Positions 1 to 64,000 of a DNA stretch of 64,000 bases are shown one piece after another; position 1 is the stretch's first letter, and every line of letters starts with the position of its first letter. This stretch comes from Ruminococcus sp. (GTDB taxonomy: Bacteria > Bacillota > Clostridia > Oscillospirales > Ruminococcaceae): assembly GCA_017519145.1 (NCBI GenBank), contig JAFWTA010000025.1, positions 1-64,000 of the forward strand. The letters run 5' to 3'. Both the position numbers and the translations under genes were made by a program. The notes below the pieces were generated by a model. It made no database searches and was not told where the DNA came from. It saw only the letters and a program-made list of their open reading frames with translations.

Positions 1-11
1 AGGGGTGAATC

Positions 12-38
12 AAAAAACAGTCCGGTGGACTGTTTTTT
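12..38. terminator. Bidirectional intrinsic terminator
   Basis: A perfect hairpin with arms AACAGTCC/GGACTGTT and loop GGT is flanked by A6 on the left and T6 on the right, so it can terminate transcription from either side. It probably ends a gene lying left of the window. Confidence 0.8.
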
Positions 39-40
39 GA

Positions 41-75
41 GAGGGGACGCCCTGCAAGTGAGGGCGTCCCTTGAT
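41..75. repeat. GGGACGCCC/GGGCGTCCC hairpin
   Basis: The arms GGGACGCCC and GGGCGTCCC enclose a 9-nt loop. The sequence is related to the core of the dispersed palindromic repeat found at 108-180, 25300-25429 and 53506-53597. No coding potential is seen. Confidence 0.5.
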
Positions 76-107
76 TGAGCGGATGATAGTCACCACTATA
101 ATACGAA

Positions 108-180
108 TTTTTCGGGACGCCGAGGGCGGCGTCCCCTACATGTCCAATTTTTCGCATACGCGCTAAATTATGATTTAGCT
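108..180 (+). repeat. Dispersed palindromic repeat, partial copy (copy 1)
   Basis: It has GGGACGCCG/CGGCGTCCC arms followed by CCCTACAT and a tail ending AAATTATGATTT. This matches the right half of the full element at 25300-25429, including its 12-bp terminal inverted repeat. The left half is missing, so it reads as a truncated copy of a MITE-like or REP-like element. Confidence 0.65.
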
Positions 181-200
181 TACCAAGCGAATAAACACAA

Positions 201-231
201 CGCCCCGAGTGCTTTTCGGCACTCGGGGCGT
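201..231. terminator. Terminator-like hairpin after the MFS gene
   Basis: A 12-bp stem CGCCCCGAGTGC/GCACTCGGGGCG lies a few bases beyond the stop codon of the minus-strand exporter. The T tract on the minus side is broken (TTGTGTTTATT), so termination efficiency is uncertain. Confidence 0.6.
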
Positions 232-236
232 TAATT

Positions 237-1532
237 TTATCTATTGTTAAGCTTTTCCTGTTGTATATGTCTGCGCAGAAGCAGTGTGAACACTGTGCAG
301 ACCAGCACTCCGGCTATGCCGAGTATGCCCAGAAGCATTGCTGCTCCCGAGCCCTTGCCCTCTCCGAAAAGAGCGGTGAGGACACTTCCTGCGGACTGCT
401 CCGCCATCAGCGGCTCGGCAGCCCTGTCGATGAATACTCCGCTGAACAGTCCGCCTATGGGTATGGTAAAGAATTGCAGCGTATTACGGCAGGAGTAGAC
501 CCGTCCCTGCATATCCGCAGGGATAGTGCTGCGGAAGATAACGTCAAGCTGTGTACCCATGACAGGGATGAACAGCCAGCCGCAGACAGCTCCGACGCAC
601 CAAATTACAGGCTGATCCGTCAGCGCAAGCAGAAAATTCTCGGTGCTCATGGAGAAAAACAGCGACAGGCATATGAGCCTTACACGGCTTTTCGGAACAG
701 GCAGCGCTGAGGCTATAATGCTTCCGAGCAGCGCAGCTATGCCTGCACAGGCGTTTACCGCGCCGAGGGCTCCCTCGCCTCCCGACGCCTTTGGTATTAT
801 CAGCGCAGGAAGAGCCGCGGTGTAGGCTGATGCAATAAGGTTTATCCCAGACAGGAAGAATATGAGCTTCATGATGAGGGGATTATCCTTCAGCCAGCGA
901 AGTCCCGAGGCAGCAGAGCTGAGCAGGGACTGCTCCTGTTTATACGACCTTTCGGGCTCGGGTATCTTTATGAAGAACAGCAGTGCAGAAAAGGCTGCAC
1001 CGAAAGTGAGCAGGTCGGTGATGATGACAGCTCCGATGCCGCCCCATGCGTAAAGCAGAGTGGCAAAAACGGGGGTGAGTATGGTGTTCAGCGACTGTGA
1101 GAACGAGCGCAGGCCGCCTGTTTTCTGGTAATGCTCCTTTGGTATGAGCTGTGTTGCCGCGACCTCCGCCGCAGGCTGCTGTACCGTGTTCATAAGACCG
1201 CTCACAGCGTTGATGACATAGAGATGCCACGGACAGAGCTGTCCCGTCTTTATGAGCAGAAAGGCTGCTGCCGTTGTTATAGCTGCCAGCAGGTCACAGA
1301 CCAGCATGGTGCGTTTTTTGTTCCATTTGTCGCTGAGAGCTCCCGCAAATATGCTCATCAGCACATAGGGCGCGTATGAACATATCCTCAGCAGAGCGGT
1401 GCTCAGTGCAGAGCCGCTCCCGCGGTAGAGCCACAGCACCAGCGCATAGCTTGTCATTCCGCTTCCCAGCGCGGAAAGGGACTGTGTGCCCCATAATAAC
1501 AGATAGCTTTTTAATTCCTTTACAGTTTTCAT
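237..1532 (-). CDS. MFS drug exporter (MFS_3 / Mef-like family)
   Basis: A predicted 431-residue, roughly 12-helix inner-membrane exporter. The N-terminus (LLLWGTQSLSALGSGMTSYAL...), the cytoplasmic loop between helices 2 and 3 (SDKWNKKRTML, the MFS motif A position) and the central IPEPE loop resemble the MefA/EntS branch of the major facilitator superfamily, which exports macrolides and other drugs by proton antiport. The length is typical and the frame intact. The start is set by AAAAGGAG eight bases upstream of ATG. It is a single gene with a terminator-like hairpin behind it. Its 138-nt leader carries a 12-codon open frame and a foldable attenuator (see 1534-1645), which suggests antibiotic-inducible expression. 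The substrate cannot be told from sequence. Confidence 0.85.
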   Translation of the reverse strand: MKTVKELKSYLLLWGTQSLSALGSGMTSYALVLWLYRGSGSALSTALLRICSYAPYVLMSIFAGALSDKWNKKRTMLVCDLLAAITTAAAFLLIKTGQLCPWHLYVINAVSGLMNTVQQPAAEVAATQLIPKEHYQKTGGLRSFSQSLNTILTPVFATLLYAWGGIGAVIITDLLTFGAAFSALLFFIKIPEPERSYKQEQSLLSSAASGLRWLKDNPLIMKLIFFLSGINLIASAYTAALPALIIPKASGGEGALGAVNACAGIAALLGSIIASALPVPKSRVRLICLSLFFSMSTENFLLALTDQPVIWCVGAVCGWLFIPVMGTQLDVIFRSTIPADMQGRVYSCRNTLQFFTIPIGGLFSGVFIDRAAEPLMAEQSAGSVLTALFGEGKGSGAAMLLGILGIAGVLVCTVFTLLLRRHIQQEKLNNR

Positions 1533-1533
1533 T

Positions 1534-1623
1534 GGCTTTGCTCCTTTTAATTGATTTTACCGGCAAGCAAAGCCCGAGGGTATCAGATAACCTCCATGCA
1601 GTTCCCTCAAGCCTTGCATGGAG
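1534..1623 (-). promoter_or_regulatory. Candidate translational attenuator of the exporter
   Basis: In the minus-strand mRNA the segments CTCCATGCA (1623-1615) and TGCATGGAG (1600-1592) form a perfect 9-bp stem. Downstream, GGCTTTGCT (1574-1566) pairs perfectly with AGCAAAGCC (1542-1534), covering the end of the Shine-Dalgarno sequence and the spacer before the exporter ATG. An alternative pairing, GAGGG (1608-1604) with CCCTC (1580-1576), would compete. This is the four-segment layout of erm-type attenuators. The pairings are visible in the sequence; the switching behaviour is inference. Confidence 0.55.
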
Positions 1624-1645
1624 CTGAAACGATGCATAAACGCAT
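1607..1645 (-). CDS. 12-residue leader peptide
   Basis: A short open frame, MRLCIVSAPCKA followed by TGA, lies in the exporter leader. It starts 7 nt after GGAAGGA, a good ribosome binding site, about 25 nt after the predicted transcription start. Its last codons run through the upstream arm and into the loop of the first attenuator hairpin. A ribosome stalled on it would therefore open that hairpin. Leader peptides of this kind control erm and mef resistance genes. It has no similarity that I recognise to a named leader peptide. Confidence 0.5.
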   Translation of the reverse strand: MRLCIVSAPCKA

Positions 1646-1676
1646 TTTTGTATCCTTCCTTTCGTTTTTTTACTTT

Positions 1677-1706
1677 ATTATATCACCCGAAAGCGTAAAT
1701 TGTCAA
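1677..1706 (-). promoter_or_regulatory. Promoter of the MFS exporter
   Basis: On the minus strand: TTGACA, an 18-bp spacer ending TGA, then TATAAT (extended -10). Transcription should start near 1670, giving a leader of about 138 nt. Confidence 0.75.
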
Positions 1707-1769
1707 ATAAAGGTGAAAAAAACGCAAAAAACAAGGGGATATATATGCTAAAAACTGTATATTTGACAA

Positions 1770-1798
1770 TTGACGGAAAAGATATTGTTTGTTATAAT
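1770..1798 (+). promoter_or_regulatory. Promoter of the lipoprotein gene
   Basis: TTGACG, a 17-bp spacer and TATAAT, about 48 bp before the ATG at 1847. Together with the oppositely directed promoter at 1677-1706 and the exporter leader it fills the 1533-1846 intergenic region. Confidence 0.75.
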
Positions 1799-1846
1799 AT
1801 AAATGTAATTTGAATTTTCATTCAAAAAACAGGAGGTATATGAGAA

Positions 1847-3169
1847 ATGAAGAAGACTGATCTGAAGCTTATTGCTTGTCTGCCGCTGGCTGCTGTACTG
1901 GTAAGCTGTGGCAGAACTGCCATCGACCCCAATGACTATGTTGAGGTAACATTCGATGGTATGGACACTGTTGCCTATGCTCATGCTGAAGTGGATTATG
2001 AGAAAATGGTAACAGACAACCTCAAGGCTTTCGGCATCAAGAGCAAGAAGGACGACCACGCCATCGAGAGAGCTGCCGGCAAGCTGGAAAAGTATCTCAG
2101 CGGCGAACTGGACAAGTCCTCAAACCTCTCCAACGGCGACGAGATCGTGTTTGAGTGGGATGATGACGATGTTGAGAAGCTTGAAAAGAAGTACAAGATC
2201 AAGCTCAAGGTAAGCGACAAGACAATTACTGTAAAGGATCTTGACGAGCCCAAGAAGTTCGATCCCTTCGACTATCTTGATGTAAGCTTTACAGGCATTG
2301 GCCCCGACGGTCAGATACAGCTGGATTACAGCGATCTCCCCGTTGATTATGTTTCATTCTACGCTGATCCCAGCTACGGACTCAGCAACGGCGACAAGGT
2401 AAAGGTCACATTCGGCTACAGCGAGGACAGTGCTAAGGACGAGTGCTTCAGCCAGGGATATATGCCCGAGAAGTACGAGAAGGAATACACTGTTGAGGGA
2501 CTCCAGCAGTACGCTGCAAAGATCTCAGAGATCGAGAAGAAGTCCTACGACAAGATGGACAAGTACGCTCAGGACCGCTTCATGGAAGACGTTGAGGACA
2601 ACTGGGAGAACAAGGAACTCAAGGATATCGAGCTCCTCGGTGTAAATCTCTATGTTCCCAAGGAAGAGAATTACAGCATGAAGAACGCTCTCTGCTATGT
2701 ATATAAGGTAACTACCACACTCAAGGGTGAGAAGGCAGAGGAGGAGCCTGCAACAGAGGCTGCTTCAACCACCGCAGAGGCTGCAACAGAAGCTCCCACA
2801 ACTACATCCGAGGAAAAGAAGGACGAGGGAACCACAACAGCCAAGGCTGACGAGAAGAAGGAAGAAGCAACAGAGGCTGCAACCGAGAAGAAGGAAGAGA
2901 AGAAGGAAGAAGCTAAGAAGGGTGAGAAGGTATACTACTACTTCGCTTACTACCAGAATGTTCTCACTCCCGGAGACCCCGACAAGGAGTATGACGCTCA
3001 GAGCTACAACGAGCCCAGCTACTCCAATTTCTTCGGCGTATCAGGTGATGCTTTCGCAATCGACGACGTTCTCTATGTAGGATATGAGAACCTTGACGAC
3101 CTCTACAAGGCTGTTGAGGACAAGTTCTACTACGAGTGCAAGGTAGAGACAAATATCAAGAAGAAGTAA
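1847..3169 (+). CDS. Secreted lipoprotein with Lys/Glu/Ala/Thr-rich segment
   Basis: 440 residues beginning with a lipoprotein signal (MKKTDLKLIACLPLAAVLVSC, lipobox LVSC with Cys21), so it should be anchored to the outer face of the membrane. Two related stretches follow, each a beta-rich segment of the type YVEVTFDGMDT... and YLDVSFTGIGPDG... with SNGD motifs (about residues 27-130 and 140-225). A low-complexity region rich in EEPATEAASTT and KKEEKKEE lies around residues 300-365, and a folded C-terminal part carries several Tyr. A sound AGGAGG site precedes the ATG. I do not recognise a named family with catalytic residues; a cell-surface structural or ligand-binding role is possible. Monocistronic: its own promoter before it and a strong terminator behind. 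Confidence 0.8.
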   Translation: MKKTDLKLIACLPLAAVLVSCGRTAIDPNDYVEVTFDGMDTVAYAHAEVDYEKMVTDNLKAFGIKSKKDDHAIERAAGKLEKYLSGELDKSSNLSNGDEIVFEWDDDDVEKLEKKYKIKLKVSDKTITVKDLDEPKKFDPFDYLDVSFTGIGPDGQIQLDYSDLPVDYVSFYADPSYGLSNGDKVKVTFGYSEDSAKDECFSQGYMPEKYEKEYTVEGLQQYAAKISEIEKKSYDKMDKYAQDRFMEDVEDNWENKELKDIELLGVNLYVPKEENYSMKNALCYVYKVTTTLKGEKAEEEPATEAASTTAEAATEAPTTTSEEKKDEGTTTAKADEKKEEATEAATEKKEEKKEEAKKGEKVYYYFAYYQNVLTPGDPDKEYDAQSYNEPSYSNFFGVSGDAFAIDDVLYVGYENLDDLYKAVEDKFYYECKVETNIKKK

Positions 3170-3200
3170 GACCCAAGACAGATACCCATATATAAATTCT

Positions 3201-3240
3201 GCCCCTGAGAGCTGAAAAGCGCTCAGGGGCATTGTTTTAT
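3201..3240 (+). terminator. Intrinsic terminator of the lipoprotein gene
   Basis: The stem GCCCCTGAG/CTCAGGGGC is followed by ATTGTTTTAT. The same stem core recurs in the terminator after guaB at 51769-51810. Confidence 0.8.
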
Positions 3241-3851
3241 CCGTTCATGATACAGTCGTACACTTCGCTGACGTCAGTTTTGCTTTCGGCAGCCTTGTCC
3301 AGCTGTCTTGCTGCGTATAATTTCACGGCAGCCTCTGCCGCAGAGGGGCAGTGCTCCCTGAATTTATCAAAGACGCAGCTCCCTGCACCCTGCTCCATAT
3401 TTCTCAGTTCGTAATACGCCTGTATGGTGAGCTGGAATTTTTCAGGCTCTCCGCCCTCATAAATGCAGCTGACATTCTTTGATGAATAGTAAGGCTCAGA
3501 CTTTACCAGATGCGTCATTCCGCAGTAGCTGTCCGCAGCAGCAAAGTGTACTCTTTTGATATTCGACATTATTATGGTGCCCATGCACATAGGACAGGGC
3601 TCCATGGTCGAATACAGCGCCAGTTTTTTCGGATCATATTCCGAAGTATCCAGACGTCTTAAGATCCCTGCTTCTGCGTGAGCGAGCCTTTTATTCGGGA
3701 TATGGGGCTCATTGTTCCTGTTATGTTCGCACATAATGATCCTGCCCTCCGAGTCACAGAGCACTGCGCCGATAGGTGGACTGCCCTGTACGAAGGCTTC
3801 CCATGCCTCTCTGAAGGCAGCCTGCCATATTTCCGACAGTTCATTCCACAT
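3237..3851 (-). CDS. Nucleoside/cytosine deaminase family protein
   Basis: 204 residues with the zinc-dependent deaminase signature: HAEAGIL (His and Glu of the active site) and, 35 residues on, TMEPCPMCMGTI (the PCxxC zinc ligands). The family includes tRNA adenosine deaminase, guanine deaminase and cytosine deaminase. The protein is longer than TadA (about 150-165 residues) because of a C-terminal helical extension, so the substrate is uncertain. I use the internal ATG at 3851 because AAGGAGGT lies seven bases upstream; the longer open frame to 3908 would overlap the neighbouring esterase. Probably co-transcribed with the upstream esterase (24-bp gap). Confidence 0.8.
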   Translation of the reverse strand: MWNELSEIWQAAFREAWEAFVQGSPPIGAVLCDSEGRIIMCEHNRNNEPHIPNKRLAHAEAGILRRLDTSEYDPKKLALYSTMEPCPMCMGTIIMSNIKRVHFAAADSYCGMTHLVKSEPYYSSKNVSCIYEGGEPEKFQLTIQAYYELRNMEQGAGSCVFDKFREHCPSAAEAAVKLYAARQLDKAAESKTDVSEVYDCIMNG

Positions 3852-3874
3852 AAGAGCACCTCCTTGCGAGATCA

Positions 3875-4747
3875 TTATTCCGAGATGAGTGTTCTGAAAA
3901 AGGCGCACATATCATCGTTAGCCTGTGCAGCCTCGGCAAGTCTCACATTGCAGTGGAAAACGTGTCCGAGAGGCTCTTTTTCGGTGCCGTAGAGCTTATA
4001 CTCGTACCTGACGCCTGCTTTTCCGAGGCGCTCCGCAAAGCGGACGGACTCATCCCTGAGGAAGTCACCCACGGCAGTCATAAGGAAGCAGGGCGGAAAG
4101 CTGCTGCCGACCATATCCACCACATTGAGTCTTTCCAGCATAGCGGGATAGTCCTCTTTTTTGAGGAAGTCTCTCAGCGTGGAAACGGTCTTTGAATCCT
4201 TTGCCTTATAAAGACCGCAGCAGAGCCCCAGCCCCTTCAGCCTGAGTCCCTCGGGAACGGTAAAATCGTAGTACTCCGCGTACTTTCTGTCGGTAATGAT
4301 GAGGGCATATATCGCCATCCCCAGAGCACCTGCGGAGTCTCCAACGCCGAAGATATTATCGTTGTCGAAGCCGTACCTGTCCGCATTTGCAATGAGCCAG
4401 TGAAAGACATCATTTGTGTCCTCATAGGGAGCGGGATATGTATATTCGGGAGCCAGCCGATAGGAGTAGTTCACCACGGCAAATCCTCTTTTTGCAAGCT
4501 CCATGCAGTAGAACTGATACACGTTCTTGTCACCGTAGACCCAGCCTCCCCCGTGGAAGCTGACGATGACGGGGAGCTTACCGCTCAGTGCCTTCGGTCT
4601 GTACACATCGAGGACATTCCACTGGCTGTCGCTGCCGTACTGTATATCATCGAATCGCTCCACCCCGGGAGGAGTGGTGAGACCTGCGTCACGCTCGGCA
4701 TCGCTTACGGCGCACATCTCCCTGAAGATAATACTTTTTCTTGACAT
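3875..4747 (-). CDS. Alpha/beta hydrolase (HSL-type esterase)
   Basis: 290 residues of the hormone-sensitive-lipase/BD-FAE branch of alpha/beta hydrolases. Visible motifs are the oxyanion-hole HGGGW in VSFHGGGWVYGDK, the nucleophile elbow GDSAG, and a late acid/base region with AVGDFL and GHVFHCN, whose His likely completes the triad. Such enzymes hydrolyse short acyl or aryl esters, for instance acetyl groups on plant polysaccharides or small metabolites. There is no signal peptide, so it should be cytoplasmic. AAGGAG lies upstream of the ATG. It sits just downstream of the two-component pair and upstream of the deaminase, all on the minus strand with short gaps, so they may share a transcript. 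Confidence 0.8.
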   Translation of the reverse strand: MSRKSIIFREMCAVSDAERDAGLTTPPGVERFDDIQYGSDSQWNVLDVYRPKALSGKLPVIVSFHGGGWVYGDKNVYQFYCMELAKRGFAVVNYSYRLAPEYTYPAPYEDTNDVFHWLIANADRYGFDNDNIFGVGDSAGALGMAIYALIITDRKYAEYYDFTVPEGLRLKGLGLCCGLYKAKDSKTVSTLRDFLKKEDYPAMLERLNVVDMVGSSFPPCFLMTAVGDFLRDESVRFAERLGKAGVRYEYKLYGTEKEPLGHVFHCNVRLAEAAQANDDMCAFFRTLISE

Positions 4748-4759
4748 TGCGCTGTCTCC

Positions 4760-5563
4760 TTAAAGGGACTTTATCCTGTCGGCAGAGTCGCTTATCTCAG
4801 CCCACGAATAGTCTATCATATACTCGCCGTGATAGGAATTCATGGCAGCCGCATCCCCTGCAAAGAGGTCATAGAGGTCGCAGTCCACGGCTTCCTTGTT
4901 CACCTGTATCTGGCGGTTCTGCTTGATGATGACGTTGTGGAAGCCTGCCGACTCAAGATCCTTTATGAGGTCCGAGACATACTGCGACACCTTTTTGGAG
5001 GTGGGTCTGTCGAAGTCCTCCACTTCAAGGACGTCCGCAGCTATCTCCTTGCTGGTGACGGGATAGCCGCACTGGTCGATGAGATAGGCGAATATTTCCT
5101 TGGAAATGGTCCTTGAAAATTTAAGGGGAGCGTCCTCATTGCCGAATACGCGGAAGTTGCCGAAGGTACGCACCTTCAGCTTGCCGCTTTCCTTTTTCTC
5201 GGGCTCGGGGAGGTATCTGAAGTTGTCGAATTCGTTCCTGATATCCTCCTCTGTATAGGGCTTCATTATGTAGCCGCTGGGACGCATCTGGATAGCGGCA
5301 AAGGCATATTCCGAGTAACTGGTGACGAACACGATATTGCAGTGAGGAGAAGCCTTTTTCAGCTCTATCGCCACCTGTATGCCCGACATCTTTCCTATGC
5401 GGATATCGAGAAAAGCGGCATCAAATGTGTCCTTTTCCTCATATTCGAGGAACTGGGAGGCTCTTCGGAAGGCAACTATCTCCGCATCGGGCTTTACCTT
5501 GTGCAGAGTCTCTACCAGCATCTGAAGTGCGTATCTTTCGTCGTCAATTGCCAGAATTTTCAT
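4760..5563 (-). CDS. Response regulator with SARP-like output domain
   Basis: 267 residues. The receiver domain (about 1-120) shows the acidic pair in AIDDERY, the phospho-acceptor Asp in AAFLDIRIG, the Thr/Ser switch in FVTSYSEYA and the Lys in YIMKPYTEED. After a short charged linker, the output domain begins KLKVRTFGNFRVFG... and continues with TSKEIAADVLEVEDFDRPTSKKVSQYVSDLIKDL, which resembles the winged-helix part of SARP/BTAD regulators rather than a LytTR or AraC domain. The start at 5563 follows AAAGGAG; the frame open to 5617 is not used. It overlaps the 3' end of the kinase gene by 20 bp, so the pair is translationally linked. Confidence 0.85.
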   Translation of the reverse strand: MKILAIDDERYALQMLVETLHKVKPDAEIVAFRRASQFLEYEEKDTFDAAFLDIRIGKMSGIQVAIELKKASPHCNIVFVTSYSEYAFAAIQMRPSGYIMKPYTEEDIRNEFDNFRYLPEPEKKESGKLKVRTFGNFRVFGNEDAPLKFSRTISKEIFAYLIDQCGYPVTSKEIAADVLEVEDFDRPTSKKVSQYVSDLIKDLESAGFHNVIIKQNRQIQVNKEAVDCDLYDLFAGDAAAMNSYHGEYMIDYSWAEISDSADRIKSL

Positions 5564-6860
5564 TGTTTTTCTCCTTTGGGATAAGTATGATACATTCCGT
5601 TCCCTTATCGGGTACACTGTTGATTATGAGCTTTCCGCCGCACTCATCGCTGAGGCGCTTGCGGACATTTGCGATACCTACATGGCTGGCGTCAAGATCC
5701 CCTATCGCATGGATATCAAATCCTGCGCCGTCGTCGGAAATAGTTATCTGATGGAACTGTTCATTCTCCTCGGTGACCACCCTTACGGTGCCGCAGCCGC
5801 TTTCCGAGCCGTTGATACCGTGCTTCACGGCGTTCTCGACCATAGGCTGGAGGGTCAGGACGGGCAGCATGAACATATCGTCCCTGATATCGAATTCCAC
5901 ATTCAGGTCCTCGTCAAAGCGGAGCTTTTCAAGAGAGAGATAGACCTTTGTGTGCTCCAGCTCCTCCTTGATGGAGACAAGCCCCTGACGGCTGAGTGAG
6001 TCCACGTTCTTTCTCAGGTATTTCGAGAAGTCGATGAGGGCGCTCTTGGTCTTTTCTGGGTCCTTGTCGCAGAGGTAGATGATAGAGGTGAGCGAGTTGT
6101 ACATGAAGTGGGGCTGTATCTGAGAGAGGGCGATGAGCCGCCTGCTCCTTTCCAGCTCAAGCTCGCTGGTACGGAGCTTTACCTTGGTCTCGCTCTGATA
6201 TATAGCTACCAGATAGAAATAGTATATGATAACGTCGAGGGCAACTATCTCGTCCATAAGGTCAACGACGATGTATGCCGCCTCGAGGTAACATTCGAGG
6301 ATGGTGAGGAAAACGATGAACACTACCGCAACGCCCTTGCTCATCTGTTTTTCCTTGAGGAAGATGATGGAGTATCTCAGCAGGAGCAGCAGATACAGCA
6401 TACCTACGAAATAGGGCAGCAGGAACAGCAGGTCATCGTGGAAATCCAGATGCTTGTCGTAGTGGAAGATATACTTGGGACCGAACAGATTCACCGCTTC
6501 GGCAGCGATGAGGATGAGCTCGGGGAGAAATGTTATGTATTTCTTTTTTATGGGGGCTATGAGCAGCAGCAGCGTATACGCTATCATGGGGAACAGTATA
6601 TGCTCTGCGGTGGACCTGATGTACATGAACCACACGGCGGTAGTGCCCCGATAGTCCATGGTCTCATCGTACACCCTCATGAAGAACCATTCCTTCAGCT
6701 CCGTATTCACGACGATGATGGTGAGCATAACGACAATGACAGCGATATGCTCGGAGCCCCGGGGACTTTCCTTTCGGTTCTCTATGAGCATGATGACGAT
6801 ACCGATTATCATAGCTGCGGAGATAAAGTTATAGGTCAGAAGATGAGATAAAAGCTCCAC
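5544..6860 (-). CDS. Multi-pass sensor histidine kinase (LytS/YpdA type)
   Basis: About 438 residues. The N-terminal half has around seven hydrophobic segments (residues 10-215), a 7TM-type sensor without a clear extracellular domain. The His-kinase box follows (LSQIQPHFMYNSLTSIIYL, phospho-acceptor His in QPHF), then an HATPase_c domain with VENAVKHGI (N box) and DDGAGFD (G1 box). This is the family that pairs with cytoplasmic regulators in sugar or peptide sensing. The open frame starts at ATG 6875, but that codon has no ribosome binding site. The GTG at 6860 has AGGGGGG six bases upstream, so I prefer it. Co-transcribed with the response regulator, with overlapping ends. Confidence 0.85.
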   Translation of the reverse strand: MELLSHLLTYNFISAAMIIGIVIMLIENRKESPRGSEHIAVIVVMLTIIVVNTELKEWFFMRVYDETMDYRGTTAVWFMYIRSTAEHILFPMIAYTLLLLIAPIKKKYITFLPELILIAAEAVNLFGPKYIFHYDKHLDFHDDLLFLLPYFVGMLYLLLLLRYSIIFLKEKQMSKGVAVVFIVFLTILECYLEAAYIVVDLMDEIVALDVIIYYFYLVAIYQSETKVKLRTSELELERSRRLIALSQIQPHFMYNSLTSIIYLCDKDPEKTKSALIDFSKYLRKNVDSLSRQGLVSIKEELEHTKVYLSLEKLRFDEDLNVEFDIRDDMFMLPVLTLQPMVENAVKHGINGSESGCGTVRVVTEENEQFHQITISDDGAGFDIHAIGDLDASHVGIANVRKRLSDECGGKLIINSVPDKGTECIILIPKEKNNENSGN

Positions 6861-6899
6861 AGTATCCCCCCTCATTATTAAAAATAAATATATAATAGC

Positions 6900-6928
6900 A
6901 TTATATCACATTATGCACTGTTTGTAAA
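6900..6928 (-). promoter_or_regulatory. Promoter of the two-component operon
   Basis: On the minus strand: TTTACA, a 17-bp spacer and TATAAT, upstream of the kinase start. Confidence 0.65.
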
Positions 6929-7061
6929 GAAAAGAATTGCCGCTTTTTGTGAATTTTTTTGTTAAAGCCCTGCCGCTGCCCGTCATACGCCCTCGAACTT
7001 TCCGCATTTTCCGCGGTTTTTTACATTTTTTCAAAAAAATGTGAAAAATGCTGTATTTTTG

Positions 7062-7092
7062 TTGAACCATGTGGAACAGGTTATGATATAAT
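7062..7092 (+). promoter_or_regulatory. Promoter of the candidate non-coding RNA
   Basis: An extended -10 TGATATAAT at 7084-7092 with TTGAAC at 7062-7067 (19-bp spacer). The predicted start is near 7099. No protein gene follows before the terminator at 7349-7378. Confidence 0.6.
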
Positions 7093-7098
7093 AATTAC

Positions 7099-7378
7099 GG
7101 GATATGATAAGTATATATCGTGATAGTAGATAAGCGAGGGCGTATGTGCCGCAGCACGGCAGGGGGGTTACAGTCGTGGTGCGTTATGATAATATCGCCG
7201 CTGTGTGCCTTGCGTCCTCCTTGCTACGCTATCACCCTCTACGTTATTTATGGCTCCGTTCCTCCTCTCAGCAGTCACGGAGCAATTAAATATGATAATT
7301 TCTTTCAAGGGGTTGTATTTATCTTCATTGTTCCTAAGTTGTGTGTATGCGCAGTCATAGTTGACTGCGCCTTTTTTT
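7099..7378 (+). ncRNA. Candidate structured non-coding RNA, about 280 nt
   Basis: This 280-nt segment has its own promoter and a perfect intrinsic terminator. The next gene (GH74) has a separate strong promoter 105 bp further on, so this is not simply its leader. Internal pairings seen are TGCCG/CGGCA around 7148-7163, GAGGG at about 7136 with CCCTC near 7231, and GGCTCCGT/ACGGAGC enclosing about 17 nt at 7250-7281. The 106-codon frame over 7120-7440 has no ribosome binding site, runs through the terminator and looks unlike a protein. It does not match tmRNA, RNase P RNA or SRP RNA by the conserved sequences I know; a divergent 6S RNA is not excluded. Family unknown. Confidence 0.5.
7349..7378 (+). 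terminator. Perfect intrinsic terminator of the candidate RNA
   Basis: GCGCAGTCA, loop TAGT, TGACTGCGC, then C and seven T residues. A textbook rho-independent terminator with no protein gene before it. Confidence 0.9.
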
Positions 7379-7482
7379 GTCCTGACGCCCGCAGCGGCAC
7401 CGCCTTAAAAAACTGTTCATTTTTGGCTTCTGCAAAATAATATTCTCATTATATCCGATAGTGTCATAACGCCGAAATCCCA

Positions 7483-7511
7483 TTGACACCGCGATTTTTA
7501 AATGCTAAAAT
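7483..7511 (+). promoter_or_regulatory. Promoter of the GH74 gene
   Basis: TTGACA, a 17-bp spacer ending TGC, and TAAAAT; the ATG follows 62 bp later. Confidence 0.8.
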
Positions 7512-7573
7512 GAAGTCGGAAAGCAAACGTGAAAAGATCATACTCCATATAAAAACAGAAAGGAAGATCACAC

Positions 7574-10264
7574 ATGAAAGCATTAAAAAAGACTATGGCG
7601 GGTCTTTGTGCGCTGTTCATCAGCGCAGGCTGTGTGTCCGTTTCAGGCACTGCGGACAGACAGACAAAGGCTTTTGCAGCAGCTAAAGACATCTCCTCAC
7701 AGATGGAATGGGGCACCCTCAGAATAGGCGGAGGCGGCTTCGTTTCGGGAATCGTCACAGGCAAGAAGGAAATGTACGCAAGAACAGACGTAGGCGGCGC
7801 GTACAAGTACAACTATGACACAGAGAGCTGGGAGCAGCTTTTCGGCTTCCTCACCGAGGCTGACCGCGGACTCCTCAGCGTTGACGCAATGGCAATAGAC
7901 CCTACCGATGACAACACGGTGTACTTCCTCTGCGGCTGTGCATACTTCTCAGCCGAGAAGACGGTCATCTTCAAGACCACAGACGGCGGCAAGACCTTCA
8001 AGGAGATAAATGTCACCAACCTTATAAAGGTAATGGGCAACGGTGACGGACGTCAGTGCGGCGAATCCATAGCCGTAGACCCCGACAACCCCAAGGTAAT
8101 ATATGCAGGCGGCGACGTTACTGCCGATGAGAAGTCAAAGTCCGCACTCATCAAGTCCACCGACGGCGGCGAGACATGGGAGCCTGTTATCGGCTACGAT
8201 GACCTCGGACTTTTCAAGGCGACCACAAAGTGGCCCACATGGACGGATAATATCGCCCGTTCAGTCACCTCCGACGCCTACAACAACCAGAACGGCGTTG
8301 CGAATATAGCTATCTCAGACGGAAAGGTATATGTGGGAACCTCCATTAAGGGAACTGCCAACGTTCACGTTGCAAGCACAAAGGACGACAAGTTCACCGT
8401 GCTCAGCAAGGACCTCCCCACAGATCACTTCCCCTCGCGTATAAATGTTGACGCAAACGGCAACCTCATTATCACCTACATGGCAGGACTTGCCTTCGGC
8501 GGAACCTCCGGCGGCGCATACAAGTATGACGTCAAGGCAGGCAAGGCTGCGGATATCTCACCCTCGGGCAACGGCTTCGGCGAGATATATCCCGACCCCA
8601 AGAACCCCGACCACCTTATCGCAACTACCTGCGGCGTATGGGCAGGACAGATGTATTCTGCCGACGCATGGGACAGAGATGCAGTTGCATGGGGCGACCA
8701 GTTCTTCCGCTCAACTGACGGCGGAAAGACATGGGAGGGCATCACTCCCGGCAAGGAAAAAGGCTGGAACCAGCCCTGCGAGGCTGACTATATACAGACA
8801 GGCGGCTACGACTGGATAAAGGACAAGGCTATCCACTGGGTAGGCGCGATGGTCCTCGACCCCAGAGACCCCTCAAGAGCATTCCTCACCTCGGGCAACG
8901 GCTCATTCGTCTGCACCGATATATGGGGTGAGCTTCCCGTATACACCTTCCATCCCGACGGTATCGAGGAGGTAGTTTCCCTCGATTTCACCAGCACCAA
9001 GGACGGTCTTGACCTGTCCGCCATCGGCGACTATGACGGCTTCGTTCACGAGTCCGAGGACAAGATAGGACTTCAGTACAAACCCAACATGGGCTCCACA
9101 TCTGCCATTGCAGTATGCTCTCAGAATACAGATGTATGGGCAAGAATAGCCGAGGGCGACAACGGCGGCGGCTACTACACCACTGACCGCGGCAAGACAT
9201 GGAATTCATTTACACCTGCTGCAAAGGGCGGCAAGCTGGCTATCGCAGAGATAAGTGCAGGCAAGTACCGCATATTCAATACGGGCAAGGAAGACGGCGC
9301 AGTTTCATACAGCGATGACTGGGGCAAAACATGGAGCAAGTGTGAAGGTATCCCCTCACAGTACGGCTCCAAGTCCACAATGCTCCTCATCGAGCCCGAT
9401 GACCCCAATACAGTCTATGCCTATGCAACATACTTCAACTCCTCATGGCATTACTCAAAGGACAAGCCCGATGCTACCGACGCACAGTATAAGTTCTGCG
9501 TCAGCACAGACGGCGGCAAGACCTTTACCTCCACAGACGTTTGTATGTACGACCAGTGCGACAGCGCAGGACGTATCGCATACCTCGGCAAGGGTCACCT
9601 TATCCTCGGCGGCGGCTGGTACGGAATGTACGACGCCGTTGTAAAGGACGGCAAGGCAGCTATAACCAAGATAGACGGCGTAAGCTACTGCAAGACCGCA
9701 GGCTACGGCGCTCCCGAAAAGGCAGGCGGCCCCAATACCATCTACTTCTACGGCAAGCCCGAGGACTCAGACCCCGAGGGTATCTACCGCTCAACAGACG
9801 GCTGCAAGACATGGGTATGCATCAATACCGACCATCTCTACGGCGGCACAGGCAACGGCAACTACATCGTAGGCGATATGGACGAGTTCGGCAAGGTATA
9901 TATGTCCACAGTAGGCTGCGGTATCGTATACGGAAAGCTTTCAGGCAGTGAGCCTGCACCCTCCAAGACTACCACAACTACCGCAAAGACAACGACCACA
10001 ACAACTACTGCCACATCGACTACCACAGCAGTTACCACCACCACCACAGGCAAGGACTACAAAGCAGGCGACGCCAACTGCGACGGCACTGTTGAGCTGG
10101 CTGACGCTATCCTCATCATGCAGAGCCTTGCAAATCCCAACAAGTACACTATTACAGAGCAGGGCAAGCTCAACGGCGACGTTGACAAGTCCACCACGGG
10201 ACTTACCTCCAACGACGCGCTGAAGATACAGGAGTTCCTGCTCCACAAGATAGACAGCCTTTAA
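7574..10264 (+). CDS. GH74 xyloglucanase with type I dockerin
   Basis: 896 residues: a signal peptide (to about residue 35, ending ...KAFAAAK), a GH74 twin beta-propeller catalytic region (about 40-790), a Thr-rich linker (about 795-825) and a C-terminal dockerin (about 826-896). At least seven Asp-box/BNR motifs mark the propeller blades, for example TTDGGKTF, STDGGETW, STDGGKTW, TTDRGKTW and SDDWGKTW. GH74 enzymes cleave the beta-1,4-glucan backbone of xyloglucan. The dockerin shows two calcium-loop repeats, DANCDGTVELAD and a second, DVDKSTTGLTSND, that is one residue longer than the usual 12. It should be secreted and docked on a cohesin scaffold or the cell surface. Catalytic Asp residues were not assigned. 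AGGAAG precedes the ATG. Monocistronic. Confidence 0.92.
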   Translation: MKALKKTMAGLCALFISAGCVSVSGTADRQTKAFAAAKDISSQMEWGTLRIGGGGFVSGIVTGKKEMYARTDVGGAYKYNYDTESWEQLFGFLTEADRGLLSVDAMAIDPTDDNTVYFLCGCAYFSAEKTVIFKTTDGGKTFKEINVTNLIKVMGNGDGRQCGESIAVDPDNPKVIYAGGDVTADEKSKSALIKSTDGGETWEPVIGYDDLGLFKATTKWPTWTDNIARSVTSDAYNNQNGVANIAISDGKVYVGTSIKGTANVHVASTKDDKFTVLSKDLPTDHFPSRINVDANGNLIITYMAGLAFGGTSGGAYKYDVKAGKAADISPSGNGFGEIYPDPKNPDHLIATTCGVWAGQMYSADAWDRDAVAWGDQFFRSTDGGKTWEGITPGKEKGWNQPCEADYIQTGGYDWIKDKAIHWVGAMVLDPRDPSRAFLTSGNGSFVCTDIWGELPVYTFHPDGIEEVVSLDFTSTKDGLDLSAIGDYDGFVHESEDKIGLQYKPNMGSTSAIAVCSQNTDVWARIAEGDNGGGYYTTDRGKTWNSFTPAAKGGKLAIAEISAGKYRIFNTGKEDGAVSYSDDWGKTWSKCEGIPSQYGSKSTMLLIEPDDPNTVYAYATYFNSSWHYSKDKPDATDAQYKFCVSTDGGKTFTSTDVCMYDQCDSAGRIAYLGKGHLILGGGWYGMYDAVVKDGKAAITKIDGVSYCKTAGYGAPEKAGGPNTIYFYGKPEDSDPEGIYRSTDGCKTWVCINTDHLYGGTGNGNYIVGDMDEFGKVYMSTVGCGIVYGKLSGSEPAPSKTTTTTAKTTTTTTTATSTTTAVTTTTTGKDYKAGDANCDGTVELADAILIMQSLANPNKYTITEQGKLNGDVDKSTTGLTSNDALKIQEFLLHKIDSL

Positions 10265-10284
10265 TCACCGATAATCAAAACATG

Positions 10285-10330
10285 AGCCATAGCACTTCTG
10301 ATACAACGTCAGAGGTGCTATGGCTTTTTA
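10285..10330 (+). terminator. Intrinsic terminator of GH74
   Basis: A 16-bp stem, AGCCATAGCACTTCTG/CAGAGGTGCTATGGCT with one G-T wobble and a 9-nt loop, then TTTTTA. It is related in sequence to the terminator at 11303-11349 behind the next gene. Confidence 0.9.
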
Positions 10331-10347
10331 TATACCGCCGCGAAGTC

Positions 10348-10376
10348 TTGACAACTCTCCGCACAGCCGTTATAAT
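10348..10376 (+). promoter_or_regulatory. Promoter of the DUF4261 gene
   Basis: TTGACA, a 17-bp spacer and TATAAT, 33 bp before the start codon. Confidence 0.85.
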
Positions 10377-10408
10377 TAGATTATCATTTTATTTAAGGGG
10401 GAGATACC

Positions 10409-11290
10409 ATGGATAACAACAACGAGACCTTTACTCAGGACCTCAGCGGCGAGGAGCACAACGGAGCAGTCTTCGGTATGCAGCTTTTTATGCGCGAACA
10501 ATGCCCTATGCCCGACAAGGAGCTCATGACCTCGGTGATGCAGAAGCATCTGGGAGCTGTCCTGAACTACAGCTATGACGACGGCTTTGCAGGCTTTTCC
10601 GCACTGGAGTACAAGACCCGATTCAACGGCAAGGAAATACCGCCGTCGCTTCTCATAACAAAATGCTGTGAGGCAAAGCCCGAGACCATCGATGCCTTTA
10701 CAAGAAGCCAGATGTGGAGCTGTCCCGACCATGACAGAGTTTTGTCCGAATGCAGATATCAGGTAGTTGCCACCGATCTGCTCGGCGCGGCTCTCTCCGC
10801 ATCCGACCGTGCTGATATGCTCATGAACTTCCTCGAAGCCCTTGTGGAGCTGTATCCCACCTGCGAGGCGGTCTACTTCATGACCTCGGGAAAGATGTTC
10901 ATGGCGGAGGACATACGCAGTCATAATATCCCCCGCGAGAGCAGGTTCATATACTTTGCGGTAAATGTGCGCTTCTTCAAAATTCAGGACACAGATGATA
11001 TGCTGGTGGACAGCATAGGCATGAGCACACTCCATCTGCCCGACCTCCAGTACCACTTCCACAGCCTTGACCCAAACCCAATTGTGAACCACGCCTACAA
11101 TATGCTGTCATATATTTTCGAGAACGACTGTCCCATAAAGAGCGGCGACACCATCGACGGCATAGATAACGGCGAAATGACCATGGACGTACAGTGGGGC
11201 TGTCATTATGAGGAGTCTATGGTACAGCCAAAGAGAGAGGTCATAGACATCTGCGCAGGCAGATTTGCCTCAGGCGACCGCGAATACTGA
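10409..11290 (+). CDS. DUF4261-domain protein
   Basis: 293 residues, cytoplasmic, without signal peptide or membrane segments. The C-terminal three quarters fit the DUF4261 family: an ALVELYPTCEAVYFMTSGKM core, FIYFAVNVRFF, MSTLHLPDLQYHF and YIFENDCPIKSGDTIDG. Members are widespread in gut Firmicutes; their function is not established and no catalytic residues are evident. AAGGGGGAG precedes the ATG. A strong promoter of its own and a terminator make it monocistronic. It lies between GH74 and the phage module, transcribed toward the latter's 3' end, and shows no sign of belonging to either. Confidence 0.75.
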   Translation: MDNNNETFTQDLSGEEHNGAVFGMQLFMREQCPMPDKELMTSVMQKHLGAVLNYSYDDGFAGFSALEYKTRFNGKEIPPSLLITKCCEAKPETIDAFTRSQMWSCPDHDRVLSECRYQVVATDLLGAALSASDRADMLMNFLEALVELYPTCEAVYFMTSGKMFMAEDIRSHNIPRESRFIYFAVNVRFFKIQDTDDMLVDSIGMSTLHLPDLQYHFHSLDPNPIVNHAYNMLSYIFENDCPIKSGDTIDGIDNGEMTMDVQWGCHYEESMVQPKREVIDICAGRFASGDREY

Positions 11291-11302
11291 TATATAAGCT
11301 TA

Positions 11303-11349
11303 AAGCCATAGTATTTCTGATGTGCAGTCGGAAATACCATGGCTTTTTT
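11303..11349 (+). terminator. Intrinsic terminator of the DUF4261 gene
   Basis: A stem of about 15 bp, AAGCCATAGTATTTC/GAAATACCATGGCTT with one A-C mismatch, then six T residues. Several stem positions differ from the GH74 terminator in a compensated way. Confidence 0.85.
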
Positions 11350-11355
11350 GATTTG

Positions 11356-11427
11356 AGCCGTCAGCATGATGCAGGGGCGGCATTCCGCCGCCCGATAATA
11401 AAGCGGCGAAGCCGCTCCCTGACGGCT
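11356..11427. repeat. Nested inverted-repeat element (three-way junction)
   Basis: Outer arms AGCCGTCAG (11356-11364) and CTGACGGCT (11419-11427) enclose two inner hairpins: GGGCGGC/GCCGCCC with loop ATTCC (11375-11393) and AGCGGC/GCCGCT with loop GAA (11402-11416). It lies just downstream of the last phage-module gene, is non-coding and lacks a T tract. Confidence 0.6.
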
Positions 11428-11440
11428 GAAGGCTAAACTT

Positions 11441-12364
11441 TTATCTCGGGAATTTATCGCGGTACACGCCTATCTCCGTGACTACTCCCCTGCCGGTGCC
11501 TCTGATGCTGACAGAGCCTACACGCTCCGAGGAGACGGAGCCGAAGCTGACGAGGTCGGAGAGATCCTCGCCCTTATAGCCTGCATAGGAGCAGAAAAGC
11601 CTTTTCTGTCCGCGGAAGTCATACTTATCGCGGTAGGCAAGAGCCTCGGGCGGATCGTAGAGAAAGCGCATATCAAGGTCGAAGTACTTATGGCGGACTA
11701 TTTTCAGCGCCTCGGCGTCGGTGTCCGCAAGGTCAAAGTCTCCGTAGGTTCCGCCCATATTCGCCATATGGTAACCGCTGGCAAGACGGCTGTCGGTGAG
11801 CTCCGTCCCGATGGAAAGCAGCTTTTCTCCCCTGAGGTCAAACACCGCAGGGGAAGCAGCAGAGCTTATCATGACCTTGTTGGTGCCTCTTATATAGGGA
11901 TATGTGCCCAGCAGCTTATAGGCGAGATTAGACGCCGCGTCCCACATTGAGGTGTTGGGTCTGACATAGATATAGCTGCTGTCGTCGGAGTTGTCCTCGT
12001 GGGTGACATAGGGCAGAGAGTAAAAGTTCTCCATAAGTGCATTGAAGGACATATGTGATTTGAGTCCCGGCTCTATCTGATTTTGCGTGAGCAGCGAGGT
12101 AAAGCCTCGCGAGCTGACATTCATGAACATCTCCCCGTCAGCTCTTTCCCAGCGGATATTGTCTACAAGTCCGTGGTGTATCATATTGCCGTTAATCAGC
12201 AGTATCACCTCCGCCGCGTCCTCATAGGAGTTTCTCACGGCTCTGACTCTTGCTCTGAGGGTGGTATAGGGAGTGTAAAGGTCCTTGTCGAACACGAAGC
12301 TGAGCACCTTTGCCTCCGCAAGAGATGTTCCGTCGGCGGTCTTTATAATTACAGAAGCGGTCAC
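11441..12364 (-). CDS. Phage tail hub-like protein (XkdQ / gpD type)
   Basis: 307 residues, last gene of the phage module. The middle part, SMWDAASNLAYKLLGTYPYIRGTNKVMI, and the N-terminal beta-rich segment with ...LINGNMIHHGLVDNIRWER... resemble the XkdQ/YqbQ and late-control gpD family, which forms the hub at the tail tip. Assignment is by general resemblance only. It starts with GTG at 12364, overlapping the upstream stop by 4 bp (GTGA), so translation is coupled. It is the only tail-tip-like gene here; tape-measure, sheath and baseplate genes are absent. No transmembrane segments. Intact, with no frameshift. Confidence 0.55.
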   Translation of the reverse strand: MTASVIIKTADGTSLAEAKVLSFVFDKDLYTPYTTLRARVRAVRNSYEDAAEVILLINGNMIHHGLVDNIRWERADGEMFMNVSSRGFTSLLTQNQIEPGLKSHMSFNALMENFYSLPYVTHEDNSDDSSYIYVRPNTSMWDAASNLAYKLLGTYPYIRGTNKVMISSAASPAVFDLRGEKLLSIGTELTDSRLASGYHMANMGGTYGDFDLADTDAEALKIVRHKYFDLDMRFLYDPPEALAYRDKYDFRGQKRLFCSYAGYKGEDLSDLVSFGSVSSERVGSVSIRGTGRGVVTEIGVYRDKFPR

Positions 12365-12756
12365 GGGTCATCGCTCCTCTCTATGGTCTCGGAAGTAGTC
12401 AGTGTCACCGATATTTCTGCCCATTCGCCGCCCTTGTCCTCAAGGGAGTAGGACAGCATTCGGCAGCCGCTGAATATGAGCCCCATGTACTCCACGGAAA
12501 AGTCCGCAGGGGAGTGGACAAGGGCGTTGAAGCCGAGAACAAAGTCCCCGGGCTGCCCCTGAGTGCAGACCCTGCCCGAAAAGGACAGCCTGCTGCTCCT
12601 GAAAGCGGAGTTGGTCACGGCAGTGCCGCCGTCAGCGGTGGACTCCTCATTGAGCACCCTTGCCGCCGAAGCTTTAAAGCTCTCACAATATACGGTGATG
12701 CCGCCTATATCCACGGGAACGGCTTTGCGGCAGGAAAAGGCAGTTACCTCACTCAT
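12361..12756 (-). CDS. Phage-module protein, possible tail component
   Basis: 131 residues, predicted all-beta (GDFVLGFNALVHSPADFSVEYMGLIFSGCRMLSYSLEDKGGEWAEISVTLTTSE). No family is recognised. Its position between a connector/terminator-like gene and a hub-like gene suggests a minor tail or tail-tube-like protein. The ATG follows AAAGGAG and overlaps the preceding gene by 4 bp (ATGA); its own stop overlaps the next start. The tight coupling supports a single morphogenesis operon. Confidence 0.6.
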   Translation of the reverse strand: MSEVTAFSCRKAVPVDIGGITVYCESFKASAARVLNEESTADGGTAVTNSAFRSSRLSFSGRVCTQGQPGDFVLGFNALVHSPADFSVEYMGLIFSGCRMLSYSLEDKGGEWAEISVTLTTSETIERSDDP

Positions 12757-13163
12757 GAGCTGCTCCTTTCAATTTTGGTGATACCGCTGGCGCCCAGCTT
12801 TATCGTCAGCACAAGGCGCTGTATATTGCTGTCGAACTTCACGCTCATCTTGGTGAGCTTGCAGGTAAGTCCCGACATATCCCCCACCACCGCCGATATC
12901 TTCTCATCGTAGTAGCTGTAAAGCTGCACCATTGAGTAGTTTTCGGGAGCCGTGACGTTTATCTCCACCTCAGCCTTGAACGGCACATAGACCATTGCAG
13001 GCGCATAGATGGGCGCCGAGGACTCAAAGGCGCTTATCCCGACAACAGTGAAAAATCCGCTGCCCTTGCGCTCCATCGCCATGGCGTCAAAGGCGCTGTA
13101 CACATTGGAAACGTCCTGCGCCCTGAGTCTTGAAATGATATTCTGGATCAGATCCCTGAGCAT
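12753..13163 (-). CDS. Phage-module protein, possible tail terminator/completion protein
   Basis: 136 residues. It begins with an amphipathic helix (MLRDLIQNIISRLRAQDV) and continues as a mixed alpha/beta domain with a VEINVTAPENYSMVQLYSYYDEKI segment. Size and position (after the connector-like gene, before the tail-like genes) fit a tail-completion or terminator protein, but I recognise no diagnostic motif. The start at 13163 is chosen because GAGGAGG lies seven bases upstream; the open frame extends to 13271 only across the previous gene. Confidence 0.55.
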   Translation of the reverse strand: MLRDLIQNIISRLRAQDVSNVYSAFDAMAMERKGSGFFTVVGISAFESSAPIYAPAMVYVPFKAEVEINVTAPENYSMVQLYSYYDEKISAVVGDMSGLTCKLTKMSVKFDSNIQRLVLTIKLGASGITKIERSSS

Positions 13164-13164
13164 T

Positions 13165-13530
13165 TTATACCTCCTCCTCACTTGAAAAGCTGCTGAAAAT
13201 GAAGTGCTGCGGCTTGATAAGGTCACTGCATATCTGCATATAGTCCCTGACCAGCAGCTTTGAGTACTCATATGCGGAGTTCTGTGACTCCTTCAGCACC
13301 TTTCCTGCGTATGTGACTGCGGCGCGTTCCCTTGCGGCAAATATCTGCTGCACTCTGTAATAGGCAATGGCAGCGGCAAGGAAATTCAGCCTTGTATCCG
13401 TCTGGTCAGCCCCGGGACGGAGCATCATGCCCGTTTCATACACAGCGAGATTGATTATTCTGAAGTACTCCTCGCCGTTGCGCTGTCCCGTAAATATCTC
13501 AAATATTTTAAGAGCTGCATCTACGTCCAT
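13165..13530 (-). CDS. Phage-module protein, possible head-tail connector
   Basis: 121 residues, predicted largely helical (DAALKIFEIFTGQRNGEEYFRIINLAVYETGMMLR...LNFLAAAIAYYRVQQIFAARERAAVTYAGKVL). Small helical proteins directly after capsid genes are usually head-tail adaptors. There is no recognisable domain signature. The ATG is preceded by AGGAGGG. It is 10 bp downstream of the protease gene and 1 bp before the next coding start. Confidence 0.55.
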   Translation of the reverse strand: MDVDAALKIFEIFTGQRNGEEYFRIINLAVYETGMMLRPGADQTDTRLNFLAAAIAYYRVQQIFAARERAAVTYAGKVLKESQNSAYEYSKLLVRDYMQICSDLIKPQHFIFSSFSSEEEV

Positions 13531-13540
13531 AAACTCCCTC

Positions 13541-14371
13541 CTATCTCATGGAAAATCCCTCTGTGGGGTCGGCTTCCTTTGTATCGGGAGCAAGCTGCAC
13601 CTCAGCCCTGCCCCTGCCGCACTGCTCCTCAAAGGACCTGCGGAGGGCGATGAGCTGCTTGGTGGTAAGGCTTGCCGCGGAGAGGGAAGCGATATCCGCT
13701 GCGGACCTTCCCCCTGCAAAGTAAGCCAGCCTGCGGATATCGCGGCGGAGCTCATCGTCTGCCGCAGAGATATCCTCGCCCTGAGCCTTTACTGTGTCGG
13801 ACTCGGTGTACTTCTTGGTGACACCTGCATTTACCTGCGCAGGCACAGCCACGAAGCTCCACTCATAGGCGTCGGTGATATCGTCAAGTATGGTGTGGCA
13901 CAGCTTTCCGCCGTACTTTCTGCCCTTGATGTGATTGCAGGAGGTCACAGCCTTGTCGCTGCCGCAGACCGAGCAGATACGCTTGGCTGCCGCACAGGAG
14001 ATGCTGACCTCCTTTTTTATGCCGCCGTCTATTTCCGCGATGAGGTTTTTGTTCTCCTCGGTGCGTACCATATACGCCATTGCCCTGAGGTACTTGTAGG
14101 GCTCACCGTTTGCGGCAGTACGGGACTCATCGGTAACAAGCTCCGTATCGAAAATACGGGCGTTCTGGTTGGCAGCGGCAGTGTCATGGTCGAAGATGCC
14201 TGTCCTGCCCACAAATCTCTCCTTCAGGGACTCAAGTGCCCCGTCGGAAAATCTCTCGCAGTCGCGGTCGATATCGTTGTCGCAGAGAATGACCGAGAAG
14301 ACGTAGACCTCGTCCTCTGTGAGCTTTCTCCGCGTAAATCTGTTTATTTTATCGAGAATGATATTGTCCAT
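13541..14371 (-). CDS. Prohead maturation protease-like protein with Cys cluster
   Basis: 276 residues. The stretch LKERFVGRTGIFDHDTAAANQNARIFDTEL...YKYLRAMAYMVRTEENKNLIAEIDGGIKKEVSISC...DAYEWSFVAVPAQ resembles HK97-type prohead proteases, with a plausible His (FDHD) and Ser (VSISC) pair. An unusual insert, CSVCG...C.H...GGKLC, looks like a small zinc site. The C-terminal third is rich in Ala/Arg. Start at 14371 after GGAAGGAG; the frame open to 14395 is not used. In most HK97-like phages the protease gene precedes the capsid gene, but here it follows it. Intact frame. Confidence 0.65.
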   Translation of the reverse strand: MDNIILDKINRFTRRKLTEDEVYVFSVILCDNDIDRDCERFSDGALESLKERFVGRTGIFDHDTAAANQNARIFDTELVTDESRTAANGEPYKYLRAMAYMVRTEENKNLIAEIDGGIKKEVSISCAAAKRICSVCGSDKAVTSCNHIKGRKYGGKLCHTILDDITDAYEWSFVAVPAQVNAGVTKKYTESDTVKAQGEDISAADDELRRDIRRLAYFAGGRSAADIASLSAASLTTKQLIALRRSFEEQCGRGRAEVQLAPDTKEADPTEGFSMR

Positions 14372-14404
14372 AATATCTCCTTCCGGAATAGACATTCAAT
14401 GTAG

Positions 14405-14426
14405 GGGGCGATGCCTTCATCGCCCC
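14405..14426. repeat. Hairpin between capsid and protease genes
   Basis: Perfect 9-bp stem GGGGCGATG/CATCGCCCC with loop CCTT in the only sizeable gap (80 bp) inside the phage module. With no T tract it may be an mRNA stabiliser or processing site that adjusts capsid yield. Confidence 0.5.
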
Positions 14427-14451
14427 GCACTAAGCACTAACAACTGATCTC

Positions 14452-15417
14452 TTACTCTCCTGCCTCCACAGTGAGCACCTTTACTGCCTCGGGAGTTATC
14501 TTTCTGAAGCCGCAGGTCACGGACACTGTCATCTGGTCGAGCTGACGGTCGATGAGCTTGTCTGTCTCCATGACAAGGTCGGTGCTGGTGATGAACTCCA
14601 GAGCAAAATCGCGGTCGATACCGATAACAGTATCAGCTCCCGCAGCAGAGGTCTTGATGAGCTCAGCACCGAAGGGAAGAATGAGCCTTCCGTCGGGAGT
14701 TGCGGCACAGTCCTTGAGCTGCTCCATAGCTGCTATCTTGGAAGCAAGCTCGGGAGAAGCGATGACGGTGGTCATATCGAAGCAGTCGAACTCGCCGTAA
14801 AGTGCGGCAAGGTCGTCATAGGTGAGCGCCTCGGTGGTGATGGGCTCAACGTCCTCCACGAGTACCTCCACAGCCTTCTTCACAACGGATGCGGCAAGTC
14901 TTACGCCCACGCTTCTGAGCATGACGCCGAAAACGTCGAGCCTCTGCTGGCGGATAGCCTCGTAGGAAGCGCTGATGAGTCTGCCGAACTTCTCAAGAAC
15001 GGTAGCCTCCGCGCCCTCTCTCACTGTTGCCTCGGGGAGAGCCGTTGCCTCGGCGGTAGTGGAATAGGCTGCCTTATCGTCAAGTACACAGCCAAGATAC
15101 TGGCTGCTTGCGCAGACTGTCTTTGCGGCGCAGACCGATCTCAGCACTGTCTCGTCAAAGCCCTTTCTGATGCAGCGCGTTACGAACTCGGGGAAAAGAA
15201 CTGCTGTCTCGGTGGTAGAGAAGAACTTCTCCACGCAGTCGCAGTCCTGACCGTTTATCCTGATGTTGAAGCGCTTGAGCTGTCTCTCGAAAGCGTCCAG
15301 CTTCTCAAGGGGAGTTCCTGCGTATGCCGAGGAGGGGTCAAGCTCCTCGAGAGCGGCTGTGAAAGACTTGCCGCTGAGATTGTAGAGACCCTTTTCAAGC
15401 TTGATATCGTTATACAT
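14452..15417 (-). CDS. Major capsid protein
   Basis: 321 residues, of a size and position typical of HK97-fold capsid proteins. It has a helical N-terminal part (about 1-110), a middle carrying TAEATALPEATVREGAEATVLEKFGRLISASYEAIRQQRLDVFGVMLRSVGVRLAAS (spine helix-like), and a C-terminal beta region with GADTVIGIDRDFALEFITSTDLVMETDKLIDRQLDQMTVSVTCGFRKITPEAVKVL, characteristic of capsid P and A domains. No long N-terminal scaffold (delta) domain is obvious. Strong GGAGGATG site; separated from the portal stop by 3 bp. Intact. Confidence 0.75.
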   Translation of the reverse strand: MYNDIKLEKGLYNLSGKSFTAALEELDPSSAYAGTPLEKLDAFERQLKRFNIRINGQDCDCVEKFFSTTETAVLFPEFVTRCIRKGFDETVLRSVCAAKTVCASSQYLGCVLDDKAAYSTTAEATALPEATVREGAEATVLEKFGRLISASYEAIRQQRLDVFGVMLRSVGVRLAASVVKKAVEVLVEDVEPITTEALTYDDLAALYGEFDCFDMTTVIASPELASKIAAMEQLKDCAATPDGRLILPFGAELIKTSAAGADTVIGIDRDFALEFITSTDLVMETDKLIDRQLDQMTVSVTCGFRKITPEAVKVLTVEAGE

Positions 15418-15420
15418 AAT

Positions 15421-16563
15421 TCATCCTCCGTTTTGATTCTTTTCAAGGCGAAGCTCTATTTCCTTCGCCTGTGCGTTTTTCAGCCTTGCCTCTGCAAGGG
15501 CTGTTTCGTCCTGTAAGTTGATGTTGTCCCACTCCACTGTGCAGACCGCCTCCGCTCCGACAGAAGCAAGGTAGGCATTCCCCACGTCGCAGATGACGGG
15601 AGTGAGAAGTCGGCGGTAATACTCCAGCTCAGAGGTGAGTATATCCGCCTGCTGAGATGACATACGCTCCGTAGAGCTCCACGACAGTCCCAGCAGGAAT
15701 GGCGGTATGGACAGCTTTGCGATGAGCTGCTCAAGTATCTGCCTTACGGGCACATTGGTATCAAAGAGCTGGTTTTCGGCTCCGATGACCTTTATATCAA
15801 CGTCGCCCACCGCAACAAAGTCCTTTACCTGACCGTATTTCGCCGAGTTCATGCCGTCTGCCCACTCACGGGCTATCTGCTGAGCCCTCTCACGGGTGAA
15901 CATTACGTCCGAGGCTTCGCCTGTGGGCTTGTAGGTCACTGCATAGCGGATATTGCCTGCACGGTCGTAGTTCTGACCTATGCACTGATATATCCTCATG
16001 AGGATGCCGCTGAGTGACGGAAGCCCTCTGAGCAGCGAATTGCCGCCCGTCAGCTCCGCGTAGACTATTCGCTCGGGATGGGCTATCCTGCGGCTTGTGC
16101 CGTCGGGAGCCCTGAGGGTGTAGCTCCTGCTGAACGGGTCTGCTCCCGCAGATATGCGTATTTTGGAGATATCCCCGTTCCAGAGCCCTGCTATCCTGCG
16201 CTGCTCATTGTCCGTGACTATCTCCCCAACAGCCCTGCCGTAGGTGAGCAGGCTGTCAAGGAAATTGTCCGCAAAGCAGCCCACAGACCGCCCCGTAAGT
16301 CCTACGGGTACCCCTGCAAGGAAGCTGTCCAGCTCCTGCTGAAAGCTCTCATCGCTGCATATAACGCGGAAACCGCCCGTGAGCCTGATTATCTTCATTA
16401 TTGCTGCGTCGATGATGGGGACTGCACAGCGGAGCCTGTCATAGAGTTCCTTTTCATAGGGCTGAACTGCGGCAGGCAGGTCAAATCCCTCCGCGCAGCC
16501 GCGCTGTGCGCCTATTAGCCCGGGAGCGCTTTTCGGAGCGTTCTTCTTCTGAAAAAGCTTCAT
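15421..16563 (-). CDS. Phage portal protein
   Basis: 380 residues. The portal is the dodecameric ring through which DNA enters the head. Recognisable parts are the N-terminal helix pair (AIMKIIRLTGGFRVICSDESFQQELDSFLAGV), the stem region (SLLTYGRAVGEIVTDNEQRRIAGLWNGD), ...RGLPSLSGILMRIYQCIGQNYDRAGNIRYAVTYKP... and a C-terminal SQQADILTSELEYYRRLLTPVICDVGNAYLAS. Slightly short compared with SPP1 or HK97 portals. The start at 16563 follows AGAAGGAGG; the upstream ATG at 16596 lacks a site. Confidence 0.8.
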   Translation of the reverse strand: MKLFQKKNAPKSAPGLIGAQRGCAEGFDLPAAVQPYEKELYDRLRCAVPIIDAAIMKIIRLTGGFRVICSDESFQQELDSFLAGVPVGLTGRSVGCFADNFLDSLLTYGRAVGEIVTDNEQRRIAGLWNGDISKIRISAGADPFSRSYTLRAPDGTSRRIAHPERIVYAELTGGNSLLRGLPSLSGILMRIYQCIGQNYDRAGNIRYAVTYKPTGEASDVMFTRERAQQIAREWADGMNSAKYGQVKDFVAVGDVDIKVIGAENQLFDTNVPVRQILEQLIAKLSIPPFLLGLSWSSTERMSSQQADILTSELEYYRRLLTPVICDVGNAYLASVGAEAVCTVEWDNINLQDETALAEARLKNAQAKEIELRLEKNQNGG

Positions 16564-16600
16564 AATTCCTCCTTCTTTCATACTGAACGGCGTCACGTTC

Positions 16601-17848
16601 TTATCGGGCTACGGACAGCGCTATGAGCTCGCCGCCGCCCTGTGACCTGACCATATCCGCCACAAAATAGCGCATATCGTCCATTGCGTGGTCGTTTTCC
16701 TTTACGGGAACGTCTGCCCCTGCCCTCTCGTTCCAGCAGTACAGCGAGAACTCCCTGATGATGTCGCGGCAGGACTCATGGAATCGGAGCCTGCCCTGCT
16801 TCAGAGCTGTGCTGACCTGACGGATGCCCGATATAACGTCGTTATCCGCCTTTGCCACGCGGAACCTCCCGTGGCGTCTTATGCACTCGATAAAGCTGGC
16901 GGCAGACGGGTCAACTATGACCTTTTCCACAGCCCTGTCTCCTGCAAGCTCCTCAAGAGCGGCGTAGTGCTCCTCATCTGTGCGTGATGAGCCCTCCCGT
17001 CGGGAGTCATAGTAGTACTCCCTGAGCCTGTACCAGACTCCGCCGCTGAGTCCCCACAGCCCGAAGGACGAGGGATTTACGGTGCCGTAGTCGCAGGAGA
17101 TGACATATCGCTCGCAGCTTATATCGCCGCTGAAAACGTGCTTTTCCGCACTGAACATGGGATAGACCACGCCCTGTGAGGCTGTCCATTTCCCCAGCAC
17201 GAAGCGGTCGTAGAATGTGCCCGAGTACATACGCTCATAGCGCTCCCTGACCCTCTTTGTCAGCGAGGGATTGTCCTCCATGGTGAAGTGAAGATAGAGG
17301 GCGTTTTTCTGCCTCAGCTTCTTTATCCACTCATTGTAGAACCAGTGGGAGGGATTGTCGGGATTGCAGTTGAACCACATCTTCGAGCCGCTGACAGAGC
17401 ATCGTGCAAGCGCCTGCTCCACAAAAGACCGCGGCATGAGAGCTACCTCGTCGAAGAAAACTCCCGAGAGAGTCATTCCCTGTATCAGCGCCGCGGAGCC
17501 CTCGTCCTTGCCGCCGAACAGGTATACCCTGTTTGTCCTGCCGAGAAAGGTCATGTCAAAGTAGTTCCTGCTGACCTTTTCCGTTATTGTGTATCCGTAC
17601 TCGGTCAGCAGCGGCAGCATGGGCGTTATCACATTCCTGCGCAGGGAGGTTATGGTCTTGCCGCACATGGCAAAGGAGCTTCCCTTGAAGCACTTGCTCG
17701 CCCAGAATATGAAGCCCAGCGACATGGAAAGAGTCTTGCCGCTTCGCACTGCTCCGTCGCAGATTATGGCATCGCGGTCGCCATAGCTCCGCATATTCCA
17801 CCACTTCATGGCAAGGAGCTGCTTGTGTGAGAACTCAGTTATCATCAT
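16601..17848 (-). CDS. Terminase large subunit (PBSX family)
   Basis: 415 residues: ATPase motor plus nuclease for packaging DNA into the prohead. Walker A is GAVRSGKT (near residue 35) and Walker B is VFFDEVAL. The nuclease acidic residues lie in ISCDYGTVNPSSFG, KVIVDPSAASF and HAMDDMRYFV. Length matches PBSX-type large terminases. The open frame begins with GTG at 17857, but GAGGAG spacing favours the ATG at 17848. The 5' end overlaps the small-subunit gene by 14 bp. All key residues are present, so it could be active. Confidence 0.88.
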   Translation of the reverse strand: MMITEFSHKQLLAMKWWNMRSYGDRDAIICDGAVRSGKTLSMSLGFIFWASKCFKGSSFAMCGKTITSLRRNVITPMLPLLTEYGYTITEKVSRNYFDMTFLGRTNRVYLFGGKDEGSAALIQGMTLSGVFFDEVALMPRSFVEQALARCSVSGSKMWFNCNPDNPSHWFYNEWIKKLRQKNALYLHFTMEDNPSLTKRVRERYERMYSGTFYDRFVLGKWTASQGVVYPMFSAEKHVFSGDISCERYVISCDYGTVNPSSFGLWGLSGGVWYRLREYYYDSRREGSSRTDEEHYAALEELAGDRAVEKVIVDPSAASFIECIRRHGRFRVAKADNDVISGIRQVSTALKQGRLRFHESCRDIIREFSLYCWNERAGADVPVKENDHAMDDMRYFVADMVRSQGGGELIALSVAR

Positions 17849-18320
17849 CGTTCTCACTCTCCTCCTCGGCGGTCAGCGCCTTTATGAGGCTCTCCGCCCT
17901 GTCACGGTCACTGAAAGCGTTCTCCAGCTCGAACAGCTTCTCAAGAGCTTTCAGCCTGTCGAACAGCTTTACCTCAACTCCGCCGCCCTTTACACGCTTT
18001 ATCTCGGAGACATTGAAAAGATCCAGCCCGCCTATTACCTCCGCAGGAGGAAGCTCGTCTGCAAAGACCAGATATACCGCGTCTGTGCAGCTGCCGAAGG
18101 CAAGCCGTTTCAGCCCTGCGGCTACGGTGCCGCTGTCGGAAAGGAGCTGCCTGAGCTTGGATATGAGCTGTCGGCACTCCTCCGTTTTCATAAGCTCTAT
18201 GCCCTCGGAAAGGGCGGTCTCACGGGGAAAGCCTGCCCTGACAGCCGCCTCCTCAACGCTGCCCAGAGTTACATAATTGCAGCAGAAAGAGTTCAGCTTT
18301 GCTTTTGTGTTTCTGTTCAA
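17835..18320 (-). CDS. Terminase small subunit
   Basis: 161 residues. The N-terminal helix-turn-helix (FCCNYVTLGSVEEAAVRAGFPRETALSEG) and the following helical oligomerisation region (MKTEECRQLISKLRQLLS...GLKRLAFGSCTDAVYLVF) match Terminase_2 small subunits, which bind the packaging site. The acidic C-terminus (EEESENDDDN) probably contacts the large subunit. The start codon is TTG at 18320, nine bases after AGGAGGT. No convincing sigma-A promoter is seen upstream. First gene of the module. Confidence 0.8.
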   Translation of the reverse strand: MNRNTKAKLNSFCCNYVTLGSVEEAAVRAGFPRETALSEGIELMKTEECRQLISKLRQLLSDSGTVAAGLKRLAFGSCTDAVYLVFADELPPAEVIGGLDLFNVSEIKRVKGGGVEVKLFDRLKALEKLFELENAFSDRDRAESLIKALTAEEESENDDDN

Positions 18321-18480
18321 AAAAATATGACCTCCTTTCGGTTATAAACGAAGACGCCGTTCATAAGTAGTCCGGAAAGGGGGTCAAAACAATGGAAAAC
18401 CGTTGTATAACTGAAAAAAAGTTTTTGACTTTGTATGCCTGCACAAATAAGAACATCCGTTTCTGTGCAGAACGCACAAC
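18321..18480. other. Intergenic region upstream of the terminase genes
   Basis: Contains an imperfect palindrome ACAATGG-AAAA-CCGTTGT (18389-18406) and a 7-bp inverted repeat CTGCACA/TGTGCAG (18439-18470). I find no -35/-10 pair close to consensus driving terS, unlike almost every other gene here. The palindromes are possible regulator or packaging sites, but nothing more can be said. Confidence 0.35.
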
Positions 18481-18513
18481 AAAAAGCTCCCGAGTATTTA
18501 TATACTCAGGAGC
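18481..18513 (-). terminator. Intrinsic terminator of the DUF3592 operon
   Basis: Minus-strand stem GCTCCTGAGTAT/ATACTCGGGAGC with a 4-nt loop and one wobble, followed by TTTTTG. Confidence 0.85.
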
Positions 18514-18518
18514 TCGGT

Positions 18519-18962
18519 TTACTTAATAATATGCAGAATGAGCAGCACCACACCTGCGGCAAGGACTGCCGCGCCCGTTCCTATTACAAGCGGCGCCGAC
18601 TTGTACTGCCTTTCAAGCTCGGGATCGTTCTCCATATCCTCGATCATGAACACCGTGGGGTGCATGGGGTCAAGCTTTATGACGATGGAGTCCCCCGGTC
18701 TGTAAGGGAACTTCTTCGACGGGAGACTTGTGTAGAAATATCCCTCTATGAGCTTCTCGCCTACAGTGTACTCCGCGTAAAGGGTGACTGCGTCGCTGTA
18801 ATTGTACCTTTTCGTCACGGGCTTCAGCTTCGTCACCACCGCGTCAAAACGCTCAAGGTCTCCCTCAAGCATTCTCCTCTGGGCTCTGGTCACGATGCCG
18901 AATGCCATCAGTACCACGCCCACAAGTATAAGGGCAAGTGCCCATGTGTATAGTTTGTCCAT
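18519..18962 (-). CDS. DUF3592-like two-TM membrane protein
   Basis: 147 residues: an N-terminal membrane helix (about 7-25, ALALILVGVVLMAFGIV), a central soluble domain of about 85 residues and a C-terminal helix (APLVIGTGAAVLAAGVVLLILHII). The arrangement, with VTLYAEYTVGEKLIEGYFYTSLPSKKFPYRPGDSIVIKLDPMHPTVFMI between two helices, fits DUF3592, whose members have no known function. GGGAGG precedes the ATG. It is 16 bp downstream of the XRE regulator gene and terminates in a strong hairpin, so the two form a small operon. Confidence 0.75.
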   Translation of the reverse strand: MDKLYTWALALILVGVVLMAFGIVTRAQRRMLEGDLERFDAVVTKLKPVTKRYNYSDAVTLYAEYTVGEKLIEGYFYTSLPSKKFPYRPGDSIVIKLDPMHPTVFMIEDMENDPELERQYKSAPLVIGTGAAVLAAGVVLLILHIIK

Positions 18963-18978
18963 GTTATCCTCCCTTTAT

Positions 18979-19233
18979 TTATATGGAGCCGTTCTGTTCG
19001 CCGATCGCTTCCTCTATGCCGATAACGATGTCGCTCATTTTTACGCCGAGGGCATTGGCTATTCTGTACAGAGTTTCAAGAGTGGGCTTTCTCTCTCCGC
19101 GCTCTATTGCGCTGAGATGTGTGCGACCTATATCTGCAAGCCCGCTGATGACCTCCTGTGATATTCCCTTTTTCTTGCGGAATTGCGCTATGACTTCGCC
19201 TACTAATTTTGAGTCAAGTGTCGGTATATACAT
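18979..19233 (-). CDS. XRE-family transcriptional regulator
   Basis: 84 residues with a Cro/CI helix-turn-helix (VIAQFRKKKGISQEVISGLADIGRTHLSAIERGERKPTLETLYRIANALGVKMSDIV) and no effector domain. CTGAGGTGA precedes the ATG. It is divergent from the zinc-ribbon gene at 19364; the 130-bp gap contains an inverted repeat flanking that gene's promoter, which is a likely binding site. Phage-repressor-like size, but it controls no early phage genes here. Confidence 0.85.
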   Translation of the reverse strand: MYIPTLDSKLVGEVIAQFRKKKGISQEVISGLADIGRTHLSAIERGERKPTLETLYRIANALGVKMSDIVIGIEEAIGEQNGSI

Positions 19234-19279
19234 ATTATCACCTCAGATAATATGATATACGAATTTTTTGTAAATTATG

Positions 19280-19319
19280 AACACATATGTTGACATCGTG
19301 AATACTTATGTGTTATAAT
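19280..19319 (+). promoter_or_regulatory. Promoter and candidate operator of the zinc-ribbon gene
   Basis: TTGACA (19290-19295), an 18-bp spacer and TATAAT (19314-19319). Perfect arms AACACATA (19280-19287) and TATGTGTT (19307-19314) bracket the -35 and touch the -10. Arm centres are 27 bp apart. It is well placed for repression by the adjacent XRE protein. Confidence 0.6.
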
Positions 19320-19363
19320 TATGATGTAAGAAATCCGCTTTAATTTTAAAGGAGGTCATAAAT

Positions 19364-19837
19364 ATGGCAATATGTGAAGAATGTGGAATGGAATATGACA
19401 TAAGCGAAGCCAAAGATAAATTCAACAGCATTTATAGCATGGATAATGATGACATCATTCAGGATAATTGCTTTGATTGCGCTTCTTCCATAATTGAGTC
19501 TCAATGTGATGTTAGGGAATGTAAATGTTGTGGAAAAAGATTCGACGTAGATGATGCTGACGAGGAGTTTATGAGCGAAACTAATGGAATGAGTTTAAAA
19601 AATGGAAACCATTTTAATAAATTTCTTTGCTTTGAATGTGCAAAAGAAGCGTTTGAAGACAAAGAATATTACGATTTCTGCGAAAAATGCGGCTCAAGAT
19701 TTCACGTTGGCGAAGCTGATTTACAATTTGCAGATGATTGCATTGACAACAATTTAGACAGGAACTCAAGAAGTGAAATTTCAGATTTGATTCTTTGTGC
19801 TAAATGTGCTTTAGAAAAAGTGCTTGAAGATAACTAA
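19364..19837 (+). CDS. Triple zinc-ribbon repeat protein, unknown function
   Basis: 157 residues built of three repeats of about 50. Each repeat begins C-x2-CG-x4-D/H (CEECGMEYDISEA, CKCCGKRFDVDDA, CEKCGSRFHVGEA) and ends C-x2-CA (NCFDCASS, LCFECAKE, LCAKCALE), giving three four-Cys metal sites, with acidic linkers between. No enzymatic motif and no signal peptide, so a cytoplasmic metal-binding, adaptor or regulatory protein. The coding sequence is visibly more AT-rich than its neighbours, which suggests separate acquisition. Strong AAAGGAGGT site. Divergent from an XRE regulator, with its own promoter and terminator. Confidence 0.75.
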   Translation: MAICEECGMEYDISEAKDKFNSIYSMDNDDIIQDNCFDCASSIIESQCDVRECKCCGKRFDVDDADEEFMSETNGMSLKNGNHFNKFLCFECAKEAFEDKEYYDFCEKCGSRFHVGEADLQFADDCIDNNLDRNSRSEISDLILCAKCALEKVLEDN

Positions 19838-19883
19838 CATGATCAATAATTTCGTCGCGGAACGGATACATAAATTATCAACT

Positions 19884-19913
19884 AAAAAGGCGGACATCAA
19901 GTCCGCCTTTTTT
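19884..19913. terminator. Bidirectional terminator
   Basis: The stem AAAAAGGCGGAC/GTCCGCCTTTTTT with loop ATCAA serves both the zinc-ribbon gene and the oppositely transcribed cellobiose phosphorylase gene. Confidence 0.9.
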
Positions 19914-19921
19914 CATTGGGC

Positions 19922-22408
19922 TCAGCCCATTACGATCTCTACTTCGTGTGTGCCGCTCTCGCATACGGGGATAACATTTCCCTCTACTGCCTTGCCGTCA
20001 ACTGTCATTATCTTTACGCCCTTGCAAACGTGCTCGGGGTTCTTGACTGTGATGTTGAATGTTGCGCCGCGGAACTTACGGACTGCTGTGAAGCCGTCCC
20101 ACTCGTGAGGAATGGAAGGATCTACCTTCAGACCGTCAAACACAGGCTGTACACCGAGGATGTACTGGGAAATAGCTACCATGTTCCATGCAGCTGTTCC
20201 TGTGAGCCATGAGTTCTTGCCCTGACCGAAGTTCTTTGCGTCCTTACCGCCGATCATCTGACCGTATACATAAGGCTCTGTCTTGTGGATATCAGATGTC
20301 TCCTCTGTGAATGCAGGAGCTATCTTACTATAATACTCAAATGCCTTGTCACCGCGTCCTGCGTAAGCCTCTGCGCAGATGATCCATGCATTATTGTGTG
20401 TGAAGATACCTGCGTTCTCCTTGTATCCGCCGGGATATGTGGAGATCTCGCCGTACTGTATATAGTACTTTGTGAATGCAGGGTTATTGAGAACGAGACC
20501 ATACTCGCAGTTGAGGTACTTGTCGATGGAGTTAAGAGTCTTGATATCAGCTCCTACGTCCTTACCGATCTCTGACATTACTGCGAAGCCCTGAGGCTCG
20601 ATGAATATCTTGCCCTCCTCGCACTCCTTGGAGCCCATCTTCTCGCCGTTTGCGTCATAAGCTCTGATGAACCAGTCGCCGTCGAATGCGGATTCCATTA
20701 CGTTCTTCTTCATCTTGTCGATCTCAGCCTGAGCCTTTGCAGCCTCGTCAGCCTTTCCGAGATGCTCAAGGATTCCTACGAATGCAGGACCTGTGTATGT
20801 GAAGAGCGCTGCAACGAATGCGGACTCAGCAACCTTTGAGTAGCCGCCCTCTGCTGCAAACTTGGGGTTGGTGTAGGTCTGGAAGGACTCACCGGGTGTG
20901 TCTGAGAAGCATGAGAGGTTGATACAGTCGTTCCAGTCAGCTCTCATTGCAAGGGGAAGACCGTGAGGTCCGAGGTTGTTTACGATGTGATAGAAGGAAA
21001 CATTGAGGTGCTCGAGCATTGTGTGCTTGCCGTTGGGATCATCGTCGAAGGGAACGTTTGCGTCGAGGATGCCCCAGTCGCCTGTCTCCTTGATATATGC
21101 TGCAACAGAGAGGATCATCCAGAGCGGGTCGTCAGAGAAGTCGCCGCCGATATCAGCGTTGCCCTTCTTTGTAAGAGGCTGGTACTGGTGATAGCAGCCG
21201 CCGTCTGAAAGCTGTGTTGAAGCGATGTCGATAAGTCTCTCTCTTGCACGCTCGGGGATCTGGTGTACAAATCCGAGAATATCCTGATTGGAGTCACGGA
21301 AGCCCATGCCTCTGCCGATACCGCTCTCGAAGTATGAAGCGGAACGTGAAAGGTTGAAAGTTACCATACACTGATACTGGTTCCAGATATTTACCATTCT
21401 GTTTACCTTGTCATCAGGTGTGTTTACATTGAAGATGGAGAGGAGGTCGTTCCATGTGTTGCGGAGCTCCTCAAGTCCTGCTGCTACCTTCTCGGGAGTG
21501 TTGTACTTCTCGATCATTGCATAAGCCTTTTCCTTATTGAGCACCCATGTCTCTCTTGTGAGGAGGTTTGCAGGCTTTTCAGCAGCGAACTTCTTGTCCT
21601 GAGGGTTCTCAGCGTAGCCGAGGATATAGATGAGTGTCTTGGACTCGCCGGGAGCCAGTGTCACCTTCTTGTAATGAGAAGCAACAGGTGACCAGCCGTC
21701 TGCAAATGAGTTTGCAGGCTTGTCTGCCTTTACGGTCTCGGGGTTGTCCCAGCCGTTGTAGATGCTTCCGAGGAAAGCGTCACGGTCTGTATCGTAGCCG
21801 TCGATAGTATCGTTTACAGTATAGAAAGCGTAGTGGTTACGTCTGTCTCTGTACTCTGTTACATGATAGATAGTTGAGCCTTCGATCTCAACACGGCCTG
21901 TGGAGAAGTTTCTCTGGAAGTTTGTGCAGTCGTCCTGTGCGTCCCAGAGACACCACTCAGCGATGGAGAAGATGGAGAAGCTCTTTGCTTCCTTGCTCTC
22001 GTTGGTGAGAACTACCTGCTGAACTTCACCGTCGTAGTTCTGGGGTACGAAGAATGTTACCTCAGCCTTCAGGTCGTTCTTCTTGCCTGTGATAACGGTA
22101 TAGCCCATACCGTGGCGGCACTCGTAGAAATCGAGGGGTGTCTTCACAGGAGACCAGCCGGGGTTCCAGATAGTTCCGTTGTCGTTGATATAGAAATAAC
22201 GTCCGCCCATATCAAGGGGTACGTTGTTATAGCGATAACGTGTGATACGTCTGAGGCGGGCGTCCTTGTAGAAGCAGTAGCCGCCTGCTGTATTGGAAAT
22301 AAGTGAGAAAAATCCCTGATTGCCGAGGTAGTTTATCCACGGATAGGGAGTCTTAGGGGAATTGATAACATATTCCTTCTTAGCGTCGTCAAAAAATCCG
22401 AACTTCAT
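19922..22408 (-). CDS. Cellobiose phosphorylase (GH94)
   Basis: 828 residues, normal for GH94. It cleaves cellobiose with phosphate to glucose and alpha-glucose-1-phosphate in the cytoplasm, saving ATP. There is no signal peptide. The catalytic-acid motif [12 protein letters not shown] lies near residue 490 (the position of the general-acid Asp in characterised enzymes). The upstream substrate-binding segment [23 protein letters not shown] is near residue 370, with DPLWMI and the late GPAFVG and AWMIVA-like stretches also present. AAAGGAG precedes the ATG. Monocistronic, with a promoter at 22465-22493. It would process cellobiose made by extracellular glucanases. Cellodextrin or laminaribiose phosphorylase are less likely alternatives. 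Confidence 0.92.
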
Positions 22409-22464
22409 AATTTTACTCCTTTATTTTTGGTGACAAAAGCGGAAAACAGAACCGCATTTGCTTT

Positions 22465-22493
22465 ATTATACCATATATTTGCATATAATACAA
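22465..22493 (-). promoter_or_regulatory. Promoter of cellobiose phosphorylase
   Basis: Minus strand: TTGTAT, a 17-bp spacer and TATAAT. Confidence 0.65.
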
Positions 22494-22556
22494 TAGATTT
22501 ATCAAAAATTGCGTTGTATTTTTTTCTTGCCGTTTTTTGTGCAATATGCCTTACGC

Positions 22557-22760
22557 TCATTCCTCAAAGGAGAAAAGTTCCTCGACAGTTGTGTGGAACA
22601 CTGCCGCTATGTCCATGGCAAGCTTCAATGAGGGATTGTAGAGTCCCTTTTCGAGGCGGATTATGGTCTCGCGGCGGACTCCCACCAGCTCCGCAAGCTC
22701 CCCCTGCTTCATATCATGCTTTGCACGGTATTCCTTCAGTTTTGTTTTCAGCTCGGGCAT
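22557..22760 (-). CDS. Small HTH transcriptional regulator (XRE/YozG-like)
   Basis: 67 residues, almost entirely a helix-turn-helix: [60 protein letters not shown]. Such proteins are often encoded beside small multi-pass membrane proteins in Firmicutes and repress them. Its ATG overlaps the stop of the preceding membrane-protein gene (TAATG), and GGAGGGAG serves as ribosome binding site. Last gene of a four-gene cassette whose promoter region carries four 16-bp palindromes, so autoregulation is likely. Confidence 0.85.
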
Positions 22761-23182
22761 TATTCTCCCTCCGTATCCTTGTTTGACACAGCGTCAAAGC
22801 ACATGAAAAGAAAGCTTCTCAGACTAATGGCACTCATTACCGTTATCCAGCAGAAATCAGAGCAGATAAGCCCTTTGTAAAAATAGTCGTTCACAATAAC
22901 CGCAGCAAACAGCACCGCAAGCACCGCAAACAGTACTATCCGGTTTGCTCTTGCAAGGTTGTACTGCACCATTTCGTCCTTTTTCTCCAGTTTATAGAAT
23001 ATGGACTGGACTGCCCCATGAAGGGCTGCAAATATTGCCATTCCTATGAGTATGGAAAGCTTGTCGCCGTATTCCCTGCCCTGTATCTTGTGAAAAACAA
23101 AGAGCATTACAGGGACCAGTGCTATAACGAATATCAGCCTGTGAAAATCGCTGTAAGAAAACTTTTTCTTCGTCTTTTCCAT
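22760..23182 (-). CDS. Small membrane protein, DUF2178-like (paralog 3)
   Basis: 140 residues with four predicted membrane helices. The loop [33 protein letters not shown] and the end [21 protein letters not shown] match the two upstream genes, which have DELARQIMYKAGRLTAFALIIVGGII and ELVKENMAKATKISFWALIGVMVYFG at the same place and LRSLFF/LRSLIF at the end. Function unknown. The ATG overlaps the upstream stop as TAATG. Part of the cassette 22557-24041. Confidence 0.75.
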
Positions 23183-23655
23183 TATTCTTCCTCCTCACTG
23201 TCCGTGCGGTCAAGCAGCACGAAAAACAGGCTCCTGAGCCCTGCTGTAAAAAGGCATACCCCGAACAGGAGACAGGCTGCATTAGAGCCGTCGATGGTGA
23301 AGCTTGCTCCTGTTGCGGCAAATATCAGCTCAATAATGCCGCCGACTATAATGAGCGCAAACGCCGTAAGTCTGCCTGCCTTGTACATTATCTGGCGGGC
23401 AAGCTCGTCCGTCTGCTGTATGGTGTGTCCCTTTATCATGGCGAAGAACTTCACGCACATGATAAGCTCGATAACGGCGGCAGCTGCCAGAAGAACGGCA
23501 AGCACCGCAAAATTATGCCTGTTCATCAGCGCCATGCCCAAAAAGGTGAATGAACCGAGCAGATAACCTGCTGCGGCAAATTTATGATAGCCGTGGAGCT
23601 CAACCGCAGGCTTTTTTGCGGTGGTATCGGCTTCAAATAAACTTCTTATGCTCAT
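23182..23655 (-). CDS. Small membrane protein, DUF2178-like (paralog 2)
   Basis: 157 residues, about four helices and a soluble N-terminal tail. The conserved DEx8-KAGR loop precedes helix 3 and GLRSLFFVLLDRTDSEEEE forms the end. The codons of the acidic tail (GAG GAG GAA GAA) form the Shine-Dalgarno sequence for the next gene, whose ATG overlaps the stop. Paralog of its two neighbours. Possibly a subunit of a small transporter or immunity-type membrane protein, but no evidence decides this. Confidence 0.75.
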   Translation of the reverse strand: MSIRSLFEADTTAKKPAVELHGYHKFAAAGYLLGSFTFLGMALMNRHNFAVLAVLLAAAAVIELIMCVKFFAMIKGHTIQQTDELARQIMYKAGRLTAFALIIVGGIIELIFAATGASFTIDGSNAACLLFGVCLFTAGLRSLFFVLLDRTDSEEEE

Positions 23656-24041
23656 TATTCTTCCTCCTCTGCCTTGGGCGAAAAGTCCAGTATAAGGAAT
23701 ATCAGGCTTCTCAGTGCGACAGCTCCGAATATTACTACAAGGAACGATACTGCGGATACAGCGTGGAAACGGGCTTTGAGTCCGAAATATACCATTACTC
23801 CTATGAGCGCCCAGAATGAGATCTTTGTAGCCTTCGCCATGTTCTCCTTCACAAGTTCGTCCTCTTTTTCCGATTTACCGTCCAGTATTATGGGGATAAG
23901 TATGCTTGCGTAGAATATCCAGTCAGACCAGCCGCCGAAGATAAGTCCCCCTGCTATTATCACTGCTGCCGTGATAACTATAACTAAGTGTATGGTCCTG
24001 AGTGTTACTGTTTTCTTTTTTGTGTTGGATCTGATGTTCAT
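23655..24041 (-). CDS. Small membrane protein, DUF2178-like (paralog 1)
   Basis: 128 residues, four helices, first gene of the cassette. Features as in the next two genes: EKEDELVKENMAKATKISFWALIGVMVYFG and a VALRSLIFLILDFSPKAEEEE terminus. The start at 24041 follows CAAGGAGG; the open frame to 24074 runs into the operator region. Transcribed from the promoter at 24086-24114. Confidence 0.75.
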   Translation of the reverse strand: MNIRSNTKKKTVTLRTIHLVIVITAAVIIAGGLIFGGWSDWIFYASILIPIILDGKSEKEDELVKENMAKATKISFWALIGVMVYFGLKARFHAVSAVSFLVVIFGAVALRSLIFLILDFSPKAEEEE

Positions 24042-24058
24042 GTTGTTTCCTCCTTGGT

Positions 24059-24197
24059 GTGATGTATTCGTCACTTACTGTGACAATTATATCACCCATA
24101 TGCGAGATTGTCAACAGAAAAAGTGACAAATCCATCACTTTTGGAGGAGCGTACAAATAACGCTCCCTCTTTTTGTAAGATGTGATGCATTTGTCAC
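24059..24197 (-). promoter_or_regulatory. Promoter with four iterated 16-bp palindromic operators
   Basis: The promoter TTGACA, 17 bp, TATAAT lies at 24114-24086 on the minus strand, with an extended TG. Four related palindromes are present: GTGATGTATTCGTCAC (24059-24074), GTGATATAATTGTCAC read on the minus strand (24080-24095, containing the -10), GTGATGGATTTGTCAC on the minus strand (24123-24138) and GTGATGCATTTGTCAC (24182-24197). Consensus GTGATRNAWTYGTCAC. They lie over the start site, over the -10, and twice upstream. The likely ligand is the HTH protein encoded at the end of the cassette. Confidence 0.75.
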
Positions 24198-24207
24198 ATA
24201 AAAACGC

Positions 24208-24242
24208 AAATGCAGGGACGACCGTCGGTCGTCCCTGCATTT
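24208..24242 (-). terminator. 16-bp perfect hairpin after the mutarotase gene
   Basis: Stem AAATGCAGGGACGACC/GGTCGTCCCTGCATTT with loop GTC, immediately beyond the stop of the minus-strand gene. Its minus-side tail is GCGTTTTTA. Probably the terminator for the mutarotase gene. Confidence 0.65.
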
Positions 24243-24243
24243 A

Positions 24244-25257
24244 TCAAAGCTTTGTGAAAAATCTTTCGTGAGTCTCGAATACATCTCCCGGCTTTACCTC
24301 GCGGTAGCCCGTAACGTCGGCAGGCAGGCTCAGATTGGGAGCGTCTATCATTGCGGTCATGGGCTCGGGGCAGAAGTAGTGGTTGAAGCCGCGGTCGTTC
24401 CAGATTATCCAGAAGCCGTACTCCTCCGATACCTCATAACAGAGCTTCTTGCCGCTGGCGATGTCCTCAGCGATAACGCCGTGGAACTTCTCGCCGTCAA
24501 GGTCGGCGTACTCCGCAAAATACATCTCGTTGTCAACTACCTGAAGAACAGGCTTCTTCACGCCGTTCCTGTACTCTAAGTCGTGCATGGTGGGAACCTT
24601 CAGATTCTCGGTGGGCAGGCAGCGCTCGTTGAGCTCGCACCTCTTGCCTATTGGCACTGTCAGGCGGATATCCTCCTCCTTGGCGCCGTCAACGAAGGGC
24701 GAATTAATAGTTGTATGTGATGCCAGCGACATGGGCAGCACCTTCATGCCGTCGGTGTTGATGAAGCGGATATTCTGCTCCAACCCCTGTGCGGACAGTG
24801 TGAATGTGTACTCGGCTGTGAAGCGGACGGGAAGATACTTGAAGAACTCGTCCTTCTCGTCATAGACATAGCGTGTCTTTACCCATGCGCAGTTGTCATC
24901 GGCACTGTATTCCACTACCTCGTGGGCTCTCTTGTGGAGGAAGCCGTGGATGTGGTTATTATAGGGAGCCTTCTCGTTTACGGGAAGCTGATATACCGCG
25001 TCGGAGGTCTTCAGTACGCCGTCTGCAAAGCGGTTGGGCAGGTAGAGTGTGGGGAGTCCCCATACCTCTGCGGACTGCTTTATGGTGTCGGCAGTGTTGT
25101 CCTCGCTGAAGCGGAAGAACTCCAGTCCGTTTGCGTTGTCGCGGAGACGGATAACATTGGAGCCTATCTCGTTAGCTACCCATGCCTCGTAGCCACCTGC
25201 GCTGAGCTTTACGCAGGTGGTTCCCTTCCATTCAAATAATTCTGCTGTGTTTGCCAT
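24244..25257 (-). CDS. Aldose 1-epimerase-like protein (galactose mutarotase fold)
   Basis: 337 residues fitting the galactose mutarotase-like beta-sandwich family: ...YNNHIHGFLHKR carries the conserved His, a second region is MSLASHTTINSPF, and the late Glu/Asp region is CYEVSEEYGFWIIWND...YFCPEPMTAMIDAPNL. These enzymes interconvert alpha and beta anomers of hexoses or related sugars. No signal peptide, so cytoplasmic. AAAGGAAAG upstream of the ATG. It sits near the cellobiose phosphorylase, which releases glucose and glucose-1-phosphate, so anomer conversion for uptake products is a sensible role. The exact sugar is unknown. Confidence 0.8.
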   Translation of the reverse strand: MANTAELFEWKGTTCVKLSAGGYEAWVANEIGSNVIRLRDNANGLEFFRFSEDNTADTIKQSAEVWGLPTLYLPNRFADGVLKTSDAVYQLPVNEKAPYNNHIHGFLHKRAHEVVEYSADDNCAWVKTRYVYDEKDEFFKYLPVRFTAEYTFTLSAQGLEQNIRFINTDGMKVLPMSLASHTTINSPFVDGAKEEDIRLTVPIGKRCELNERCLPTENLKVPTMHDLEYRNGVKKPVLQVVDNEMYFAEYADLDGEKFHGVIAEDIASGKKLCYEVSEEYGFWIIWNDRGFNHYFCPEPMTAMIDAPNLSLPADVTGYREVKPGDVFETHERFFTKL

Positions 25258-25299
25258 TTATATCACTTTCCTTTCGGATTTTTATGTCATCTGTAAGTT

Positions 25300-25429
25300 A
25301 AATCATAATTTACATTTGTAGGGGACGGCGTCCTCGACGTCCCGTTGGGCGTGTAATGCATTTCGTGGGACGCCGAGGGCGGCGTCCCCTACATTTCCAA
25401 TTTTTCGCGTATGCGCAAAATTATGATTT
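25300..25429 (+). repeat. Dispersed palindromic repeat, full copy (copy 2)
   Basis: 130 bp bounded by perfect 12-bp terminal inverted repeats AAATCATAATTT (25300-25311) and AAATTATGATTT (25418-25429). Inside are two GC-rich hairpins (GGGGACGGCGTCC... and GGGACGCCG/CGGCGTCCC) joined by a spacer with GTTGGGCGTGTAATGCAT. No open frame. Homologous sequence occurs at 108-180 and, inverted, at 53506-53597. Confidence 0.75.
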
Positions 25430-25430
25430 G

Positions 25431-26798
25431 TCAGTCCATTCGGTTCTCCATGTCGGTGTACTCGCGCAGGGGAGATATTGCCTTGTAGGCAGGACGGATT
25501 ATCTTGTTGGAGTTGATGAGCTCCTCTATCCTGTGCGCCGACCAGCCTGCTATTCTCGATGTTGCAAAGAGAGGCGTGAACAGCTCGTCGGGTATGCCCA
25601 GCATACGATATACGAAGCCGCTGTAAAAGTCCACGTTGGCGCATACGCCCTTGTATATCCTGCGCTCCTCAGCTATGACCTCGGGGGCAAGGCGCTCTAC
25701 CAGCGAATACAGGGCGAACTCCTCATGTCTGCCCTTCTCGGAGCTGAGAGACTCAACAAAGCTCTTGAACACCTTGGCTCTGGGGTCCGACTGTGAGTAT
25801 ACAGCGTGTCCCATGCCGTAGATAAGACCTGCGTGGTCGAAGGCTTCCTTGTGGAGGAGCTTTCTCAGGTAGTTCTTTACCTCCTCCTCGTCGGTCCAGT
25901 CATTGACGTTCTGCTTCATATCGTCGAACATCATAGCCACCTTGATGTTTGCGCCGCCGTGCTTGGGACCCTTCAGGGAGCCCAGTGCCGCAGCTATGGC
26001 GGAATAGGTATCGGTTCCCGAGGAGGAAACTACATGGACGGTAAAGGTGGAATTGTTTCCGCCGCCGTGCTCTGCATGGAGCACCAGCGCAAGGTCAAGT
26101 ATACGCGCCTCAAGCTCGGTATACCTTCCGTCGTCGCGGAGCATATACAGTATATTCTCGGCTATGGAAAGGTCGGGACGGGGACTGTGTATGAACAGGT
26201 CGCCGCCAAGCCTTGCGTACTTGTATGCGTGGTAAGCATATACTGACAGCACCGGGAACATGGTTATGAGCTCTACGCTCTGCCTGAGTACGTTGGGTAT
26301 TGATATATCATTAGCCTTGTCGTCGTAGGAATACAGCGCAAGGACGCTCTTTGCAAGAGTGTTCATCATATTGTCCGTGGGAGCCTTCATGATAACATCT
26401 CTCATGAAGTTTGAGGGAAGCTCGCGGAAGTCCGCAAGAAGCTTTCTGAACTCGGCAAGCTCATGCTCCGAGGGCATCTTTCCGAAAAGAAGGAGATAGA
26501 CGGTCTCTTCAAAGCCGAAACGCTTTTCCTTTATAAAGCCTGCGACGATATCCTCTACATCTATTCCTCGGTAGTAGAGCTTTCCGTCGCCGTGATTGGG
26601 CATTCCGTCCCCTGTTTCAAGCACTTTTATGGTACTGATATTTGTAAGTCCCGCAACTACGCCATTTCCGTTTATGTCGCGGAGCCCTCTTTTTACGTCG
26701 TACTGGGTGTACAGCTCGGGGTCTATCCTGTAGCCCTCGAGGGACATCTCTGCCAGCTTCGATATTTCGGGGGTTATTTCTGAAAACTTGTATCTCAT
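25431..26798 (-). CDS. Citrate synthase
   Basis: 455 residues, somewhat longer than the usual 380-430 because of an N-terminal extension. It condenses acetyl-CoA and oxaloacetate to citrate. Visible regions are KLYYRGIDVEDIV, ALVLHAEHGGGNNSTF (active-site His), GSLKGPKHGGAN (second His), GMGHAVYSQSDPRAKVF (third His with the DPR region) and NVDFYSGFVYRMLGIP (Asp). All three catalytic residues are present. AAAGGGAT upstream of the ATG; its own promoter at 26851-26879. It would feed 2-oxoglutarate for glutamate in an incomplete citric-acid cycle. 2-methylcitrate synthase is a less likely alternative. Confidence 0.9.
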   Translation of the reverse strand: MRYKFSEITPEISKLAEMSLEGYRIDPELYTQYDVKRGLRDINGNGVVAGLTNISTIKVLETGDGMPNHGDGKLYYRGIDVEDIVAGFIKEKRFGFEETVYLLLFGKMPSEHELAEFRKLLADFRELPSNFMRDVIMKAPTDNMMNTLAKSVLALYSYDDKANDISIPNVLRQSVELITMFPVLSVYAYHAYKYARLGGDLFIHSPRPDLSIAENILYMLRDDGRYTELEARILDLALVLHAEHGGGNNSTFTVHVVSSSGTDTYSAIAAALGSLKGPKHGGANIKVAMMFDDMKQNVNDWTDEEEVKNYLRKLLHKEAFDHAGLIYGMGHAVYSQSDPRAKVFKSFVESLSSEKGRHEEFALYSLVERLAPEVIAEERRIYKGVCANVDFYSGFVYRMLGIPDELFTPLFATSRIAGWSAHRIEELINSNKIIRPAYKAISPLREYTDMENRMD

Positions 26799-26850
26799 GT
26801 ATCGTCATCCCTTTCTTTTACAGTTTGTAGTAATAAATATGCATATTACA

Positions 26851-26879
26851 ATTATATTTGATTTTATTAATTTTGTCAA
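26851..26879 (-). promoter_or_regulatory. Promoter of citrate synthase
   Basis: Minus strand: TTGACA, a 17-bp spacer and TATAAT. Confidence 0.85.
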
Positions 26880-26949
26880 GGCTTCACAAATTGTTAGGTC
26901 AATTACTTTTTTGCCGGAGGGGCAGTCTGCTGATTTTTTCGCTTTTCTC

Positions 26950-26978
26950 TTGAAAAATATTATACGATATGGTAATAT
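26950..26978 (+). promoter_or_regulatory. Promoter of the zinc-ribbon/TPM operon
   Basis: TTGAAA, a 17-bp spacer and TAATAT, about 100 bp before the TTG start at 27082. Confidence 0.55.
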
Positions 26979-27081
26979 ATATTTATCGGATATCATCCGA
27001 CACATGATATAGAAATTATTCGCCGCGCTCCGCTTGTTTTTTCAGGGGTAAAGCTCAGCGCCGCGCAAAGGAGTTGGTTTT

Positions 27082-28137
27082 TTGGAATCAGTCGAGTATA
27101 AATGCCCGAACTGTAACGCAGACCTGAAATTCAATCCCATCACTCAGAAGCTGGAATGTGAATACTGCCTCAGTTCGTTTACCGTAGATGAAATAAAGAA
27201 ATTATGCGCAACTACCGAAAACAGCATCCCTCAGGAGGCTGTTCAGGTGCAGGAGGACTTCGCCAACCATACCCATCTGTATCGCTGCAAGAGCTGCGGC
27301 GCAGAGATAATTGCTGACGACCAGCTGACTGCCACCTTCTGTTATTATTGCCACAATCCTGTTATTTTAGCAGGCAAAATGGGCGGCGAATTCAAGCCCG
27401 ACAAGGTCATCGGCTTCAAGCTCACAAGAGACCTCGCCATAAACTGCTTTCAGGGCTGGGTGAAAAAGCGCTGGTTCGTTCCCAAGGACTTCAAATCCCA
27501 GCAGCAGCTGGAAAAGCTGACGGGTCTGTACGTCCCCTTCTGGCTGGCTGACTGCCATGTGAACGTAGACGTCCGCGCCATAGGCAAAAAGCTCCGCCAC
27601 TGGGTATCGGGCAGCTACAGCTACACCGAGACCAAGGAGTTCCGTGTTGTCCGCGCAGGTACGATGGTGACAAGAGGCATTCCCGCAGACGGCGAGACAA
27701 AAATAGAGGACCTGCTCATGGAGGCTATCGAGCCCTATGATTACAGAGAGCTCAAGGACTTCTCAATGTCCTACCTCAGCGGCTTTTATGCCGATAAATA
27801 CGATGTGGACAAGGCGGCAGTATTCCCCCGTATCCGTGTCCGCTCCAATCAGGCGTGCAGCTCGCTGGTAAGATCCACCATAAGCGGATACAGCTCCCTT
27901 ATCCCCTCAAACGAACAGTATAACATCACCAATACGGACTGGAGCTATACCCTGCTGCCCGTGTGGTTCATGTCATATAAGTATAAAAACAAGATCTACG
28001 AATTCGCCGTAAACGGTCAGACAGGCAAGCTGGCAGGCACTCCGCCCCTCTCCAAGGGCAGGCTGGGACTGCTTTGCGCTGCCATTGGTGCTGTTATTTC
28101 CGCAGCCATTATCGTTGTGGGAGGTGGCATATTCTGA
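27082..28137 (+). CDS. TFIIB-type zinc-ribbon membrane protein
   Basis: 351 residues. The first ribbon, YKCPNCNADLKFNPITQKLECEYCLSSF (about 8-35), and the second, YRCKSCGAEIIADDQLTATFCYYCHNPV (about 70-97), each hold four Cys. A long beta-rich middle domain follows (KLTGLYVPFWLADCHVNVDVRAIGKKLRHW...), and a single C-terminal helix (LGLLCAAIGAVISAAIIVVGGGIF) anchors it. The start codon is TTG, eight bases after AAAGGAG. Its stop overlaps the next start (TGATG region), so it forms an operon with the TPM protein. This pair recurs in Firmicutes; function unknown, possibly surface-protein or metal-linked quality control. Confidence 0.75.
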   Translation: MESVEYKCPNCNADLKFNPITQKLECEYCLSSFTVDEIKKLCATTENSIPQEAVQVQEDFANHTHLYRCKSCGAEIIADDQLTATFCYYCHNPVILAGKMGGEFKPDKVIGFKLTRDLAINCFQGWVKKRWFVPKDFKSQQQLEKLTGLYVPFWLADCHVNVDVRAIGKKLRHWVSGSYSYTETKEFRVVRAGTMVTRGIPADGETKIEDLLMEAIEPYDYRELKDFSMSYLSGFYADKYDVDKAAVFPRIRVRSNQACSSLVRSTISGYSSLIPSNEQYNITNTDWSYTLLPVWFMSYKYKNKIYEFAVNGQTGKLAGTPPLSKGRLGLLCAAIGAVISAAIIVVGGGIF

Positions 28138-29093
28138 TGAAAAAGAAAGGCAGTGCTCTCAGCACCATCATCATTATCATCGGTACTGTCATCGGACTGT
28201 GCCTGATAGACTACTTCTGTGCCTTCTGCACCAACTCAAAGAACCTGTATGAGGGCTACTCTGACTCATCGCCATCGGGAATCACCGACGAAAACGGCAT
28301 CTTCAGAGATGACCCTGCCGAGCTGGAAAGGCTGAGCAAGATCGTCAGGGAGACCTCGGCAAAGCTGGAGCTCAATATCCTCATTTATCTTCCCGACTCG
28401 ACCAAGAAAGGCTTTTCCGATGACGACGTAAGAGACTTTACGGCAAATAAATACAATGCACATTTCGGTGAATTTACCGACGGTCTGCTGTACTATATCG
28501 ACATCTCGGGAAAATCCCCCGCCTGCGATGATATCGCAAAGAGCGGCAGGGCTTCCCTTGTGTATACGGAAGAGGTCTGCCAGAATATCTTCTATGCTCT
28601 GGACGAGTATCTGCCGCCCTCATACGGCCCCGTTTATCCCGAGCATATCACCAATGCAGTAGAGCACTTCTGCTCCCTTCTGGAGACGAATTACAGCGAA
28701 TCCCGTGCATCTGAGCCCTATTACGACGCAACAGCAGATGTACCCACCTATACCTACTACAGAAACGGCAAGACCTATATCACCAAGAGCAAGCCGCCAG
28801 CAAAGAAGCTTTTTATATGTATAGTCGGCGAATTGACAGGCGGTCTGACGGCTCTCATCATCTTCCTCTGCACAAAGGGAAGGTATAAGTTCAAAAGCAA
28901 GACCAATCCCGGCATTTACCTCAACAATCAGGATGTTCACTTCATCGAGAAGTCCGATGTGCTCATCCGCTCATATGTGACCAAGCACAAGATCGAGTCA
29001 TCCTCGGGCGGCGGCGGCGGAGGTTCCCGCGGCGGCGGAGGCGGAGGTCACTCCCACGGCGGAAGCATCAGCCACAGCAGTCACCACAGATAA
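28137..29093 (+). CDS. TPM-domain membrane protein with Gly/His-rich tail
   Basis: 318 residues: an N-terminal helix (STIIIIIGTVIGLCLIDYFCAF), an exposed TPM/DUF477-like domain (about 60-200, with LNILIYLPDSTKKGFSDDDVRDFTANKYNAHFGEFTDGLLYYIDIS), a second helix (KLFICIVGELTGGLTALIIFL) and a cytoplasmic tail ending in a Gly6/Gly6/HSHGG...HSSHHR segment. TPM proteins (YgcG family) occur in bacteria as presumed membrane-associated accessory factors. The Gly-rich end is usual for the family, the His cluster less so. The start is ATG at 28137, overlapping the upstream stop; the open frame from 28074 is not used. Confidence 0.7.
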   Translation: MKKKGSALSTIIIIIGTVIGLCLIDYFCAFCTNSKNLYEGYSDSSPSGITDENGIFRDDPAELERLSKIVRETSAKLELNILIYLPDSTKKGFSDDDVRDFTANKYNAHFGEFTDGLLYYIDISGKSPACDDIAKSGRASLVYTEEVCQNIFYALDEYLPPSYGPVYPEHITNAVEHFCSLLETNYSESRASEPYYDATADVPTYTYYRNGKTYITKSKPPAKKLFICIVGELTGGLTALIIFLCTKGRYKFKSKTNPGIYLNNQDVHFIEKSDVLIRSYVTKHKIESSSGGGGGGSRGGGGGGHSHGGSISHSSHHR

Positions 29094-29102
29094 AAGCTTT
29101 AA

Positions 29103-29138
29103 GGAGCAGTCAGGGTCAACCCTCTCTGCTCCTTTTCT
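29103..29138 (+). terminator. Terminator of the zinc-ribbon/TPM operon
   Basis: Outer stem GGAGCAG/CTGCTCC and inner AGGG/CCCT, then TTTTCT. Confidence 0.75.
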
Positions 29139-29221
29139 ATTGCGCGGTATAGGCAGGGATTATACGTTATCTGTCCTATTTTGCGCCGTTTTGCGTTTGC
29201 AATATTTGTTGAAAAAAGCTC

Positions 29222-29250
29222 TTGAATTTATCCTGTGTCAATGCTATAAT
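29222..29250 (+). promoter_or_regulatory. Promoter of the ECF S-component gene
   Basis: TTGAAT, a 17-bp spacer ending TGC, and TATAAT. The leader is only about 45 nt, too short for a known vitamin riboswitch. Confidence 0.8.
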
Positions 29251-29302
29251 AATGAAAATCCAAAAAACATATGGGTCTTGTATACATTAAGGAGGTATGA
29301 CT

Positions 29303-29830
29303 ATGACTCGCGCAAATTCTTCCGATAAGCTGAAAAGGATCGTCATGACGGGACTTTTTTCCGCACTGATATTCGTCTTTACCGCCTATATCCATGTACC
29401 TACGGGCTCCGGCTACACCCACGCAGGCGACGGGCTCATCTATCTCTCGGCAAGTATACTCCCCATGCCCTATGCTATTGCCTCCGGCATCATCGGCGGA
29501 GCTCTCGCGGACGGGCTCTCGGGCTATCCCATATGGATACCTGCTACCGTTATCATCAAGGCTCTGACAGCCATGTTCTTTTCAAACAAGAGCGATAAGA
29601 TAGTCACAAAGCGAAATCTGCTTGCCATTATCCCCTCGTTCATCATCTGCGTTGTGGGATACAGCCTCTATGAGGGCTTCGTTATCACGAAAGGGCTCTC
29701 TGCCGCAGGTCTGATCGCTGCCTTTACACAGACTCCGTCCTATCTTGTGCAGATAGCTGCCAGCACCGTGCTGTATTTCGCAGCAGGCTCCGCTCTGGAC
29801 AAGACAGGCTTCAAGAGCCGTTTCAAGTGA
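29303..29830 (+). CDS. ECF transporter substrate-specific (S) component, TIGR04002-like
   Basis: 175 residues with about six membrane helices. The start (KLKRIVMTGLFSALIFVFTAYIHVPTGSGYTHAGDGLIYLSASILPMPYAIASGIIGGALADGLSGYPIWIPATVIIKAL) has the layout of ECF-type vitamin S components and resembles the TIGR04002 group. It would bind a micronutrient and use a shared EcfAAT energising module encoded elsewhere. Two in-frame ATGs exist; the one at 29303 is seven bases from AAGGAGG and is chosen over 29297. Monocistronic. Substrate unknown; no riboswitch in the short leader to suggest one. Confidence 0.78.
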   Translation: MTRANSSDKLKRIVMTGLFSALIFVFTAYIHVPTGSGYTHAGDGLIYLSASILPMPYAIASGIIGGALADGLSGYPIWIPATVIIKALTAMFFSNKSDKIVTKRNLLAIIPSFIICVVGYSLYEGFVITKGLSAAGLIAAFTQTPSYLVQIAASTVLYFAAGSALDKTGFKSRFK

Positions 29831-29850
29831 TGAGCATATAGTACTCAGTC

Positions 29851-29875
29851 GGGGCGCCGCAGGCGTCCCTTTTTC
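29851..29875 (+). terminator. Terminator of the ECF S-component gene
   Basis: The stem GGGGCGCC/GGCGTCCC with loop GCA is followed by TTTTT. Confidence 0.8.
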
Positions 29876-29936
29876 GTTTTATCCTCCTGAGATGCCTTTG
29901 TATTACGGGCGCAGACTGTCGGACTATTGACTGAAA

Positions 29937-29965
29937 TTGCCGATTGTGTTATAATGTTAAAGTTG
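29937..29965 (+). promoter_or_regulatory. Promoter of azlCD
   Basis: TTGACT, a 17-bp spacer and TATAAT. A TGTCGGAC direct repeat occurs just before the -35 (near 29927) and again after the -10 (near 29972), and may be a regulator site. Confidence 0.75.
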
Positions 29966-30005
29966 TCGGACAAATAAAACAGTCCCTCATATCGGAGGTA
30001 TAAAC

Positions 30006-30710
30006 TTGAAAAACAACTTTTTGCGCGGTATGTCACACGGTATACCTATCTGCCTCGGATACCTCTCAGTGTCCTTCGGCTTCGGCATCCTCGCCGTCAG
30101 CAAGGCAGGTCTTTCGGTATTTCAGGCGTCCATAATCTCCGCGTCCAACCTAACGTCCGCAGGTCAGAAGGCAGGCATCGACGTTATCGCAGCAGGCGGC
30201 ACTATCATCGAGATGATACTGCTCCAGCTCACTATAAATATAAGATATTCGCTCATGGCGCTGTCCCTTTCTCAGAAGCTGGACAAGCGCTTTACAACTC
30301 CCCACAGGCTCATGGCTTCATACGGCATAACCGATGAGATATTTGCGGTGTGCTCAGCACAGAAGACTCCGCTGACCCCTGCTTATATGTACGGCATGAT
30401 ACTAATTGCCGCCGTGGGGTGGGTCACGGGCACGGCTCTGGGTGCGGCAGCAGGCGAGCTGCTCCCCTTATCCGTCAGCAAGGCTATGGAGATAGTCCTC
30501 TACGGTATGTTCATCGCTATCATCATACCCCCTGCAAAAAAGCAGCACAGCGTCCTCTTTGTTATAGCCATGGCAGCTGCCCTCAGCGTGGTGTTCAGGT
30601 ACTGCCTGCCCATGGTCAGCGACGGATTCGCTATAATCATCTCCGCTGTTGCAGCTTCAGCTGCGGCTGCCTTCATATTCCCCGTTAAGGACGAGGAGGC
30701 TGAAGAATGA
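30006..30710 (+). CDS. azlC: Branched-chain amino acid exporter, large subunit AzlC
   Basis: 234 residues, several membrane helices, clear AzlC family features (GMSHGIPICLGYLSVSFGFGILAV at the start, SNLTSAGQKAGIDVIAAGGTIIEMILLQLTINIRYSLMALSLSQKLD and TPHRLMASYGITDEIFAV in the middle). With AzlD it exports branched-chain amino acids or analogues. The start codon is TTG at 30006, seven bases from GGAGG. The stop overlaps azlD (ATGA). In an anaerobe that makes branched-chain 2-oxoacids (see 31141-33742) this may help balance valine, leucine and isoleucine pools. Confidence 0.88.
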   Translation: MKNNFLRGMSHGIPICLGYLSVSFGFGILAVSKAGLSVFQASIISASNLTSAGQKAGIDVIAAGGTIIEMILLQLTINIRYSLMALSLSQKLDKRFTTPHRLMASYGITDEIFAVCSAQKTPLTPAYMYGMILIAAVGWVTGTALGAAAGELLPLSVSKAMEIVLYGMFIAIIIPPAKKQHSVLFVIAMAAALSVVFRYCLPMVSDGFAIIISAVAASAAAAFIFPVKDEEAEE

Positions 30711-31006
30711 GTATAGCTGTCTACATCATCGTTATGGCAGGAGTAACCTACCTCATACGAATGATACCATTCACCTTCTTCCGCAAGAAGATAAAGTCGC
30801 GGTTCTTCCGCAGCTTTCTGTACTATATCCCCTATGCGGTGCTCAGCGCCATGACCATTCCCGCCATCTTCTACACCACCCACAATATCTGGACCGCTGT
30901 TGCGGGAACTGCTGTTGCGGTGGCTCTGGCATTCTTGGAGATGCCCCTTATCGTGGTGGCTCTGGCAGCCTCGGGGGCGGCTTTCCTCGTGGGACTGTTT
31001 ATGTAA
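30707..31006 (+). CDS. azlD: Branched-chain amino acid exporter, small subunit AzlD
   Basis: 99 residues with four membrane helices: YIIVMAGVTYLIRMIPFTFFRKKIKSRFFRSFLYYIPYAVLSAMTIPAIFY... is the AzlD signature region. It overlaps azlC by 4 bp (ATGA), so the two subunits are translationally coupled. Confidence 0.88.
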   Translation: MSIAVYIIVMAGVTYLIRMIPFTFFRKKIKSRFFRSFLYYIPYAVLSAMTIPAIFYTTHNIWTAVAGTAVAVALAFLEMPLIVVALAASGAAFLVGLFM

Positions 31007-31103
31007 GTTGAGAGTTGAAAGTTAAAAGTTGAAAGTCGGAGCGTCTCATACGGCGCTCCGCTTATTTCACGTTTATAGCGGGCGGCGGAACGCCGCCCCC
31101 TGC

Positions 31104-31140
31104 AAAAAAAGGCTATCGGTAAAAACCGATAGCCTTTTTA
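31104..31140. terminator. Bidirectional terminator
   Basis: The stem GGCTATCGGT/ACCGATAGCC with an A-rich loop, flanked by A7 and T5, lies between azlCD and the oxidoreductase operon and ends both. Confidence 0.9.
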
Positions 31141-31674
31141 TTATGCGTTCATGCCAAGCTCGATAGCCTTGAAGTTATTGGGAATGAGTGCTGCCTTCTT
31201 GGGCGGTACTACCTTCTCGATAGCCTTCTGCATTGTCTCAAGCGAGCAGATATTTGTCTCCTTCAGAAGCTTTCCGAGGAGAATGATGTTTGATCCGCCC
31301 TTGAGCTGGTTATCGTCAGCCATCTGCTGTGAGGGGATACCGTACAGCTCGATGTCTGTTCTGTCTGTCTCGGGCTCGATCATTGTGCTGTCGAAGAATA
31401 CCTTTCCTCCGGGACGTACACAGCTTACAAACTTGTCGAATGAAGGCTGGTTCATTGCGATGAGGAGGTGAGGTGTGAGAACGAGGGGCGAACCGATAGG
31501 ATCATCGGAGATGGTAACTGAACAGTTACAGGTACCGCCTCTCATCTCGGGACCGTATGAGGGGAGCCATGAAAGCTCCTTATTGTCCATAAGTCCGCAG
31601 TATGCAAGTATCTTTCCTGCGAAAAGGATACCCTGTCCGCCGAAGCCTGCAAGAAGGATCTCTGTGGTTGCCAT
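31141..31674 (-). CDS. 2-oxoacid:ferredoxin oxidoreductase, gamma subunit
   Basis: 177 residues matching the POR/KOR/VOR gamma domain: TEILLAGFGGQGILFAGKILAYCGLMDNKELSWLPSYGPEMRGGTCNCSVTISDDPIGSP. The subunit completes the enzyme that oxidatively decarboxylates a 2-oxoacid to an acyl-CoA with reduction of ferredoxin. Its start overlaps the beta-subunit stop (TAATG), and the beta-gene codons for Gly-Gly-Asn-Glu supply GGAGGT as ribosome binding site. Last gene of a delta-alpha-beta-gamma operon. Confidence 0.88.
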   Translation of the reverse strand: MATTEILLAGFGGQGILFAGKILAYCGLMDNKELSWLPSYGPEMRGGTCNCSVTISDDPIGSPLVLTPHLLIAMNQPSFDKFVSCVRPGGKVFFDSTMIEPETDRTDIELYGIPSQQMADDNQLKGGSNIILLGKLLKETNICSLETMQKAIEKVVPPKKAALIPNNFKAIELGMNA

Positions 31675-32447
31675 TACTCATTACCTCCTTCTGTCTTGGG
31701 GAATACTCCCTCTTCAACATCCTTGTAAACGCCGAGAGGATAGTAGGGGATCATTTCGTCCTGAAGTCTCTTGATAGCGTCAAGAGGTGCAAGGCCCCAG
31801 TTTGTAGGACAAGTTGACAGTACCTCTACGATAGAGAAGCCCTTGCCTGCCTTCTGGTTCTCGAATGCCTTGCGGATAGCCTTCTTTGCAGCCTTGATAT
31901 GAGGAACGCTGTCAACTGCAACACGCTCTGCATAAGCAGTACCTGTCAGTGTTGAGAGCATCTCACATACCTTTACGGGATAGCCTGCAAGCTCGGGGCT
32001 TCTTCCGAAGGGAGTTGTCTGTGTTACCTGACCGGGGAGTGTGGTAGGAGCCATCTGTCCGCCTGTCATACCGTAGATCGTGTTGTTGATGAAGATAACG
32101 ACGATATTCTCGCCTCTTGTAGCAACGTGAACAGTCTCGGCAGTACCGATAGCTGCAAGGTCGCCGTCACCCTGATATGTAAATACGAACTTATCGGGGT
32201 TTGTACGCTTAACGCCTGTTGCAACTGCCGGAGCACGTCCGTGTGCAGCCTCGATCATATCACAGTTAAAGTAATCATATGCCATTACAGAGCAGCCAAC
32301 AGGACATACTCCGATAGTATCGCCCTCGATACCCATTTCGTCGATGACCTCACAGAGTATTCTGTGAACTATACCGTGAGTACAGCCGGGGCAGTAATGT
32401 GTAGGAACGTCGATGAGCGACTTGGGTCTTTCAAATACTACAGCCAT
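31674..32447 (-). CDS. 2-oxoacid:ferredoxin oxidoreductase, beta (TPP) subunit
   Basis: 257 residues; the thiamine-diphosphate-binding half-site: HYCPGCTHGIVHRI (Cys cluster motif), FTYQGDGDLAAIGTAETVHVATRGENIVVIFINNTIYGMTGGQMAPTT (GDGD...NN, the TPP and magnesium motif). Coupled to alpha (TGATG overlap) and gamma. Together with the separate alpha and ferredoxin genes this is the four-subunit form used by archaeal and clostridial VOR and KOR enzymes. Confidence 0.9.
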   Translation of the reverse strand: MAVVFERPKSLIDVPTHYCPGCTHGIVHRILCEVIDEMGIEGDTIGVCPVGCSVMAYDYFNCDMIEAAHGRAPAVATGVKRTNPDKFVFTYQGDGDLAAIGTAETVHVATRGENIVVIFINNTIYGMTGGQMAPTTLPGQVTQTTPFGRSPELAGYPVKVCEMLSTLTGTAYAERVAVDSVPHIKAAKKAIRKAFENQKAGKGFSIVEVLSTCPTNWGLAPLDAIKRLQDEMIPYYPLGVYKDVEEGVFPKTEGGNE

Positions 32448-33505
32448 CAGAGGGCACCTCCCATTCTCTTGATCTCGCCCAGTACCTCAGCAGGTGTGGG
32501 GATAACGCCGCCTGTTCTTCCGAAGAACTCTACAGGCTTTGAGCAGTTGATAGCAAGTCTGATATCGTCTACCATCTGACCCATTGACATCTCTACGCTG
32601 AGAAGCTTCTTAGCGCTCTTTGCAGCCTCGTTGATCTCCTTTACGGGGAAGGGCCACAGTGTCTTGGGACGGAAGAGACCTGCCTTGATGCCCTGTGCTC
32701 TTGCATCGTTTACAGCAGACTTTACGACTCTTGCTGTTGCGCCGAATGCACATACGAGAATGTCGCAGTCCTCTGTGAGGTAGAGCTCAGCCTCTGTCTC
32801 TGTCTCCTTGATGATATCGTATCTCTTATAACGGTCGATGATGGAGTTCTCCAGCTCATCGGGCTTGAGGTAGAGCGAGTTGATGATGTGGTGCTCTCTC
32901 TTCATCTTGTGGCCGTTTGCAGCCCAGCCGCTCTTATCGTAAGCGTCGGGATTGATCTCGGGGAATGTAACAGGCTCCATCATCTGTCCGAGGAGTCCGT
33001 CTGCGAGGATCATTGCAGGCATACGGTACTTATCGGCACGGTCGAATGCCTTTACAACGTAGTCTACCATTTCCTGTACTGAAGCGGGAGCGTATACCAG
33101 AAGCTGGAAGTCACCGTGACCGAGAGCCTTTGTAGCCTGCCAGTAGTCAGCCTGTGAGGGCTGGATACCGCCCAGACCGGGGCCGCCTCTCTCTACGTTA
33201 ATGATAACTGCGGGAAGGTCGGAACCTGCAATATAGGAAACGCCTTCGCTCTTGAGCGAGATTCCGGGTGATGATGATGATGTCATTGCACGGACGCCGG
33301 TTGATGCTGCGCCCAGTACCATATTTATAGCAGCGATCTCGGACTCTGCCTGTAAGAATACGCCGCCTGCCTTATGCATACGCTTTGCCATGTAAGCGGC
33401 AAGCTCTGTCTGAGGAGTGATCGGATAGCCGAAGAAGCATTTACAGCCTGCTCTGATAGCAGCCTCTGCCAGCGCCTCGTTACCCTTCATAAGATTTCTT
33501 TCCAA
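32447..33505 (-). CDS. 2-oxoacid:ferredoxin oxidoreductase, alpha subunit (VorB-like)
   Basis: 352 residues. NEALAEAAIRAGCKCFFGYPITPQTELAAYMAKRM, ESEIAAINMVLGAASTGVRAMTSSSSPGISLKSEGVSYIAGSDLPAVIINVERGGPGLGGIQPSQADYWQA is typical of the pyrimidine-binding alpha subunits annotated as VorB (2-oxoisovalerate) or KorA (2-oxoglutarate); I lean to VorB from overall look. The start is TTG at 33505, ten bases from AAAGGAG; ATG at 33490 is an alternative. Substrate specificity is not provable by eye. Second gene of the operon. Confidence 0.85.
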   Translation of the reverse strand: MERNLMKGNEALAEAAIRAGCKCFFGYPITPQTELAAYMAKRMHKAGGVFLQAESEIAAINMVLGAASTGVRAMTSSSSPGISLKSEGVSYIAGSDLPAVIINVERGGPGLGGIQPSQADYWQATKALGHGDFQLLVYAPASVQEMVDYVVKAFDRADKYRMPAMILADGLLGQMMEPVTFPEINPDAYDKSGWAANGHKMKREHHIINSLYLKPDELENSIIDRYKRYDIIKETETEAELYLTEDCDILVCAFGATARVVKSAVNDARAQGIKAGLFRPKTLWPFPVKEINEAAKSAKKLLSVEMSMGQMVDDIRLAINCSKPVEFFGRTGGVIPTPAEVLGEIKRMGGAL

Positions 33506-33535
33506 AGCTGAACAGCTCCTTTCACAAAATAATGA

Positions 33536-33742
33536 TCATTTTTCAATAACGATAGCGCAGTCGGGACACATAGTCGCGCACATTGCGCAGCTTATACAAG
33601 CTGACTGGTCGGTACATTCCGCATAGAAATATCCCTTCTTGTTACGATGCTCCTTCTGAAGAACAACGATCTTCTTGGGACAGGCAGCTGTACACAGTCC
33701 GCAGCCCTTGCAGCGCTCGGTAATAACTGTCATCTTTTCCAT
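33536..33742 (-). CDS. 4Fe-4S ferredoxin (delta subunit of the oxidoreductase)
   Basis: 68 residues with two 4Fe-4S motifs: CKGCGLCTAACP and CISCAMCATMCP. It passes electrons from the TPP-bound intermediate to free ferredoxin. First gene of the operon, 30 bp before the alpha subunit gene. AAAGGAG precedes the ATG. I find no consensus promoter directly upstream. Confidence 0.9.
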   Translation of the reverse strand: MEKMTVITERCKGCGLCTAACPKKIVVLQKEHRNKKGYFYAECTDQSACISCAMCATMCPDCAIVIEK

Positions 33743-33832
33743 ACACCCTTCGCTCCTTTCAGATTGATTAATTCATATGGTCTAATAAGGAATCCGGAGG
33801 TCGGAATCCGGGATCGTGACCTTTCAGCCTCA

Positions 33833-33860
33833 ATTCCGCATTCCGAATTCCGCATTCCGA
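33833..33860. repeat. Tandem 14-bp repeat
   Basis: ATTCCGCATTCCGA occurs twice in direct tandem, within a GGAATCCGG-rich non-coding stretch (33783-33865) between the ferredoxin gene and the ATPase gene. No other function visible. Confidence 0.6.
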
Positions 33861-33867
33861 ATTATCA

Positions 33868-34524
33868 TCAGCCCCAGACGGGCTTCACATATATCTTTGC
33901 GGGGAAAACGTCCTGCTTATCCGAAAGCGGGGCGATATCCTCGGGATATACGGTATAGATAACGGGAAGCCCCGTTAACTTTGATGTTTCCTCGGCAAAG
34001 CTGCGTGACTCCTCGATTATCTCAAGGCTTGTCTCAACGCCGAGATTGGTGTTATTGACTATTGCCGTATGCTTCATACGGGCAGCAGCCTCTATCTCAT
34101 ACATCAGCTTTGTGACCTCCTCAGCCGTATTGGTGAGGTAGCGGCGCTGATTGATGACGTAGTACATCTCGATATTGTCCCTGAACTGCTCCAAGTCCTC
34201 GGCATAGCGTCCCAGCGCAACAGCGCCTGCGTCATCGCCGCCCACATCTATGATAAGGCAGTCCTCATCCATTGCCAGTTCCACAACATCGAACTGTATC
34301 GACGGGATATCCAGATTGCTCCTTGCAAAATCGGGAGCTATAAGTCTTATGCCCTTTTCCTCGAAGAGATCCTTGAAATCCGCGGTACGGAAATAGGGGT
34401 TTACTATGTCAAGGTCAACTATGGCTGCGGTCTTTCCCTCTGCTGCGGCTTTCACCGCAAGGTTTACAGAGAAGTTGGTCTTTCCGCTTCCGTAATGGCC
34501 TGTGATTATCTTGATATTTTTCAT
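33868..34524 (-). CDS. P-loop ATPase of the SIMIBI/ParA-like class
   Basis: 218 residues. Walker A is GHYGSGKTNF (classical GxxxxGKT, not the deviant KGGxGK form of ParA or MinD). AAIVDLDIVNPYFRTADF and LIIDVGGDDAGAVALGRYAEDL follow as switch and Walker B regions, and YVINQRRYLTNTAEEV near base recognition. Not a family I can name; it resembles nucleotide-binding proteins next to oxidoreductases that may act in cofactor or cluster insertion. GAGGAT upstream of the ATG, with its own promoter (34567-34595). Confidence 0.65.
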   Translation of the reverse strand: MKNIKIITGHYGSGKTNFSVNLAVKAAAEGKTAAIVDLDIVNPYFRTADFKDLFEEKGIRLIAPDFARSNLDIPSIQFDVVELAMDEDCLIIDVGGDDAGAVALGRYAEDLEQFRDNIEMYYVINQRRYLTNTAEEVTKLMYEIEAAARMKHTAIVNNTNLGVETSLEIIEESRSFAEETSKLTGLPVIYTVYPEDIAPLSDKQDVFPAKIYVKPVWG

Positions 34525-34566
34525 AATTATCCTCTTGACTCTATTGTGAAAAATCCTACAACCTAT

Positions 34567-34595
34567 ATTATACCACGTTAAAGCATTAATTGCAA
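34567..34595 (-). promoter_or_regulatory. Promoter of the P-loop ATPase gene
   Basis: Minus strand: TTGCAA, a 17-bp spacer and TATAAT. Confidence 0.75.
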
Positions 34596-34643
34596 GTGGT
34601 ATTTTACGTCAGGCAACAACTTTGACGTTTGACAAGGCAAACG

Positions 34644-34675
34644 AAAAAATCCCCCGATCTTCATCGGGGGAGCTT
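34644..34675 (-). terminator. Terminator of the fatty-acid synthesis operon
   Basis: Minus-strand stem CCCCCGAT/ATCGGGGG with loop GAAG, then ATTTTTT, just after acpP. Confidence 0.9.
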
Positions 34676-34685
34676 TTATTCATAA

Positions 34686-34922
34686 TTATTCAGCGTCTGT
34701 ATTCTTCTCGATGTAATTAGCGATGTCGCCTACTGTCTTGATCTCCTCTACAGCCTCATCGGGGATAGAGATATCGAACTCGTCCTCGATAGTTGTGATG
34801 AGGTCAACAACGTCAAGTGAATCTGCACCGAGGTCGTCCTGGATGTTTGAATCCATTGTTACTTCGTCTGCCTCCACACTGAGCTGTTCTGCAATAATAT
34901 CTTTGAGTTTTTCAAAAATCAT
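34686..34922 (-). CDS. acpP: Acyl carrier protein
   Basis: 78 residues, acidic, with the phosphopantetheine site [12 protein letters not shown] (Ser of DSL). Carries the growing acyl chain between the Fab enzymes. The start at 34922 is chosen because GGAGG lies eight bases upstream and the length becomes the usual 78; the open frame to 34937 is not supported. Last gene of the fab/acc operon. Confidence 0.95.
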
Positions 34923-34963
34923 TATCTGGTCCTCCATTTTCTTTATTTTTTCTCAAAATCGGC

Positions 34964-35770
34964 TCATTCCGTGAACGCTCCGATTTTTCTAAATTTAGTA
35001 TAGCGTTCTTTAAGCAAAACGTCAATATCTTTTTTGCATTTTTCAGGAATTTTCTGTGACAAATATTCGTGTATATTTTCTGAAATTTTGTCTAAATCGT
35101 TATGTGCGCCGCCGAGAGGCTCCTCGATTATGGCTTCTGCCACGCCCAGACGCACCATATCTTCGGCAGTTATCTTCATGAGCTCGCTGGCTTCCTGCTC
35201 GCGTGAGGCGTCCTTCCAGAGGATGCTGGCAAAGCCTCTTGGCGATAATACGGAATATTCCGCGTTCTCAAGCATTGCAAGCTCGTCGCAAACGCCCAGA
35301 GCAAGAGCTCCGCCGCTTCCGCCCTCGCCGAGGACGATAGATATTATAGGTGTGCGGAGGGTCATGAATTCCGCGATATTCTTTGCGATAGCCTCGCCCT
35401 GTCCGCGCTCCTCAGCCGCAACTCCGCAGAATGCTCCGGGAGTGTCGATGAAGCAGATTATGGGGCGGTGGAACTTCTCAGCCTGTCTTGCTATCCTGAG
35501 AGCCTTTCTGTATCCCTCGGGATGGGGCATTGCGAAGTTGCATACCTTATTCTCGTTGATATCCCTGCCCTTGACCTCGGCGATTATGGTAACGGGCTCG
35601 CCGTCAAGACGGGCAAGTCCGCCGATAATGGCTCTGTCGTCGCCGAAAAGCCGGTCGCCGTGCATTTCATACCAGTCTGTGAATATCTGGGGGATATAGT
35701 CCTTGATAGTGGGTCTGCCCTTGGTGTGTATGAGCTGAAGGCGTTCCCACGCTGTTTTCTTCTCGTCCAT
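34964..35770 (-). CDS. accA: Acetyl-CoA carboxylase, carboxyltransferase alpha subunit
   Basis: 268 residues. With AccD it transfers CO2 from biotin to acetyl-CoA to form malonyl-CoA. Motifs: GDRLFGDDRAIIGGLARLDG, CFIDTPGAFCGVAAEERGQGEAIAKNI and GEGGSGGALALGVCDELAMLENAEYSVLSPRGFASILWKD. Shorter than E. coli AccA (319) at the N-terminus. The start at ATG 35770 lies seven bases from AAGGAGG; the GTG at 35776 is too close. Overlaps nothing; accD ends at 35773. Confidence 0.93.
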   Translation of the reverse strand: MDEKKTAWERLQLIHTKGRPTIKDYIPQIFTDWYEMHGDRLFGDDRAIIGGLARLDGEPVTIIAEVKGRDINENKVCNFAMPHPEGYRKALRIARQAEKFHRPIICFIDTPGAFCGVAAEERGQGEAIAKNIAEFMTLRTPIISIVLGEGGSGGALALGVCDELAMLENAEYSVLSPRGFASILWKDASREQEASELMKITAEDMVRLGVAEAIIEEPLGGAHNDLDKISENIHEYLSQKIPEKCKKDIDVLLKERYTKFRKIGAFTE

Positions 35771-35772
35771 GC

Positions 35773-36618
35773 TCACGCCTCCTTAGGGTAAAATCCGTGA
35801 AGCTTCAGAAGGTGAGAAAGCACGCTCCTGAGCTTTCTGCGCTCTACTATCATATCCACGAAGCCCTTGTCGTACATGAACTCTGCAAGCTGGAAGTCCT
35901 CGGGGAGTCTCTGCTTGATAGTTCCCTCGATAACTCGTCTGCCCGCAAAGCCTATGAGCACCTTGGGCTCGGCTATGATTATATCGCCCAGCGACGCAAA
36001 GCTGGCTGTAACGCCGCCTGTGGTGGGGTCTGTCATTACTGCTATATAGAGTCCGCCCGCCTCGCTGTGGAGCTTTACGGCTCCCGAGGTCTTAGCCATC
36101 TGCATAAGGGAAACTATGCCCTCCTGCATACGGGCGCCGCCCGAAGCCGTGAACATTATCACGGGGAGCTTGTGCTCCGTGGCGTACTCAAAGGCTCTTG
36201 TTATCTTCTCGCCCACTACGCTTCCCATAGAGCCCATCATGAAACGTGAGTCCATTATGCCGATGACCACGGGTGAGCCCTTTATGGAGGCTGTACCTGT
36301 GATGACAGCCTCGTTGAGTCCCGTGCTTCCGCGGAGCTCTGCCTGCTTCTCCTTATAATCGGGGAAGTCAAGGGGGTCTGCACCGCGAAGATTGCCGTTG
36401 AACTCCTTAAAGCTGTCCTTGTCAACGGTTATGGCTATACGCTCCTGTGAAGAAAGTCTTCCGTGGTAGCTGCACTTGGGACATACTCTGTGGAGCTCCT
36501 CATATTTGGAAAGGGGGCTGGTTCCCTGACAGCGGGGACATTTGAACATAGGCGGCTTGTATTCCTCTTCGCCGTCGCCCCAGCGCTTCTTTACTACATT
36601 AAAAAAATCTTCAAACAA
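35773..36618 (-). CDS. accD: Acetyl-CoA carboxylase, carboxyltransferase beta subunit
   Basis: 281 residues with the N-terminal zinc finger CPRCQGTSPLSKYEELHRVCPKC and a crotonase-fold domain (AVITGTASIKGSPVVIGIMDSRFMMGSMGSVVGEKITRAFEYA, MFTASGGARMQEGIVSLMQMAKTSGA). Start codon TTG at 36618, as no ATG fits the conserved N-terminus. 21 bp downstream of accC. Confidence 0.93.
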   Translation of the reverse strand: MFEDFFNVVKKRWGDGEEEYKPPMFKCPRCQGTSPLSKYEELHRVCPKCSYHGRLSSQERIAITVDKDSFKEFNGNLRGADPLDFPDYKEKQAELRGSTGLNEAVITGTASIKGSPVVIGIMDSRFMMGSMGSVVGEKITRAFEYATEHKLPVIMFTASGGARMQEGIVSLMQMAKTSGAVKLHSEAGGLYIAVMTDPTTGGVTASFASLGDIIIAEPKVLIGFAGRRVIEGTIKQRLPEDFQLAEFMYDKGFVDMIVERRKLRSVLSHLLKLHGFYPKEA

Positions 36619-36639
36619 TTATGTTCACCACATTCCCGA

Positions 36640-37992
36640 TTATTTCTTCTTTTCTTCCATGAACCTGCCAAGGAAGCCGATATCGTACTTTCCTGCCTTG
36701 AAATCGGTATTTCTGATTATCTCCAGCTGGAAGTCTATATTGGTGTCAACGCCCTCAACGATAAATTCGGAAAGCGCCCACCTCATCTTGTTTATAGCGT
36801 CCTCTCTGTCAGAGCCGTGTGCGATAAGCTTGCTTATCATCGAATCATAGTAAGGGGTGATGGTGTAGCCCTGATATACCGCGCCGTCTATTCTTATTCC
36901 GGGGCCGCCGGGCATATAAAGTGCCGTGATGGTACCCGGTGACGGGCGGAAGCCCTTTTCGGGATTTTCTGCGTTTATTCTGCACTCGATAGCGTGGCCG
37001 CGCATGGTAACGTCCTCCTGCTTTATCTCAAGAGGCTTGCCGTCGGCTATCTCTATCTGTGCCTTTACGAGGTCAAAGCCTGTTACCTCCTCGGTAATGG
37101 GGTGCTCGACCTGTATTCTCGTGTTCATTTCCATGAAGTAGAAGTCGCGGTTCTCGTCCACAAGGAACTCGATGGTGCCTGCGTTGTAGTAGCCGCACTC
37201 CTTTGCAGCCGTTACGGCTGCGGCGCCCATCTTTGCGCGGAGCTTCTCGTCAACTATGGGGCTGGGGCATTCCTCCAGCATCTTCTGGTTGCGGCGCTGC
37301 ATGGAGCAGTCGCGCTCGCAGAGGTGGATATAGTTTCCGTGCTTGTCGGCTATTATCTGTATCTCAACATGGTGGGGATTTATAAGGAATTTTTCGATAT
37401 ATACCGCATCATCGCCGAAGAAGTTCTTAGCCTCCTGCTGAGCGGCTGTCATCTGAGCCTCCAGCTCCTCGGGACTGTCAACACGGCGTATGCCGCGTCC
37501 GCCGCCGCCTGCGGAAGCCTTTACCAGTACGGGATAGCCTGCCTTGTCGGCTATCTCGCGAGCCTCCTCCAGAGACTTTACAGCGCCCTTTGAGCCGGGG
37601 ATAACGGGCACGCCTGCTGCTGCCATGGTCTCCTTTGCGGCTGCCTTGTCGCCAAGCATCTCTATTGACTTATATGAAGGACCGATGAAAACTATTCCGT
37701 TTGCCTCGCAGAGTCTTGCGAACTCTGCATTTTCCGACAGAAATCCGAATCCCGGATGGATAGCATCGGCGCCTGTATTCAGTGCCGCCTGTATAATGGC
37801 GTTCATGTTGAGGTAGCTGTCCTTTGTTGCCGCAGGACCTATGCATACCGCCTCATCGGCTATCTGTGCGTGGAGCGATGTGCGGTCAGCAGTCGAATAC
37901 ACCGCTACGCTGCGTATGCTCAGCTCCCTGCACGCTCTTATTATTCGTACAGCTATCTCGCCTCTGTTGGCGATAAGAACTTTTCTGAACAT
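36640..37992 (-). CDS. accC: Biotin carboxylase
   Basis: 450 residues, standard length. ATP-grasp enzyme that carboxylates biotin on AccB. KVLIANRGEIAVRIIRACREL at the N-terminus, KASAGGGGRGIRRV (glycine-rich ATP loop), ERDCSMQRRNQKMLEECPSP, and MEMNTRIQVEHPITEEVTGFDLVKAQI with the catalytic Glu/Asn/Arg. CAGGAG before the ATG. Located between fabZ and accD. Confidence 0.95.
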   Translation of the reverse strand: MFRKVLIANRGEIAVRIIRACRELSIRSVAVYSTADRTSLHAQIADEAVCIGPAATKDSYLNMNAIIQAALNTGADAIHPGFGFLSENAEFARLCEANGIVFIGPSYKSIEMLGDKAAAKETMAAAGVPVIPGSKGAVKSLEEAREIADKAGYPVLVKASAGGGGRGIRRVDSPEELEAQMTAAQQEAKNFFGDDAVYIEKFLINPHHVEIQIIADKHGNYIHLCERDCSMQRRNQKMLEECPSPIVDEKLRAKMGAAAVTAAKECGYYNAGTIEFLVDENRDFYFMEMNTRIQVEHPITEEVTGFDLVKAQIEIADGKPLEIKQEDVTMRGHAIECRINAENPEKGFRPSPGTITALYMPGGPGIRIDGAVYQGYTITPYYDSMISKLIAHGSDREDAINKMRWALSEFIVEGVDTNIDFQLEIIRNTDFKAGKYDIGFLGRFMEEKKK

Positions 37993-38013
37993 TTATATTA
38001 TCTCCTGTATGGA

Positions 38014-38457
38014 TTATTTATTGTCTGTAACAACGAAGGTTATCTCGCAGGATACCGCCTTTTCGCCGCCTACGGAGGCAAGTGCCTTTCCTGTGCCCAC
38101 GGGTCCGCGCTGACGGATGATCTCCACCTCAAGGTCGAGGACATCCCCGGGAACTACCTGTCTGCGGAACTTAGCCTTGTCTATGCCGCCGAAAAGACCT
38201 ATCTTGCCTTTGAATTCGGGCTTTGAGAGCATACATACTGCTCCTGCCTGTGCCAGCATCTCCACCATGAGAACGCCGGGAGTAACGGGATATCCCGGGA
38301 AGTGGCCCTTGAACCAGAAGTCCTCTTCCTTTATGTACTTCCTTGCGTGTACCTTTACGCCCACCTCCATATCAACGATCTCGTCAATGAGAAGGAAGGG
38401 GTCGCGGTGAGGGATTATCTCCATTATCTGTTCTTTATTCATAAGTATATCCGACAT
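38014..38457 (-). CDS. fabZ: 3-hydroxyacyl-ACP dehydratase
   Basis: 147 residues, hot-dog fold. IIPHRDPFLLIDEI with the catalytic His, and FPGYPVTPGVLMVEMLAQAGAV with the partner Glu. Dehydrates 3-hydroxyacyl-ACP. No fabA or fabM relative is nearby. GGAGGACT before the ATG. Confidence 0.95.
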   Translation of the reverse strand: MSDILMNKEQIMEIIPHRDPFLLIDEIVDMEVGVKVHARKYIKEEDFWFKGHFPGYPVTPGVLMVEMLAQAGAVCMLSKPEFKGKIGLFGGIDKAKFRRQVVPGDVLDLEVEIIRQRGPVGTGKALASVGGEKAVSCEITFVVTDNK

Positions 38458-38511
38458 ATCAAAGTCCTCCGTTATAATAAGCTCCTTCGCGCCGAAGGAG
38501 CAGTCTGTATA

Positions 38512-39105
38512 TCACAGGAACCCACCGTCATGGGGGTGATCCCTGTTGGCTTTCTCGCGTATACTGTCAAATGTGATGTTATCCACGCTGTCTGCATAGC
38601 TGTTGAATACGGTGATATTGAGCTGAGTGAATGACGGGTAGCCAAGCTCCTTTGAAAGCTCGTTCTCGACATACTCGTAGTACCATGTCACAAGGAAATT
38701 CACCACGGGTATTAGCCAGAGCCTCCACGACACCGCTATCACCGCCAGTGATATCAGTGCGATGATGAACTTGTTGCGGCAGTGCTTCAGGAACACGAAC
38801 CATATTATAAGCCCGATATACCCGAAAAAGCCTGCGACTCCGAGCCATACCAGAATGTCGGGAGTGTAGCTCCCGTCGCCGAACTGCTTCAGGGTAGTCT
38901 CTGAAAGTATGCTGACTACCTTGTAGAAAAGGTATATGAACTGCGCTATCATCCAGATATTGAAAAGCGAATGCGCCCTCTGTCGCCTTGTAAGGTTCTT
39001 TGTCGCTTCGATATTGTATTGACGGGCTTCCTCGAACATCTCGGGGGAAGTGATATTCCTTCCGCCCGAGTCGATGATCTCCTGTGTGATATATCTGTAC
39101 TCCAT
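38512..39105 (-). CDS. Membrane protein in the fab operon (paralog A)
   Basis: 197 residues with about four helices (around 47-68, 84-106, 112-130, 130-150). The N-terminus (MEYRYITQEIIDSGGRNITSPEMFEEARQYNIEATKNLTRRQR) and C-terminus (LGYPSFTQLNITVFNSYADSVDNITFDSIREKANRDHPHDGGFL) are closely matched by the next gene, while the membrane part has diverged. No named domain recognised. Inserted between accB and fabZ with 9-bp spacing to its paralog; AATAGGAG precedes the ATG. It could be a membrane adaptor linked to lipid synthesis; that is inference from position only. Confidence 0.75.
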   Translation of the reverse strand: MEYRYITQEIIDSGGRNITSPEMFEEARQYNIEATKNLTRRQRAHSLFNIWMIAQFIYLFYKVVSILSETTLKQFGDGSYTPDILVWLGVAGFFGYIGLIIWFVFLKHCRNKFIIALISLAVIAVSWRLWLIPVVNFLVTWYYEYVENELSKELGYPSFTQLNITVFNSYADSVDNITFDSIREKANRDHPHDGGFL

Positions 39106-39114
39106 AGCCTGCTC

Positions 39115-39711
39115 CTATTTCAGGAATGTACCGTCATGCCTGTGCATATTCACGGCTCTCTCCCTGATGTTTTCAAAGGTGAGCTCCTCTACTGTATTTG
39201 CCTCGCTGTCGATGGTGGTTATGGCAAGCTGTGTGAACCCGGGATAGCCTGCCCTTTCGGAGAGCTTTTTCTCCCAGTCGGTGTACCATTTCCCGATGAC
39301 GAAGTTGGCAATGCAGATAACCGCAAACGCCCAGTGTACCAGCAAAACCGGAAGTGATGTCAGGAACATCATGGGTCCGCTGCGCAGCTTCCTGAGGACT
39401 ACGAAATAGCCGTAGATGAGCAGCCACGATATAAAGCCCACAACAGCTGCGATTATCCTTGCATCGGAGGTGGTCCTGCCCGTATGCACCTGATCAATCT
39501 GTGTGATCCCCGTAAGGAGCACTACGGCAAAAATGACCAGCAAAGGCTGGACGCCGAACCATATTGCCATGGCGAGGTGGTTGTTCCTGCGCCTGATATA
39601 GTTCCTGCCTGCATCTATGTTGTATTCACGGGCTTCCGAATACATCTCGGGAGATGTTATATTTATGCTTCCCGCGTCGATGATATCCTGCGTGATGAAC
39701 CTGTACTTCAT
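39115..39711 (-). CDS. Membrane protein in the fab operon (paralog B)
   Basis: 198 residues, a tandem duplicate of the neighbour: M-YR-ITQ-IID-G--NITSPEM--EAR-YNI-A at the start and GYPGFTQLAITTIDSEANTVEELTFENIRERAVNMHRHDGTFL at the end. Four membrane helices. The ribosome binding site is weak; the ATG follows the accB stop by only 2 bp, suggesting translational coupling. Function unknown. The conserved cytoplasmic ends are probably the functional interaction surfaces. Confidence 0.75.
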   Translation of the reverse strand: MKYRFITQDIIDAGSINITSPEMYSEAREYNIDAGRNYIRRRNNHLAMAIWFGVQPLLVIFAVVLLTGITQIDQVHTGRTTSDARIIAAVVGFISWLLIYGYFVVLRKLRSGPMMFLTSLPVLLVHWAFAVICIANFVIGKWYTDWEKKLSERAGYPGFTQLAITTIDSEANTVEELTFENIRERAVNMHRHDGTFLK

Positions 39712-39713
39712 TT

Positions 39714-40187
39714 TTACTTTATGACCATGATGGGCTGGTCATACTCAACCGCCTGACCGTCGGACACAAGTATCTGCTCAACTGTGCCGTCAAACTCAGA
39801 CTGTATCTCGTTCATGAGCTTCATGGACTCGATTATCATGATGACGTCGCCCTTCTTCACCTCGTCGCCTGTCTTTACAAATGGCGGCTTATCAGGTGAG
39901 GGTGCAGAGTAGAATGTGCCTACGATAGGCGATTTAACTATCTTGCCGCTTACCTCCTCTGCCATGGAAGCCTCGCTCTCGGAAAGAGCGCTCTCAGCAG
40001 GGAGCTGAGCCTGTGCGGGAGCTGCCGCAACTACGGGCATGGGCATGGGCGGTACACACTTCTTGCCCTTGAGGGTGATGGTGTTATCGCCGCTTGAGAT
40101 AGTGAGCTCCGAGAGCTCCTTCCTGTTGATGATATCAGCAAGCTTCTCTATTGTTTCAAGGTCAAGCTGACCGTATAACTTCTCCAT
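39714..40187 (-). CDS. accB: Biotin carboxyl carrier protein
   Basis: 157 residues: a leading segment, a Pro/Ala-rich linker (PPMPMPVVAAAPAQAQLPAE) and the biotinyl domain with VMIIESMKLMNEIQSE, where Lys of MKL is biotinylated. AAGGAGG before the ATG. Carries CO2 between AccC and AccAD. Confidence 0.93.
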   Translation of the reverse strand: MEKLYGQLDLETIEKLADIINRKELSELTISSGDNTITLKGKKCVPPMPMPVVAAAPAQAQLPAESALSESEASMAEEVSGKIVKSPIVGTFYSAPSPDKPPFVKTGDEVKKGDVIMIIESMKLMNEIQSEFDGTVEQILVSDGQAVEYDQPIMVIK

Positions 40188-40199
40188 TGAGTATCCTCC

Positions 40200-41459
40200 T
40201 TAATCCGTTACCCTTCTGAAGCAGAGAGTAGCGTTATGTCCGCCGAATCCGAGGGAGTTGGACAGGACGGCATTTACCTCCTGCTCGATGTTGCCGCTTC
40301 CGCAGTAATCGAGGTCGCACTCCTCGTCGGGAACCTTATATCCCACTGTTGCATGAATGAAGCCCTCCTGCACGGATTTCGCGCAGACAACTGCTTCGAT
40401 GGCTCCTGCGGCACCGAGAAGATGTCCCGTCATGGACTTGGTGGAGCTTATCTTTACTCTCCTTGCATCCTCCTCGCCGAGGGCAAGCTTGATAGCTGCC
40501 GTCTCGTACTTGTCGTTGAGACCCGTTGATGTGCCGTGAGCGTTTATGTAATCTATATCCGCAGGCTTGAGACCTGCTTCTTCCATTGCAAGCTGCATAC
40601 CCTTTGCAGCAGCCTCACCGCCGGGCATGGGCGATGTCATGTGATATCCGTCGCAGGTAGCGCCGTAGCCTGCTATCTCTGCGTATATCTTTGCGCCTCT
40701 TGCCTTTGCGTGCTCGTATTCCTCAAGGACAAGCACAGCGCTTCCCTCGCCGAGTACGAAGCCGCTTCTCTCCTTGTCAAAGGGGATGGAGGCTCTTGTA
40801 AGGTCGCCGCACTTTGTCAGTGCCTTCATGTTAGCAAATCCGCCGAATGTGAACTCTACTCTTGTTGACTCAGTGCCTCCTGCAAGGCAGGCGTCAAGGT
40901 ATCCGTCCTTTATCTTGCGGAAAGCCTCACCTATGGAATGAGTTGCAGAAGCGCAGGCAGTGGTTATATCGAAATTAGCTCCCCTGAAGCCTGTCTTCAT
41001 GGAGATGGTGCCTGCTGCCATATTGCTTATCATCATTGGGATGTAGAATGCGGAAACTCTGCCGGGTCCCTTTTCGAGGAACTTGCTGTACTCGGAAAGA
41101 GTGAGGTCAACGCCGCCTATTCCCGAGCCCACCAGTACGCCTACCTTATAGGTGTCGAGGTCGGAGAAGTCCGTAGCCGCGTCTGCCAGTGCCTCATTTG
41201 CAGCAACAAGGGCATATTTTGTAAAGGTGTCCATGTGCTTTGCTTCCTTCTTTGTGAAGTAGCCCTTGCGGTCGTAGTACTCCTCTTCGTTGAAGTCGCG
41301 TACTATGCCTGCCACCTTGACGCCTGTGCGCTCTGTATCATACATATCTATGTATGATATGCCCAGCTTGTTTGCCTTTATTCCTTCCCAGAACTTTTCT
41401 ACGCCTGTTCCGAGGGGAGTGACTGCTCCCAATCCTGTGATAACGACTCTTCTGCTCAT
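40200..41459 (-). CDS. fabF: 3-oxoacyl-ACP synthase II
   Basis: 419 residues. Catalytic Cys in ITTACASATHSIGEAFRKI, His in NAHGTSTGLNDKYE and second His in KSMTGHLLGAAGAIEAV. Elongates acyl-ACP with malonyl-ACP. The start at 41459 (MSRRVVITGLGAVTPLG) follows AAAGGAT; the open frame to 41597 covers the intergenic leader. 12 bp before accB. Confidence 0.94.
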   Translation of the reverse strand: MSRRVVITGLGAVTPLGTGVEKFWEGIKANKLGISYIDMYDTERTGVKVAGIVRDFNEEEYYDRKGYFTKKEAKHMDTFTKYALVAANEALADAATDFSDLDTYKVGVLVGSGIGGVDLTLSEYSKFLEKGPGRVSAFYIPMMISNMAAGTISMKTGFRGANFDITTACASATHSIGEAFRKIKDGYLDACLAGGTESTRVEFTFGGFANMKALTKCGDLTRASIPFDKERSGFVLGEGSAVLVLEEYEHAKARGAKIYAEIAGYGATCDGYHMTSPMPGGEAAAKGMQLAMEEAGLKPADIDYINAHGTSTGLNDKYETAAIKLALGEEDARRVKISSTKSMTGHLLGAAGAIEAVVCAKSVQEGFIHATVGYKVPDEECDLDYCGSGNIEQEVNAVLSNSLGFGGHNATLCFRRVTD

Positions 41460-41538
41460 ATTAAATCCTTTCGTTTTTTTATTATTGATCCTGTGGTAGA
41501 TATGGGACCTAAGCCCCCTGCTGCGACGTTTGCTGCGG

Positions 41539-42279
41539 TTACATTGAAAGTCCGCCTGATATCTCGATGACCTGACCTGTAACGTAGGAAGCATCATCGG
41601 ATACGAGGAAGGATACTACCGAGGCTATCTCCTCGGGCTCGCCGTAGCGTCTGAGCGCTACTGCCTCTATCATCTTCTCCTTTAATTCATCGGAGAGAAC
41701 GTCTGTCATGGGCGTTCTTATAAGTCCCGGAGCTACGGCATTGCAGGTGATATTGCGTGAGCCGAACTCCTTGGCTACTGTCTTTGTCATGCCTATTACG
41801 GCTGCCTTTGAAGCGGAGTAGTTCATCTGTCCGGGATTTCCGTAGAGTCCCGCAACGGATGCCACATTTACTATCCTGCCGTGTCTCTGCTTCATCATAA
41901 CAGCTGTAACGTGCTTGGTCATGTTGTAAACGCTTTTCTGGTTTACGGCGATAACTGCGTCATACTCGTCCTCGCTCATTCTTGCAAGGAGCTTATCCTT
42001 GGTTATGCCTGCGTTGTTCACAAGTGCGTCGATGGAGCCGAAGTCAGCCTTTACCTGCTTCACCATAGCCTCGCACTGGTCGAATTTGGATACGTCAGCC
42101 GCATAGCATTCAGCCTTTACGCCGAAGCTGCGGCACTCCTCTGCAACTGCAAGAGCTTTTTCCTTATCGCTGTCACTGGGGTAATGATTTATAACTACGT
42201 CGAAGCCGTCCTTTGCAAGTCTTTTTGCGATGCAGGCGCCTATTCCCTGAGAAGCACCCGTGATTATTGCTGTTGCCAT
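41539..42279 (-). CDS. fabG: 3-oxoacyl-ACP reductase
   Basis: 246 residues, short-chain dehydrogenase. TGASQGIGACIA (NADPH loop), NNAGIT, the Ser in NVASVAGLYGNPGQMNY and YSASKAAVIGMTK (Tyr, Lys). GGAGGTAA before ATG 42279; the longer frame to 42363 has no support. Confidence 0.94.
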   Translation of the reverse strand: MATAIITGASQGIGACIAKRLAKDGFDVVINHYPSDSDKEKALAVAEECRSFGVKAECYAADVSKFDQCEAMVKQVKADFGSIDALVNNAGITKDKLLARMSEDEYDAVIAVNQKSVYNMTKHVTAVMMKQRHGRIVNVASVAGLYGNPGQMNYSASKAAVIGMTKTVAKEFGSRNITCNAVAPGLIRTPMTDVLSDELKEKMIEAVALRRYGEPEEIASVVSFLVSDDASYVTGQVIEISGGLSM

Positions 42280-42389
42280 AATATTTACCTCCGTTTTCGG
42301 TATCCGAATGTGATACTCTATTTTAGCACACTTTTTCCACGATGTTAACGGGAAAAATGTCACTTTCCGCAGTTACAAATGTAACTATT

Positions 42390-43316
42390 TTATCTGCCGA
42401 GGAGCTTTTCAGCGCCGTCATTTATTTCCTTTACTATGTCGGCACAGGTCTTTATCTCGTTCACCATGCCCGAAATAGCTCCGCAGAGGAAGGAACCGCT
42501 TTCCACATCGCCGTCAACTACTGCTCTGCGGAGAGCGCCAACTGTGAGCTGCTCGAACTCCTCGGGAGAGAGAGTTCCCTCCTTCTCGCCTGCTGCAAGC
42601 TTCTTTGCGAATTTGGTCTTGATATTTCTGCACGGATGACCTGTATATCTTCCCGTAACTATATTGTCTGTGTCCTTTGCCTTGATGACAAGGTCCTTGA
42701 AAGTGGGATGTATCTGACATTCCTCGGAAGCGAGGAAGCGTGTACCTATCTGAACTCCCTCTGCACCCAGCATGAATGCTGCTGCCATGCCTCTGCCGTC
42801 AGCGATGCCGCCTGCGGCGATAACGGGTATCTCAACTGCGTCAACTACCTGCGGAACGAGGCACATAGTTGTGTTCTCGCCGATATGTCCGCCTGACTCG
42901 GTACCCTCAGCAATGACTGCATCAGCGCCGGACTTCTCCATTCTCTTTGCAAGAGCCACCGAGGGAACGACAGGCATTACCTTTATGCCTGCTTCCTTCC
43001 ATGCAGCCATGTACTTGCCGGGATTTCCCGCACCTGTGGTTATTACCTTTACGCCCTCGTCGATGCAGAGCTGTGCAAGGTCGTCGGCATTGGGGCTCAT
43101 GAGCATGATGTTGACGCCGAAGGGCTTGTCGGTCTTCTCCTTGCAGAGACGTATCTGCTGGCGGAGATAGTCGATGGGAGCGCTTCCGCCTGCGATAAGA
43201 CCTATACCGCCTGCGTTGGAAACCGCTGAGGCAAGTGTGTGCTCGGCTACCCATGCCATACCGCCCTGTATGATGGGATACTCACAGCCGAGAAGCTCGG
43301 TGATGCGTGTTTTCAT
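42390..43316 (-). CDS. fabK: Enoyl-ACP reductase II (FMN-dependent)
   Basis: 308 residues of the FabK/nitronate monooxygenase family: EYPIIQGGMAWVAEHTLASAVSNAGGIGLIAGG, GVNIMLMSP, KVITTGAGNPGKYM, AVIAEGTESGGHIGE with the His near the active site, PVIAAGGIADGRGMAAAFMLGAEGVQIGTRFLASEEC. In this operon it must be the enoyl reductase, as no fabI or fabL is present. AAAAGGAG upstream of the ATG. FabK-bearing organisms are insensitive to triclosan. Confidence 0.93.
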   Translation of the reverse strand: MKTRITELLGCEYPIIQGGMAWVAEHTLASAVSNAGGIGLIAGGSAPIDYLRQQIRLCKEKTDKPFGVNIMLMSPNADDLAQLCIDEGVKVITTGAGNPGKYMAAWKEAGIKVMPVVPSVALAKRMEKSGADAVIAEGTESGGHIGENTTMCLVPQVVDAVEIPVIAAGGIADGRGMAAAFMLGAEGVQIGTRFLASEECQIHPTFKDLVIKAKDTDNIVTGRYTGHPCRNIKTKFAKKLAAGEKEGTLSPEEFEQLTVGALRRAVVDGDVESGSFLCGAISGMVNEIKTCADIVKEINDGAEKLLGR

Positions 43317-43408
43317 ATTAGTTCTCCTTTTATAGTTTAGCCTTTAGTGTCCTTCGCCTTCAGCCTGTGGTGCGCCCTTACGGCGATATAAGCTGACGGC
43401 TCTGACGA

Positions 43409-44395
43409 TCAGTATTCCATTATTATGCCGCCGTAGGTGAGACCTGCTCCGAAGCCGATGAGAGCTATGGTCTGACCGCGCTTTATGATGTCCTTCTCTA
43501 TCGCCTCGCAGAGTGCAAGGGGGATGGATGCGCTGGAGGTGTTGCCGTAATGGCCGAGAGTCACGATGAACTTCTCCATAGGCACGCCCAGCTTCTTGGC
43601 GGCAGTCTCTATTATCCTTACGTTTGCCTGATGAGGCACGAACCAGTCTATGTCGTCCTTGGTGATGTTTATCTTTTCAGCCGCAAGCTCAAAGGACTTG
43701 GGAAGCGCCTGAGTCGCAAACTTATAGACCTCCTTGCCGTTCTGCTGGAGCTTATGCAGCGGAGCCTCGGGGAAGGGGTCTTCAAAATCGCTTTCCTGCG
43801 CTACCTCGGGAGCCACATTCAGTGACCTTGCGCAGAGGTACTTTGCGCCGCTGCCCTCGGAACGGAGTGCCGACGAAAACAGCTTGTCGCTCCTCTCGAC
43901 TATGGCTGCCGCAGCTCCGTCACCAAAGAGGATGCAGGAGGATCTGTCGGAGAAGTCGAGAAAGCGCGAAAGCGCCTCGTTTGCCACCACAAGAACGTAC
44001 TTCAGCGAGTCGTCTGTCTCAAGAAATCGCCTTGCGGTATCAAGTGCGTACACAAAGCCGGAACAGGCTGCGTTCAGATCAAAGGCTGCAGCGTTTGACG
44101 CCCCTACCTCATGCTGTATGACGCTTGCCATACTGGGTGTGAGAAAATCGGAAGTGACAGTACATGAGATGACGAGACCGATGTCCTCAGCATCTATGCC
44201 TGCTGCCTCGACAGCTCGCAGTGAAGCCTGTTTTCCCATATACCATGTGGGCTCCCAGCCTGCCATCGGACGCTCCGTGATGCCCGTTCTTGTCCTTATC
44301 CACTCGTCGTTGGTCTCGACAAAACGGGTGAAGTCGTCGTTTGTCAATATCTGCTCGGGCACATACCTGCCCATTCCCAAAATGCTGATACCCAT
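43409..44395 (-). CDS. fabH: 3-oxoacyl-ACP synthase III
   Basis: 328 residues. Catalytic Cys in DLNAACSGFVYALDTA, His in WFVPHQANVRIIETA and Asn in LGHYGNTSSASIPLALCE. It condenses an acyl-CoA primer with malonyl-ACP and so sets straight- or branched-chain starters. First gene of the minus-strand operon, behind a leader of about 125 nt. AAGGAG before the ATG. Confidence 0.94.
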   Translation of the reverse strand: MGISILGMGRYVPEQILTNDDFTRFVETNDEWIRTRTGITERPMAGWEPTWYMGKQASLRAVEAAGIDAEDIGLVISCTVTSDFLTPSMASVIQHEVGASNAAAFDLNAACSGFVYALDTARRFLETDDSLKYVLVVANEALSRFLDFSDRSSCILFGDGAAAAIVERSDKLFSSALRSEGSGAKYLCARSLNVAPEVAQESDFEDPFPEAPLHKLQQNGKEVYKFATQALPKSFELAAEKINITKDDIDWFVPHQANVRIIETAAKKLGVPMEKFIVTLGHYGNTSSASIPLALCEAIEKDIIKRGQTIALIGFGAGLTYGGIIMEY

Positions 44396-44526
44396 TAATA
44401 ACTCCTTAGCAATTAAAAATTATGTAAATATGGTTGTAAAAACCAAAAAATTATGTTATAGTAATAGTGTTGGCAGGCTGTCCGATGACCTTTTTCGTCA
44501 AACGGGCATAATACCACACATATAAT

Positions 44527-44555
44527 ATTGTAAATCATTTTGAGTTTTTTTGCAA
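44527..44555 (-). promoter_or_regulatory. Promoter of the fabH operon
   Basis: Minus strand: TTGCAA (44555-44550), a 17-bp spacer and TACAAT (44532-44527). The -35 abuts the left arm of the inverted repeat at 44555-44596. Confidence 0.6.
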
Positions 44556-44596
44556 CGATATTTTGGCACTTTGACAAACCAAAAACAAAATATCGT
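44555..44596. promoter_or_regulatory. Inverted repeat between fabH and fabD (operator candidate)
   Basis: Perfect 11-bp arms ACGATATTTTG (44555-44565) and CAAAATATCGT (44586-44596) are separated by 20 bp, and the spacer contains a TTGACA. It differs from the FapR and FabT sites known to me. It sits between the divergent fabH operon and fabD, so one regulator could control both. Confidence 0.5.
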
Positions 44597-44679
44597 CATT
44601 TCTCACAAATTTACAATATGACATTAAGATATTTTCACCACAACATTGAATATAACGCACAGAAAGGATGTTTATTATT

Positions 44680-45588
44680 ATGACAATTTCACTATTTTCG
44701 GGACAGGGCTCACAGTACGAGGGAATGGGCAGGGATATAGCAGAGGCTATGCCCGAGCTCCTCGACATTTATGAGACCGGCTCCGGAATACTCGGCTGCG
44801 ACCTGAAGGAGATATGCTTCAATGCTCCTCTCGACGAGCTGTCGAGGACCATCAACTCCCAGCCCGCTATCATGGCGACCTCCATCGTGTGCCTGAAAGC
44901 CGCACAGTCAAAGGGCTTCACCTTTGACGGCGTTGCAGGTCACTCTCTCGGTGAGTACGCAGCTATGTACGCCTCGGGAATGATCTCCCTCGAGGACGCT
45001 TTCCGCCTTATAAAGGCAAGAGCTGCCGCTATGGAGGAGGCTACCGCTTCCGCAAAGGGCGCTATGGCGGCTATCATGAAGATAGCTCCCGAGGAGGTGG
45101 AGAGAGTCTGCGGCGAGGCTAAGGAATATGTCACAGCAGTAAACTACAACTCCCCCGTGCAGACCGTTATCGCAGGAACTCCCGAGGGTATCGCCGAGGT
45201 CAGCGAGGTATTCGCAGGCATGAAGGCAAGAGTTATCCCCCTCAATGTGGCAGGCGCTTTCCATTCAAAGCTCATGCAGCCGGCTGCCGACAAGTTCTAC
45301 GAAACAGCTAAAACTATCGATTTCAAGGCTCCTCAGGTGAAGTACTACTCCAACCTGACAGGCGGCGAGCTCACCGACTTCTCGGATATGGCTTCCATGC
45401 TGGCTAAGCACATAGTTTCACCCGTCCGCTTCACATCGGAGCTTGCTGCTATGCAGGAGGCAGGTGCAGATAAATTTGTGGAATTCGGCCCCGGAAGAAC
45501 TCTCACAGGACTTGTAAAGAAGACACTCAAGGACGTAACAGCTGTAAATGTTGAAAATCTCGATACCCTCGAAGGAGCATTATCATGA
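44680..45588 (+). CDS. fabD: Malonyl-CoA:ACP transacylase
   Basis: 302 residues. LFSGQGSQYEGMG at the start, the nucleophile elbow GHSLGEYAAMYASG (Ser of GHSLG), GAFHSKLMQPA with the catalytic His, and FGPGRTLTGLVKK near the end. Loads malonyl onto ACP. ATG 44680 is preferred to 44668 because AAAGGA is about ten bases before it and the protein then begins MTISLFSGQG. Divergent from the rest of the fab genes. It overlaps aroE by 4 bp. Confidence 0.94.
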   Translation: MTISLFSGQGSQYEGMGRDIAEAMPELLDIYETGSGILGCDLKEICFNAPLDELSRTINSQPAIMATSIVCLKAAQSKGFTFDGVAGHSLGEYAAMYASGMISLEDAFRLIKARAAAMEEATASAKGAMAAIMKIAPEEVERVCGEAKEYVTAVNYNSPVQTVIAGTPEGIAEVSEVFAGMKARVIPLNVAGAFHSKLMQPAADKFYETAKTIDFKAPQVKYYSNLTGGELTDFSDMASMLAKHIVSPVRFTSELAAMQEAGADKFVEFGPGRTLTGLVKKTLKDVTAVNVENLDTLEGALS

Positions 45589-46421
45589 ATAAATTCGCAC
45601 TCATAGGACACCCGCTCGGACACTCCATGTCCCCCCTCATACACGAAAAGCTCTTCGCACTCAGCGGACTTGACAACACCTCCTACGAGCTCATAGATAT
45701 AGCTCCCGAGGATATGGCAGGCAGCCGCGGACTTCTTGAAAGCCTCCGCGGTCTCAACGTGACCATCCCCCACAAGCAGGCTGTCATCTCTCTGGTGGAC
45801 GAGCTTGCAGACAGCGCTCAGCGCTATAACTCCGTAAACTGCATCAGCAACGACGGCGGCAGGCTCACAGGCTACAACACCGACTGCGACGGCTTCCTCC
45901 GTTCTGCGGAGCTGCTCCCCATCGGCGGAAACGTGGCTATTCTGGGCTGCGGCGGCGTCGGCAGGATGATCGCCATTGAAGTCGCCCGTCACGGCGGCAG
46001 CATCACCCTCGCTGTTATCCCTCAGGACGTAAAGAACGCTCAGCTCCTCATGGCTGAGATACTTGCAAAGTGCAGCGATGCTTCCGTAAGAATTGCCGAT
46101 ATATCCACCCTTGAGGGCAGTTATGACCTGCTCATAAACGCTACTCCCGTGGGTATGTACCCCAAGGTGGACGCCTGCGCGGTAAGCGATACCGTTATCG
46201 AGAACTCCCTCAGCGTCTTTGACGTTATCTATAACCCCACCGAGACCCTGCTCATGAAAAAGGCAAGAGCTCTCGGCAAGACCGCTGTGGGCGGCGCTTC
46301 AATGCTGGTATATCAGGCTGTGAAGGCTCATGAGATATGGTACGGCGGACAGTTCTCCGCTGAGGACATCTCAAAGATAATCATTGACGTTGAAAACGCT
46401 GTTGACAGCATGAACAAATGA
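45585..46421 (+). CDS. aroE: Shikimate dehydrogenase
   Basis: 278 residues. ALIGHPLGHSMSPLIHEKLF (substrate Ser pair), LNVTIPHKQAV (catalytic Lys), GYNTDCDGF (Asp), GCGGVGRMIAIEVARHGG (NADP loop), INATPVGMYP and VYQAVKAHEIWYG. Reduces 3-dehydroshikimate. GAAGGAG before the ATG; overlaps fabD (ATGA). Confidence 0.93.
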   Translation: MNKFALIGHPLGHSMSPLIHEKLFALSGLDNTSYELIDIAPEDMAGSRGLLESLRGLNVTIPHKQAVISLVDELADSAQRYNSVNCISNDGGRLTGYNTDCDGFLRSAELLPIGGNVAILGCGGVGRMIAIEVARHGGSITLAVIPQDVKNAQLLMAEILAKCSDASVRIADISTLEGSYDLLINATPVGMYPKVDACAVSDTVIENSLSVFDVIYNPTETLLMKKARALGKTAVGGASMLVYQAVKAHEIWYGGQFSAEDISKIIIDVENAVDSMNK

Positions 46422-46867
46422 TAAGACCCGCAAAAGCCTGCGATGCCTCCCGTATCGCAGAAATAATCATAACCAACTACCGCGTGAACTTCTACCCCTT
46501 CTTTCACAATGACCCATTCTATTTCGGGGAGCTCAATGTGGTGGATATGGCGGCGGAGTACTGCGAGGGCTCCGAGGAGCTGCAAAACACCTATGTCTAT
46601 GATGACGAGGGCGTTGTCAAGGGCATTATCCGCGTCAGCGGCACCGAGGTGGTAAAGCTCTATGTGGAGCCTCAGTTCCAGAACAGCGGCATCGGCGCTG
46701 AGCTTCTGGAGTTCGCCGTTAAGGAGTTCGCTGCGGACAATCTCTGGGCTCTTGAATACAACACACGCGGCATAGCCTTCTATGAGCGCCACGGCTTTCA
46801 GCTCACGGGCGAGAAAATGATAGAGGACGAATGGGTGCCGCTGGTGAAGATGGAGAGAAAAGGGTGA
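46418..46867 (+). CDS. GNAT-family N-acetyltransferase
   Basis: 149 residues. The acetyl-CoA site is VVKLYVEPQFQNSGIGAELLEFAVKEF, with ALEYNTRGIAFYERHGFQLTGEK at the C-terminal end. The N-terminus IRPAKACDASRIAEII is typical. Substrate unknown (small molecule or N-terminal protein acetylation). Overlaps aroE by 4 bp (ATGA), so it is translationally coupled to shikimate genes without obvious functional link. Confidence 0.85.
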   Translation: MIRPAKACDASRIAEIIITNYRVNFYPFFHNDPFYFGELNVVDMAAEYCEGSEELQNTYVYDDEGVVKGIIRVSGTEVVKLYVEPQFQNSGIGAELLEFAVKEFAADNLWALEYNTRGIAFYERHGFQLTGEKMIEDEWVPLVKMERKG

Positions 46868-46871
46868 GACC

Positions 46872-47198
46872 ATGCTGGCACATGACTTCGGAATAATGCA
46901 GGAGACTCCCGAAAAAGGGAGCTATATCAGCTATGAGCCTGAGAAATACGGCTGTATTTCGGTGCATGATGACTATATTCTGCCAATATTCCCGAAGCTC
47001 GGGGAGCTGAAATGCTTCCGGCACAGCCTTGACCGTCCCGAATACGGACCGGCTTATTACGGCATTACCCTAATACCGCCCGAGTCCCTCGGCGGCTTTA
47101 TCGAAGCCACTCTCGGCTGCCCTCAGCTCTCGGAGCTGACAGCCCTGCTGACCGAGGCTCAGCGCGAAAACAAATTCGTTATACATTTCGGAATCTGA
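46872..47198 (+). CDS. Conserved hypothetical protein between aro genes
   Basis: 108 residues, no signal peptide or membrane segment. Contains ETPEKGSYISYEPEKYGCISVHDDYILPIFPKLGELKCFRHSLDRPEYGPAYYGITLIPPESLGGF. I recognise no family. The ribosome binding site is GGGTGAG five bases before ATG. It starts 4 bp after the GNAT stop and is followed 44 bp later by aroK, so it is part of the fabD-aroE operon. Confidence 0.65.
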   Translation: MLAHDFGIMQETPEKGSYISYEPEKYGCISVHDDYILPIFPKLGELKCFRHSLDRPEYGPAYYGITLIPPESLGGFIEATLGCPQLSELTALLTEAQRENKFVIHFGI

Positions 47199-47242
47199 TA
47201 CTGCCCATGATACGGGCAGTTCCGTTATATAAGGAGAAATAT

Positions 47243-47740
47243 ATGACTGTATTTTTATGCGGCTTTATGGGCTGCGGAAAATCAACTATCGGCAAGCTTG
47301 CGGCAAAGAAACTGGGCTGCGGCTTCTGTGACACCGACGACATCATCGTAAGGACCCTCGAAATGACAATACCCGAGATATTCGAGCAGAAGGGCGAGCC
47401 CTTCTTCCGTCAGACAGAGGCTGAGATCGTGAAGTCCCTCTGCGGCAAGACCACTGTTGCTGCCTGCGGCGGCGGAGCTATGCTCAATCCCGATACCGCA
47501 AAGGCTGCAAAGGACGCAGGTGCCGCCGTTATATTCCTTGACGTCCCCTTTGAGACCTGCTATGAGCGCATAAAGGACGATACGAACCGTCCCATCGTGG
47601 TAAAGTCCACAAAGGAGGAGCTGGAAGCCCTGTACAACGCGCGCAGGGACGTATATCTGAAACACTCCACCATAAGACTCGAATGCAACGGCAGCCCCGT
47701 TGAAAATGCGGAGCGCATCGCCGAGGCTGTCAGAAAGTGA
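47243..47740 (+). CDS. aroK: Shikimate kinase
   Basis: 165 residues. Walker A GFMGCGKSTIGKLAA, shikimate-binding DTDD and FRQTEAEI, CGGGAML, and the lid DDTNRPIVV. Phosphorylates shikimate with ATP. Start at 47243 behind AAGGAG; the earlier frame from 47207 overlaps the leader. Confidence 0.92.
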   Translation: MTVFLCGFMGCGKSTIGKLAAKKLGCGFCDTDDIIVRTLEMTIPEIFEQKGEPFFRQTEAEIVKSLCGKTTVAACGGGAMLNPDTAKAAKDAGAAVIFLDVPFETCYERIKDDTNRPIVVKSTKEELEALYNARRDVYLKHSTIRLECNGSPVENAERIAEAVRK

Positions 47741-47747
47741 GCAGGCT

Positions 47748-48917
47748 ATGCTTATCTATAACGCTGAAATTCATACTATGGACTCCCGCGGCTCCATTGA
47801 CAACGGCTGGCTGGAGGTCGAGGACGGCAAGATAAAGGCTCTGGGCGAGGGCTCTCCCGAGGCAGTCCCCGGGGACAGCATCGACGCCTGCGGAGGACTT
47901 CTCCTCCCCGGCTTCATCGACGCCCACACCCATCTCGGCATTATCGAGGACGGCCTTGACTTCGAGGGAGACGACTGCAACGAGTCCACAGACCCCTTCA
48001 CTCCTCAGATGAGGGCTATCGACGGTATCAATCCCTTCGACCGCTGCTTTGAGGAAGCCCGTATGCGCGGCATAACCGCTGCGGCATCAAGTCCCGGAAG
48101 CGCCAACGCCTGCGGCGGCGAGATAGCTGCCATAAAGACCTACGGCAGGCGCATCGACGATATGCTCATACGAAACTGCGGAATAAAGTTCGCTCTGGGA
48201 GAAAATCCCAAGAACGTCTACAACGGCAGGGAGGAGACTCCCGTTACCCGTATGGCGATAACCGCCCTCATAAGAGAGGGGCTCTACAAGGCGCGCCGCT
48301 ACGTCCACGACATGGACAGCTATTACTCCGACAGCGAGAACTACGATCCCCCCGAGTACGACATCAAGTGCGAGGCGCTCATGCCCCTCCTCGACCGCAA
48401 GATAAAGGCATTCTTCCACTGCCACCGCGCCGACGATATCTGCACCGCTATGCGTATCGCCAAGGAGTTCAGCCTTGACCCCGTTATCATCCACGGCACC
48501 GAGGGCTACAAGATAGCCGATATCCTCGCCGAGGAGAATATTCCCGTTATCTGCGGTCCCCTTATGTGTGACCGCTGCAAGCCCGAAATGCGCGGACTTG
48601 AGCTGAAAAACGCATCTGTGCTCCACGAGAGCGGCGTTAAGACAGCTATCTGCACAGACCACACGGTAATACCCATACAGTACCTGCCCCTGTCCGCACA
48701 GGCTGCGGTAAAGGGCGGTCTCAGCCTTGACGACGCCATAATGACCATTACGGCTTATCCTGCCGAGATACTGGGCATAAGCGACTCCACAGGCACCATC
48801 TCCGAGGGCAAGGACGCTGACTTACAGCTATATGCAAAGGGCTGCAATCCTCTTGACCTCATGTCGGAGCCGCTGCTCGTCATGATAGACGGCAATGTCT
48901 GCCGCAGGGAGATATGA
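47748..48917 (+). CDS. Metal-dependent amidohydrolase
   Basis: 389 residues of the amidohydrolase superfamily: LLLPGFIDAHTHLGIIEDG (metal-binding HxH), FFHCHRADDICTA (third His), VIIHGTEGYKIADILAEENIPVICGPLM, and TAICTDHTVIP (metal Asp). It resembles imidazolonepropionase or dihydroorotase-like hydrolases of unknown substrate. Two or three Asp/His metal ligands are present, so it should be active. The start at 47748 has a weak site; it is 7 bp behind aroK and ends 2 bp before the LRR gene. Confidence 0.82.
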   Translation: MLIYNAEIHTMDSRGSIDNGWLEVEDGKIKALGEGSPEAVPGDSIDACGGLLLPGFIDAHTHLGIIEDGLDFEGDDCNESTDPFTPQMRAIDGINPFDRCFEEARMRGITAAASSPGSANACGGEIAAIKTYGRRIDDMLIRNCGIKFALGENPKNVYNGREETPVTRMAITALIREGLYKARRYVHDMDSYYSDSENYDPPEYDIKCEALMPLLDRKIKAFFHCHRADDICTAMRIAKEFSLDPVIIHGTEGYKIADILAEENIPVICGPLMCDRCKPEMRGLELKNASVLHESGVKTAICTDHTVIPIQYLPLSAQAAVKGGLSLDDAIMTITAYPAEILGISDSTGTISEGKDADLQLYAKGCNPLDLMSEPLLVMIDGNVCRREI

Positions 48918-48918
48918 T

Positions 48919-50127
48919 ATGAAAAAGCTGCTATCACTGCTGGCATCAGCCGCCATTACACTCAGCGCCGCTCCTCTTTCCGAGGCTGCGGCAGAGGACG
49001 TTGGCGGCTTTGTGCTAAGCTATACCATCGAAGACAAGCAGGCTGTGGTAACAGGCTGCGCGGGAAGCGACGCCATTCTCATCATACCTGCGGAGCTGGA
49101 GGGCTGTCCCGTAACGGCTATCGCCGACGACGCCTTCTCCGGCAACAAGGATATCGGCGTATGCGTCATCCCCGACAGCGTAAAGACTATCGGCGAAAGA
49201 GCCTTCAGTGCCTGCCCCGAACTCAGCACCATCACCATCGGCAGCGGCGTGGCTGAGATCGGCGATTACGCCTTTACAGCCTGCCCTGCACTCGCCTATA
49301 TCGACGTCAACAAGAACAATGCCACATACAGCAATATCGACGGCTGTCTCTACGAAAACGGCGACACTCTGCTCCTTTACGCAGGAAGCTCCGAAGCCGT
49401 CATAAACAAGAACACCAAGACTATCCGAAAGGGAGCCTTCTTCGGCAAGGCTGACATTGTTTCCGTAGCCTTTCCCGACAGCGTAGTCACCATCGACGAC
49501 CACGCCTTCTCGGGCTGCCTTTCGCTTAAAACCGTGGATATCCCCGACTCGGTCACCACTCTGGGAAAGGGCTGCTTCATGAGCTGCAGCGAGCTTGAGA
49601 GCGTCACCGTGGGCAATGGCGTGAAAACCATCCCCGAAAACTGCTTCCACTCATGCACCTCGCTTAAAACCGCGGAGATCCCCGATACCGTCACCGCCAT
49701 CGGCAGCGAAGCCTTTTACAGCTGCTCGGATATCAGCGGCATTTACGTCCCCACCTCGGTAAAGACCATTGGCAGGGAGGCTCTCGGAAGAAGATACGAC
49801 GCAAGGAGCAGCTCCTCCGAGAACATCTCGGGCTTCATCATAAGGGGCGAAAAGGGCTCTGCTGCGGAGAAATATGCCTCGGACTCGGGACTCTCCTTTG
49901 AGGTGGGAAAAACCGCAGGAGGCGACGTCAACAGCGACGGCTTCATCGACGCCGTGGACGCTTCCGCAGTGCTGGCAGAGTACGCTCTGCTCTCGGCAAA
50001 CAAAAAAGGCACTTTCACAGCCGCACAGAATACCGCTGCCGATTTCAACGGCGACGGACACATCGACGCGGTGGACGCCTCGGCTATTCTGGCGAAATAT
50101 GCTTCACTTTCCGCCAAGTCACTTTAA
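48919..50127 (+). CDS. Secreted leucine-rich-repeat (BspA-type) protein with dockerin
   Basis: 402 residues: a signal peptide (MKKLLSLLASAAITLSAAPLSEAAA), about seven BspA/LRR_5 repeats (residues about 60-305, each with F.GC..L..V.IPDSV..IG..AF), then a C-terminal dockerin (about 340-400) with two perfect calcium loops, DVNSDGFIDAVD and DFNGDGHIDAVD. LRR_5 domains mediate surface adhesion or protein binding; with a dockerin it would be part of the cellulosome or held on a cohesin. The ATG at 48919 is behind GGGAG. Last gene of the fabD/aro operon, with no clear promoter of its own. Confidence 0.88.
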   Translation: MKKLLSLLASAAITLSAAPLSEAAAEDVGGFVLSYTIEDKQAVVTGCAGSDAILIIPAELEGCPVTAIADDAFSGNKDIGVCVIPDSVKTIGERAFSACPELSTITIGSGVAEIGDYAFTACPALAYIDVNKNNATYSNIDGCLYENGDTLLLYAGSSEAVINKNTKTIRKGAFFGKADIVSVAFPDSVVTIDDHAFSGCLSLKTVDIPDSVTTLGKGCFMSCSELESVTVGNGVKTIPENCFHSCTSLKTAEIPDTVTAIGSEAFYSCSDISGIYVPTSVKTIGREALGRRYDARSSSSENISGFIIRGEKGSAAEKYASDSGLSFEVGKTAGGDVNSDGFIDAVDASAVLAEYALLSANKKGTFTAAQNTAADFNGDGHIDAVDASAILAKYASLSAKSL

Positions 50128-50222
50128 CACTGAGTTACTTTACTATAACAAATTGCTTTTTTCGCCAAAACCCGACCTTTTTTGAACTAAAAATTTCTAT
50201 GCAGTATCCGCTGCCCAAACTA

Positions 50223-51759
<1,537 letters not shown>

Positions 51760-51768
51760 AATGAAAAA

Positions 51769-51810
51769 TGCCCCTGAGCGCTCGGCTGAACGCTCAGGGG
51801 CTTGTTTTTA
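51769..51810. terminator. Terminator shared by guaB and the opposing membrane-protein genes
   Basis: Stem CCCCTGAGCG/CGCTCAGGGG with a 10-nt loop, then CTTGTTTTTA on the plus side and A-rich sequence on the minus side. Confidence 0.85.
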
Positions 51811-52533
51811 TCATTTCACAGACTGCTTGTCCTTTTTCTTACTTCTTACGCAGAGGTATATTATAAGCCCGATAACGAGGGCTATCACTACAGGGACGCC
51901 AAATATCAGCGCCATTACGAACAATTGAATAAATACGGAGCCGTCCCTGTCTACGGTATATTCTGCCTTGTTGCCGCTTGCCTTTACTTTATAGAGGCAG
52001 GTCGTGCTGACGTGCTTCACCTTCACAGGCTCGGTGACTCCGAGGACCTCGCCCTTTTCGTTACAGTAGGCTACCTTAAATCTGCCGTAATACTCAAAGA
52101 CCTCCTGATTTTGGACATTGCTCGGCACACCGAACTCCAGCTCACACTTATCCCTGTCGGCACTGCCGTACTGCACAAAATACCTTTTCAGCATACAGCT
52201 GGTATAGCCGTCGTCGTAGACCGCAAGTCCGCAGCTGTCATCGAGGATTATGGGGTCATCGTTTCCCCTGCCCAGGTAGGCTGCGTACACATTGCGGCAT
52301 ACGCTGTGCTTCTCGTCATTTTCATTTGTGGTCGGGTCGGGATAGTATTTATCGTTAGTCTTCTCAGGAAGGAGCAGGTCAACGAAAGCCGTTCCCTCGG
52401 GAGCGTTTTCGTACTCTATCTCTATGCTCCATACGGCTGTTCCAAGTCCCATCGCAAAGGCGTTCATGCCGCCAAAAAGGCAGGTCATTACCGTAAATAC
52501 GACTGCTATGGCAGCCTTGATATGCTTTTTCAT
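51811..52533 (-). CDS. Exported single-pass membrane protein (paralog 2)
   Basis: 240 residues: signal peptide MKKHIKAAIAVVFTVMTCLFGGMNAFA, an exported domain of about 160 residues with a DSCGLAVYDDGYTSCMLKRYFVQYG core, and a C-terminal helix (FVMALIFGVPVVIALVIGLIIYLCV) with a basic tail. Closely related to the adjacent upstream gene (LAKYDDGYTSCLFGRD, YYGRFKVAYCNEKGEVLGVTEPVKVKH). No named family. The start at 52533 is behind GGGGGA; longer frame to 52554 not supported. Confidence 0.75.
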   Translation of the reverse strand: MKKHIKAAIAVVFTVMTCLFGGMNAFAMGLGTAVWSIEIEYENAPEGTAFVDLLLPEKTNDKYYPDPTTNENDEKHSVCRNVYAAYLGRGNDDPIILDDSCGLAVYDDGYTSCMLKRYFVQYGSADRDKCELEFGVPSNVQNQEVFEYYGRFKVAYCNEKGEVLGVTEPVKVKHVSTTCLYKVKASGNKAEYTVDRDGSVFIQLFVMALIFGVPVVIALVIGLIIYLCVRSKKKDKQSVK

Positions 52534-52553
52534 AATATCCCCCATCACGCGCA

Positions 52554-53282
52554 TTACTGTCTGTACTGCTGATTTTTCTTTTTATTGTGTCTGACAACAA
52601 GTATCACCACAACTACAACAATTGCTGCTATAACCGCAATGCCAAGAACAGCTAATATACATACGACGATCACGGTACCAAATACAAAGGCAGTCAATCC
52701 TTTTCCGACATCTATACCATTATCAAGCTCGCACTCAAGACTTGTTCCGTTCGCATTGACATAGAAATTCGCAGGTTTATCGTTATGCTCTGTCTCCACA
52801 GGCTCTGTGACCGTAAGTACATTGCCCTTTTCGTCGCAGTACGCCAACTTCAGGCTGCCGTAGTAATTGGAAACGTCTGTGTTTATCAGCTTCTGCTCGT
52901 CCAGTACTATATCCATCCTGAAGCTGTTCACCCTGTACTCTGTGGCAATGTCCCTGCCGAAAAGGCAGCTGGTATAGCCGTCATCATACTTTGCAAGCTC
53001 GCAGTCCTCCGCAAGAGTCAGAGTTTCTTCTGTACGCTCGCCGTTTTCATCCTCTCCGTGAAGTATGATCGCTGCGGAGGGCTTACTGTCTGCGGAAGCG
53101 TATTTGTCATCTTCGGTTTTCGGGAGCAGTATATCCATAAATACCGTTCCCTCGGGAGCGTCTGTATACCGGATAGCTATAATACCGTCTGCGGCTACCC
53201 ACGCAAATGCGTTCATGCCACCGAAAATGCAGGTAACTATGGTGAATATAAGTGCGATGGATGCTTTGATGTAATTTTTCAT
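52554..53282 (-). CDS. Exported single-pass membrane protein (paralog 1)
   Basis: 242 residues with signal peptide MKNYIKASIALIFTIVTCIFGGMNAFA, an exported domain with APEGTVFMDILLPKTEDDKYA, CELAKYDDGYTSCLFGRDIA and YYGSLKLAYCDEKGNVLTVTEPVETEH, then a hydrophobic helix and RHNKKKNQQYRQ. Tandem duplicate of the next gene; the domain is unknown. The pair is preceded by a promoter at 53312-53340, and the signal sequence is matched by the 44-codon gene at 53738. Confidence 0.75.
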   Translation of the reverse strand: MKNYIKASIALIFTIVTCIFGGMNAFAWVAADGIIAIRYTDAPEGTVFMDILLPKTEDDKYASADSKPSAAIILHGEDENGERTEETLTLAEDCELAKYDDGYTSCLFGRDIATEYRVNSFRMDIVLDEQKLINTDVSNYYGSLKLAYCDEKGNVLTVTEPVETEHNDKPANFYVNANGTSLECELDNGIDVGKGLTAFVFGTVIVVCILAVLGIAVIAAIVVVVVILVVRHNKKKNQQYRQ

Positions 53283-53311
53283 AATGCTGCGCCTCTTATC
53301 TGTTTTTTCTT

Positions 53312-53340
53312 ATTATAGCACCGGGCAGGCACAACTTCAA
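53312..53340 (-). promoter_or_regulatory. Promoter of the paralogous membrane-protein pair
   Basis: Minus strand: TTGAAG, a 17-bp spacer ending TGC, and TATAAT. Confidence 0.7.
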
Positions 53341-53444
53341 CCGAAAACGGCAAATCTTAAATCAATTGTAAAAATATTGTAACAAAAAGAAAACCTCAGC
53401 CGACTTCTTTTTAATGCTGTGCAATAATTGTTACTAATACAAAT

Positions 53445-53475
53445 CGGAATTTAACACCGCAGGTGTTAAATTCCG
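53445..53475. repeat. Perfect 14-bp inverted repeat
   Basis: CGGAATTTAACACC/GGTGTTAAATTCCG around loop GCA, in the 455-bp gap 53283-53737, which otherwise holds the promoter above and copy 3 of the dispersed repeat. No T tract. Confidence 0.6.
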
Positions 53476-53505
53476 AAGCCCTTAGCCCATAGCCATTAGC
53501 ATAAT

Positions 53506-53597
53506 GTAGGGAACGGCGCCCTCGCCGTTCCGCAAAATGTATTACATGCCCAACGGAACGCCGAGGGCGGCGTTCCCTACAAATGTAAATTTTGATT
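53506..53597 (-). repeat. Dispersed palindromic repeat (copy 3, inverted)
   Basis: Read on the minus strand it follows the 25300-25429 element through AAATCAAAATTTACATTTGTAGGG..., both GC hairpins (here GGGAACG versions) and the GTTGGGCATGTAATACAT spacer. Base changes in the hairpin arms are compensated (GGGACG to GGAACG). The far terminal repeat is absent. Confidence 0.7.
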
Positions 53598-53636
53598 TAT
53601 CTCAGAAATACAATATCCCTGCAAAGCCATCAGGGC

Positions 53637-53668
53637 ATAAAAATACCGTGCCCGAATACCGGACACGG
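53637..53668 (-). terminator. Terminator of the 44-codon gene
   Basis: Minus-strand stem CCGTGTCCG/CGGGCACGG (one wobble) with loop GTATT, then TATTTTTA. Confidence 0.7.
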
Positions 53669-53737
53669 CAATTTGTTTTTCATTGAGGGTAGCGTGATCG
53701 CTGCCCTGTAATACCCTATATCGCAGTTTTTGCCTGC

Positions 53738-53872
53738 TTATGCAGCATCTGCTGCCGATACCCCATTCTGTCCGCTGCACTCCTCTGCATTTGCAAAGCA
53801 GTTCATGCTTCCAAGGAAGCAGGCGACCGCTGCAAGCACAAGCGCTGCTGCTGTTTTTAACGCATTTTTCAT
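53738..53872 (-). CDS. 44-residue secreted peptide (third member of the 52-53 kb family)
   Basis: MKNALKTAAALVLAAVACFLGSMNCFANAEECSGQNG... ends after 44 residues. The first 27 residues are a signal peptide aligned with those of the two membrane proteins downstream (MKNYIKASIALIFTIVTCIFGGMNAFA), leaving a processed peptide of only about 17 residues. It has its own promoter (53908-53936), GGGGGAG ribosome binding site and terminator, so it is a complete gene and not just a relic. It could be a secreted peptide signal or the surviving 5' end of a decayed paralog. Too short to be listed by usual cut-offs. Confidence 0.6.
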   Translation of the reverse strand: MKNALKTAAALVLAAVACFLGSMNCFANAEECSGQNGVSAADAA

Positions 53873-53907
53873 AGTGAAAAAGCTCCCCCTTATGCTTTGA
53901 TAATGGA

Positions 53908-53936
53908 ATTATAGCACATAAAAACGGGAATTTCAA
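53908..53936 (-). promoter_or_regulatory. Promoter of the 44-codon gene
   Basis: Minus strand: TTGAAA, a 17-bp spacer ending TGC, and TATAAT. Confidence 0.75.
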
Positions 53937-53967
53937 GAGGCTTTTGAAAAGTTCATAAATCTGTAAC

Positions 53968-53997
53968 AAAAAAAGGGAGCTTTGCTCCCTTTTTTTC
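53968..53997 (-). terminator. Terminator of the lipoprotein cluster
   Basis: The stem AAGGGAGC/GCTCCCTT with flanking A and T tracts, just after the last lipoprotein gene. Confidence 0.85.
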
Positions 53998-54003
53998 GAT
54001 ATA

Positions 54004-54681
54004 TCATGAAATAACGTATGCTTTGCCGTCGATGGTATAGATCGCTATATCCATATAATCGCCAAATCTGTACCTGAGGGAATAGCTTCCGCCGTCGTTT
54101 GGCTTGTGATAGGTAACGTCCACCATGTACATATTCTTTGATGTGATATTGCAGCCCGGCATAGCAGTCTCAACAAGCTTGTCATACTGCTCGAAGGCTC
54201 CCTCTGTGTCCTTGAGCCTGCCGTCTATAAGAACGTAGTCAAAGGTGAAGTCAGAGCCCGTATACTGCTTGAGAAGCTCATACTCGGAATCGAGAAACTC
54301 CTGCTCGCTGCCGTACTCGGAATTGTCAAGGCGGTACTTGATAAGGTCGGGATGCACAGCCTTCTTGAAGCTCTCAACGTCACGGTTATTTACGGAATAG
54401 AAGTAATTAGTCAGGGCAAAAGCCTCTTCTATGGTAACGAAACGGGGATCCATATCTATGCCCAGAGGGAAATCGTTATCGCCCACCTCGAATTTCTGGT
54501 ACTCTCCGCCGTAGGGCATATCCTCGACGTCCTTGCTGTAATCGTCAGGAAGGTCTCCTCCTGCAAGGTTGTTGGGATCACTTGAAAAAGAGCTTTTGCT
54601 GCTGCTGCATGAAACTGCCGCAGAAGCTGTTATGACTGCCGCAGCCAGAATAGCAGCTGCTTTTCTTAAAATATCTCTCAT
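54004..54681 (-). CDS. Lipoprotein, unknown function
   Basis: 225 residues. Lipobox ASAAVSC (Cys25). The mature part has FVTIEEAFALTNYFYSVNNRDVESFKKAVHPDLIKYRL and ends YRFGDYMDIAIYTIDGKAYVIS, a small alpha+beta (NTF2-like or DUF-type) arrangement. Third gene in a row of three lipoproteins downstream of bipA. Sequence pattern (NxY..CMxP/AVHP..., ...DGKxY) is loosely shared with the preceding gene. Function unknown. Confidence 0.7.
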   Translation of the reverse strand: MRDILRKAAAILAAAVITASAAVSCSSSKSSFSSDPNNLAGGDLPDDYSKDVEDMPYGGEYQKFEVGDNDFPLGIDMDPRFVTIEEAFALTNYFYSVNNRDVESFKKAVHPDLIKYRLDNSEYGSEQEFLDSEYELLKQYTGSDFTFDYVLIDGRLKDTEGAFEQYDKLVETAMPGCNITSKNMYMVDVTYHKPNDGGSYSLRYRFGDYMDIAIYTIDGKAYVIS

Positions 54682-54693
54682 AGATATGCCTCC

Positions 54694-55506
54694 TTAGCCG
54701 AATGTATAGTACTTTCCGTCCTTGACGGCAAAGACTATCTCATAGCCTTTTACTATAGGATTTTCCTGACCGTATGCATCCTCGCCCATGATATAGAAGC
54801 AGGCGTCGATGACCTCATCGCTCTCGGACTTTACCTGCTCATAGTAGTCCTTGCCAAAGACTTCATTGAGCGACTCGAAATAAGTCTCAAGGTTGTCCTT
54901 TGTCTCATCGTAAACGGGAGCCGCCTCAAGCTTTATCCTTGTTATCTTATAATCGCCGTACATACTGTCTGCAAGACTTGAGCAGCGCTTGGAGAACGAA
55001 GTCTTCAGGTCATAATCGTACTCCTTGCCGAGGAAGTCCTCCATCTCGTCAATGTAGCTGGGGAACATACACTTCTGATAGGAATTATAGTCAGCCGCAG
55101 GGAACGAAAGGAAGTACTTTTCAAGAGTGAGCATAAGCTCATCGGAAAACTCTGTATCATCGTAATACAGCTTTACTCCGCTGCTGCTCATCTTATATGA
55201 GCCAAGATCTGCATCCTCGGCGCTCTCATCGGGAGTTATCAGCTCATTGCCGACCAGTCCCAGCTCCAGCGGATCGCTGTCAACAACGGTGCTGCTGACC
55301 TTTTCCTGTATCTTTGTATAATACTCGTCGGAATTATAATTATCTCCCGAAAGCTCTGCTCCTCCTGCGGGAGCGGAAGTGGGCGTCTGGACTGCTGTCT
55401 CCGCATAAAGAGGCATACTGATGTCTTTATTTTTTGAACATCCCGAAAAGCCCTGCAAGCCTGCCGCAGCGGCAAGTGTCAGTGCTGTAAGTCTCAGCTT
55501 TCTCAT
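54694..55506 (-). CDS. Lipoprotein, unknown function
   Basis: 270 residues with lipobox GFSGC (Cys23), a disordered Thr/Pro/Ala-rich stretch, and a folded part (about 105-270: ELMLTLEKYFLSFPAADYNSYQKCMFPSYIDEMEDFLG ... IVFAVKDGKYYTFG) that parallels the next lipoprotein in overall pattern. 12 bp before that gene. No catalytic motif seen. Confidence 0.7.
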   Translation of the reverse strand: MRKLRLTALTLAAAAGLQGFSGCSKNKDISMPLYAETAVQTPTSAPAGGAELSGDNYNSDEYYTKIQEKVSSTVVDSDPLELGLVGNELITPDESAEDADLGSYKMSSSGVKLYYDDTEFSDELMLTLEKYFLSFPAADYNSYQKCMFPSYIDEMEDFLGKEYDYDLKTSFSKRCSSLADSMYGDYKITRIKLEAAPVYDETKDNLETYFESLNEVFGKDYYEQVKSESDEVIDACFYIMGEDAYGQENPIVKGYEIVFAVKDGKYYTFG

Positions 55507-55524
55507 AGAATTGTCCTCTCGTGA

Positions 55525-56199
55525 TCAATATACGGCGTATTTACCCATTGCGCCCGCCCACTCGGAAGCTGCCGAGCCTTCGGGTGCGAATACTGTAAGG
55601 TCGGGAAGCTCCTCGAGCCCCCAGCCCTCATATTTCAGATCCTGACTGAGAATAGTCAGCGTCCTCATCCCCGTACAAGCTGTGAAAGCCTGCTGCTGTA
55701 TGCGTGTCACCTCTGCGGGAACAGTAAGCTCGGTAAGGCTTATGCATCCTGCAAATGCGCCGCACTCTATCTCTTTAAGTCCTGACGGAAGATTTATGTC
55801 CGCAAGCCCCTGACAGTCGGCAAAGGCGCCCTCGCCTATGACCGTCACACTCTCGGGCAGAGTCACCGAGATAAGGTCGGACTTAGCCTCAAAGGCGTAA
55901 AATCCCACCTCGGTAACGGGAGTGCCGTCTATCTCGGCAGGTATCTCCACATATGAGTCCTTTCCCTTATAGCTTGTTATGACCACTCCGCCGTCAACGA
56001 CTTCATAGTCGAACTCCTCAGCCGAAATTATGTTGCGCTCTCTCACCGTAGCAAGGGGCGCATAGGAATCCGCCTCTGTGACAGCTTCGGTCACAGAAAC
56101 ATTGCTGCTCACTTCGCCGACCTTTTCCACCTTGCTGCCGCAGCCCGAAAAACAGGCAGCCGCAGCCAGCATCAGCGAAGCGAATATAGTCTTTTTCAT
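55525..56199 (-). CDS. LRR_5 (BspA-type) lipoprotein
   Basis: 224 residues: lipobox ACFSGC (Cys20), a Thr/Val/Ala linker, then about five LRR_5 repeats (VEIPAEIDGTPVTEVGFYAFE, LPESVTVIGEGAFADCQGL, LPSGLKEIECGAFAGCISL, VPAEVTRIQQQAFTACTGM). A surface-anchored cousin of the dockerin-borne LRR protein at 48919. Separated from bipA by 57 bp. Confidence 0.8.
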   Translation of the reverse strand: MKKTIFASLMLAAAACFSGCGSKVEKVGEVSSNVSVTEAVTEADSYAPLATVRERNIISAEEFDYEVVDGGVVITSYKGKDSYVEIPAEIDGTPVTEVGFYAFEAKSDLISVTLPESVTVIGEGAFADCQGLADINLPSGLKEIECGAFAGCISLTELTVPAEVTRIQQQAFTACTGMRTLTILSQDLKYEGWGLEELPDLTVFAPEGSAASEWAGAMGKYAVY

Positions 56200-56256
56200 A
56201 TCATATCTCCCAAACCTGCAAATTGTATGGTTTATATGTGTTGATTTGATGAAAAA

Positions 56257-58080
56257 TCAGGATTTCTTTCCTCTTTCCTTAGCTCTCTGAGTATTGCTGA
56301 GGACTCTCTTTCTGATACGGAGAGACTCCGGAGTTACTTCCAGAAGCTCATCATCGGCAAGGAATTCAAGGCAGTCCTCAAGGCTGAGAACTCTCGGAGG
56401 AACAAGACGGAGAGCGTCATCGCTTCCGCTTGCACGGGTATTTGTCAGGTGCTTCTTCTTGCAGACATTGACAACGAGGTCCTCTGTCTTGGGCGAAGCT
56501 CCAACGATCATGCCCTCATATACGGGAGTACCTGCTGTTATGAAGAGCTGTCCGCGCTCCTGAGCGTTGTAAAGACCGTATGTAACAGCCTCGCCTGTCT
56601 CGAAGGAAACGAGAGAGCCTGTGTTTCTGCGCTCGATATCGCCCTTGTAAGGCTGATAGCCGTCGAAAACGTGGCTCATGATGCCCTCTCCCTTTGTATC
56701 TGTGAGGAACTCGCTCTTATAGCCGAAAAGTCCTCTTGCAGGGATAAGGAACTCGATACGCATACGGCTTCCCTGTGGGTGCATATCCACCATGTCGCCC
56801 TTACGCGCACCTATCTTCTCCATTACAGAGCCTACGCAGTCCTCGGGAACGTCGATGACAAGGCGCTCGATAGGCTCAAGGCGTCTGCCGTTCTCGTCCT
56901 GTTTGTAGAGAACGTGAGGTGTGGAAACGCCCAGCTCATAGCCCTCACGGCGCATATTCTCGATAAGTATGGAAAGGTGCATCTCGCCTCGTCCTGCAAC
57001 GCGGAATGCATCGGTGTTCTCTGTCTCCTCAACGCGGAGAGATACGTCCTTGAGGAGCTCCTTGAAGAGTCTCTCACGGAGCTGACGGGATGTAACGAAC
57101 TTGCCCTCGCGGCCTGCAAAGGGGCTGTCGTTTACGGAGAATGTCATCTCAACGGTAGGCTCGCTTATCTTCACGAAGGGAAGCGGATCGGGAGCGTCTG
57201 TTGCGCAGATGGTGTCTCCTATGGTTATTCCCTCGATACCCGATATCCATACGATATCGCCCATGGCAGCCTCCTGAACGGGAACGCGGTTGAGTCCCTG
57301 TATCTGGAGAAGGGAAACTATCTTTGAGTTATAATTCTTCTTTGAGCCGGTGTAGTCACAGACAGTCACCTGCTGGTTTACAGCTATCTTTCCTCTTACG
57401 ATACGTCCGATACCGATACGTCCCACATACTCATTGTAGTCGATAGATGAAATGAGCATCTGGAGAGGATCGTTCTCCTCGCCCTTGGGGGGCTCGATGT
57501 AGTTGATGATGGTATCGAAAAGGGGCTTCAGGTCTGTACCTGCCTCATACTGGCTGAGGGAAGCAGTACCGCTTCTTCCCGAGCAGAAAAGCAGGGGGCT
57601 CTCAAGCTGTTCGTCGTTTGCGTCAAGGTCGAGGAGGAGCTCCAGCACCTCGTCGCCTATCTCATCAAGACGGGCATCGGGACGGTCTATCTTGTTTACA
57701 ACAACGATGATCTTGTGACCCATTTCAAGTGCCTTTGACAGTACGAAACGTGTCTGGGGCATGGGACCCTCTGCGGCGTCAACCAGAAGCAGAACGCCGT
57801 CCACCATCTCCAGTACACGCTCTACCTCGCCGCCGAAATCAGCATGGCCGGGGGTGTCGATGATGTTGATCTTGATGCCGTTGTACATGACCGAGGTATT
57901 CTTCGCAAGGATAGTGATGCCTCTCTCCCTCTCGATGTCGTTTGAGTCCATTACACGCTCAGCGACTTCCTGATTTTCACGGAAAACGCCGCCCTGCTTG
58001 AGCATCTCGTCAACGAGGGTGGTCTTACCGTGGTCAACGTGAGCGATAATGGCAATGTTTCTTAAATCTTCTCTTATCAT
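56257..58080 (-). CDS. typA: Ribosome-binding GTPase BipA/TypA
   Basis: 607 residues, the usual length. G1 [10 protein letters not shown]2 RERGITI, G3 [13 protein letters not shown]4 NKIDRPDA and a later G5 region; the C-terminal EF-G III/V-like domains and BipA-specific domain (...[56 protein letters not shown]) follow. Assists 50S subunit assembly at low temperature or stress. GGAGGAAAG upstream of the ATG. Leads a group with three lipoproteins, probably without functional link. Confidence 0.95.
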
Positions 58081-58122
58081 ATTTTCTTTCCTCCATAAGG
58101 TTTTCTCTATATGTGAACGGCT

Positions 58123-58746
58123 TTATGCCGTCGTCTTATTTGCCAGCCGTTCAAGCTCTGAACGGAGTATGTCAATGTCCTTGAAGTCCTTGGGTATGTA
58201 CAGCGTCATGTTTTTCGGCGAGCCGGCTCCGCTGTATGCGGGAGCTGTCCGCACCCTCGCCCGGAGGTATCTCTCTCCGTCGGCGACGCTGTATACCTGC
58301 TTTATGATACTGCCATAGCGGTCTGTCACATCCTGCCTGCAAATGAACATATCAGCCTCGGCGGGTGAGGATATACCCCTCATATTGTCGATCATTTTCA
58401 GGGCACTGAAGTTGCCCTTCATGCTGTCCCAGCTCTGAGGCTTGCCGAAAAGCGGATCGTTGGTGAACGCCTTCATCATGTCCACATGGCAGACGGTATC
58501 GCCGGTGATTATGTAGGCTGCCATGGAGTTCCTGCCATAGAGTATCCAGAGATACGCCGCAATGCCTGAAATGACAAGATAGGCGGCTATGAGCAGCAGC
58601 ATGGCCGAGCTGTCAGCCCGTGAGATCGAAAATCCCAATATAGTAGCACCTGCAATGAGTATCGCAAGCATTATCCCCTTTGCCTTGAGAACACGCTGAT
58701 ATCTGTCGGAAAATTGCTCCGTATCGGGTATCCTGCAAATCGTCAT
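58123..58746 (-). CDS. Two-TM membrane protein, unknown function
   Basis: 207 residues with membrane helices at about 24-44 and 47-68, then a cytoplasmic domain (AAYIITGDTVCHVDMMKAFTNDPLFGKPQSW ... YIPKDFKDIDILRSELERLANK). No signature recognised. Follows the YcxB-like genes after 13 bp and resembles them in layout. Confidence 0.65.
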   Translation of the reverse strand: MTICRIPDTEQFSDRYQRVLKAKGIMLAILIAGATILGFSISRADSSAMLLLIAAYLVISGIAAYLWILYGRNSMAAYIITGDTVCHVDMMKAFTNDPLFGKPQSWDSMKGNFSALKMIDNMRGISSPAEADMFICRQDVTDRYGSIIKQVYSVADGERYLRARVRTAPAYSGAGSPKNMTLYIPKDFKDIDILRSELERLANKTTA

Positions 58747-58759
58747 ATCTCCACCTCAT

Positions 58760-59302
58760 TTACTTGTGTGTAACTCTGTCCCCAAGCTTTCCTGCAAGTA
58801 TAGCCGAAAGCTCCTCGGCAGTGCCCTCGGTGATATCCGACAGCCTGAAAACAGAGGTCTGATCGGGCGATGCAATTAATATGTGATCCTTATAGGTAAT
58901 GACCTTCTTAACGGCAGCATAGCTGTATCTGCCCTCGACGGTCACGCCGTTTTCGGCTGTATATCTTGATGTGTAGCCCTCGTCCTCAAAGAGGAGCTCC
59001 TCACTGAGACTGTACCTTTTCCCGAAAAGGGAGACAGCTGCCGCAACGAACCTGACAGCGCGTATCAGTATACTCACCGCAGTAAAAAAGCAGGCTATTC
59101 CTCCAACCAGATACACGACCCGTGCATATCTGAAGCCTTCTTTGTGTTCATATAAAACACGGACGCCGTGAACGCAGAAAACAAAGCACAGAACACTGAG
59201 TCCCAGAAGCATCAGCAGCACCATGACCGCTCCGAATGACATCGTCATCCTCAGCTCTGTCAGTAACATTCTTTTGTCCCTTTGACTGTTTATCCTTATC
59301 AT
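58760..59302 (-). CDS. YcxB-like membrane protein (paralog C)
   Basis: 180 residues: two helices (about 23-45, 62-90) and a C-terminal domain with YTSRYTAENGVTVEGRYSYAAVKKVITYKDHILIAS...ITEGTAEELSAILAGKLGDRV. The final motif G(T/S)xxEL...(A)KLGDR recurs in the two upstream genes. Start overlaps the upstream stop (ATGA). Function unknown. Confidence 0.7.
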   Translation of the reverse strand: MIRINSQRDKRMLLTELRMTMSFGAVMVLLMLLGLSVLCFVFCVHGVRVLYEHKEGFRYARVVYLVGGIACFFTAVSILIRAVRFVAAAVSLFGKRYSLSEELLFEDEGYTSRYTAENGVTVEGRYSYAAVKKVITYKDHILIASPDQTSVFRLSDITEGTAEELSAILAGKLGDRVTHK

Positions 59303-59841
59303 ATCTTCACGCTCCTTTTGTCAATGAAGCGGTCGCCGAACCTTGCCGAAAGGAAATGTTCCAGCTCGGGTACGCTGCCCTCGGTCAGCTCAGACTTGTG
59401 TATGATGAAGGCTTTATTTGCTTCCACGAAGATAAAGAAGTAATTCATGGTCTCCACAGCTTTATTGATAGTGCCGTAGGGATAGGTCTTATGTACCGTG
59501 AAGTTCTCTGCTAACTTGAAGCTCTCGAGGACCTCGCCGCCGAAGATGATCTCAGTCGAGCAGGGATACGGCAGGAGCTTCAGCTCGCCCTTGTCAGAGC
59601 TCAGCAGCTTGATTATGTCCCACACCCGCAGCATCGCAACGGTAAATGCCAGCGCGATGAAAAAGTAATCGTTGTTGATGCGGTATCTGATCTCATATTT
59701 CACCAGCCATATTCCCGCGATCAGACTTGCTGCGAGCCACAGACCGTCAGATATGAGCTTTTTGACGATATAAGGTGTTTTTGTCAGAGAGTAGAGCGCC
59801 TTCAGATGGTTGTCATTGTATGTTACTCTTGCCCTTACCAT
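59299..59841 (-). CDS. YcxB-like membrane protein (paralog B)
   Basis: 180 residues: helices at about 30-52 and 62-82, C-terminal domain with YGTINKAVETMNYFFIFVEANKAFIIHKSELTEGSVPELEHFLSARFGDRF. Start at 59841 behind AAGGAGAAG; the frame to 59865 lacks support. 1-bp gap after paralog A. Confidence 0.72.
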   Translation of the reverse strand: MVRARVTYNDNHLKALYSLTKTPYIVKKLISDGLWLAASLIAGIWLVKYEIRYRINNDYFFIALAFTVAMLRVWDIIKLLSSDKGELKLLPYPCSTEIIFGGEVLESFKLAENFTVHKTYPYGTINKAVETMNYFFIFVEANKAFIIHKSELTEGSVPELEHFLSARFGDRFIDKRSVKI

Positions 59842-59842
59842 A

Positions 59843-60376
59843 TCACTTCTCCTTAAATTTACCACCCAGCTTTGCGCGGAGCATAGCTCTCAGCTCATCG
59901 GGAGTGCCCTCGATGAAGTCCTCTGCATTGCACGCCACATATCCCGCAATGGAGATATTCATCAGGAAGAAGCCCTCCTTTTCTACGGCGCTTGTGAACT
60001 TGTCATAGCCGTATTCCGCGTGCTTGCTGCCGTGATCGTTCCTTGAGTCGATGATGATGCCATTGTCATTAAAGATGTACTCACCTGTCAGCCCCGGATT
60101 TGCCTCCGTGACCTTCTTGTGGAGCTTCATGGGATCCATTTTCACCAGAAGCCGTATCATATAGAGCACGAACAGCAGGAAGAAGGCGCTGACCAGCAGC
60201 ACTAAAAAAGGCTCAGCCTTATGTGTACGGGCAGTTTCCGCAACAAGACATATGGAATTTATGAGGAAAAGTGCTCCCATTAAAATGGCAATATTCTTTG
60301 TCGTCCTATAGGCTTTTGTGTTTCTTATTATCAATGAGTAGTGTTTCAGGTCGTTATTTATTGCGATCTTTACCAC
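59843..60376 (-). CDS. YcxB-like membrane protein (paralog A)
   Basis: 177 residues starting with GTG at 60376, seven bases from GGAGG; the open frame continues across a tRNA gene and is not real there. Two helices (about 35-57, 68-90), then YIFNDNGIIIDSRNDHGSKHAEYGYDKFTSAVEKEGFFLMNISIAGYVACNAEDFIEGTPDELRAMLRAKLGGKF. First of three tandem paralogs (A, B, C) and lies just downstream of tRNA-Tyr. Confidence 0.72.
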   Translation of the reverse strand: MVKIAINNDLKHYSLIIRNTKAYRTTKNIAILMGALFLINSICLVAETARTHKAEPFLVLLVSAFFLLFVLYMIRLLVKMDPMKLHKKVTEANPGLTGEYIFNDNGIIIDSRNDHGSKHAEYGYDKFTSAVEKEGFFLMNISIAGYVACNAEDFIEGTPDELRAMLRAKLGGKFKEK

Positions 60377-60537
60377 GGCGATCCCTCCACAATCTTTATA
60401 CATTTCTGCACAAAACGGCTGTATTTCCGTGCAAATCCTCTTTTTTTCAGGGCATAAAAAAGCCCTTGCAGGATAATTGCAAGGTCTGAAGCGGATGGTG
60501 TCAAACAAAAACAGCCCCGAAAATTTCGGGGCGTTTC

Positions 60538-60623
60538 TGGTGGGAGAGGATGGATTCGGACCATCGAAGCTGAAAAGCAACAGATTTACAGTCTGCCCCC
60601 TTTGGCCACTCGGGAACTCTCCC
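60538..60623 (-). tRNA. tRNA-Tyr (GTA)
   Basis: 86 nt with acceptor GGGAGAG/CTCTCCC, encoded CCA, anticodon loop CTGTAAA and the long variable arm typical of tRNA-Tyr. Confidence 0.96.
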
Positions 60624-60659
60624 ATAAAGGATCTTGTATTTTGTCTTTGGACAAAATAA

Positions 60660-60735
60660 TGGAGCTGGTGGACGGACTCGAACCCCCGACCTGCTGATTA
60701 CAAATCAGCTGCTCTACCAACTGAGCTACACCAGC
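60660..60735 (-). tRNA. tRNA-Thr (TGT)
   Basis: 76 nt, acceptor GCTGGTG/CACCAGC, encoded CCA, anticodon loop TTTGTAA. Confidence 0.96.
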
Positions 60736-60807
60736 GCTAATGCTTAATTATTATATCACATTTGCTTCTGCTTGTCAAGTACTTTTTTCAACTTTTTTGA
60801 AAAAGTC

Positions 60808-60884
60808 TGGTCGAGGCGACAGGACTCGAACCTGCGGCATCTTGCTCCCAAAGCAAGCACTCTACCAAACTGAGCTACGCCTCG
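60808..60884 (-). tRNA. tRNA-Pro (TGG)
   Basis: 77 nt, acceptor CGAGGCG/CGCCTCG, encoded CCA, anticodon loop TTTGGGA. First of a three-tRNA cluster on the minus strand. Confidence 0.96.
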
Positions 60885-61024
60885 GATAATTCTTCGGCAA
60901 GTCCTTGACGGACAGCTTTTATATTATACCAGAACGCTTGCCGCTTGTCAAGCACCTTTCCCACATTTTGTAATATCATACAATAGATACTGTAGGTTTT
61001 TGTAATTTTTTGCCGCCCTTTCAA

Positions 61025-61050
61025 CAAAAAAGGGAGCTTTAAGCTCCCTT
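61025..61050 (-). terminator. Terminator of the acidic repeat protein gene
   Basis: Minus-strand stem AAGGGAGC/GCTCCCTT, then TTTTTG. Confidence 0.85.
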
Positions 61051-61059
61051 GACAGATCA

Positions 61060-61347
61060 TTAGTCCTTGATATCGTCGATAATATCCTCAGCTGCGTCCT
61101 TAACGTCCTCAACAACGTCCTCAGCCTTATCCTTGATATCCTCAACAGCGTCCTCAGCTGCTTCCTTTACGGAATTATCATTGATCTCGAAATCGATGCT
61201 CTCGTCTGTGTCAAAGTTATCGAAATCATCGTAATCGTCATCATCATAATCTGAACCCGAGCTCTTATCCTTGAGCGCCTGTGCTGCAACATATCCAACA
61301 GCAGCTGCTGCGCCGGCTGCTAAAATAGCGACTAAAAACTTATTCAT
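61060..61347 (-). CDS. Small acidic YtxH-like membrane-anchored protein
   Basis: 95 residues: an N-terminal hydrophobic helix (FLVAILAAGAAAAVGYVAAQAL), an Asp/Tyr-rich segment (SDYDDDDYDDFDNFDTDES) and an amphipathic tail of 10-11-residue repeats (KEAAEDAVEDIKDKAEDVVEDVKDAAEDIIDDIKD). YtxH-like and LEA-like stress proteins have such tails; here it is strongly acidic. Start at 61347 behind AGAGGAAA. Own promoter (61423-61451) and terminator. Confidence 0.75.
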   Translation of the reverse strand: MNKFLVAILAAGAAAAVGYVAAQALKDKSSGSDYDDDDYDDFDNFDTDESIDFEINDNSVKEAAEDAVEDIKDKAEDVVEDVKDAAEDIIDDIKD

Positions 61348-61422
61348 TTTAATTTCCTCTTTTCTCCGCAAGAATTAGTACTTACCGAACCGCTTGCGAT
61401 CGGATTACGATAATCTGAATTT

Positions 61423-61451
61423 ATTATACCATACTTTTTTTATAATTTCAA
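61423..61451 (-). promoter_or_regulatory. Promoter of the acidic repeat protein gene
   Basis: Minus strand: TTGAAA, a 17-bp spacer and TATAAT; it overlaps the tail-end region of rsmE's downstream flank. Confidence 0.75.
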
Positions 61452-61455
61452 CTCT

Positions 61456-62181
61456 TTACATATTATTTGTTAAAAACATCAAAATTGAAAGGGCTGTTAT
61501 TGGTGCAGTTTCACAACGCAGTATTCTTTTGCCCAGCCAGACCCTTTCTGCGCCTGCTTCCACCAGTGCATCAGCCTCCTCTTTATCGAAGCCGCCTTCG
61601 CTTCCGATGAAGAGCCCTGCGGTCTTTATGCCGTCAAAGTCCACCTCTCCGAAGGAGCGTCCGCCCTCCTCCTCGTAGAGGAGAATGCTGCGGTCAAGAG
61701 AGCTGCTCATCTTAACGCTCTCTCTGAAGCTTACAAGCGGTGTCACCTCGGGTATGATGCCCCTGCCCGACTGCTTTGCAGCCTCCTCGGCTATCCTGCA
61801 CAGCCTTGGCAGCTTCTTCTTCGCGAAGTCCTTCTCGTCGGGACGGGATACGCAGCGTCTTGTCAGCACGGGAACTATCCTTGCGGCGCCCAGCTCCACG
61901 CTTTTCTGTATGATGTATTCAAGCTTGTCCAGCTTGGGCACAGCCTGAAAGAGAGTCACTGATATATCGGGCTCTGCGGCGCATCTGTGCTTCTCTATGA
62001 GGTCAAGATATACAGCGTCTGCGGTAATGCTGCCGATATTGCAGCGATAGTCCGTACCGTTGCAGCAGACGGTTATCTCCTCCCCGGCTCTCATTCTCAG
62101 CGACCTGCCGATATGGTTGGCATCGTCGCCTGTAAGCACGATATTATCCTCATCTATCTCATTTCTGAAAAATCTCGGCAT
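61456..62181 (-). CDS. rsmE: 16S rRNA m3U1498 methyltransferase
   Basis: 241 residues, SPOUT-fold. MPRFF at the start, HIGRSLRMRAGEEI, and the knot region GLFIGSEGGFDKEEADALVEAGAERVWLGKRILRCETAPITALSIL, which holds the S-adenosylmethionine site. Methylates U1498 in the decoding centre. Start at 62181 behind GAGGTG; 62205 not supported. Confidence 0.93.
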   Translation of the reverse strand: MPRFFRNEIDEDNIVLTGDDANHIGRSLRMRAGEEITVCCNGTDYRCNIGSITADAVYLDLIEKHRCAAEPDISVTLFQAVPKLDKLEYIIQKSVELGAARIVPVLTRRCVSRPDEKDFAKKKLPRLCRIAEEAAKQSGRGIIPEVTPLVSFRESVKMSSSLDRSILLYEEEGGRSFGEVDFDGIKTAGLFIGSEGGFDKEEADALVEAGAERVWLGKRILRCETAPITALSILMFLTNNM

Positions 62182-62252
62182 AGCAAGCACCTCGTTACAA
62201 TTCATATTAAGACAATATTATCATATCCCGCGCCGCTCTGTCAAGACGGCAA

Positions 62253-62277
62253 TAAAAAACCCTGTCTGACGACAGGG
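62253..62277 (-). terminator. Terminator of the carboxypeptidase gene
   Basis: Minus-strand stem CCCTGTC/GACAGGG with loop GTCA, then six T residues. Confidence 0.85.
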
Positions 62278-62284
62278 ACTTTTG

Positions 62285-63397
62285 TCACTCATATTTTGAA
62301 TCAACGCCAAGGTACTCCTCAAGGCACTGTCCGCTGTTGTACATCTCGGTAGCTATTTTTGAGCCAACATATCTTATGTGCCAAGGCTCGTACTGATAGC
62401 CTGTGATGTCCTCTTTTCCCTGAGGATAGCGGATTATGAAGCCGTACTCATGGGCGTGCTGTGCCAGCCATGCTGCTTCGGGCGTAGCGCCGAAGGCATC
62501 GTCAATGGTATTGCAGTCTATGACCAGTCCCGTCTGATGCTCGGAATAACCGGGGCGCGCGGAATAGGTGTCCGCCTTGTCAGCTCCGTCGCTCTTGACA
62601 TAGTTGTCATAGATTATCTCCTGATCGTGGTAGGAGCGGTAGCTGGAGCCGATATAGATGCTCAGGTCCTCCTTGGCAGCTGCTCCCGAAAGAGCCTGAA
62701 ACTGCTGATAGCACAGGGGGTCAAGCTTGGGGTCGAAGGTCGCGGGGAGACCGTAGCTCTTGTTGACTATGAGGACCCCCTTTATATAAGTAAGCCCCTC
62801 TGCATCATAAACAGGGGGCTCAGGCGCCTCAGCCGTATTTGACTGAGGCGATGCTGTATCGTCTGTTGCTTCGCCGCGGACGGTTACCTTTATCATTACT
62901 TCCTGTGAGGAGTCTGTTGCAGACCTGAGAGTAACATAGCAGGTACCGGGCTTTACGCCTGTGATATTGCCGATGCTGTCAACAGTGGCAATAGTCGGGT
63001 CTCCTGATGACCAGCGCTCATCCGCTTCGCCCATACCGTCGGGATAACCCTGAACTCTGGGCATATCGGTCTCGCCTACACCGAGGAATACCGAATACTT
63101 ATCCAGCTTGAAATCGCTCTTGTTTACGGGCTCTGTAAGAGTCGCCGTAGTAGTGACCGCTGTTGTTGTGATAGCAGGGTCGGTAGCAGTCGCCGTAGTG
63201 GTTATAGTAGTCACGGGTGTTTTAGTCTTTCCCTTACCGTCTTTCTTTCCGTTATCCGAGCAGGCATGAGCCACAAGCAGAACGAAAAGGAGCACCAGAA
63301 GCGCTATTACGAAGAGAGCTGTGAGCTGTCGTCTTCTCAGCGTCTGACGGGATACTCTTTTGCGGGGACGATGTGAATCATATCTGTTATTGTCCAT
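62285..63397 (-). CDS. Membrane-anchored D,D-carboxypeptidase (VanY/LdcB type) with Big_2 domain
   Basis: 370 residues: a basic cytoplasmic N-terminus, membrane helix (about 26-45), Thr-rich linker, a bacterial Ig-like (Big_2) domain (about 95-180, GVGETDMPRVQGYPDGMGEADERWSSGDPTIATVDSIGNITGVKPGTCYVTL) and a C-terminal peptidase M15 domain (about 215-360). The zinc site shows in SSYRSYHDQEIIYDNYV...SARPGYSEHQTGLVIDC (SxHxxGxxxD) and YEPWHIRYVG. Trims peptidoglycan stem peptides. AAAGGGAT before the ATG; promoter at 63473-63501. Confidence 0.88.
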   Translation of the reverse strand: MDNNRYDSHRPRKRVSRQTLRRRQLTALFVIALLVLLFVLLVAHACSDNGKKDGKGKTKTPVTTITTTATATDPAITTTAVTTTATLTEPVNKSDFKLDKYSVFLGVGETDMPRVQGYPDGMGEADERWSSGDPTIATVDSIGNITGVKPGTCYVTLRSATDSSQEVMIKVTVRGEATDDTASPQSNTAEAPEPPVYDAEGLTYIKGVLIVNKSYGLPATFDPKLDPLCYQQFQALSGAAAKEDLSIYIGSSYRSYHDQEIIYDNYVKSDGADKADTYSARPGYSEHQTGLVIDCNTIDDAFGATPEAAWLAQHAHEYGFIIRYPQGKEDITGYQYEPWHIRYVGSKIATEMYNSGQCLEEYLGVDSKYE

Positions 63398-63472
63398 ATA
63401 AAAATCCCTTTCACTGCATATATTAGTACATTACAGCCAGCATATTGCTGCCCATATAAAAACCTTACTATC

Positions 63473-63501
63473 ATTATATCACAGGTTAAATGAAATGTCA
63501 C
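63473..63501 (-). promoter_or_regulatory. Promoter of the carboxypeptidase gene
   Basis: Minus strand: GTGACA, a 17-bp spacer ending TGA, and TATAAT (extended -10). Confidence 0.65.
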
Positions 63502-63671
63502 GCAAATTTATGTCAATTCCGCATTTTTTTAACAACTTGACATATAACAGGCGGTATTTTTGGAGCTTTTTAACAAAGAAGCCCTGCCGCCGTAGTATTA
63601 CCATGGAAAAAAGCAACGTATTTTTCCGTTCCGATATCATGCGGCGAGCCGCTCTGCCAACATTATATTCC

Positions 63672-63700
63672 TTGACACAGCTGTTAAGAACGAGTATAAT
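63672..63700 (+). promoter_or_regulatory. Promoter of the truncated lipoprotein gene
   Basis: TTGACA, a 17-bp spacer and TATAAT, 56 bp before the ATG. Confidence 0.85.
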
Positions 63701-63755
63701 TATATTCAGCGAAAAGCTTGATAAGCAAGCTTCGTTCCCGAAAGGAGTTATATAT

Positions 63756-64000
63756 ATGTTGAATAAAAGGAGACTGTCCGCCATTGCCTGTGCAGCGGCA
63801 GTCCTCACAGCTGCGGCTGCCTGCAGCAGCAAGAAAAACAGCAGCAGCGATACACAGCCAACTACCGAAGCCACTGCCCCTGCATCTACTCTGTATAACG
63901 GCACCCCTGCGGCGGCAGACCCCGAGATGGAGATCACTTGGCTGGCAGACTACGACCTTAATCCCAAGTCCGGTGAGAAGCGCTCCGCCGCTCTGGCTAT
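63756..64000 (+). CDS. Lipoprotein, 5' part only (possible ABC solute-binding protein)
   Basis: The first 81 codons of a gene that runs off the window. MLNKRRLSAIACAAAVLTAAAACSS is a lipoprotein signal with Cys23, followed by a Ser/Thr/Pro-rich linker and EMEITWLADYDLNPKSGEKRSAAL, a beginning common to extracellular solute-binding proteins of family 1. AAAGGAG before the ATG. The assignment needs the missing part. Confidence 0.65.
   Translation, partial: MLNKRRLSAIACAAAVLTAAAACSSKKNSSSDTQPTTEATAPASTLYNGTPAAADPEMEITWLADYDLNPKSGEKRSAALA

Follow-up and report, generated by a model that had tools for sequence, protein, structure and literature searches.

A leader family ahead of MFS exporters in Clostridia as a probable translational attenuator sensing stalled ribosomes

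Our computational analysis indicates that the leader ahead of an MFS exporter gene of Ruminococcus sp. is probably a translational attenuator that senses stalled ribosomes. The leader lies on the reverse strand of the window, by which we mean the whole stretch of 64,000 nucleotides of contig JAFWTA010000025.1 that was analysed. A conserved short ORF, three covarying helices and a narrow range of ribosome positions that open the ribosome binding site (RBS) of the exporter were computed here. That a drug causes the stall, and that a Leu-small-residue motif of the leader peptide helps to set its position, is our inference. The features to which the text refers are the following (basis of each in brackets):

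198..233, minus strand: terminator-like hairpin directly behind the exporter (consensus match only)
237..1532, minus strand: MFS exporter of 431 aa, the gene that the leader would control (PF07690, E 3.6e-27; PF05977, E 2.2e-21)
1533-1670, minus strand: whole leader (sequence)
1534..1542, minus strand: S, AGCAAAGCC, end of the exporter Shine-Dalgarno sequence and spacer to the start codon (9/9 pairs with M plus one flanking base; covariation)
1541..1546, minus strand: exporter Shine-Dalgarno sequence AAGGAG (sequence)
1567..1580, minus strand: M, CCCTCGGGCTTTGC, partner common to L and S (pairing; covariation)
1592..1600, minus strand: P1 3' arm, TGCATGGAG (9/9 pairs; covariation)
1604..1617, minus strand: L, the anti-sequestering strand, GCAAGGCTTGAGGG, which includes the leader's final codons and its stop codon (14/14 pairs with M; covariation)
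1607..1645, minus strand: leader ORF of 12 codons plus TGA, MRLCIVSAPCKA (ATG at 1645, TGA at 1609-1607; the 12-codon frame recurs in homologues)
1615..1623, minus strand: P1 5' arm, CTCCATGCA (9/9 pairs; covariation)
1628..1639, minus strand: codons 3-6 (L-C-I-V), where a stall is proposed that places about codon 5 in the P site (RBS-opening window and conservation)
1653..1660, minus strand: Shine-Dalgarno sequence of the leader peptide, AGGAAGGA (sequence)
1677..1706, minus strand: promoter TTGACA-N18-TATAAT with TG before the -10 hexamer (12/12 hexamer matches)

The RBS hairpin M:S consists of nine pairs (1566-1574 with 1534-1542), and the helix L:M extends over 14 bp (1604-1617 with 1567-1580), all 14 positions being paired and three of them G-U; L and S compete for strand M, which makes the two pairings mutually exclusive. 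The first-pass annotation of this DNA had described a 12-codon leader frame with its own ribosome binding site, and two 9-bp stems, the second of which covers the spacer and the end of the exporter Shine-Dalgarno sequence. All of this is in place: the ATG at 1645 is preceded by AGGAAGGA at 1660-1653, nine of nine pairs form in P1 as well as in M:S, and S (1534-1542) reaches into the Shine-Dalgarno sequence (1541-1546). The GAGGG/CCCTC pairing drawn between the two stems is real too, but it is the end of the 14-bp L:M helix and not a 5-bp element. Single-sequence folding of the leader alone is weak evidence: its energy is modestly unusual (z -1.67) and 11 of 200 shuffles fold equally well. The OFF and ON structures of the window RNA have nearly equal folding energies without a ribosome (-37.5 and -36.6), therefore the OFF state would depend on translation and kinetics. 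A full pseudoknot of P1 and L:M was rejected by reasoning, as the strands share three bases and no loop is left across the 14-bp helix.

The perfect promoter at 1706-1677 predicts a transcription start near 1670, and a leader transcript from about this position speaks against a start inside the leader, which the first-pass annotation had named as an observation against its proposal. The terminator-like hairpin at 198..233 suggests that the exporter forms a one-gene unit, and a consensus scan of the leader region (1400-1900) returned no terminator-like site. In the profile scan the exporter hits TIGR00900 and the Mef models, below the cut-off in every case; among the NCBIfam models for Mef macrolide exporters the best one gives 93.5 bits against a cut-off of 800. 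The protein is 97% identical in Ruminococcus flavefaciens SAb67 (L003), and the model search finds one copy of the leader in the window's own genome. Divergent from the exporter lies a lipoprotein-like ORF of 440 aa (1847-3169, plus strand) with a Thr/Glu/Lys-rich stretch, which the Pfam scan left without a Pfam family; a promoter-like site with 11/12 matches (1770-1798) accompanies this ORF. Genes for tRNA Tyr, Thr and Pro (in rising coordinate) stand consecutively at 60538-60884 on the minus strand. Searching Rfam 15 at the gathering score gave three tRNAs as the only matches of the whole window and left the leader unmatched; at neither of two thresholds did it give a hit (best E 1.5, a microRNA family).

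The leader is conserved together with the exporter. A protein search with the exporter alone led to 17 loci, and the leader is present in all 16 that reach the N-terminal part of the protein (L002-L017; L018, a match of 64 residues, is outside this count), including four in which the exporters are just 35-37% identical. A DNA search with leader and promoter matched 45 of the 125 genomes of the genus, seven of these 45 by the promoter side only (query >110). The alignment of 44 distinct homologous leaders, compared with 500 shuffles per helix, shows that P1, L:M and M:S all covary. Paired cells amount to 93.0% of 440 in P1, 93.7% of 616 in L:M and 92.9% of 352 in M:S; doubly changed cells number 14, 40 and 16 against shuffled means of 4.0, 12.4 and 5.5, a count reached by 0/500 shuffles in each case, and both the covariation score and the percentage paired exceed all 500 shuffles for each helix. 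Other measures discriminate less. The number of pairs with a two-sided change is reached by 0/500 shuffles for P1, by 40/500 for L:M (weak) and by 338/500 for M:S (unexceptional), and the count of further pair types is unexceptional for P1 (130/500) and M:S (366/500) and weak for L:M (88/500).

Kinship among the leaders inflates such scores, and controls in which the strands were slid retain this kinship; these controls stay below the observed values on every measure and for all three helices, with narrow margins for the pair types of P1 (8 vs 10) and the changed pairs of M:S (2 vs 3). An alignment-free test gave the same picture: cognate L:M and M:S duplexes are more stable than those of permuted partners, and 0/5000 permutations reach the observed mean duplex energy. 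The hairpin was found in 127 of 131 leaders for this test, 114 of them distinct, and the window's own hairpin was apparently mis-picked (its L:M reached only -6.7), although its row was retained. The comparison of covariation and codons among relatives, which the first-pass annotation had recommended, thus yields three covarying helices (44 leaders) and conserved codons 3-4 (100 leaders); the lack of conservation of frame or stems that would have counted against its proposal is not what we observe.

The position at which a ribosome would open the exporter RBS was estimated by folding the leaders with a ribosome placed codon by codon, its 3' edge 15 nt past the first base of the P site, and by measuring the cost of opening the main RBS. 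The codon number rests on this assumed footprint and may be off by one. From the 131 leaders, two without a main start in the stretch and 25 in which the peptide motif gave no anchor were set aside, which left 104 distinct yet related leaders. In 102 of these 104, opening is cheapest (within 0.5) when the ribosome is at anchored codon 4 or 5; L101 and L141 are the two misses. The RBS-opening window closes past codon 6. The median gain is 5.3 kcal/mol relative to no ribosome and 8.1 relative to codons 7-10; in 4/104 leaders the RBS is no less open without a ribosome than in the ON state. Among ten ribosome states of the window's leader, codon 5 alone gives a minimum with L:M formed and S free of M. 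Shuffled controls were run on three leaders (L019, L041 and L038): the codon contrast was reached by 0/100 shuffles in each, and the gain over no ribosome by 5, 21 and 0 of 100, so that the latter is exceptional in one of the three. In longer leaders the RBS-opening window moves to codons 12-13 (L013, L016) or 14 (L139) and is still at the hairpin. The 25 unanchored leaders include Cfr and CD3324 copies; a narrow RBS-opening window is present in L143 (codon 9) and in L161, L164 and L165 (codon 5), and absent, e.g., in L103, L148 and L156.

These results suggest the following mechanism. In the OFF state, ribosomes would complete the 12 codons, and a ribosome at the stop codon would cover L; otherwise P1 would hold the GCA of L. 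M would thus be left to pair with S, closing the exporter RBS. In the ON state, an antibiotic would stall the ribosome when about codon 5 occupies the P site and the nascent peptide is approximately M-R-L-C-I. The leading edge of the stalled ribosome would cover the P1 5' arm and stop just short of L, and P1 would thus be blocked. L:M could then form over its 14 bp and release S and the Shine-Dalgarno sequence, whereupon the exporter would be translated. A stall at the conserved Ala8-Pro9, which is a good phenicol context, was also considered and rejected because a ribosome there keeps the RBS closed and because RNA pairing explains codons 8-12.

The codons of the leader were counted in 100 distinct hairpin-anchored leaders. 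Codon 3 encodes Leu in 67/100, for which all six Leu codons are used, and codon 4 encodes Cys in 60/100 (TGC 43, TGT 17), one of C/A/S/T/G in 85/100 and A/S/T in 21/100. None of the codons 3-6 falls within P1, L, M or S. Codons 3-4 are kept as amino acids, Leu and then a small residue, a pattern that suggests selection for the peptide. Ile is encoded by codon 5 in 57/100, 52 of these 57 being ATT, and the third base of this codon is T in 79/100; at codon 6, V, A and D together account for 88/100, and the first base is G in 92/100. Since V, A and D codons all begin with G and codon 5 is biased to ATT, codons 5-6 may be held partly by RNA; ATT-G at these codons (1628-1633 in the window) is kept beyond the needs of the peptide. 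Codon 10 is Cys in 92/100 leaders, and codons 8-12 are near-fixed including their nucleotides, as the pairing of P1 and L would lead one to expect. The N-terminal residues differ between clades. Longer leaders keep the motif beside the hairpin, as in L139 (MRNILQLLQSE-LLCIV-HAPCIV) and L136 (MILP-LCI-RFAPCKV). A subgroup with 20 residues (L013, L014, L016 and L017, with L150 as a diverged member) shares MKLTRWGIPL[SA]AD, in which Ala precedes Asp at the predicted stall.

The same element is widespread. Searches with covariance model R1 (E 0.01) found it in 61/125 genomes of the genus, in 49/394 genomes of the order (34/168 genera) and in 35/391 genomes of the class (31/223 genera), and model R2 (E 0.001) in 12/368 genomes of the phylum; the genome samples overlap and some of the weak hits are chance. 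The window's leader, which had been presented as a single switch, is thus one member of a large family (61/125 genus, 35/391 class genomes). The gene behind 131 leaders has its best match to MFS exporters in 100 cases, the CD3324 family in 11, CatA-like enzymes in six, methyltransferases in five, radical-SAM proteins in three, ceramidase-like proteins in two, Cfr in one, an alpha/beta hydrolase-like protein in one and no family in two. These 131 leaders are a non-random set, many of them obtained via the exporter or its leader and some model hits left out. Three hits of the models (L109, L245 and L246) were judged by eye to be chance, and L106, L141 and L239 are leader-like without a matching gene directly behind. 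Reduced forms are seen in L104 and L105 (about 1501-1585), which retain the leader and P1 and lack M and S; in these the exporter starts behind P1, whose 3' arm contains the nearest Shine-Dalgarno-like sequence, GGAGG. Leaders L152-L159 of the genus have an unrelated sequence (NCSVQ peptide), yet their layout of P1, L, M and S is the same; they precede an unassigned methyltransferase or a radical-SAM protein (for L154 the gene is outside the data).

Sister copies of the leader stand before genes of known resistance types. The Cfr behind L143 scores 590 bits against a curated cut-off of 530, and L143 has P1, L:M and M:S pairings of the window's kind. A survey of the Cfr family in 291 genomes gave none over the cut-off, and its matches are presumably RlmN. 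Two of the six CatA-like genes were scanned and reached 210 and 212 bits against a cut-off of 270. The CatA survey listed 58 places, of which 30 loci were fetched; a leader is certain in L222, which is the locus of L099, and doubtful in L224 (E 0.0033). L100 and L101, two more of the listed places but outside the 30, carry the leader. With a convincing leader in one of 30 CatA-family loci, the link appears confined to one subgroup. Small HTH-like genes resembling the CD3324 family accompany a variant of the switch in L103, L108, L148, L149, L160-L166, L240-L244 and L249; the one scanned, in L160, matches NF040785 with 108.6 bits against 65. Several CD3324 copies read P1 in another frame, therefore their leader peptides differ. 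These proteins are possibly antibiotic-induced regulators. In two CD3324 loci a Vat-like acetyltransferase follows downstream, as the next gene in L240 and one gene further in L249 (235 and 242 bits against a cut-off of 300).

Mobile elements were searched as well. Among the matches listed in the plasmid search (25 of 300 records), exporters 54-56% identical are found in Subdoligranulum and Monoglobus records, both with the leader, and the others are at most 31% identical; among the matches listed in the phage search (25 records) there are distant exporter relatives only. A plasmid search with the DNA of CatA leader L099 gave no match, and L137, a CatA-like plasmid gene whose identity to the one behind L099 is 73%, has no such leader by eye. 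Three viral contigs matched the element patterns. L247, an IMG/VR contig of 10,030 bases, holds a near copy of the window's leader and exporter start and may be host DNA, L249 holds a CD3324 copy of the element, and L248 looks like a chance match.

A ribosome stalled with its P site on codon 5 would carry a nascent peptide whose penultimate residue is encoded by codon 4. The CatA-like, Cfr and Vat-like genes all counteract drugs that target the peptidyl-transferase centre. The residues at codon 4 and the presence of such genes behind sister copies make peptidyl-transferase-centre drugs the likeliest inducers (phenicols, oxazolidinones, lincosamides, streptogramin A, pleuromutilins and natural relatives), and the sister genes point to these drugs rather than to macrolides. 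Passages of PMC8987054 describe chloramphenicol and linezolid as stalling best with Ala, and less with Ser or Thr, as the penultimate residue. This strict rule fits 21/100 leaders at codon 4, where Cys is the commonest residue (60/100); Cys is probably comparable to Ser by its size.

One would argue that the leader is a general gauge of its own translation, in which any slowdown at the first codons turns the exporter on and the peptide is irrelevant. We consider this possible, though doubtful. It is consistent with N-terminal residues that vary by clade, with the different peptides of the CD3324 copies, with codons 5-6 being kept partly as nucleotides and with the uORF MRI of C. difficile cplR, which in passages of PMC10201436 is thought to be drug-stalled with little context specificity. 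However, Leu at codon 3 is written with six codons and followed by a small residue, the motif remains at the hairpin in longer leaders (L139, L136), and since the RBS-opening window shuts past codon 6, a general slowdown would open the RBS in part only. A related idea is attenuation by amino acid supply, where scarce Cys-tRNA would stall the ribosome at a Cys codon and turn the exporter on. The frequent Cys at codons 4 and 10 would invite it, but it is hardly credible: codon 10 is within P1/L and explained by RNA pairing, and the RBS stays shut while a ribosome sits on it; a ribosome held up for want of Cys at codon 4 would have codon 3 in its P site, a position that for most leaders falls outside the RBS-opening window; 40/100 leaders have no Cys at codon 4; and Cfr and CatA-like genes do not fit.

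A ligand-binding riboswitch with an incidental ORF is very unlikely as well. A conserved structured leader ahead of an exporter would agree with it, but start, stop and codons 3-4 are conserved, Rfam offers no match, and the linkers between the helices vary freely in length with no obvious aptamer core beyond the helices. Finally, the leader could be a translational attenuator that senses macrolides, like those of erm and mef. The sub-cut-off matches of the exporter to TIGR00900 and Mef models and the hydrophobic start MRLCIV, which resembles erm stall peptides, speak for this. Against it, the predicted stall at about 5 residues is earlier than erm stalls at 8-10, and 129/131 downstream genes could be placed in one of the query families, a set with CatA-like and Cfr proteins but without erm and ABC-F. 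We thus regard macrolide sensing as unlikely, and a stall caused by peptidyl-transferase-centre drugs is kept as the preferred reading.

Taken jointly, the family could tentatively be read as one ancestral loop-strand attenuator which senses early stalls at a short Leu-small-residue motif and has become a common antibiotic-response switch of Bacillota, controlling exporters, CatA-like enzymes, Cfr and CD3324 proteins, with a penultimate Cys as a new stalling context; this reading is speculative. The CD3324 proteins would then be antibiotic-induced regulators comparable to WhiB7, an actinobacterial regulator induced by antibiotics. If the leaders work as proposed, many Clostridia hold inducible intrinsic resistance, and surveys of gene presence cannot judge it since it is silent until a ribosome stalls. 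The leader would also mark several uncharacterised kinds of gene, namely those for CD3324 proteins, methyltransferases and radical-SAM enzymes, as candidates for a role in an antibiotic response. The family offers more than 100 natural variants of one stall-sensing design, most of them with a predicted stall codon, and thus the nascent-peptide rules of ribosome drugs become testable.

Word searches, with most subscription journals outside their scope, found no paper that describes this leader element, and a word search for the CD3324 family found none either. In ermC, 1:2/3:4 pairing changes to 2:3, the first hairpin provides the anti-sequestering strand with its 3' arm, and the stall occurs at codon 9. 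Here L sits in the loop of P1, overlapping the last bases of the P1 5' arm and the stop codon, and the stall is predicted at about codon 5. Since the alternative pairing uses the loop of the first hairpin, the topology differs from that of ermC, and a change from 1:2/3:4 to 2:3 is not what the strands form. In cat-86 the leader stall is early. The leader peptides and RNA of the cat, cmlA and fexA chloramphenicol attenuators are not known to resemble those described here, and the exporter here is TIGR00900/Mef-like. The general principle is nevertheless shared: passages of PMC5418344 present translational attenuation as the established mode for cat, cmlA, fexA and ermC; they place it ahead of an acetyltransferase or exporter in the chloramphenicol systems and, for the ermC type, describe a leader ORF with its own RBS, a downstream hairpin that sequesters the RBS and a drug-stalled ribosome that shifts the pairing. 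The mef/mel (msr) attenuator likewise precedes a Mef-type exporter, but controls transcription according to the same passages, whereas no terminator-like site is found here. Clostridioides difficile cplR (ABC-F) resembles our case as uORF-controlled intrinsic resistance of a clostridium, in its translational part; it differs by a three-codon uORF MR[I/M] and a transcription terminator (passages of PMC10201436), and no terminator-like site was found in the leader region here. For the pSCFS1 cfr leader, a uORF-dependent uncovering of the cfr RBS has been proposed, with two overlapping uORFs (passages of PMC8752094, compared by description).

The likeness to erm and mef leaders seen in the first-pass annotation therefore has to be divided: the element would work like the erm and cat attenuators, but its layout is not that of mef, which is transcriptional (passages of PMC5418344), and the leader holds no terminator-like site. 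Of what characterizes translational attenuators, the ORF with its own RBS, the hairpin covering the main RBS and an exclusive pairing that frees it are present, and the opening of the RBS by a ribosome at a defined leader position is given by folding only (102/104 leaders, with shuffles on three). The proposal of a ribosome-stalling attenuator is thereby strongly backed by comparison as to the conserved ORF, the competing covarying helices and the one-position window of RBS opening, and is corrected as to the ermC topology and the mef layout. The best reading of these comparisons is that the leader represents a variant of translational attenuation whose strand topology differs from that of erm and cat.
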